Virus record (IMG/VR): IMGVR_UViG_3300031999_000157
Span: 1 to 28,853 of that record
Length of the DNA: 28,853 bases
From: a virus
Reading direction: 5' to 3' (one strand)
The translations under genes and the position numbers were made by a program. Shown piece after piece: positions 1 through 28,853 of the stretch (position 1 is the first letter of the stretch; every line of letters starts with the position of its first letter). Under the pieces are notes generated by a model. The model searched no databases and was not told the origin of the DNA. It saw only the letters and a list, made by a program, of their open reading frames with translations.

Positions 1-2358
1 AGCAATGATTTTTCTAACTTTCATTAACTTACTAAACTGAACTGTCAATGATGAAGATTCGTCGGTTTTGTTCTCATACCAATCATAATATTCTCCCATC
101 ATTTCTTCATAATCTCTTGATGACAATCTTAAATAAACTGGGGAAATAATTTTGTCAGGTAAATCTAAAACTTCAGTTTTTAATCTTCTTAATGTTTGTT
201 TTGAAGTTCTATCCCTTAACTCCTCAAGGTTTGATGCCCCCTGAACATTCCACACTTTTCTTTTACCTGCCATAAATTGATAACCTTGACAATATCTTAT
301 CGCGAATGCCATCCAGTTTTGTGCGACCGGACTTTCAATAATGTTTAAAAGATTATAATAATTCATAGGACGAGATGTCATTGGTGTTCCCGTTAATAAC
401 CATACTCTTTTAATATCTTTAACAAATGAGTTAATAATTTTTGTTCGTTGGGCTTGAGCATTAGATATCATATGTGCCTCATCTAATATAACCAAATCAA
501 AATTACTTTGTAATAATAATGATGAATCTCGTTTCTTTGGGTCAGCATCGTGAAAGTTTTTTAGAATATCATAATTAACGATTACAAAATCATCTTCAGT
601 TGAAAACTTTTTACCTTCAGAAATATACACGCTACGGTCGGTATAATTCTCAATTTCTCGTTGCCAATTAATTTTTAAAGATGCTGGACAAATAATTAAG
701 ATTTTCTTTACACCTGTCTCTAACGCCGCAATAATTGTTGATGTTGTATTATGTGTTACAATACCGTACTCAACAACATATAATTTATCGGGAGAATCTA
801 CCGATATACAGACACATTCATCTTCACCAAATTTTTCAATGTTTTTAATGTATCTACCGGTTGGGTATTTCTTTGGTTCAATATATCTTTCCGACTTTCT
901 TTTTAATCGGAACGGATTCATACCTGAAGGTAATTTAATATTTAACCTATATGAGATATTACATTCAACCTTAACTCCATTTTTTTTATAATAACTTTTT
1001 CTTGATTTTTTTCTACAAATACCACCTAAAGTATGTACAATTTCGGCAACATCATCACACAGTTTTTCAGAAATAGTTGAAAATTCAGTTCCACAAAAAT
1101 TCCCATTTTTTCTTAACATACAATGACCATCCGTATCCATTAACCCTTGTAAAATTGATAATCTATTTTTGATTGATGAATATTTGTATATTTCAGGAAT
1201 AAATTTATTATGTGAACGGGAATCTTGTAATTTTAATTTGGTGATAGATTCTTTTAAGTTAATGTAACCTATCCTAACATTTTTATACGGAGTGTTTTCA
1301 ATTAAATTGAATTCCCCCAATAATTCGTCGTAATCGTCATTATGAACCCCAAATTTCACACTTGTTTTAGTAAAATGACCATCACCTAAAGATAATCCTA
1401 AAAGATATGGATCAATAGGTAACGAATCATTATTATTAAATTGGATGGGTTTAACAATCGGAATTTGCCATTTATTATTACCATTTGATGATTTATAATA
1501 AGTTTCTATTTCATAATCTTTAGTTGAATTGACTCCCACACCTTTTATTGTAATTTTACCTCCCTCAAACATTTGTTTTGTGGATAAAACTAATGATTTT
1601 TTTATTCTGTTATTTTTTCTATTTTTACCATAATTTGGTGAAGAAACTGACCACAAATGTTCGTTACAACATAATGTATAAAAACCATCATTAAAAGTTA
1701 TTTTATATAACTCTTTTTTTCCTTGAGGAAAAATACCTGTAACAGTACAGGGTTTACCATTACTACCAATAACACTATCTCCGATAAATAATTCGCCCAT
1801 TTTTTTAACACCATTTGGGGTATAAATTTTTGAAGAAGTGATCATGGCTTTCCCGAGTCCCATATCGTCCGCAAGAATAAATCTTTTGGAACCAACTAAT
1901 TTCTCAATTGCTTCTTTTTGGTGTGTAAGTGGTGGGCGGTGATCGTATTTACTGTAATCAATATCAACCTTCTCAATAGTGTGTGTTTTTATTAATGCTG
2001 ATTTGGGAACCCAAAGTTCAGTTAATTCATCCTTCTCAAAGAATTTACCCCAAATATGATATGACTTTTCTTTTTCAACCAAAAGTTTTTCCACATAAAT
2101 TTTTTCAGGAACTTCTAATAGATATTTTTCTTCAGCAAATTTTTTCGCAAAGTATGTGTCTAAATCAACCCATTTACGAGCAACCTTTGGTTTGACATCG
2201 TGATAAGTGTTTATGTAATCAGATTGGGTTCTAGTGGGATAAAATTTCTTACTCTTCTCTTTTTTAGTTTTTAATAATATGATATAGTTATTCGCACCTG
2301 AATAAACATCAAGTATTTCTAATGCCTTTTGTTCTATGGTTTTTGATACAATTTCCAA
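1..2358 (-). CDS. SNF2-family (SMARCAL1-like) DNA helicase, partial, with an in-frame intein
   Basis: The protein reads from about 2358 to the left window edge, where it is cut off; 786 residues are visible (419 helicase, 367 intein). Helicase motifs are clear: motif I ADDMGLGK ending at K170, motif Ia (CPASLKINWQREI), Walker B LVILDEAH with DEAH at 626-629, and motif III LLTGTP near 654-659. The stretch around SNLEELRDR followed by LRRLKTEVL resembles SMARCAL1-type annealing helicases. Motifs of the second RecA lobe lie outside the window. A phage protein like this could remodel forks or recombination intermediates, a role filled by UvsW in T4 (inference). There is no ATG in frame upstream of motif I; TTG at 2358 is my best start, but the frame stays open to 2473, so the start is uncertain. 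It is divergent from the neck gene at 2420. Confidence 0.92.
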   Translation of the reverse strand, partial: MEIVSKTIEQKALEILDVYSGANNYIILLKTKKEKSKKFYPTRTQSDYINTYHDVKPKVARKWVDLDTYFAKKFAEEKYLLEVPEKIYVEKLLVEKEKSYHIWGKFFEKDELTELWVPKSALIKTHTIEKVDIDYSKYDHRPPLTHQKEAIEKLVGSKRFILADDMGLGKAMITSSKIYTPNGVKKMGELFIGDSVIGSNGKPCTVTGIFPQGKKELYKITFNDGFYTLCCNEHLWSVSSPNYGKNRKNNRIKKSLVLSTKQMFEGGKITIKGVGVNSTKDYEIETYYKSSNGNNKWQIPIVKPIQFNNNDSLPIDPYLLGLSLGDGHFTKTSVKFGVHNDDYDELLGEFNLIENTPYKNVRIGYINLKESITKLKLQDSRSHNKFIPEIYKYSSIKNRLSILQGLMDTDGHCMLRKNGNFCGTEFSTISEKLCDDVAEIVHTLGGICRKKSRKSYYKKNGVKVECNISYRLNIKLPSGMNPFRLKRKSERYIEPKKYPTGRYIKNIEKFGEDECVCISVDSPDKLYVVEYGIVTHNTTSTIIAALETGVKKILIICPASLKINWQREIENYTDRSVYISEGKKFSTEDDFVIVNYDILKNFHDADPKKRDSSLLLQSNFDLVILDEAHMISNAQAQRTKIINSFVKDIKRVWLLTGTPMTSRPMNYYNLLNIIESPVAQNWMAFAIRYCQGYQFMAGKRKVWNVQGASNLEELRDRTSKQTLRRLKTEVLDLPDKIISPVYLRLSSRDYEEMMGEYYDWYENKTDESSSLTVQFSKLMKVRKIIA
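748..1848 (-). mobile_element. Intein (class 3 type, LAGLIDADG endonuclease) in the helicase Walker A motif
   Basis: This in-frame 367-residue insertion lies between K170 and the Thr expected next in the P-loop; removing it restores GLGK-TTST. Residue 1 is Ala, not Cys or Ser. Block A is AMITSSKIYTPNG. Block B holds NEHLW (H64, W66), block F is CVCISVD (C347 at the F:4 position), and the end is GIVTHN followed by extein Thr. W66, C347 and T365 form the W-C-T set that defines class 3 inteins, which use an internal block F cysteine as first nucleophile. Two dodecapeptides, PYLLGLSLGDG (D156) and LQGLMDTDG (D240), mark an apparently intact LAGLIDADG homing endonuclease. All splicing residues I can check are present, so it is probably active in splicing. 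Confidence 0.93.
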
Positions 2359-2394
2359 ACTAATTAGTTTTTTATAATAATAATCAATATATAG

Positions 2395-2410
2395 ATATTT
2401 ATCAATAAAA
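2395..2410 (+). promoter_or_regulatory. Candidate phage promoter (RTATTTATNNAT element)
   Basis: ATATTTATCAATAAAA begins 25 nt before the start of the neck gene at 2420, in the divergent gap. It matches the element found before ten other genes in this window. Promoter function is inferred from recurrence and position. Confidence 0.5.
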
Positions 2411-2419
2411 CAGTTTTTT

Positions 2420-2932
2420 ATGTCAAATAAAGTGCCAATTACGAGATTGGGTAAATTTTTTGGAGAGAATGATTACTCCCTGGATATTTCACTAGGTGAG
2501 GAATGGTTAGTTGGTGATATGAACTTTACTTGCGTTCTTTATCGTGTTGATAGATATAAAACAAAAACTGACGATGTGTATGGTGAAACTGTTGAGGATG
2601 GAGTTAAATTTTTACCCCCCGTTGAGTTTAATGCATATATTCAAGTATCGGCACCTGAAAACAAAATGATGGGTTCTACAAGAATTGATCAGATGGAACC
2701 TGGTAATATTAGAGTTTCTGTATATCAAAAAACTTTAGAAGATTTAGAAATTGACATAAATTTTGGTGATTATATTGGTTATTACGAAAGTGAAACTGTT
2801 GTTAGATATTATACAGTTAATAATGATGGTCGTGTTGTTTCTGATAATAAACATACATATGCCGGATATAAACCATTTTATCGCACTATTAGTGCATCAC
2901 CTGTCGGACCAAACGAATTTAGAGGATTATAA
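2420..2932 (+). CDS. Neck protein, T4 gp14-like (tentative)
   Basis: A 170-residue protein with no signal peptide or membrane segment. The order of features resembles the T4 neck protein gp14: a hydrophobic strand and acidic turn (FTCVLYRVDRY), a YGE motif (DVYGET), a proline-rich strand (KFLPPVEF), a GDYIGYYES strand pair and a YKPFYRTI strand comparable with GDLIYF and DPFYQL in gp14. It is shorter than gp14 (256 aa). The position also fits: T4 orders gp13, gp14 and gp15 before the sheath, and here a gp15-like gene follows after 2 nt and the sheath follows that. The call rests on recalled similarity plus gene order; without them it would be an unassigned virion protein. ATG at 2420 is preceded by an A/T-rich leader without a Shine-Dalgarno sequence. 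Confidence 0.5.
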   Translation: MSNKVPITRLGKFFGENDYSLDISLGEEWLVGDMNFTCVLYRVDRYKTKTDDVYGETVEDGVKFLPPVEFNAYIQVSAPENKMMGSTRIDQMEPGNIRVSVYQKTLEDLEIDINFGDYIGYYESETVVRYYTVNNDGRVVSDNKHTYAGYKPFYRTISASPVGPNEFRGL

Positions 2933-2934
2933 TT

Positions 2935-3972
2935 ATGGGATTACCAAAAAAAATAAAAAAAACATTACCACTAACTCAATCTAAAACCTTATACCCAAGA
3001 AGGGAGGAACTTAAGGAAATGATTGAGAGAGATGGGACTTATTTACCGAAATCGTTATTGCATGCCGATCTGGATAGAGGTTTTTTAGATTTTGTTAAAG
3101 ACGAATTAAAATGTGTCGTTGAAGGTAAAATAGTTCCTATGGTGGACATTTTAATTTCCACTCAAAATTGGAGTCAGTTTGTTGAAACTTGGAATTTCCA
3201 AAACATAGATAAAAACGCCGAACCCCCATTCATTACGGTTATTAGAACTCCTGAAGTAAAATACGGATCAAACCCTGCATTAAGATATAACATTCCAAAT
3301 AGAAGACAATATTATTACGCTCAAGTCCCTACTTGGGATGGACAAAGACACGGTATGGACATTTATAAAATTCCACAACCAGTACCTGTTGACATAAAAT
3401 ATACCGTTGCAATTATTTGTAATAGAATGAGGGAACTAAATAAGTTCAATCAAATTGTTCTTGAAAAGTTTTCATCAAGACAAGCGTATCAAAATATTAA
3501 AGGACATTACATTCCAATAGTTAATGATGAAATTACCGATGAATCAGTTTTAGATCTTGAGAAAAGAAAAGTTTATATACAAAAGTATTCATTCACTATG
3601 TTAGGATTCCTTATTGACGAAGAAGAGTTTGAGGTTCAACCAGCGGTTACAAGAATATTTCAAATGTATGAGGTTGATACTCAAACAAAAAAACGAAAAC
3701 CGAAAAAAGAAGAACCAATTCCACCTTCAACATATGTTACAACATATCCCGATGGAGTTCTTGATTCGACTCAAACATTTGAATACACAGTAAACTTACA
3801 TTTAACTAACACTTATAATGTTGATAGTTTTAGTGTATATGTGAATGGAGATTATTATGGAGACGGTTTGGATGAAATTCAAATTAATACTAACGATATA
3901 TTAACCACATCAGTTATTAAAACAAATCCGTCAGAGGAAGGTAGATTAGAGTTTAGTCAAACCTATTTATAA
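2935..3972 (+). CDS. Tail completion / sheath stabilizer protein, T4 gp15-like
   Basis: A 345-residue protein starting 2 nt after the neck gene, so probably translationally coupled. Residues of roughly 110-250 follow the gp15 pattern: a proline-led strand (PVDIKYTVAIICNRM), a helix with an NKFNQIVLEKF core, a conserved short strand and turn (HYIPIVND), then a lysine/arginine-rich strand (RKVYIQKYSFTMLGFLID). In T4, gp15 caps the tail tube and sheath and joins the tail to the neck. The protein is longer than T4 gp15 (272 aa); after residue about 250 there is a basic linker and a Thr/Asn-rich beta-like C-terminal region that may be an extra domain. The stop codon abuts the stop codon of the opposite-strand gene with no base between. 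Confidence 0.6.
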   Translation: MGLPKKIKKTLPLTQSKTLYPRREELKEMIERDGTYLPKSLLHADLDRGFLDFVKDELKCVVEGKIVPMVDILISTQNWSQFVETWNFQNIDKNAEPPFITVIRTPEVKYGSNPALRYNIPNRRQYYYAQVPTWDGQRHGMDIYKIPQPVPVDIKYTVAIICNRMRELNKFNQIVLEKFSSRQAYQNIKGHYIPIVNDEITDESVLDLEKRKVYIQKYSFTMLGFLIDEEEFEVQPAVTRIFQMYEVDTQTKKRKPKKEEPIPPSTYVTTYPDGVLDSTQTFEYTVNLHLTNTYNVDSFSVYVNGDYYGDGLDEIQINTNDILTTSVIKTNPSEEGRLEFSQTYL

Positions 3973-4134
3973 CTATTCCCCGTAGATATCTTTTTTTTCT
4001 TTACACTTCTCAATGATTAGGTTTTCTAAAAACCTATACATTTTAATCCCACGCTTATCACAATACTTCTTTAGTATATCGTGTGACTCAACAGAAATCT
4101 TCAGATTCTTTATTTTTTTAGGTTCTTCTTTCAT
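3973..4134 (-). CDS. Small ribbon-helix-helix-like protein
   Basis: A 53-residue protein if read from ATG at 4134; a TTG at 4167 would add 11 residues. It is lysine-rich, with the pattern LKISVESHDILKKY, a short turn (CDKRGIKM), then a helix (YRFLENLIIEKCK): one beta strand and two helices, as in ribbon-helix-helix DNA-binding proteins. It is the only minus-strand gene in the virion cluster and lies between the tail completion and sheath genes. A minus-strand copy of the RTATTTAT element begins at 4178, 44 nt from the ATG, a spacing shared with sheath and tube; from the TTG the spacing would be 11, close to the leaderless class, so the start remains open. Role unknown; a small transcription regulator is an inference. 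Confidence 0.55.
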   Translation of the reverse strand: MKEEPKKIKNLKISVESHDILKKYCDKRGIKMYRFLENLIIEKCKEKKDIYGE

Positions 4135-4162
4135 AGGTAGAATAAAGGTAGAATAAAATCTC

Positions 4163-4178
4163 ACCAAAATATAAATAC
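4163..4178 (-). promoter_or_regulatory. Candidate phage promoter, minus strand
   Basis: Read on the minus strand this is GTATTTATATTTTGGT, matching the RTATTTAT core of the plus-strand elements. It is 44 nt from the ATG at 4134 of the small minus-strand gene. This copy shows that the element follows gene orientation. Confidence 0.4.
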
Positions 4179-4212
4179 TTTATTAGAAGTAAAGTTTTTG
4201 CTAAAATCACCA

Positions 4213-4228
4213 ATATTTATATATAAAA
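4213..4228 (+). promoter_or_regulatory. Candidate phage promoter for the tail sheath gene
   Basis: ATATTTATATATAAAA begins 43 nt before the sheath ATG and is identical over 16 bases, and in spacing, to the element before the tail tube gene. An A-rich leader follows. Confidence 0.6.
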
Positions 4229-4255
4229 ATAAATCTATAAACAAAAAAAAACAAA

Positions 4256-7200
4256 ATGGCAACTAACAGTAAAGTATTTGTATCACCAGGTGTATATACT
4301 TCAGAAGTTGATTTGAGTTTCGTTGCTCAAAGTGTGGGTGTAACCACGCTGGGTATTGCGGGTGAGACATTAAAAGGTCCCGCATTTGAGCCGATATTCA
4401 TTAGAAACTTTGATGAATTCACAACATATTTCGGTGGTACTTCTCCTGAAAAATTCGTAAATACTCAAATCCCTAAATATGAGGCGGCATACATTGCGAA
4501 GGCGTATTTACAACAATCAAATCAATTATTTGTAACAAGAGTCCTTGGATTGTCGGGTTACGATGCGGGCCCATCTTGGTCAGTAGTAACCGTTGCAAAT
4601 GTTGACCCGACTACTATTGGGTTTGATTGTGCAAGTGGGGTAACGGTTGATTGTGTTTTTGAATGTACTTCAGCACATACAATTGATTTCACCGTTCCTT
4701 TTAGTGGGTGTGATAATTCGGATAGTTCAATTAATTTCTTAAGTAATTTCCCTCCGGTTATACAAACTATCTTAACGGAACAATACAGACAATTTGATGG
4801 GGGAACCTCATCAATAGATAGTGATATCACTAATACTATTTTTAGTATCTTAACTTCAGATAATCCATCAACAGGATTAACAATTGATTATTTTGGTTCA
4901 ATTGATCCGGATGATTATTCAGGATTTACAAACCCAACATTCTCGGCGGGGACACAAAACAATAGATTTGATGTACCTTCAGTTGATTTAGGTCAAACTG
5001 ATTTAACATCACCTTTAAATGATTCTTGGTATTACGCATTATTTGATAATACAGGAAACGGAAATTACACAGGATATTCGTTTTATTCTTATGTTACGGG
5101 GGTAACTCAAACAACAACATCGTCTAACTGTGCATCTTTCTATGATTATTCAATTAGTGGTACATCGGCAAGTATTAACTATAACACAAATGTGATAAGT
5201 GTTTGTTTACCATCAGGGTTTACAGGGGATTTATCGGCATTAACACCTACATTTAGTGCGTGTACTACTGGTGTAACTGTAGGTGGCATCACTCAAGTTA
5301 GTGACGCGACGACTGTTAATTTCTCGGCGGGTACTCTTGAATATGTTTTAACATCGGGTGATGGTTCGGTGACTGCTAATTGGACGGTTAATGTTTATGA
5401 ATTTAATCCTTGTGCGGTTTGTCCGGGTGACACAGGTGGTAATCAAAATGTTGGTGAAATCACAACTTGTTATTCAGGCGATGTAGTTGGTAGAGTTTAT
5501 TTATACACAGGTAACTCATTTACAGATTATGACGATTTGGTTGTAACAACATTAAGATCTAGAGGTATCTCTTATTATGTTGATGGAAATAACCCAACTT
5601 GGGAAGTAACAGGAATTACTGATGTAACTCTTGATATGACAGGACCTTATTCTGGCGTATCAAGTAATCCATATTTACCATTTGTTGTTAATGTAACTAA
5701 CTATCAAGGAGAATCGTTCTCATTTGAGACATCTATGAGTATATCAGATGCAAAATATGTGTCTAAAGTATTTGGTTCAAGTAACTTCGGTAAACCAAGA
5801 ACAACAGTTCCATTAATGGTGGAAGAAAGATTCCAATCATTATTAAATTATGGATACAGACAAGGATATATTAGAGGATTAAATTCTCAATTAGTTTCAC
5901 TTGATTCTGCTCAAAGTCAAAGTTCAACATCTATTGGTTGGTACTTGGATAGATATCAATCACCAAGTTCTCCTTGGGTTGTGTCTGAAGTAAGAGGTAG
6001 TAAAGTATACAACTTATTTAAGTTCTACACAATTGCTGACGGTAACGATGCAAACACAAGTGTTAAACTTTCAATTACAGATATTTCATTTGCTAACCAA
6101 ACATTTACAGTATTAGTTAGAGATTACTACGATACAGATTCTACACCAACAGTTATTGAGAAATTCACTAATTGTTCAATGGATCCAAGTCAAAATAATT
6201 TTATTGCTAAAAAAATCGGAACTTTAGATGGTGAATACGAATTGAATTCTAAATACATTATGATTGAGTTAAATGAAGACGCTCCTATTGATTCCCTACC
6301 TTGTGGTTTTGAAGGATTCAATTTCAGAGAATATTCAGGAGCTAGATCACCATTCCCAATCTTTAAAACTAAATACGATTTCCCTGGAGAAGTTATTTAC
6401 AACCCACCATTTGGTTTACCAACAGGAGGAGATAATGCAACAACAACAGGTGGTGATAACATTAGAAGAACATATTTAGGTATGTCTAACTTCTGGAGTT
6501 ACGATCCAGATTTCTTTGAGTATGTTGGAAAAAGAAACCCAATCTCAACTTGTGATATTGAAGGTGGAGAATGGTCTTACAGAACGAGAGGATTCCATAT
6601 GGATAAAAACGCTAGTGGAATTACTATCGGAAGTGCGTTCTCAACAAGTGGAACACCAAGATTCTATGTTGGTGATGCACCATTTGCTTCAGAACCAACA
6701 AATGAAACAAGTCCATACTACAGATTGTTCTCAAGAAAATTCACTTTGTTTGTTCAAGGAGGATTTGACGGATGGGATATCTATAGAGAACATAGAACAA
6801 ACAGTGATAGATATGTATTAGGTAGAACAGGATTCTTAAATGGTTCTTGTCCTACGGACAGATACCCAACCGCATCAGGATGGGGAGCGTTCAAACAAAT
6901 TTCTATCGGTGACGGAACAAGAAATTGGGCAAACACTGACTACTACGCATACTTATTGGGTATTAGAACATTTGCGAATCCTGAAGCGGTTAACATCAAT
7001 GTGTTTGTAACTCCTGGTATTGATTATGTAAATAACTCTGATTTGGTTGGTGATACAATTGAAATGATTGAGTTTGAAAGAGCTGATTCATTATATATCA
7101 CAACAACACCTGATTACAACTTATTCTTACCAACAACAACCGGACAAGATGGATTAATCTATCCTACTGAAGCGGTTGATAATTTGGACACTGCAGGTAT

Positions 7201-7825
7201 TGACTCTAACTACACCGCAACTTACTACCCTTGGGTATTAACTCGTGATACTGTTAATAACACTCAAATCTATATTCCTGCAACTGCAGAGGTAACAAGA
7301 AACTTGGCGTTGACAGATAATATCGCATTCCCTTGGTTCGCAGCGGCGGGTTACACACGTGGTATTGTAAATTCGGTTAAAGCTCGTAAGAAGTTGACTC
7401 AAGAAGACAGAGATACTTTATATATAGGTAGAATTAACCCAATCGCAACCTTCTCTGATGTCGGTACTGTAATTTGGGGTAACAAAACTTTACAAGTTAG
7501 AGAATCCGCACTTGATAGAATCAATGTTAGAAGATTGTTATTACAAGCTCGTAAATTGATTTCTGCAGTTTCTGTGAGATTGTTATTTGATCAAAACGAC
7601 GAACAAGTAAGACAAGATTTCTTAAATGCGGTTAATCCAATTTTAGATGCAATCAGAAGAGATAGAGGTTTATATGATTTCCGTGTGACAGTTTCAAGTG
7701 ATACTGCCGACTTAGACAGAAATCAATTGACAGGTAAGATTTATATTAAGCCAACAAAATCACTAGAATTTGTGGACATAACATTCTATATCACTCCAAC
7801 AGGGGCATCGTTTGATAATATCTAA
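4256..7825 (+). CDS. Tail sheath protein (gp18-like), greatly enlarged
   Basis: A 1189-residue contractile sheath subunit. The N-terminus has the sheath signature SPGVYTSEVDLSF, then ETLKGPAFEP and a strand ending in LFVTRVLGLSGYDAG (about residues 85-105). The C-terminus (from about 1040) has the conserved handshake region with AAGYTRGI, RKKLTQEDRDTLY, NVRRLLLQARKL and a terminal strand (LEFVDITFYITPTG). T4 gp18 has 659 residues; the excess lies mainly at about 110-430. There, residues about 298-382 look like a Bacteroidota Ig-like domain (DUF5018 type: SISGTSASINYNTN, LSALTPTFSACTTG, then TANWTVNVYE). Ten of the protein's 14 cysteines fall in this insertion. The first 1.5 kb also looks more G-rich in codon choice than the remainder. 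It probably polymerises around the tube gene product at 8857, with the insertion on the outer surface (inference). Confidence 0.97.
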   Translation: MATNSKVFVSPGVYTSEVDLSFVAQSVGVTTLGIAGETLKGPAFEPIFIRNFDEFTTYFGGTSPEKFVNTQIPKYEAAYIAKAYLQQSNQLFVTRVLGLSGYDAGPSWSVVTVANVDPTTIGFDCASGVTVDCVFECTSAHTIDFTVPFSGCDNSDSSINFLSNFPPVIQTILTEQYRQFDGGTSSIDSDITNTIFSILTSDNPSTGLTIDYFGSIDPDDYSGFTNPTFSAGTQNNRFDVPSVDLGQTDLTSPLNDSWYYALFDNTGNGNYTGYSFYSYVTGVTQTTTSSNCASFYDYSISGTSASINYNTNVISVCLPSGFTGDLSALTPTFSACTTGVTVGGITQVSDATTVNFSAGTLEYVLTSGDGSVTANWTVNVYEFNPCAVCPGDTGGNQNVGEITTCYSGDVVGRVYLYTGNSFTDYDDLVVTTLRSRGISYYVDGNNPTWEVTGITDVTLDMTGPYSGVSSNPYLPFVVNVTNYQGESFSFETSMSISDAKYVSKVFGSSNFGKPRTTVPLMVEERFQSLLNYGYRQGYIRGLNSQLVSLDSAQSQSSTSIGWYLDRYQSPSSPWVVSEVRGSKVYNLFKFYTIADGNDANTSVKLSITDISFANQTFTVLVRDYYDTDSTPTVIEKFTNCSMDPSQNNFIAKKIGTLDGEYELNSKYIMIELNEDAPIDSLPCGFEGFNFREYSGARSPFPIFKTKYDFPGEVIYNPPFGLPTGGDNATTTGGDNIRRTYLGMSNFWSYDPDFFEYVGKRNPISTCDIEGGEWSYRTRGFHMDKNASGITIGSAFSTSGTPRFYVGDAPFASEPTNETSPYYRLFSRKFTLFVQGGFDGWDIYREHRTNSDRYVLGRTGFLNGSCPTDRYPTASGWGAFKQISIGDGTRNWANTDYYAYLLGIRTFANPEAVNINVFVTPGIDYVNNSDLVGDTIEMIEFERADSLYITTTPDYNLFLPTTTGQDGLIYPTEAVDNLDTAGIDSNYTATYYPWVLTRDTVNNTQIYIPATAEVTRNLALTDNIAFPWFAAAGYTRGIVNSVKARKKLTQEDRDTLYIGRINPIATFSDVGTVIWGNKTLQVRESALDRINVRRLLLQARKLISAVSVRLLFDQNDEQVRQDFLNAVNPILDAIRRDRGLYDFRVTVSSDTADLDRNQLTGKIYIKPTKSLEFVDITFYITPTGASFDNI

Positions 7826-7842
7826 TAAAAGAAAAATCAAAG

Positions 7843-7870
7843 AAAAGGGAGATAAATTCTCCCTTTTTTT
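7843..7870 (+). terminator. Rho-independent terminator after the sheath gene
   Basis: A 10-bp stem (AAAAGGGAGA with TCTCCCTTTT) around a TAAAT loop, ending in a run of T. It lies 18 nt after the sheath stop codon and just before the promoter-like element of the HAD gene. Confidence 0.85.
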
Positions 7871-7879
7871 ATTTGTCTA

Positions 7880-7894
7880 ATATTTATTAATATG
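7880..7894 (+). promoter_or_regulatory. Candidate promoter giving a leaderless HAD transcript
   Basis: ATATTTATTAATATG: the element runs straight into the ATG at 7892, 12 nt from element start to start codon. The same spacing is seen at 9402 and 28166. If this is a -10-type element, the mRNA would begin at or near the ATG. Confidence 0.5.
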
Positions 7895-8791
7895 AATTAT
7901 AGTGTTTTAACAAGACAAATCATTAATGAGATGATTAATGAAGTTGAGGAAAAAAAATACGGTTTAAAATATTATGCGTTTGATTGGGACGATAACCTGA
8001 TGAAAATGCCGACTCAAATTATTTTAATGAGTGAGGACGGAGATGAGGTTGGTATGTCAACAGAAGATTTTGCAGAATATAGAACTGAAATTGGAAATAC
8101 TCCTTTTGAGTATGAAGGAAAAACTATTGTCGGATTTGGTAAAGATCCGTTTAAATATTTTAGAACCGCTGGTGACTCAAAATTTATGAAGGATATAGAA
8201 ACCGCACCATTAGTTAGAGGTCCTTGGTCAGATTTTGTTGAGGCGATTAATAACGGTTCCGTGTTTTCAATTATCACCGCAAGAGGACACAATCCAAACA
8301 CCCTTAAAAAAGGTGTGTTAAAATTAATTTTAATGGGTAGAGGTGGACTAGACAAAGAAAAACTTGTGGAAAGCCTTATTAAATATAGAGAGATTATGGG
8401 ATTGAAACCGGTTACCGATGAAAATTGGTTAATTAGGGATTATCTTGATAGATGTAAATTTTATCCTGTAAGTTTTGGGGAAGGTTCCGCAACCAACCCG
8501 GAAGAAGGGAAAGTTAGAGCGATGGAAGAATTTATTAACTATGTTAAAAGAATGTCATTCAGATTACAGAAAAAAGAATATCAACTTATAAATGATATTA
8601 GTAATAATTTTGTTCCGGTAATGCCTATGGTAGGTTTTTCAGATGATGATATAAGAAATGTTGATGTAATGAAAAAACATTTTGAAAAGAAACCAGATAA
8701 TATATTAAGAACTTATCATACTAAAGATGATGAAAAAACTATGCTAGAGGGACTAGTTAAGAGAACAATATTAAAAATTAAATCAAAGTAA
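7892..8791 (+). CDS. HAD-superfamily phosphatase
   Basis: A 299-residue protein with HAD motifs in order: motif I FDWDDN with nucleophile D31 and acid/base D33, motif II SIITARGHN around T129, and motif IV FSDDD at about 251-253. These support a Mg-dependent phosphohydrolase; the substrate cannot be read from the sequence (nucleotide or polynucleotide 5'/3' phosphate are options). The cap insert lies between motifs I and II, roughly 40-115, with a further helical part at 135-240. The N-terminal helix (LTRQIINEMINEVEE) precedes the catalytic domain. It sits between sheath and tube, which are adjacent in T4, and has its own terminator upstream and promoter-like element, so it appears to be an independently transcribed insertion in the tail cluster. 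Confidence 0.85.
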   Translation: MNYSVLTRQIINEMINEVEEKKYGLKYYAFDWDDNLMKMPTQIILMSEDGDEVGMSTEDFAEYRTEIGNTPFEYEGKTIVGFGKDPFKYFRTAGDSKFMKDIETAPLVRGPWSDFVEAINNGSVFSIITARGHNPNTLKKGVLKLILMGRGGLDKEKLVESLIKYREIMGLKPVTDENWLIRDYLDRCKFYPVSFGEGSATNPEEGKVRAMEEFINYVKRMSFRLQKKEYQLINDISNNFVPVMPMVGFSDDDIRNVDVMKKHFEKKPDNILRTYHTKDDEKTMLEGLVKRTILKIKSK

Positions 8792-8813
8792 ACAGAAAAA
8801 ATTTTACAACGAT

Positions 8814-8829
8814 ATATTTATATATAAAA
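8814..8829 (+). promoter_or_regulatory. Candidate phage promoter for the tail tube gene
   Basis: ATATTTATATATAAAA, identical to the copy before the sheath and again exactly 43 nt from the start codon. The match suggests sheath and tube are expressed coordinately. Confidence 0.6.
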
Positions 8830-8856
8830 TAAACAAAAACTTAAAAGAAAAAAATT

Positions 8857-9345
8857 ATGGCTGATTTGTTAATGAAAATGCCAGTTCCTTACGAACCGAA
8901 AAGACAGAACCGATTTATTATAAGATTCCCATCTTCATTGGGTATAAATGAATGGTTCGTTGAAAGTGCATCTAGACCATCTATCAAAGTCAATTCAACT
9001 GAAATACAATTCCTAAATACTTCAACATTCGTTGCTGGTAGATTCAATTGGGATCCAATTACGGTTAAGTTCCGTGATCCTATTGGACCATCTGCAGCAC
9101 AAGCGTTGATGGAGTGGGTTCGTCTGTGCGCTGAATCGGTAACAGGTCGTATGGGTTATGCAGCTGGTTACAAAAAAAATGTTGACATTGAGATGTTAGA
9201 CCCAACAGGTGTTGTTGTTGAGAAGTGGATATTAGAGGGAACATTTATGACGGATGTTAACTTTGGTACATTGTCTTACTCACAAGATGCGTTGGCGGAC
9301 ATCAGTGCTACGCTTCGCATGGATCGTTGCATATTGGTGTATTGA
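8857..9345 (+). CDS. Tail tube protein (gp19-like)
   Basis: A 162-residue protein, the same size class as T4 gp19 (163 aa). Features typical of the contractile tail tube fold: an N-terminal proline-rich start (PVPYEPKRQNRFIIRFP), strands around NEWFVESASRPSIKV, the WDPITVKFRDP strand, a helix (AQALMEWVRLC) and the strand pair LDPTGVVVEKWILEG ending in a final beta strand (ISATLRMDRCILVY). It forms the inner tube through which DNA passes and would stack to the length set by the tape measure protein at 11276. The leader is A-rich, with no Shine-Dalgarno sequence. No clear T-run terminator follows, only a weak 5-bp hairpin. Confidence 0.95.
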   Translation: MADLLMKMPVPYEPKRQNRFIIRFPSSLGINEWFVESASRPSIKVNSTEIQFLNTSTFVAGRFNWDPITVKFRDPIGPSAAQALMEWVRLCAESVTGRMGYAAGYKKNVDIEMLDPTGVVVEKWILEGTFMTDVNFGTLSYSQDALADISATLRMDRCILVY

Positions 9346-9401
9346 TTTTTTATCAACAATTAAAATACATCTATCCATAGACAATATTGTTAAATTCCTG
9401 T

Positions 9402-9416
9402 ATATTTATATATATG
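9402..9416 (+). promoter_or_regulatory. Candidate promoter giving a leaderless endonuclease transcript
   Basis: ATATTTATATATATG: the element ends in the ATG at 9414 with 12-nt spacing, as for the HAD and ribbon-helix-helix genes. It decides the start: a TTG at 9387 lies upstream of the element and is therefore unlikely. Confidence 0.5.
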
Positions 9417-10313
9417 GGAATTTTTATTTGTAAAATATGTGAAAAAGAATGTGAAGGAATTAATTCTTTACGATCACATTCTATTCAGAAACATAATATC
9501 TCCGCAGAAGAGATATATCTTAATTATATTTTAAATGGGGTAAAACCTAAATGTGAATGTGGATGTGATGAAACAACTAATTTTATATCGGTAGGTAAAG
9601 GATATTCTAAATTTATACAATCCCACCATAATAGAGTTCCGGGTAAAAATAATTACCACAAAAATCCTGAAACACATCAAAAAGCTATAGACACTCAAAA
9701 GAAAAATTGGAAAGAAGGGAAGTATAAAGGTTGGTGGGAAGATAAAACCCCGGAGACAATAAAAAAAATTGAGGGTATTAAAGAAAAATTACGGAACAAT
9801 AAAGAAAGAGGTAAAAGAATATCTGAAAAATTAAAAGGTATTCCAAAATCTGAAGAATCTAAAATAAAAAATTCGGAAACTCAAAAAAAAAGATTTAGAG
9901 AAAACCCTAAACTAAAAGAAGAGTTGTCAAAAAAAAGAATTAAATGGTTAAAAACAAAACAATCTAACAATAAAACTAAATTAGAAATTAAGTTTGAATC
10001 AATGTTAAATTTATTAAATGTTAAATACCAATATCAGTATGAGTTTGAAAAAAGATTGTTTGATTTTAAAATATTAAATGAAAACATACTAATTGAAGTT
10101 GATGGGGATTTTTACCATTGTAACCCAAATACTAAACATTCGGAAATTTTATATGAAACACAAAAACTAACCAAAAAAAATGATGAATATAAAAATTTAT
10201 TATGTCAAAATCACGGAATAAAATTACTTCGTTATTGGGAAAAAGATATTATTGAAAGACCTGAATGGATTATATCTGAACTAAAGAAAGAATTATGTTT
10301 ACAAAAACCATAA
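9414..10313 (+). CDS. Free-standing homing endonuclease (C2H2 finger, NUMOD-like repeats, Vsr/PD-(D/E)XK nuclease)
   Basis: A 299-residue protein from ATG 9414. The N-terminus is a C2H2 zinc finger (C6, C9, H22, H27), followed by a CECGC cluster (47-51) that may bind a second metal. The middle (about 85-190) is a highly basic helical region with repeated units such as ISEKLKGIPKSEE and NSETQKKRFRENP, like NUMOD DNA-binding repeats. The C-terminus (about 195-290) has a Vsr/PD-(D/E)XK core: LFDFKIL with D217, then LIEVDGDFYH with E228, D230 and H235, and LLRYWEKDI. It is unrelated to tail assembly and sits between the tube and chaperone genes, as free-standing homing endonucleases do in T4-like genomes. 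The domains look complete, so it is probably functional; the cleavage site is unknown. Confidence 0.85.
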   Translation: MGIFICKICEKECEGINSLRSHSIQKHNISAEEIYLNYILNGVKPKCECGCDETTNFISVGKGYSKFIQSHHNRVPGKNNYHKNPETHQKAIDTQKKNWKEGKYKGWWEDKTPETIKKIEGIKEKLRNNKERGKRISEKLKGIPKSEESKIKNSETQKKRFRENPKLKEELSKKRIKWLKTKQSNNKTKLEIKFESMLNLLNVKYQYQYEFEKRLFDFKILNENILIEVDGDFYHCNPNTKHSEILYETQKLTKKNDEYKNLLCQNHGIKLLRYWEKDIIERPEWIISELKKELCLQKP

Positions 10314-10342
10314 CTAAATTATCTTTTTAACAAAAAGAAATT

Positions 10343-11107
10343 ATGGAAAACAATGTTGCCGAATATGGACAAATGGAGTTTAATTTACCCCACGATGTTG
10401 TAAAATTACCTTCAGGTGGGATTTTTTACAAATCAAAAAAGAAAAGTGTTAAAGTTGGTTATTTAACCGCATCTGACGAAAACACCCTTTCAAATATTAA
10501 CCCAAACAAATCAATTAGAGAAAGTATTGTATTACCTTTATTAAGGAATAAGGTATATGAATCAGATTTGAGACCTGAAGATATGTTAGATGGTGATATT
10601 GAGGCGTTAATGATTTTTTTAAGAAATACATCATTTGGACCCGAGTATAACCTATCCATTAAAGACCCTGAAACTAATAAACCATTTGAGACATCAATCT
10701 TATTGGATGAATTAAATATTAAAAAAGTTGATGTATTACCTGACAATAATGGACACATAACAACAACATTACCAAGAAGTGGTAATTCCGTTAAACTTAA
10801 ATTTTTAACTATTAGGGATTTAATTGAAATTGACGATATTATTGATCAATACCCTGCGGGTAGAATACCACCATCACATACAATACGATTAAACAAAATG
10901 ATTGTTAGTGTTGATGGAAATGAAGACATCGGATTTATTTCAAAATTTGTGGATACAATGCCAATTATGGATTCAAAACATATTAAGAAATTTATGTTAG
11001 ATAATGAACCAAGATTAGATTTAACTAAACAAGTAATCGCCCCGTCAGGAAAAAAAGTAATGGTAGACATTTCTTTTGGGGTGGAGTTTTTTCGCCCTTT
11101 CTTCTAA
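10343..11107 (+). CDS. T4 gp26/gp51-like baseplate hub / tail assembly protein (zero-frame part)
   Basis: A 254-residue protein. The opening, KLPSGGIFYKSKKKSVKVGYLTASDE, is typical of the T4 baseplate hub assembly family and of tail assembly chaperones, which begin with a glycine/tyrosine hairpin and an acidic helix. In T4, gp26 and gp51 act in assembling the hub around which the tape measure and tube start. Here the zero frame stops at 11105 with the abrupt end VEFFRPFF, while a helix-rich C-terminal segment of the kind expected continues in the +1 frame (see 11094-11249). The tape measure gene follows. No RTATTTAT element precedes it; transcription may come from upstream. Confidence 0.75.
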   Translation: MENNVAEYGQMEFNLPHDVVKLPSGGIFYKSKKKSVKVGYLTASDENTLSNINPNKSIRESIVLPLLRNKVYESDLRPEDMLDGDIEALMIFLRNTSFGPEYNLSIKDPETNKPFETSILLDELNIKKVDVLPDNNGHITTTLPRSGNSVKLKFLTIRDLIEIDDIIDQYPAGRIPPSHTIRLNKMIVSVDGNEDIGFISKFVDTMPIMDSKHIKKFMLDNEPRLDLTKQVIAPSGKKVMVDISFGVEFFRPFF

Positions 11108-11249
11108 CCACGCTAAATTTTTACTTGACGAATATTACATTCTTGCAAAAATTTTAAGAACATCTTATACCGAATTTTTACAAATGCCAACTTATATTAG
11201 AAAATATCTGATTGATAAGATTATTGAAGAACATAAAAAAACATCTTAA
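11094..11249 (+). CDS. +1-frame C-terminal extension of the gp26-like gene (candidate programmed frameshift)
   Basis: Fifty-one codons in the +1 frame relative to the preceding gene, with no plausible start of their own; the frame opens only at 11067. The residues (AKFLLDEYYILAKILRTSY, then EFLQMPTYIRKYLIDKI) look like real protein: two amphipathic helices with a MP-x-Y-x-R motif like those ending tail assembly chaperones. A likely slip site is TTT TTT C at 11087-11093, where a Phe tRNA could move from TTT to TTC while CGC, which looks rare in this AGA-using genome, waits in the A site. The fusion would be about 301 residues. An indel or sequencing error in the six-T run is the alternative. 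Confidence 0.6.
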   Translation, partial: ALSSNHAKFLLDEYYILAKILRTSYTEFLQMPTYIRKYLIDKIIEEHKKTS

Positions 11250-11252
11250 TTT

Positions 11253-11268
11253 GTATTTATTAATAAAA
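11253..11268 (+). promoter_or_regulatory. Candidate phage promoter for the tape measure gene
   Basis: GTATTTATTAATAAAA begins 23 nt before the tape measure ATG, the same spacing as for the baseplate gene at 13136. It lies immediately after the stop of the +1 extension. Confidence 0.5.
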
Positions 11269-11275
11269 TATTATA

Positions 11276-13081
11276 ATGTTAAAATTCGCCGAAGGATCTA
11301 AACCAGAGAAAGAATCAAATGCGTCAACAACTTCATATAAAGGTATTGATGCATTTACTGAAATCACCAATCTACTAACAGGAAGTGGGAATATCCTACA
11401 AAGAATTTTTTCAAAAGTTAACGAAAAGGTAGGGTTTGAGGCGATATTAAATGCAACTAGAGAGTTAGATCAACAATCTGCTGATTTAGTTAAAGCTTTA
11501 GGTGTTGGTAGTAAAAGATCGGAAGAATTAATCGGTGTTATTGCGGACACGATACCAGATATTGTTGGTATGGGTTTAGACGCTAAAACCGTATTTGACA
11601 CATATAACGATGTTATAGATACCTTTGACTCCAACATAATTCTAAGTAAAGAATCAATTAAAGATTTAGCAGCAACAACTAAAGTAACTGGAGTATCAAC
11701 AAAAGAATTAGCGGAAGGGTTTAGAGGTGTTGGTGTCAGTATTAGTTTGGTTGGTGATAGAATGGTTGATGTTGCTAAAATTGCAAATCAAGCGGGAGTT
11801 ACCGTTTCTTCAGTATCTGCTGGGGTTGTTAAGAATCTTGGCAAAATGAATCTTTATAATTTTGAGGGAGGTGTAAAAGGTTTAGCAAAAATGGCGGCAC
11901 AAGCGTCAAGATTGGGGATTGATATGGAAAAAGTTTTTGAGGTAACCGCAAAAGTGTTTAATCCCGATGGAGCTATTGATTTAGCGGCTTCATTACAAAG
12001 ATTAGGTGTTGCATCAAGCGAATTATTAGATCCATTAAGATTGATGGATTTGGCACAAAACGATCCTACAGAGTTACAAAATCAAATTGTTAATATGTCA
12101 AAAGATTTTACTCGTTTTAATGAACAAACCAAATCATTTGAAATACTTCCCGGAGCTAAAAGGAGAATGAAGGAAGTTGGTGAAGCTTTAGGAATGACAG
12201 GAGGGGAGTTTCAAAAAATGGCATTAAACGCCGCTAATTTTGATATGAAACTTAAACAAATTAAGTTTTCACCTGATGTTAAAGATGAAGATAGAGAACT
12301 TGTTGCGACTATGGCTCAATTTAATAAAGGGGGTGTTGCCGAAGTCAAGATTCAAGAGATGAAGACAAACGAGAAAGGCGAACAAGAATGGACGGGTGAA
12401 TATATTACAAAGGCAGTTGGTGACTTGAAAACTGATGATATTGAAAATTTAAAAAAATCGCAGGAATTACAAGGTAAATCAATGGAAGAAATTGCATTTG
12501 ATCAGTTAAGTGAACAAAAGAAATTGAATTCATCTATTGATAAATTTTTAACAACACTCCAATATGGTGCGGGTAGTTATAAAGGTACTCAAGAATTGTA
12601 TAAAAAGGGGTTAGGTTCGATGACAAAAGCCGTTAAAGGAAAAACTCCGACAGTAAACGAAGTTAGGAAAACTCCTGACGATGTAAATAAGGGACTTAAA
12701 GAATATGGTATTGATTTAGAGGGAGGGCTTAAAGGTCTTAACGATATGTTAACGACATTAGGGGGTCAAATCACTAGTTATGTGAATAATACTGTCAATG
12801 GCTCAATTTCAGTTAATGACTTTGAGATTAGAACATTACCCCAAGATAAATTGGTTATGGCTGGAGGAACTAACATTGACGGTTCTAAAAATAGTAATAC
12901 ATCATCAAATATGGCATCAAATGAAGTTAATATGACACATACATTCAACTTCTCTAATTTACCGAGTTATGTGACTTCAACTGAAGTTGAACGAATATTA
13001 AAAGAATATACTCAAAACTCCCAAAACGCCCTTGCAATGGTAACCGCAGCAGGGAAAGTTAATAATGGATTGACATCCTAA
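11276..13081 (+). CDS. Tape measure protein (gp29-like role)
   Basis: A 601-residue, largely helical protein with alternating Gly/Ala-rich hydrophobic stretches (about residues 80-240, for example GVTVSSVSAGVVKNLGKM and GVKGLAKMAAQASRLGIDM). The end carries the pattern common at tape measure C-termini: a beta segment (VNDFEIRTLPQDKLVMAGGT) and a final helix. Its place between the chaperone-like gene and baseplate genes supports the role. T4 gp29 has 590 residues; at about 1.5 angstrom per residue this protein predicts a tail near 90 nm, similar to T4 (inference). No peptidase or lysozyme motif was recognised. ATG at 11276 follows an AT-rich leader without a Shine-Dalgarno sequence. Confidence 0.8.
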   Translation: MLKFAEGSKPEKESNASTTSYKGIDAFTEITNLLTGSGNILQRIFSKVNEKVGFEAILNATRELDQQSADLVKALGVGSKRSEELIGVIADTIPDIVGMGLDAKTVFDTYNDVIDTFDSNIILSKESIKDLAATTKVTGVSTKELAEGFRGVGVSISLVGDRMVDVAKIANQAGVTVSSVSAGVVKNLGKMNLYNFEGGVKGLAKMAAQASRLGIDMEKVFEVTAKVFNPDGAIDLAASLQRLGVASSELLDPLRLMDLAQNDPTELQNQIVNMSKDFTRFNEQTKSFEILPGAKRRMKEVGEALGMTGGEFQKMALNAANFDMKLKQIKFSPDVKDEDRELVATMAQFNKGGVAEVKIQEMKTNEKGEQEWTGEYITKAVGDLKTDDIENLKKSQELQGKSMEEIAFDQLSEQKKLNSSIDKFLTTLQYGAGSYKGTQELYKKGLGSMTKAVKGKTPTVNEVRKTPDDVNKGLKEYGIDLEGGLKGLNDMLTTLGGQITSYVNNTVNGSISVNDFEIRTLPQDKLVMAGGTNIDGSKNSNTSSNMASNEVNMTHTFNFSNLPSYVTSTEVERILKEYTQNSQNALAMVTAAGKVNNGLTS

Positions 13082-13112
13082 AAATAAAGGTAATTTAAAA
13101 AATACTTTTTAG

Positions 13113-13128
13113 GTATTTATAGAAAAAG
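13113..13128 (+). promoter_or_regulatory. Candidate phage promoter for the baseplate operon
   Basis: GTATTTATAGAAAAAG begins 23 nt before the ATG at 13136. It forms one arm of a small inverted repeat, AAATAC with GTATTT (13101-13119), whose meaning is unclear. It probably drives the three baseplate genes to 25096. Confidence 0.45.
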
Positions 13129-13135
13129 ATAAAAT

Positions 13136-16100
13136 ATGTCAGAGAGTGTATTATCATTTGCTTCATCATCTACATTTAGAAATAGTTTAATTGCTAGAAA
13201 TTTAGCACCTTATCAAGTACAAGGTGTGTATACACCCCCTGCGGGAAATGTTACATATGAAGTATCACCACTTAATAACAGTAATGTTATTGATTCTCCC
13301 GACACATATATCTCAACCAATCAATTTGCCCAACAACTTTATCCGTTAAACGAATACGGACCTGATGGTGGTTTTATTGGTAAATATTCTATACCTGGGG
13401 CTCCTTATCCTGTTGAATCAAATAAGGGTCCTTATGATCCAAACGACACAATATTAGATTTAGTTAACGAATTTTATATTGATGCGGCATATATCCAAAA
13501 CAAATACGGTCCTGAAGGTGGATATAAGGATTTATACATCATTACCGATATTGTTACATCAAATAAATTATATCTCCCATATTGGGATCCATCAATATTT
13601 GTCCCATCATTTTATAGTCCATATGAAATTTTAACAAGTAGTAACCCAAATGGTTCAAACGGAACTTTATCTCAAGATTCGTATCTCGCTAAAATTGGTG
13701 CAACACAACTTAAAGGATATTTTGAAGATAGAATTGCTGCCGAATTAGAACAATTAACTATTGGTTCACTTAATCTTGATACATTATCAGACCCTTTCAG
13801 TGCGAGTTTATTAGCGTCAGGACAACAACCATTCTTTATAAAGAATTGGAAGATTACCGTCCCTGAAAACCCTTTATTAGCCGCAGTTTCATTTGCAAAT
13901 AGATTATCGGGAACATATTTTCCTGTGTCATTTATTCCCGGAGATTATTTTGATGAAAACAATCCTGAAGCAAATGTTTCGGGTGGTTTAAATGTTTTAA
14001 ATAATTTAACGGGAGGTGCTTTAGGTGGTATTTTAAACAAAACTAGAAACCCTTCTGAAATATTTTTAGCGAATACAGGAAACGGACAACAATCAATATT
14101 ATTTGGTAATTTAAATTATAACTTATACCGACCTACATATAAGAAAAACCTTATACAAGGGGTGTCACAAGCAATCAACAACCTATTTAACGGAGATAAC
14201 GGGGGAGGGGGGTATTATGTCGGGAGTGAAAATGCGGAACCAGGATTAATAACAAGTCCGTCAAATGAAGTTGCTACCGATAGATTTGGTAAACAACAAG
14301 CAACGATTGTTTATGGACCTGATGAATTAGGTAAATTATATGAGGGTAATGAAGGTAAACTTAATTTTGGTTTAGCGGCAAAATCGCATAACGATGGTGA
14401 TGGTATTGACGGTAGATTTGTTTGGACATCACCAAAATATAGGCCTAACGCAGGTTTTAAAGTTGGTAAAGGTGGGGAAACATTTCAACAAGACACTGAA
14501 TTTAATATAATAGAAGCTCAATATAGTCAAAATCAATCAATTGATGTTCCATTTAAAGGGGGTTCTATATTAGACAACACTCAAAGAATTATTGATGCTG
14601 CGGACAATGTTCAAGGGGCAAAACGACTTAAACACGTTGGTAACGCAATAAGTCAAGTTTCAAAAGTGTTTAACGATGGTTATAAAGAATTAACAAAAGG
14701 TTCACAAGTAATTGCGTATTACGACTCAAGTACGGGGAGTAATGTAATTGGCGAGAGTGGGTTTGAAGTTGGTAGAGAGTATTGTAGAATCTTCCAAAAA
14801 GACACACCATATTATACATATGCCGATTTACAAAAAACTGATGGTATTACCACTTCAGGAAGAAGATTTAATAATTCAGTGTTGGATAATACTTTTAATT
14901 TAAATATTGCTCCGTTAAGAAATCCTGGATCAACTAATATTGTTGATAATAAAGTTAAAAAATATATGTTCTCACTTGAAAATTTGGCTTGGAGGACATC
15001 AAGTGAACCGGGATTTAGATATGATGATTTACCTGTTTGTGAAAAAGGATCAAATGGGGGTAGAGTTATGTGGTTTCCACCATATAACATAACATTTAGT
15101 GAAGATAGTAAGGCGAGTTGGAACCCAACGTCATTTTTAGGTAGACCCGAACCTGTTTACACATATAAAAATAGTTCAAGGTCAGGAACATTAAGTTGGA
15201 CAATAATTGTTGATCACCCATCGGTTATGAATACAATTGTTAGAGAACAACTTAAAACTAGAACACCACAAGAAATTAATTCAATAATGGATTCATTCTT
15301 TGCGGGTTGTGTAAAATATGATATATATGATTTAGCGTTAAAGTTTAATACAATACCAACTTCTGAATTATATACTTACCAACAACTTTTAAATGATCCA
15401 ACAAAAACGGAGGAAGAAAAAGAAATTATAATATCAAATATTTCTGTGGATAATTCAAAGCTTAATAGTACAGATAGCGATAATGCCGAATCGGTAAAAA
15501 ATTCAAAAGATGTTAAAAAAGGTTCTAATGTTGAGGAAACAATTAGTTTTACTGAATTGAATGATAATTTTAAAGATTATGCATTTTATTTTGAAAACGA
15601 TTCTCCGTTTTATAATCCAAGTAGTGTTATTAAAAATCCTTCAGATCCTGCGGAGTGGAAAATTGCTGGACCTGCATCTAACGAATATGAGACATTAGGA
15701 CTTAATCAGAATTGGGATTATGAACAATATTATAATTTTTACATAGGATTAAGAAATATAAAATATAAAACTAATGTTCCTGCAAAATGTTTTGTTTCAG
15801 GAACAACTGAACCGTTTCTGAAGGAAGGAGTTCAACAGTTCTTTGATAATGTTGTTATTGATAATTTTAATTACATTAATAACAATTTATTAGTTAAAAT
15901 TAAAGAATTTATTGTTGATAAAAAAGGAACCATAACAATAGAGTTACAAGGTTCCGCATCTCCAATACAAGCACCAACATATAATCAATATCTTTCAGAT
16001 AGAAGAATTGATTCAGTTCTTAAATGGTTTAAAAAACAAAATGTTGGTGGTGAGAGTTTCCAAAAGTTTTTTGATGAAGGTAAATTAATAGTGAAGGCGA

Positions 16101-18232
16101 TAGGTTCAGGAGAAGAAACTAATGTTTCTCCAAAATCTAAAGATGGTACGAACTTTACAATTGATTGTCGTAAAAATATTGTGGATGGTGCAACGCCCAC
16201 AACGGCTAAAATTAATAATTATGGCGGTGAATGGTATTCAGTTCCGGCAATGGCTTGTAGAAAAGTTAGAATCGCATCTATTCTTGCGACGTATGTTCAA
16301 GAACCTAAACCTGAAGAAATTGACGAAGTAATAACCGAACCAATAGTATTACCAAACACTAATGGAAATACAACAGTTAATATACCACCACTTAAAATAA
16401 TTGAAAAGCCAGATCCAATTAAAAAACTGAAAGATGGTATTTCTAAAAAAATATTAAGACATTTATTCTCTGAATGTGATTATTTTGATTTAATAAAAGA
16501 AAGTGATCCAATGATATTTGAAAGTATTAAGGATAAGGTAAAGTATTTTACACCGGCTTTTCACTCAATCACACCTGAAGGATTAAATTCTAGACTTACA
16601 TTCTTACAACAATGTATGAGACCTGGACAAACAATCCCTGTAATTGGACCTGATGGACAACCAAAGTATAATGACGCTAAAAACACGGCATTTGGAGCAC
16701 CTCCTGTCTTGGTGTTGAGAATTGGTGATTTTTACAATACTAAAATAATACCTAATTCATTAGGAATACAATATGATCCATTAGTTTTTGATATGAATCC
16801 TGAAGGTATTGGCGTACAACCAATGTTGGCAAAAATATCATTAGGGTTTGATTTCATTGGTGGGCACGGTTTAGCGGGACCTGTAAAACAATTACAAAAC
16901 GCATTATCGTTTAACTATTATGGTAATACCGAAATATATGATGAAAGATCTGTATCAACGGAAAGTGATTCAGAAAAGGCGAAAGAAATGGTTGCTAAAA
17001 TAGTTAAAGGTGCGGGAACAGCAACACCGACAGTAGGAGTAAACGATATTTCAAACCAACAACCACAAAAAGGGGGGGGAACTATTGGGACAATATTATC
17101 GGCAAAATATGTAAATAAGAATGAGGTTGAAGAAGGTGATATGAATTACGCCACATTAATTAAAGAATTGTCGGAAGGAACTAAAAATTATTTCACAACA
17201 ATAACAAACCAACTTAAAACAATAACAAATACTACTAATATGGGTATTGTAGGATTAGTTAGTAGTGATAGAAAATTTGATAATGGTGAGTTAAATCAAT
17301 ACGAAACATCTTTGGATGATATACCTTTATATGGTAGATCATTGGAAATTGAAAAAAATGTTAGTAAGTTAATTAAAGATACTTTATCTGATGTTAAAAA
17401 TGATAAAGATCCGATTTCATATTTTATTGATAAAGATTCTAAAATTTATGATGTTCTTAATTCTCAATCAAGAGAGTTAAGGGCTAAATTAGAAGAAGAA
17501 GTTAGTAAAATGGAGTCCGAAATAAATAACATAGTTATTGGACCGGTTAACACTATGACTTCATACCAAGAAAAGTATAATTATACTTTGAGAAAAATGG
17601 ATGTTGTTTGTGATAAATTGGACGGTATTAAATTGGGTACTGGGGAATATAAAGTGTATACATTAACTGGTGATAATATTAATAATATCATTAAAGTGTA
17701 TATAGATGCGAACCCAACTTCAGTTGGGAATAAATTAGCGAATTATAATAAAATATTGGATGATGGTATATTAAAAAAGATTAACTATAATGATAATAAT
17801 TTTGATCCAATTACTAAAGCGTTTGCAGGATTTGGTGATGAAACCGCAAGCAGACGATTTTATATGACAATGTCACCAATATTTTTAGATGATAATAAAT
17901 TTAATGCGTTTGTCAAAAATTTAACGTCAGGACCTAAAATAGATAAAAACCCACTATTGGTTAAAGGTATTGAAAAATTATCAAACGATTTTAAGGTAAA
18001 ATGTAAAGAAGAGCACGACGCGGAATTAAAATTCTTTGATGATTTAATGAAAGGTAGTGATTACCAAACATATGAAAAATATGAAATTACCGAGTTTGAC
18101 ACTAAAGTAGGATACACCACAGATAAAGTTGGGAATAATCTACAAAAGAAAAATAGATTAAAGGATTTATATTTAGATGTGAATGTAAACACGAATAATA
18201 AAACATATAATGGAAAAGTAACTTTCACTTAA
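13136..18232 (+). CDS. Large baseplate protein with an OmpA-like peptidoglycan-binding domain
   Basis: A 1698-residue protein, the first of three tightly packed baseplate genes. The N-terminal 200 residues hold two related YGPDGG/YGPEGG motifs. About 640-730 contains a beta-rich region (MWFPPYNITFSEDSKA, then RSGTLSWTIIVDHPS) resembling tube-like or LysM-bearing baseplate proteins. Residues about 905-995 form an OmpA-like domain: IELQGSAS, NQYLSDRRIDSVLKWF with R956/R957, then IVKAIGSGEE. In OmpA domains the first motif is usually GHTD or similar; here the Asp is replaced, so diaminopimelate binding may be altered. A second beta-rich region spans about 1170-1260, and the C-terminal 350 residues are mostly helical. 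A role in baseplate structure with cell-wall docking is an inference from domain and place. No single T4 counterpart was recognised. Confidence 0.75.
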   Translation: MSESVLSFASSSTFRNSLIARNLAPYQVQGVYTPPAGNVTYEVSPLNNSNVIDSPDTYISTNQFAQQLYPLNEYGPDGGFIGKYSIPGAPYPVESNKGPYDPNDTILDLVNEFYIDAAYIQNKYGPEGGYKDLYIITDIVTSNKLYLPYWDPSIFVPSFYSPYEILTSSNPNGSNGTLSQDSYLAKIGATQLKGYFEDRIAAELEQLTIGSLNLDTLSDPFSASLLASGQQPFFIKNWKITVPENPLLAAVSFANRLSGTYFPVSFIPGDYFDENNPEANVSGGLNVLNNLTGGALGGILNKTRNPSEIFLANTGNGQQSILFGNLNYNLYRPTYKKNLIQGVSQAINNLFNGDNGGGGYYVGSENAEPGLITSPSNEVATDRFGKQQATIVYGPDELGKLYEGNEGKLNFGLAAKSHNDGDGIDGRFVWTSPKYRPNAGFKVGKGGETFQQDTEFNIIEAQYSQNQSIDVPFKGGSILDNTQRIIDAADNVQGAKRLKHVGNAISQVSKVFNDGYKELTKGSQVIAYYDSSTGSNVIGESGFEVGREYCRIFQKDTPYYTYADLQKTDGITTSGRRFNNSVLDNTFNLNIAPLRNPGSTNIVDNKVKKYMFSLENLAWRTSSEPGFRYDDLPVCEKGSNGGRVMWFPPYNITFSEDSKASWNPTSFLGRPEPVYTYKNSSRSGTLSWTIIVDHPSVMNTIVREQLKTRTPQEINSIMDSFFAGCVKYDIYDLALKFNTIPTSELYTYQQLLNDPTKTEEEKEIIISNISVDNSKLNSTDSDNAESVKNSKDVKKGSNVEETISFTELNDNFKDYAFYFENDSPFYNPSSVIKNPSDPAEWKIAGPASNEYETLGLNQNWDYEQYYNFYIGLRNIKYKTNVPAKCFVSGTTEPFLKEGVQQFFDNVVIDNFNYINNNLLVKIKEFIVDKKGTITIELQGSASPIQAPTYNQYLSDRRIDSVLKWFKKQNVGGESFQKFFDEGKLIVKAIGSGEETNVSPKSKDGTNFTIDCRKNIVDGATPTTAKINNYGGEWYSVPAMACRKVRIASILATYVQEPKPEEIDEVITEPIVLPNTNGNTTVNIPPLKIIEKPDPIKKLKDGISKKILRHLFSECDYFDLIKESDPMIFESIKDKVKYFTPAFHSITPEGLNSRLTFLQQCMRPGQTIPVIGPDGQPKYNDAKNTAFGAPPVLVLRIGDFYNTKIIPNSLGIQYDPLVFDMNPEGIGVQPMLAKISLGFDFIGGHGLAGPVKQLQNALSFNYYGNTEIYDERSVSTESDSEKAKEMVAKIVKGAGTATPTVGVNDISNQQPQKGGGTIGTILSAKYVNKNEVEEGDMNYATLIKELSEGTKNYFTTITNQLKTITNTTNMGIVGLVSSDRKFDNGELNQYETSLDDIPLYGRSLEIEKNVSKLIKDTLSDVKNDKDPISYFIDKDSKIYDVLNSQSRELRAKLEEEVSKMESEINNIVIGPVNTMTSYQEKYNYTLRKMDVVCDKLDGIKLGTGEYKVYTLTGDNINNIIKVYIDANPTSVGNKLANYNKILDDGILKKINYNDNNFDPITKAFAGFGDETASRRFYMTMSPIFLDDNKFNAFVKNLTSGPKIDKNPLLVKGIEKLSNDFKVKCKEEHDAELKFFDDLMKGSDYQTYEKYEITEFDTKVGYTTDKVGNNLQKKNRLKDLYLDVNVNTNNKTYNGKVTFT

Positions 18233-18234
18233 TT

Positions 18235-18558
18235 ATGGCTTTACAATATTATAACAGATATAACCAATTTTTACAAAACGGACAACAAACAGTTGTTCCG
18301 TATGTGGAATTACCTGATAAAACTTCTGATAAAACATATATCTATAAAGTCGGAACATCAAGATTGGATAAAGTATCTCAACAATTTTATGGATCACCAC
18401 TCTTTGGGTGGTTAATTATGTTAGCAAACCCACAATTTACAGGATTTGAGTTCAACATACCCGACGCCGCTATATTGACAATACCGTATCCTTTACTAAC
18501 TTCATTACAGGACTATAAATCAACATTAGAAACACATTTTTTCTACTATGGTAGATAA
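18235..18558 (+). CDS. Baseplate wedge protein, gp53-like with LysM-type domain
   Basis: A 107-residue protein. Residues about 35-85 match the gp53/LysM pattern: YIYKVGTSRLDKVSQQFYG, then FGWLIMLANPQ and a terminal IPDAAILTIPYP. T4 gp53 (196 aa) joins wedges into the baseplate ring; this protein is shorter but keeps the core. It begins 2 nt after the preceding stop codon and overlaps the next gene by 11 bases in a different frame, so the three genes are likely translated from one mRNA with coupled reinitiation. No Shine-Dalgarno sequence was seen. Cell-wall binding by its LysM fold is not implied; in gp53 that fold is structural. Confidence 0.82.
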   Translation: MALQYYNRYNQFLQNGQQTVVPYVELPDKTSDKTYIYKVGTSRLDKVSQQFYGSPLFGWLIMLANPQFTGFEFNIPDAAILTIPYPLLTSLQDYKSTLETHFFYYGR

Positions 18559-21500
18559 CGGAGAAAACATATTGGTAGAATTTGATTACCAAAACATATC
18601 GGTAATTGATCCAAATAAAGTCGTTGATCAAAACGGAAGGGCTAGTGAACGACTTATTAATCAAGAAGATTTAGTATTTTATGCTAATTTGGAATGTTCT
18701 GTATTACCTAGAACAAAATTGGCTATCGGAGTTCCATTGAATGATACTATTAGAACAATATCTGTGGGTAAAATTAATTTTTTGAATCCCGGAGAAAAAA
18801 ATTTTTTAGATACTTCATATACTGATGAAATAACAGGACAAGATACATTACAAGGTAAAGGAATAAACCAACAAAGAATTGATAAGGTAACAAACCCTAA
18901 TCAAAGTAATGACTATTTCTATAGACAAGAAACATTATCTAATGGAGACGTAGGTGCAACTGATACAGGAATGTTGGGCATCACTCAAATAAATGTCTCA
19001 TACGGTACCGACTTCTTACCTGTTATAGATATAACAATGGAAGATGTTAAAGGTAGAGCGTTATTTGAAGCCGGAGGTAACTCACCATACGCAGCATTTT
19101 TCCAACTACCATATCCATTATTTTATTTAACATTAAAAGGTTATTTAGGTAAAGCAGTTAGATTACCACTTATGTTACAAAACTTTACCGCTAGTTTTGA
19201 TCCAAGTAGTGGTAATTTTAGAATACAATTAAAAATGTATACATACAAATATAGTATTTTAGCCTACATTAATTGGCAGGAGATGATGTCAACACCACTA
19301 ATGTTCCAATCGGCAATTGAAACAATACCACAAACAACAACAGGAAATGGAAATAAAAACGATAAAGTTGTTAGTGGATGGTCTAGTAAGGGTTATGCTA
19401 AAATGAAAGAATTATATGCCGAGTATAAATCTAAAGGATTAATATCAGATAATTTCCCTGAAATAACAATTCAAGAGTTACAAATAAATTTAAACACCTT
19501 TTTAAAAAATATAATTGATCAATACCCAAAAACTAACACGGATGTGTTAAATAGTATTGACGATTATGCAAAAGTATTGGACAAGTATGAAAGTGAGGTT
19601 CTCCTGTATTCATCTAGTGAATCTTATTCTTGGTTTAACAAATATTTGGATACAAAAAATCCATTTGTCACAAAAACATCTCCGGGTCAAAAAGATGGAT
19701 ATATTATTTATCAATTTAAAAAAGAATATTTAGAAAAACAACAAGAAGCGTTGTCTGAATTATCAAAAATTGTTAAATCAAATAACAACTTATTAAACAG
19801 TAATTCGGTTTTTGGTGAAGGAAAACCAAATAGTATACCTGTGGACATTTTTGTTGATATACAAAAAAAAACTAGCACTTTTTATTATACAACAAATTCT
19901 GATGGGATAGATTACAGAAAAACATATTCGTTAAGAACTGGTAAACAACCTAGTAACGAATTTACATCAATTGAAACAACATATAGGTCACAATTTGATT
20001 CATCACTAAAATTCTTTTTTAAAGGAAAGTCATCTTTTACCGATAAAATAACGACGATTAGAGAAAATTATCAAACTAAAAAACAGGCAATAGAAGAGCA
20101 ACTTACTAAAGATTTAGTTTTAAATATAAGTAAAAGTGCTAGTGAAGGAGGTATAGGTTTTTCACCAACAATAAGAAATGTCTTGGCGGTTTTCTTCGCT
20201 CAAGGTGAAGCGTTTTTAAGATTACTTGATGAGGTTCACACTAAAGCTTGGGATTTAAGGGATGATGCTAATAGAAAAGATGCGGTGTTATCAACTAGTA
20301 GTGTTGACTTAAAAAACTTAACAGTTGAAGAAACACCGATATATCCTTGGCCTCAAGTCATTGTTGAAAACAATCTAAAAGAAGGTGAAAGATATGAATT
20401 AAAATATCCTGGGGATACAAGTATTGCGACTAAAATTAGGGCTTATCAACCTGAAATATGGCCGGAGGTGGAATTTGTTGAGGAATTTATAAAAGCGACT
20501 TACGAAAGAAAAGTACCTACAAAATTCCCAACGGACACTAACAATTTATTACTTAAACCAAATAGGTTAAGTTTTAATGCGATTGAATTTCCAATCAATA
20601 ATCAAGTGTATCAAAATGTGGAAGAAGTTAAATTTTTCTACGAGATATATGAACGATTATTACTTAATTCATTTTACAGTAAATTAAGTAGGGATTCTAA
20701 CAAATTGAATAATATGTCAGAATACTATTCCGAAGCGGAAGTATTAAATATGTTACAATCGTTAGGTAATGATAATCCATTTTTAACTAAAAAATTAAAA
20801 GAGTATGATTTAAATTCGGGGGTTTATTTATCATTTTTAAAACACATATCAAATGGTGGCACGGGAGAATCTTGGCAAAACTATATTAGAGGAGAGTTTA
20901 ATACTTCGTATATTAAAAATGATATTAACACATCATTCAAGTTATATAATCAAGATATCCTAACCAATGAAAAATCACAACCATTAATATCAATTAAAGA
21001 TAATGCTCCGGCTAAAGATTATTTTGGTAATAAGAATATTGTTGAAAATTTTGATTTTACCGATACATACCCAATAACTAATTTAGGTTGGGTAAATAAT
21101 TATTTAGCGGGAGGAAAGGGTATTCAGAAAAAAGAAGATGTATTTAAAACTAATCAGGTTTTAGAATATAATACGATAATAAAAAGTATTACAAATTATG
21201 ATGATGTTGTAAACTCAAAAGATAAACAACCTGTAACTAGTTTTAATTATAAATCAAATAAAAGTGGGACATTTGGACAAACTATTAATTTATCGGATTT
21301 AAAAACTTTTTATAAGACAAGAAAAATAACTGAACAATATACCACTGAAGGTAATCTTTCATATTTTGACTACACTAATAAATTAACTTCAGAACAAACA
21401 ACCTCAATTTTAAATACTCCCTATTTTATCAATGCAATACAAAAAGGTGTTTACGATTTTAGATACACAAATAATTTATACCCATTCAAATCTGCATCTT

Positions 21501-24500
21501 ATTTATTTTTGAATAGTTTACCATTGGCAACACTACGAGAAAAATATAAAGAAGATAATGATGGTAGTTCATCTGATTTGGATTATATTATCTCAACATT
21601 TAAAAAATATGGGGGAATTCATAGAATACCATATGCTTGGATATTGAAGTATGGTTCTATTTGGAACAGATACAAAACTTGGATTAAAGATGGTGTGGAT
21701 ATTCTTGATGATGTTTGGACTGACTTTAATTATTCGGACAATTATGACCCAGGAAATAGTGCGGTTACCAAAACCTATTCATTAGTTATTGATGGAGTTC
21801 CCCAAAACATCGTATTACAAGATACTATTACTAATGGGGTAAATTCACAAACAAGAATTAACACAGGGTTCTATCCCAAGTTAATTGATGATTTTAATGT
21901 GTTTTTACAAGGAAGACGAGTATTTGAAACACAAGTACAAATTAGTGGTGCTACAACAATATCTGGAAATGTATTAACTGTTATTAGTGTTAGTGGGAAT
22001 GATTTATTTAGCGGTGCTATTTTATCGGGAACTAATATTACTTTAGGAACGACAATCACAGGACAAACAAGTGGTACTATTGGTGGTGTGGGGGTGTATG
22101 GTATAAATATGCCTCAAACCGCAACAACCGCAATTAACTTTTTTGTTACCAATCCACCGGCACAGTCATACTCAAATAGTGAAATACAAACAGTTTTAAA
22201 TAATGGAAAATTATATTTAAAATCAGCCGCAGGATCCACAATAAACGGTTTACCTGGATTTGATTCAGGAAACTCAAATAGATCATTAAATTTAAAATCT
22301 TGGAGTTGTTTTGTTGAGACATCAGATGGTAACAATATATATCCGATGCCGTCATTTGGTTCTTCGGTAAATCAAACTAAAGACGAGTGTTTTAAAACTA
22401 ATGGTGATTTGGTGACAGAAGTTGTTAACAACCCCGCAGTTTATAATGGTTCAGTAAGATTGTTTTGGAAAGCACCGAATTATGGATATTTTGACAATGA
22501 TAAGTTATCAAAACCATTACCAAATAGTTATTTGAAACATATAAAAAATAATGAGGAAATACAACAAGCGTTTTCAATTAGTGGGGTGACATCAGAATAT
22601 TCAAAAATTAGTGAATTATTTACAACATTTGAAAAAGATATTTTAGATATAATGGAGAACGAGTTTTTAAATTTTAGTCGTTCAGTATATAATTACAACA
22701 CAAATATAAAACCAACTCTTGGTACTGACACCACAAATGAAATTACTAATAATAATTTCCAATCCTTGATGAGATCTTTAATGAAGGTGCCAAAACCAAA
22801 AGATAATGTAAACGGATCGGTAACTATTAATGAAATTCAGGAATCACAAGTTAAAAATTTCCAACAAGTGTTAGGTTCTTTTATGGAATATAAAGTTACT
22901 ATGAAATATGGTAACCCATCAAATTTTGATAAAAAATTATTCTATTCGTATTCAAATCAAATCATAATTGATCCGTATAGTTTCCAAGGGTATAATGTTG
23001 GTTCACCAAATAGTTTACCAAGTGCCGGTGGGACAATAACTTTATTACAATCTAAAACACAAAATCCTGAAACTTGGAAAACTTTGGAAACATATGTTGG
23101 TTTTTCAGAAATACCTGAATTAGTATATGATGATAATGGTTCATATATAACCGACTTCTTTTTGGATATGAATATTGAGTTCACCGATAACTCAATTAAA
23201 AGATTATCACCATTAATTAAAATATACGCAACCCAAAAGTTGGAAGATAGTAATTTCAATTCAACCAAATTCAAAAATTTAATGGACAGTTACATTAACA
23301 AAAGTAACACATATATTAATACTTTATTGGATTTAGAAATGACTAAATTGAGGAAAGAACTTCCTAATGTTAATATTAGTCAGACAAACTCTAAAGTTAG
23401 AGCCGATTACGAGGGGGAACAAACTAGATACGAATTGTGGGACTTATTTAAAAGTATTAACGATACTTGGATTTCAGGAACTGATTTTAAAAACAAAACT
23501 TTATTTGAAGATGTTCTTTTAATGGACAGAGCGAGTAGAGATGTTGGACAACAAATATATGTTGATATTTTTGAATTAAAAACTTTAATAGATAGCTCAC
23601 TTGCAACAAATAGAATGTTGGACACTATAAACACAATACTAACTCAAAATAATTTTGTGAGTTTTGTAATTCCCGCATTTGCAAATTTTTACAACATTAA
23701 AGATGTGAGTAAAAATGCTACACCAAGACCTGAAGGTAGTTTAGAATTTGCAAATAGTTTATTTGGGACTTATTTAAATGTTGATTATAGGGAAACCACA
23801 TCAAAATTTGTTTGTTTCTATGCTAATAAACCAAGTGAACATTTGGAAATTAACGATAATGTTGATTATAGATATAGAGACGATGCTTTTGATTTAAGAA
23901 GAGCGACTGACAATCCATTGGTAGAGAGTCAAGAAAATAAAACAGATTGGTCAACATCAAATAAAGTTGTTGGTTTCAATGTGGATATTGGACCACAAAA
24001 TCAACAGATATTTAAACAACTTGACATTTCTCAAGATCCGGGATTACCAACTACCGAATCTTTAGAAGTTTTAAACCAAATGGCTAATCAGTCTAGAAAT
24101 AGAGGAAGTTACACGCAGAGTGTTTCATTATATAATGTTTATAAAAATAGAAGTTATAAATGTAGTATTGATATGATGGGTAATGCGTTGATACAACCTA
24201 TGATGTATTTTAACTTAAGAAATGTTCCATTATTTAGTGGTCCATATATGATAACCAAAGTGGCTCATAGAATTTCTGAAAATGGGTTTGACACAACTTT
24301 TGAAGGACAAAGACAACCTTTTTATAGTATACCTAAAATTGAAAGTTTTATACAATCAATTAGTACTAAAATATTACAAGATATCCGAGAAAGAATTAAA
24401 CAAAATGAAGGAACTAAAGAAAACCAATCTTTAAATGTTTTGTCTCAAATGGCGAATAAAATGGGTAATGTTAGTGAGAATTACACAACACTTAATGTGA

Positions 24501-25096
24501 ATCAAGCTTGTTCCGGATTATTAGATGAAGCGTATAGGAATTATGTAAACGCCGAAAATTTAACAACGGAACCAATTAATAAAAATGATGTTGTTAATAT
24601 TATAAATAAATTAGTTAGAGAAAACAAGAATTATAATAATGAGGATTCAATAATTTTGGGTTCATTAATTTATAGTATTATGGTTGTTGCAACAAAACCA
24701 TCCGATGTTTTTAAAACTTATGGTAACAATTATGGATTAGTACCTTTAATTACAAATTATGGTGGTTCAAATGTTTATTTTGAAGGTAAGTATTATTGTA
24801 ATACTAAAAACATTCCTTTGGCGGTGTTCCCATCTTTTGATAAGTTTGTTATTTTTATGATTGAAAAATTTGGACCTAAATTAGGTGATATAAAAAATTA
24901 CACATCTGGAAATAACAACACTACTAATCAAACTAAATATGGAAAAGCGTTTTCTAAATTTTATATGAACAATTACCCAACTAATGAAACCGAAAAACTG
25001 TTTGATAGATTAATTGAACAAGATCAGAAAAAATTAGAAAAACTTTTTGGTGATTCGTATACTGAATACTATAGTATCCTTCAAAAAGGTGGGTAA
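18548..25096 (+). CDS. Very large baseplate hub/wedge structural protein
   Basis: A 2182-residue protein, the largest in the window, overlapping the gp53-like gene by 11 bases. The N-terminal 250 residues are beta-rich (GTDFLPVIDITMEDVKGRAL, PYPLFYLTLKGYLGKAVRL). Residues about 1850-1925 resemble the hub domain of gp27/gpD-type proteins: SYKCSIDMMGNALIQPMMYF, then SGPYMITKVAHRIS and DTTFEGQRQP. Residues about 1132-1200 form a glycine/threonine-rich module (GNVLTVISVSGNDLF to GGVGVYGINMPQ) like one scattered through phage structural proteins. The last 220 residues (NNYGLVPLI, YYCN, AVFPSFDKF) weakly recall a glucosaminidase-type lysozyme, but I cannot name catalytic residues. The protein may combine jobs held by several T4 hub and wedge proteins (inference). 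A hairpin follows the stop codon. Confidence 0.7.
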   Translation: MVDNGENILVEFDYQNISVIDPNKVVDQNGRASERLINQEDLVFYANLECSVLPRTKLAIGVPLNDTIRTISVGKINFLNPGEKNFLDTSYTDEITGQDTLQGKGINQQRIDKVTNPNQSNDYFYRQETLSNGDVGATDTGMLGITQINVSYGTDFLPVIDITMEDVKGRALFEAGGNSPYAAFFQLPYPLFYLTLKGYLGKAVRLPLMLQNFTASFDPSSGNFRIQLKMYTYKYSILAYINWQEMMSTPLMFQSAIETIPQTTTGNGNKNDKVVSGWSSKGYAKMKELYAEYKSKGLISDNFPEITIQELQINLNTFLKNIIDQYPKTNTDVLNSIDDYAKVLDKYESEVLLYSSSESYSWFNKYLDTKNPFVTKTSPGQKDGYIIYQFKKEYLEKQQEALSELSKIVKSNNNLLNSNSVFGEGKPNSIPVDIFVDIQKKTSTFYYTTNSDGIDYRKTYSLRTGKQPSNEFTSIETTYRSQFDSSLKFFFKGKSSFTDKITTIRENYQTKKQAIEEQLTKDLVLNISKSASEGGIGFSPTIRNVLAVFFAQGEAFLRLLDEVHTKAWDLRDDANRKDAVLSTSSVDLKNLTVEETPIYPWPQVIVENNLKEGERYELKYPGDTSIATKIRAYQPEIWPEVEFVEEFIKATYERKVPTKFPTDTNNLLLKPNRLSFNAIEFPINNQVYQNVEEVKFFYEIYERLLLNSFYSKLSRDSNKLNNMSEYYSEAEVLNMLQSLGNDNPFLTKKLKEYDLNSGVYLSFLKHISNGGTGESWQNYIRGEFNTSYIKNDINTSFKLYNQDILTNEKSQPLISIKDNAPAKDYFGNKNIVENFDFTDTYPITNLGWVNNYLAGGKGIQKKEDVFKTNQVLEYNTIIKSITNYDDVVNSKDKQPVTSFNYKSNKSGTFGQTINLSDLKTFYKTRKITEQYTTEGNLSYFDYTNKLTSEQTTSILNTPYFINAIQKGVYDFRYTNNLYPFKSASYLFLNSLPLATLREKYKEDNDGSSSDLDYIISTFKKYGGIHRIPYAWILKYGSIWNRYKTWIKDGVDILDDVWTDFNYSDNYDPGNSAVTKTYSLVIDGVPQNIVLQDTITNGVNSQTRINTGFYPKLIDDFNVFLQGRRVFETQVQISGATTISGNVLTVISVSGNDLFSGAILSGTNITLGTTITGQTSGTIGGVGVYGINMPQTATTAINFFVTNPPAQSYSNSEIQTVLNNGKLYLKSAAGSTINGLPGFDSGNSNRSLNLKSWSCFVETSDGNNIYPMPSFGSSVNQTKDECFKTNGDLVTEVVNNPAVYNGSVRLFWKAPNYGYFDNDKLSKPLPNSYLKHIKNNEEIQQAFSISGVTSEYSKISELFTTFEKDILDIMENEFLNFSRSVYNYNTNIKPTLGTDTTNEITNNNFQSLMRSLMKVPKPKDNVNGSVTINEIQESQVKNFQQVLGSFMEYKVTMKYGNPSNFDKKLFYSYSNQIIIDPYSFQGYNVGSPNSLPSAGGTITLLQSKTQNPETWKTLETYVGFSEIPELVYDDNGSYITDFFLDMNIEFTDNSIKRLSPLIKIYATQKLEDSNFNSTKFKNLMDSYINKSNTYINTLLDLEMTKLRKELPNVNISQTNSKVRADYEGEQTRYELWDLFKSINDTWISGTDFKNKTLFEDVLLMDRASRDVGQQIYVDIFELKTLIDSSLATNRMLDTINTILTQNNFVSFVIPAFANFYNIKDVSKNATPRPEGSLEFANSLFGTYLNVDYRETTSKFVCFYANKPSEHLEINDNVDYRYRDDAFDLRRATDNPLVESQENKTDWSTSNKVVGFNVDIGPQNQQIFKQLDISQDPGLPTTESLEVLNQMANQSRNRGSYTQSVSLYNVYKNRSYKCSIDMMGNALIQPMMYFNLRNVPLFSGPYMITKVAHRISENGFDTTFEGQRQPFYSIPKIESFIQSISTKILQDIRERIKQNEGTKENQSLNVLSQMANKMGNVSENYTTLNVNQACSGLLDEAYRNYVNAENLTTEPINKNDVVNIINKLVRENKNYNNEDSIILGSLIYSIMVVATKPSDVFKTYGNNYGLVPLITNYGGSNVYFEGKYYCNTKNIPLAVFPSFDKFVIFMIEKFGPKLGDIKNYTSGNNNTTNQTKYGKAFSKFYMNNYPTNETEKLFDRLIEQDQKKLEKLFGDSYTEYYSILQKGG

Positions 25097-25120
25097 AATA
25101 AATTACAATTATAACAACAA

Positions 25121-25170
25121 AAAGTAATATTGAGCAATATGGACAAATTAACTCAATACTTTAATTTTTT
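25121..25170 (+). terminator. Probable terminator after the baseplate operon
   Basis: AAAGTA-TTGAG (with a 3-base bulge ATA) at 25121-25134 pairs with CTCAATACTTT at 25152-25162, followed by AATTTTTT. The loop is long (17 nt), so efficiency is uncertain. Confidence 0.5.
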
Positions 25171-25181
25171 GGAATGTTATG

Positions 25182-25197
25182 ATATTTATAAATAAAA
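25182..25197 (+). promoter_or_regulatory. Candidate phage promoter
   Basis: ATATTTATAAATAAAA begins 22 nt before the ATG at 25204. This copy is partly palindromic (TATTTATAAATA), so it also contains TATAAATA, the T4 late promoter octamer. Confidence 0.5.
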
Positions 25198-25203
25198 ATA
25201 GAT

Positions 25204-25431
25204 ATGAATAATACTAAATTAATTTTGGATAACTACTTGGGTAAAAACACAAGAGTTACGGAAAAAGATAAAGGGAATGGTTATAAAGAAGTTTGTGATT
25301 TAGATACTGGAGATTGTTACACCCTTAGAATGAAAGATGGTTTAATTGAACGAGTTGACAACACGATGAACACAAATAAAAAAATCCAAGTTGAAACCAA
25401 AACAGGTATAAAACAATTATTAAACGGTTAA
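25204..25431 (+). CDS. Small protein of unknown function
   Basis: A 75-residue, charged protein that I do not recognise. It has no membrane segment, signal peptide or metal-binding cluster (two cysteines, VCDLDTGDCY). The middle reads like a small beta unit (VCDLDTGDCYTLRMKDGLIERV), suggesting a compact beta fold. It has its own promoter-like element and an ATG in good context. The following gene begins one base after its stop codon, so the two are probably co-expressed and may act together. Its place between tail and replication genes does not define a role. Confidence 0.7.
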   Translation: MNNTKLILDNYLGKNTRVTEKDKGNGYKEVCDLDTGDCYTLRMKDGLIERVDNTMNTNKKIQVETKTGIKQLLNG

Positions 25432-25432
25432 T

Positions 25433-26092
25433 ATGAAAATAGACAAAAAAATATTGGAAGAAATTAATAGATATAACTCAATTAATAATTACATAATGGA
25501 ACAAGAGGCTCCCGTTGAGCCGGATCCGGCAGCACTTCCACCATTACCTGACGCGGGATTACCACCTGAACCAGGAATGGAAACACCGCCAGCACCCGGA
25601 GCTTTACCTCCACCACCGGCACCTGAAGCAGGTACTGCACCTGAACCAATTGATGTATCTCAAGATCCTGATGTTGAAGAAGTAGGTAAAGATGAGGACG
25701 ATAAAGAAGAACTTGAAATTACTGATTTAGTTAATTCACAAAAAAATATTGAAACAAAACAAGAGGAATATTTTGACACCCTATTCAAACAACTTGAAAA
25801 TTTGGAAAGTAGATTGGGTGAAATGGATAACTTAATGAATGCGGTTAATTCATTGGAACAAAAAATTGAAAAATTTAGACCTAAAACTCCTGAAGAAAAA
25901 CTTGAATTAAGAAGTTTAGATTCCGGACCTTTTAACCAAAAACTATCTGATTATTTTGAAGACAAAGAAGATCAGTTTGAAAAACAAGGTAGAGAAGAAT
26001 ATATCTTAACTAAAGATGAGGTTGAAGATTTTTCACCAAAACAAATACAAGACACTTTTAATACTTACGATGACGAAGATATGATGCCTTAA
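25433..26092 (+). CDS. Acidic, Pro/Ala-rich coiled-coil protein of unknown function
   Basis: A 219-residue protein in three parts. Residues 1-24 are a helix (LEEINRYNSINNYIMEQ). Residues about 25-75 are a low-complexity Pro/Ala/Gly linker (for example PDAGLPPEPGMETPPAPG), locally much more GC-rich than the surroundings. Residues about 85-160 are strongly acidic and then heptad-like (LFKQLENLESRLGEMDNLM, then VNSLEQKIEKF), a likely coiled coil. The C-terminus is acidic and ends DDEDMMP. This looks like a scaffold or linker protein. The IME-Q at residues 21-24 fits the (L/I)-x-E rule for T4 prohead protease sites, but that alone is weak evidence. A hairpin terminator follows directly. Confidence 0.75.
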   Translation: MKIDKKILEEINRYNSINNYIMEQEAPVEPDPAALPPLPDAGLPPEPGMETPPAPGALPPPPAPEAGTAPEPIDVSQDPDVEEVGKDEDDKEELEITDLVNSQKNIETKQEEYFDTLFKQLENLESRLGEMDNLMNAVNSLEQKIEKFRPKTPEEKLELRSLDSGPFNQKLSDYFEDKEDQFEKQGREEYILTKDEVEDFSPKQIQDTFNTYDDEDMMP

Positions 26093-26128
26093 TTAAGGGA
26101 AGGGCATCAATGTCCTTCTTTTAATTTT
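26093..26128 (+). terminator. Rho-independent terminator
   Basis: GAAGGGCA at 26099-26106 pairs with TGTCCTTC at 26111-26118 around a TCAA loop (one G-T pair), extended by flanking TTAAGG/TTTTAA pairing and ending in T-rich DNA. It starts at the stop codon of the preceding gene. Confidence 0.8.
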
Positions 26129-26156
26129 CACATACATATTGACTGCGACACTTTTT

Positions 26157-26172
26157 ATATTTATACTTTCTA
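26157..26172 (+). promoter_or_regulatory. Candidate phage promoter for the gp32-like gene
   Basis: ATATTTATACTTTCTA begins 42 nt before the ATG at 26199. The first eight bases match the element; the downstream half is weaker than at the structural genes. Confidence 0.4.
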
Positions 26173-26198
26173 TTGTAAACTTTTAATAACACAAATAT

Positions 26199-27065
26199 AT
26201 GGCGACAACAAACAATGTTTTAGATGCAGTTTTGGCTCAATACGAGAACTCAAAACAAGGTGGTTCTTCTAACACCTCAAAAATGTCTTCGGATGAAAGA
26301 ATGAAAAAATATTTTGCTGCAATTCTTAAAGACAGTGAAAAACAAGGTCAGAAACGACTAAGAATCCTACCAACACCTGATGGTTCTTCACCTTTTAAAG
26401 AGGTATGGTTCCACGAGATTAAAGTTGATGGGAAATGGGTTAAACTTTATGATCCAGGTAAAAACGACAATGAGCGTTCACCATTAAATGAAGTTCACGA
26501 TGATTTGATGTCAACAGGTAAGGATTCCGATAAGGAAATCGCCAAACAATACAAAGCTCGTAAATTTTATATTGTGAAAGTTGTTGATCGTGACAACGAA
26601 CAAGACGGTGTTAAATTTTGGAGATTTAAACACAATTACAAACAAGAAGGTATTCTTGACAAAATTATTCCTATTTGGAAAGCAAAAGGTGATGTTACCG
26701 ATGCCGATAAAGGTAGAGATTTGATTTTGGAGTTGACAAAGGCGAAAACTAACACAGGATCTGTGTATACCGTAATCCAAACTGTAATGTATGATGATCC
26801 GGCACCACTTCACGAAGATGCTGAAACAATGACTGAATGGGTTAATGATGAATTAACTTGGGAGGATGTATACTCTAAAAAACCTGTGGAATACCTTGAA
26901 GCAATTTCTCGTGGAGAAACTCCAAGATGGGATTCTGACAAAGGTGGATTTGTTTATTCTAATGATGAGGTTGCAGAAACTTCCATCGGAGGTTCTAAAT
27001 CAACACCAGCACCTGTTGTTGATCCTCAAGTAAATGAGGCGATTGATGAAGAATTACCGTTCTAA
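26199..27065 (+). CDS. Single-stranded DNA-binding protein (gp32-like)
   Basis: A 288-residue protein, close to T4 gp32 (301 aa). The core contains gp32-like elements: a basic start (ERMKKYFAAILKD), KRLRILPTPDGSSPFKEVWFHEIKV (about residues 48-72), KARKFYIVKVVDRDNEQDGV, and VKFWRFKHNY in the OB-fold region. The C-terminus is acidic and ends EAIDEELPF. gp32 coats ssDNA during replication and recombination and loads recombination proteins; the UvsX gene follows. Two features differ from T4 gp32: there is no cysteine at all, so the zinc-binding site is absent, and the last residues imitate the D/E-rich LPF or IPF tip of bacterial SSB. Strong hairpin terminators flank the gene on both sides, implying high, separate expression. 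Confidence 0.88.
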   Translation: MATTNNVLDAVLAQYENSKQGGSSNTSKMSSDERMKKYFAAILKDSEKQGQKRLRILPTPDGSSPFKEVWFHEIKVDGKWVKLYDPGKNDNERSPLNEVHDDLMSTGKDSDKEIAKQYKARKFYIVKVVDRDNEQDGVKFWRFKHNYKQEGILDKIIPIWKAKGDVTDADKGRDLILELTKAKTNTGSVYTVIQTVMYDDPAPLHEDAETMTEWVNDELTWEDVYSKKPVEYLEAISRGETPRWDSDKGGFVYSNDEVAETSIGGSKSTPAPVVDPQVNEAIDEELPF

Positions 27066-27084
27066 AAAAAAGAACCTATAGTGT

Positions 27085-27117
27085 AGGTAGTGATTTACAA
27101 AGTCACTACCTTTTTTT
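27085..27117 (+). terminator. Rho-independent terminator after the gp32-like gene
   Basis: A 12-bp stem (AGGTAGTGATTT with AAGTCACTACCT, one G-T pair) around an ACA loop, followed by T7. It is the strongest hairpin in the window and lies 19 nt after the stop codon. Confidence 0.93.
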
Positions 27118-27145
27118 ATCTTTAAACAAAACAAACAAATTAATT

Positions 27146-28129
27146 ATGGCGATTAAAAAGAAAGAAATATCTTTGGATGTAATCAAAGGTAAGTACTCAA
27201 CAAAAACAAAATATAAACCAGAAAGTTTTTATAATTGTGGAGAAGCGTTTATGGGAGCTTGCGGTTTACCTGGACCTGTAATGGGGGGTATAAATATGTT
27301 CTTGGGACATAGTAATGCGTCAAAAACAACCGCAATGATATTGGCAGCTGCGGATGCTCAGAAAAAGGGGCACTTACCTGTTTTTATTATAACAGAAAAA
27401 AAATGGAATTGGCCTCATGCTATTGAATTGGGGTTACAAGCCGAAAAAAATGAAGATGGTGAGTATGACGGAATGTTCATATTTAACGACTCATTTGATG
27501 TCATAGAAGAAGCGACGGATTTTATTAACGATATCCTTGACGCTCAAGAAAAGGGGGATATCCCTTATAATGTATTATTTTTATGGGACTCCGTTGGAAG
27601 TATTCCTTGCCGTATGACATTTAATGGTGCCGGAGGGGGTATGTTTAATGCCAAAGTGTTGGCAGATAAAATCGGGATGGGAATCCATTCTCGTATATCA
27701 AAATCTAAAAAAGAAGATTACCCATATTACAATACTTTAGTTATAGTTAACCAACCATGGGTTCTTCTTCCTGATAACGCATTTGGTCAACCTGAAATCA
27801 AGAGCAAGGGTGGTGAAGCGGTATGGTTGGCAAGTAGTTTAGTTTTTTTATTTGGTAATCAGAAAAAGGCCGGTATTAGTCATATTGACGCAACTAAAAA
27901 TGGGAGAAAAGTGTCGTTCGCAATTAGAACCAAAATTTCTATTTTAAAGAACCACGTAAATGGAATTGCTTTTAAAGATGGTAAGATAATTGCCGTACCA
28001 CACGGATATATTGCGGATACAAAAGAAGCTTTAGATAAATATAAAAAAGAATATTCAGATTATTGGGAAACAAGATTGGGGTATTCGGATTATTCTTTGG
28101 ACGAATCTACTGATGACATTAACGAATAA
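27146..28129 (+). CDS. uvsX: UvsX-type recombinase (RecA/Rad51 family)
   Basis: A 327-residue strand-exchange ATPase. The Walker A motif is GHSNASKTT (G54-T62): the usual Gly before the lysine is Ser, and T4 UvsX also departs from the consensus here (SFKS). E84 in IITEKKWNWP is the likely catalytic glutamate, and Walker B is LFLWDS with D148. The L2/filament region (VIVNQPW, then KSKGGEAVWLASSLVFLF) and ISILKNHVNG match UvsX and RecA-like folds. The C-terminus is acidic (DESTDDINE). Partners would be gp32 from the gene before it and a helicase. T4 UvsX has about 390 residues; this one is somewhat shorter. No RTATTTAT element precedes it; it begins 28 nt after a strong terminator, so its promoter is unclear or partial read-through feeds it. 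Confidence 0.93.
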   Translation: MAIKKKEISLDVIKGKYSTKTKYKPESFYNCGEAFMGACGLPGPVMGGINMFLGHSNASKTTAMILAAADAQKKGHLPVFIITEKKWNWPHAIELGLQAEKNEDGEYDGMFIFNDSFDVIEEATDFINDILDAQEKGDIPYNVLFLWDSVGSIPCRMTFNGAGGGMFNAKVLADKIGMGIHSRISKSKKEDYPYYNTLVIVNQPWVLLPDNAFGQPEIKSKGGEAVWLASSLVFLFGNQKKAGISHIDATKNGRKVSFAIRTKISILKNHVNGIAFKDGKIIAVPHGYIADTKEALDKYKKEYSDYWETRLGYSDYSLDESTDDINE

Positions 28130-28165
28130 AAAATATAAATAATTATACTTTTTAATGATTTACTG

Positions 28166-28180
28166 ATATTTATTAATATG
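28166..28180 (+). promoter_or_regulatory. Candidate promoter giving a leaderless ribbon-helix-helix transcript
   Basis: ATATTTATTAATATG, identical over 15 bases to the copy before the HAD gene, again with the ATG 12 nt from the element start. Confidence 0.5.
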
Positions 28181-28339
28181 GGGAGAAGAAAAGTTGAAGA
28201 AGAAAAAAAGAAAGTAAAATTGGCAGTGTCTGTTGATCCTGAATTACCACAATACTTTAAGGATAAATCTATAAATTTATCTTCCCTTGTTAATAAATTA
28301 TTAAAAGATTATATTAAAAATGGAAACGAAAGTTTGTAG
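28178..28339 (+). CDS. Small ribbon-helix-helix-like DNA-binding protein
   Basis: A 53-residue protein. After a basic N-terminus (GRRKVEEEKKK) comes a strand (VKLAVSVDPEL), a helix (PQYFKDKS), a turn with NLSS and a second helix (LVNKLLKDYIKN), the ribbon-helix-helix layout used by phage repressors and antitoxins. The last 20 bases overlap the start of the HNH endonuclease gene in another frame, so the two are co-translated. A likely role is to autoregulate the endonuclease or assist its DNA binding (inference). It shares its layout, not clear sequence identity, with the minus-strand protein at 3973-4134. Confidence 0.65.
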   Translation: MGRRKVEEEKKKVKLAVSVDPELPQYFKDKSINLSSLVNKLLKDYIKNGNESL

Positions 28340-28853
28340 TAAATGTAAAGAAGATAAAAAAGTTTGTGAATTTGGTAATTCAAAAACATCTGATGATGGG
28401 TTATTATATTGTTGTAAAAAATGTAATAATGAACGAAGTCAAAAATATAGGAAAGAAAATCCTGAAAAAGTTTTAGAATTAACTAAAAATTGGAGGAAAA
28501 AAAATCCTGAATGGGTTTATGACCGCAATAGGAGATATCAAGAAGAAAATCCTGATAAAGTTAAACAAATGAAAAAATCTTGGTTAGATAAAAATCCGGA
28601 AAAAAGAAAAGAATACCGTAAAAATTATAAACCAAGAAAACAAGAACAAAGAAAAGAACGAAGAGAAGTTGACCCTGTTTTTAATTTGACTAATAGAATG
28701 AGGTGTAGATTGTGGAAATACTTGAAAATTCATAACATCACTAAAAAAAACAAAACTTTTGACATAGTAGGTTGTTCCCCCCAATTCCTCAAAGAACATT
28801 TAGAAAACCAATTTATTGATGGTATGGGTTGGGATAATAGCGGTGAATGGCAT
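28320..28853 (+). CDS. HNH-type homing endonuclease, partial at right edge
   Basis: 178 residues are visible before the window ends. The N-terminus is a zinc ribbon (C6-x2-C9, then CC-x2-C near 32-36: KTSDDGLLYCCKKC), typical of phage HNH endonucleases. Residues about 45-105 contain repeats of a unit built on (K/E)NPE/D with lysines, arginines and a Trp (KENPEKVLELTKNWRKKNPE, then EENPDKVKQMKKSWLDKNPE), probably a DNA-contacting linker. From about 120 the nuclease begins (NLTNRMRCRLWKYLK, then LKEHLENQF and GMGWDNSGEWH), just before the expected HNH core, which lies outside. It is translationally coupled to the small DNA-binding protein and sits downstream of uvsX, a typical site for phage homing endonucleases. 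Confidence 0.85.
   Translation, partial: METKVCSKCKEDKKVCEFGNSKTSDDGLLYCCKKCNNERSQKYRKENPEKVLELTKNWRKKNPEWVYDRNRRYQEENPDKVKQMKKSWLDKNPEKRKEYRKNYKPRKQEQRKERREVDPVFNLTNRMRCRLWKYLKIHNITKKNKTFDIVGCSPQFLKEHLENQFIDGMGWDNSGEWH

Follow-up and report, generated by a model that had tools for sequence, protein, structure and literature searches.

The virus record IMGVR_UViG_3300031999_000157 raises the question of what kind of element splits the ATP-binding loop of one of its helicases, and whether that element can still excise itself from the protein. The gene lies at the left end of the stretch analysed here (28,853 nucleotides, positions 1 to 28,853 of the record; the window), as an open reading frame at 1-2358 on the minus strand that runs as a single frame through the insert and ends at the window edge. 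It matches SNF2-rel_dom in a domain search (9.6e-29), in agreement with the SNF2 helicase proposed in a first-pass annotation made from the sequence. The N-extein (1849-2358, minus) ends in DDMGLGK with the Walker A lysine at position -1; its TTG start codon at 2358 is uncertain, and in an intein-free homologue, L082, the frame is open further upstream than this putative start. The C-extein (1-747, minus) starts with TTSTIIAALE, contains DEAH (motif II) and LTGTP (motif III), and ends at the window edge. Motifs I, II and III are thereby all found in the window, and motif VI (RAYRYGQ) is found in the full-length relatives L002 and L082; helicase reading frames in full-length relatives are about 590-630 aa long when the intein is left out.

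The insert is a class 3-type intein of 367 aa (748-1848, minus), running in frame within the helicase gene from Ala1 (GCC, 1848-1846) to a C-terminal Thr-His-Asn whose Asn367 is encoded by AAT (750-748). An in-frame intein insertion of this kind is far beyond chance. The junctions read DDMGLGK/AMITSS on the N-terminal side and GIVTHN/TTSTIIAALE on the C-terminal side, which places the insert between the Walker A lysine and threonine, the latter (745-747, codon ACA) being the +1 residue (G:8). The residues with a role in splicing are His64 at block B:10 (1657-1659), Trp66 at B:12 (1651-1653, TGG), Cys347 at F:4 (808-810, TGT), Thr365 at G:5 (754-756, ACA), and the penultimate His366 and terminal Asn367 at G:6 and G:7 (748-753), all on the minus strand; Trp66, Cys347 and Thr365 form the WCT signature, with Cys347 the predicted initiating nucleophile. 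All details of the earlier coordinates and residues that were checked on the DNA are correct. As the loop is split, it is reasonable to expect that the precursor helicase would not bind ATP before splicing.

Alleles lacking the intein, which the first-pass annotation had proposed to look for in related phages, are found and show the insertion to be clean. The closest is the viral contig L082, which is collinear with the window at the helicase but lacks the insert, with 98% amino-acid identity in the extein and 97% nucleotide identity on either side of the gap. Without the insert the helicase of the window reads DDMGLGKTTSTIIAALE, exactly as in this allele. When the joined exteins are used as the query, all 80 of the 80 loci fetched are intein-free and read DDMGLGKTT.

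Within the intein, approximately residues 140-325 (874-1431, minus) form a LAGLIDADG homing endonuclease domain, with matches to PF14528 and PF05204 and to the fold of PI-SceI; the match to LAGLIDADG_3 (PF14528) scores 7e-7, above the cut-off. Two LAGLIDADG motifs are present, each with its catalytic aspartate (D156 in LGDGH, 1381-1383, and D240 in DTDGH, 1129-1131) as recorded earlier, and the domain is a predicted endonuclease. An AlphaFold2 model built with 25 family sequences has a mean pLDDT of 89.7 and a pTM of 0.88, and as a whole it matches PI-SceI with a Z score of 25.7 over 316 residues. The splicing part alone matches the class 3 DnaB intein of M. smegmatis (Z 18.4, rmsd 1.5, 123 residues) and that of M. 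chimaera (DnaB1, Z 18.0) ahead of the class 1 intein gp41-1 (16.1), whereas a sequence search of the PDB scores gp41-1 and its engineered WCT mutant above the class 3 DnaB inteins. Fold and sequence therefore rank the classes differently; the gp41-1 WCT mutant is a class 3-like protein of artificial origin.

The variation among relatives at the same site bears on how splicing would start. Close relatives of the intein are encoded by 130 viral-contig stretches, 80 of which were fetched, and the conservation set comprises 54 distinct full inteins at the same K/T site, the window's included. His64, Cys347, Thr365, His366, Asn367, D156 and D240 are invariant in all 54, as is Thr+1, and Trp66 is present in 53, the exception being a phenylalanine in L078. 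Residue 1, in contrast, is Phe in 15, Ala in 11, Gly in 11, Cys in 10, Leu in 3, Met in 2 and Ser in 2, and ranks 22nd of the 367 positions in variability by entropy. Since these residues are varied and mostly non-nucleophilic, a nucleophile at residue 1 is excluded for most of the same-site family, and a variable residue 1 beside a fixed Cys347 and its partners would not be expected if residue 1 were the general nucleophile. The first-pass annotation had let its class 3 assignment depend on Trp66 at B:12 and Cys347 at F:4; both stand, and with Thr365, Ala1 and the pattern in the relatives they point to the same class. Ser or Thr at +1 is likewise typical of class 3 inteins (PMC5222942). Phenylalanine at B:12 is seen in L078 (intein 2354-3457) and, as read from a local alignment only, in L333, yet Ala1, the F:4 cysteine and the G:5 threonine are kept in both. 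In the family alignment the N-terminal seven residues of the intein belong to a small number of repeated types (FLPVNT, CEPKNN, GLINST, AEFVEN and AMITSS), some of them common to diverged inteins, possibly a trace of recombination at this end.

This pattern extends well beyond the SNF2 site. Matches to the intein occur in 757 records of a phage collection, and a broader alignment query finds wider relatives in at least 589 viral stretches. Among 97 loci examined from isolates, bacteria and viral contigs, with some members of the SNF2 clade counted again, the block F cysteine is present in every one and lies 21 residues from the intein end in 90; GK directly precedes the intein in 86, and the +1 residue is Thr in 87, Ser in 7 and Cys in 3. 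Apparent Ala, Ser or Thr at F:4 in 18 wide relatives proved to be local misalignments, the cysteine being found in all 97 by direct check. At other P-loop sites residue 1 may also be Glu, Val, Gln or Asp, and all homologues examined from phage isolates and bacterial genomes carry WCT. The set retrieved with gp41-1 consists mostly of N-terminal halves that start with Cys and have Phe at B:12.

We interpret the element, with a probability of about 0.93, as a class 3 intein that is full-length, probably active and equipped with a LAGLIDADG homing endonuclease, and that occupies the Walker A K/T position of an SNF2 helicase in a T4-like phage with a contractile tail. In the class 3 route the F:4 cysteine attacks the N-terminal junction, the N-extein passes to the +1 residue, and cyclisation of the asparagine frees the intein (PMC4031507, PMC5222942); the catalytic triad of Cys F:4, His and Thr with its packed Trp is taken by analogy from the M. 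chimaera DnaB1 structure (PMC7664689). Here Cys347, the member of a triad completed by His64 and Thr365 and with Trp66 packed against it, would attack the peptide bond between Lys(-1) and Ala1 to form a block F branched intermediate, from which the N-extein would move to Thr+1 (the block G intermediate). Asn367 would then cyclise with the help of His366, releasing the intein, and an O-N acyl shift would yield GLGKTTST with the ATP-binding loop restored. The endonuclease would cut the intein-free allele of co-infecting phages, and repair would copy the intein in.

The signature by itself is no proof of activity, because WCT grafted onto gp41-1 gives almost no splicing (PMC7664689), and a class 1 intein that has lost its residue-1 nucleophile and decayed, leaving the helicase inactive or supplied by another gene, would also show the Ala1 seen here, where class 1 inteins have a nucleophilic Cys, Ser or Thr; indeed Arth_1007, a class 3-like intein without the F:4 cysteine, is a known pseudogene (PMC3196547). 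However, the remaining catalytic residues of the present intein are intact, the F:4 cysteine is kept throughout the 54, the family is large, diversified and open in frame with a residue 1 that is mostly neither Cys nor Ser, and dN/dS is low in both the splicing and endonuclease parts, so that decay is very improbable. Slightly less probable still is a class 2-like route, in which Thr+1 would attack the N-terminal junction directly and Cys347 would not be needed. Ala1 is common to class 2 inteins, but those known are KlbA orthologues that carry Cys+1 and a G:6 serine (PMC4031507), whereas the present intein sits in an SNF2 gene with Thr+1, His at G:6 and an invariant F:4 cysteine.

The class 3 reading with continued activity and mobility is consistent with the evolutionary record of the locus. 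Between the window and L002, the splicing part has a dN/dS of 0.09 and the endonuclease one of 0.12, with dS in this pair near saturation, and over 15 pairs the ratio ranges from 0.00 to 0.36; these low values argue for retained function in both parts. Similarity in the intein tracks similarity in the extein only in part (Spearman 0.65): the window and L003 share 73.6% identity in the intein vs 43.9% in the extein, L024 and L029 share 94.6% vs 68.6%, and L002 and L064 show the reverse with 59.3% vs 74.1%. At least six changes in intein presence or absence, undirected as to gain or loss, map to starred branches of an extein tree, made by a quick method from a sample chosen by similarity. The 98%-identical intein-free allele, the mismatched identities and the low dN/dS together argue for an active and mobile intein, and with the patchy presence they fit a homing intein. 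An additional role as a switch would be compatible with all of this, redox or metal stress at Cys347 slowing splicing and delaying the helicase; oxidative stress, zinc and reactive chlorine are reported to affect splicing of mycobacterial DnaB inteins (PMC6195587, PMC7360933, PMC8557812), and the insertion does split the Walker A loop. Patchy presence and such closely related intein-free alleles suggest that the phages do not need the intein, however, and we regard this role as unlikely.

The first-pass annotation took a class 3 intein in an SNF2 helicase to be unusual, a view that precedents and relatives do not support. The Deinococcus radiodurans Snf2 intein, compared here through its description, is also class 3 by WCT in an SNF2-family protein, though with a bacterial host unlike the present phage intein, and splices in a model precursor (Brace et al. 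2010, per PMC3196547). In phage terminases the position between the P-loop lysine and threonine has been termed a 'classic' one for insertion (PMC5050341), and TerL1-a of mycobacteriophages, likened to the present intein by site alone, uses the same position (PMC5050341). With same-site relatives also abundant, the intein is one of a large family that environmental phages commonly carry, and exemplifies something known. A scan of bacterial genomes with the intein returns five bacterial loci, none of them the D. radiodurans Snf2 gene, and Deinococcus is absent from the matches listed in a plasmid search; one bacterial relative, L176 from Eremiobacterota, lies at the identical DDMGLGK/T sequence.

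Among other known systems, the inteins of PhiPA3 gp233, KP13-16 and Phrappuccino are alike in WCT and an endonuclease-sized insert, with 31-35% identity to the present intein; phage P-loop inteins of this sort mostly share a GK/T-type site but differ in their host genes (terminases and DarB-like proteins) and have mostly Ala at residue 1. The Mycobacterium class 3 DnaB inteins (PDB 6bs8 and 6rix) share WCT, the splicing fold and probably membership of the phage-linked class 3 family, but are mini-inteins without an endonuclease in a replicative helicase, with 24-25% identity by structural alignment. Inteins of the gp41-1 type, the best PDB match by sequence, also end in THN, but are class 1 with Cys1, Phe at B:12, Asp at F:4 and the insertion context RSGY/C. 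PI-SceI, the yeast VMA intein, has the same two-domain layout of splicing fold and LAGLIDADG domain but is eukaryotic, with 18% identity, and is a class 1 intein. Class 3 inteins have been described as monophyletic with a proposed phage origin (PMC3196547), and the finding of class 1 gp41-1 as the nearest sequence match bears on the debate over their descent from phage class 1 inteins vs a separate origin.

Some of the helicase genes carry a second intein. In L021 and L022 (4348-5442) it splits motif II (LVILDE/C...VSN/CHYIKN), and in L066 (2800-3885) it splits motif VI (QAEDR/C...VHN/CFRIGQ) and has its own endonuclease-like motifs. Both look like class 1 from their sequences, with Cys1, Cys+1 and Asp at F:4, in RVYDLEI at motif II and RVYDLSV at motif VI. 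We think it reasonably likely that the class 3 inteins at the SNF2 P-loop site make up a clade of phage inteins, large and diversified, in which residue 1 has been freed almost entirely, and that in some genes the class 3 intein of motif I is joined by one of class 1 type in motif II or VI; no description of the clade's size, of its residue-1 freedom or of genes with the added intein was found in the limited open-access literature. Few class 3 inteins have been characterised, and the clade enlarges the class by a large family from the environment; that residue 1 varies so widely while Cys, His and Asn stay fixed supports the block F mechanism independently, on evolutionary grounds. If residue 1 is indeed freed, these inteins amount to a natural panel in which the requirements of the N-terminal splice junction can be tested, and protein engineers could draw on them for class 3 inteins that tolerate various N-terminal junctions.

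The window also encodes proteins of tail sheath and tail tube families. The Bacteroidota host suggested earlier is plausible: four records of Flavobacterium phages (38.5% identity) are all that the UvsX-like protein matches among deposited phages, yet for the tail tube a Microcystis phage (42.4%) comes first and Flavobacterium phages next. Two further reading frames resemble endonuclease genes. A free-standing one at 9387-10313 lies between the genes for the tail tube and a baseplate-hub-like protein and has hits to DUF559 and to a PHROG of homing endonucleases. Another, at 28320-28853 downstream of the UvsX-like gene, is truncated where the window ends; its PHROG matches are to endonuclease VII and other endonucleases, and it may also encode a homing-type endonuclease.
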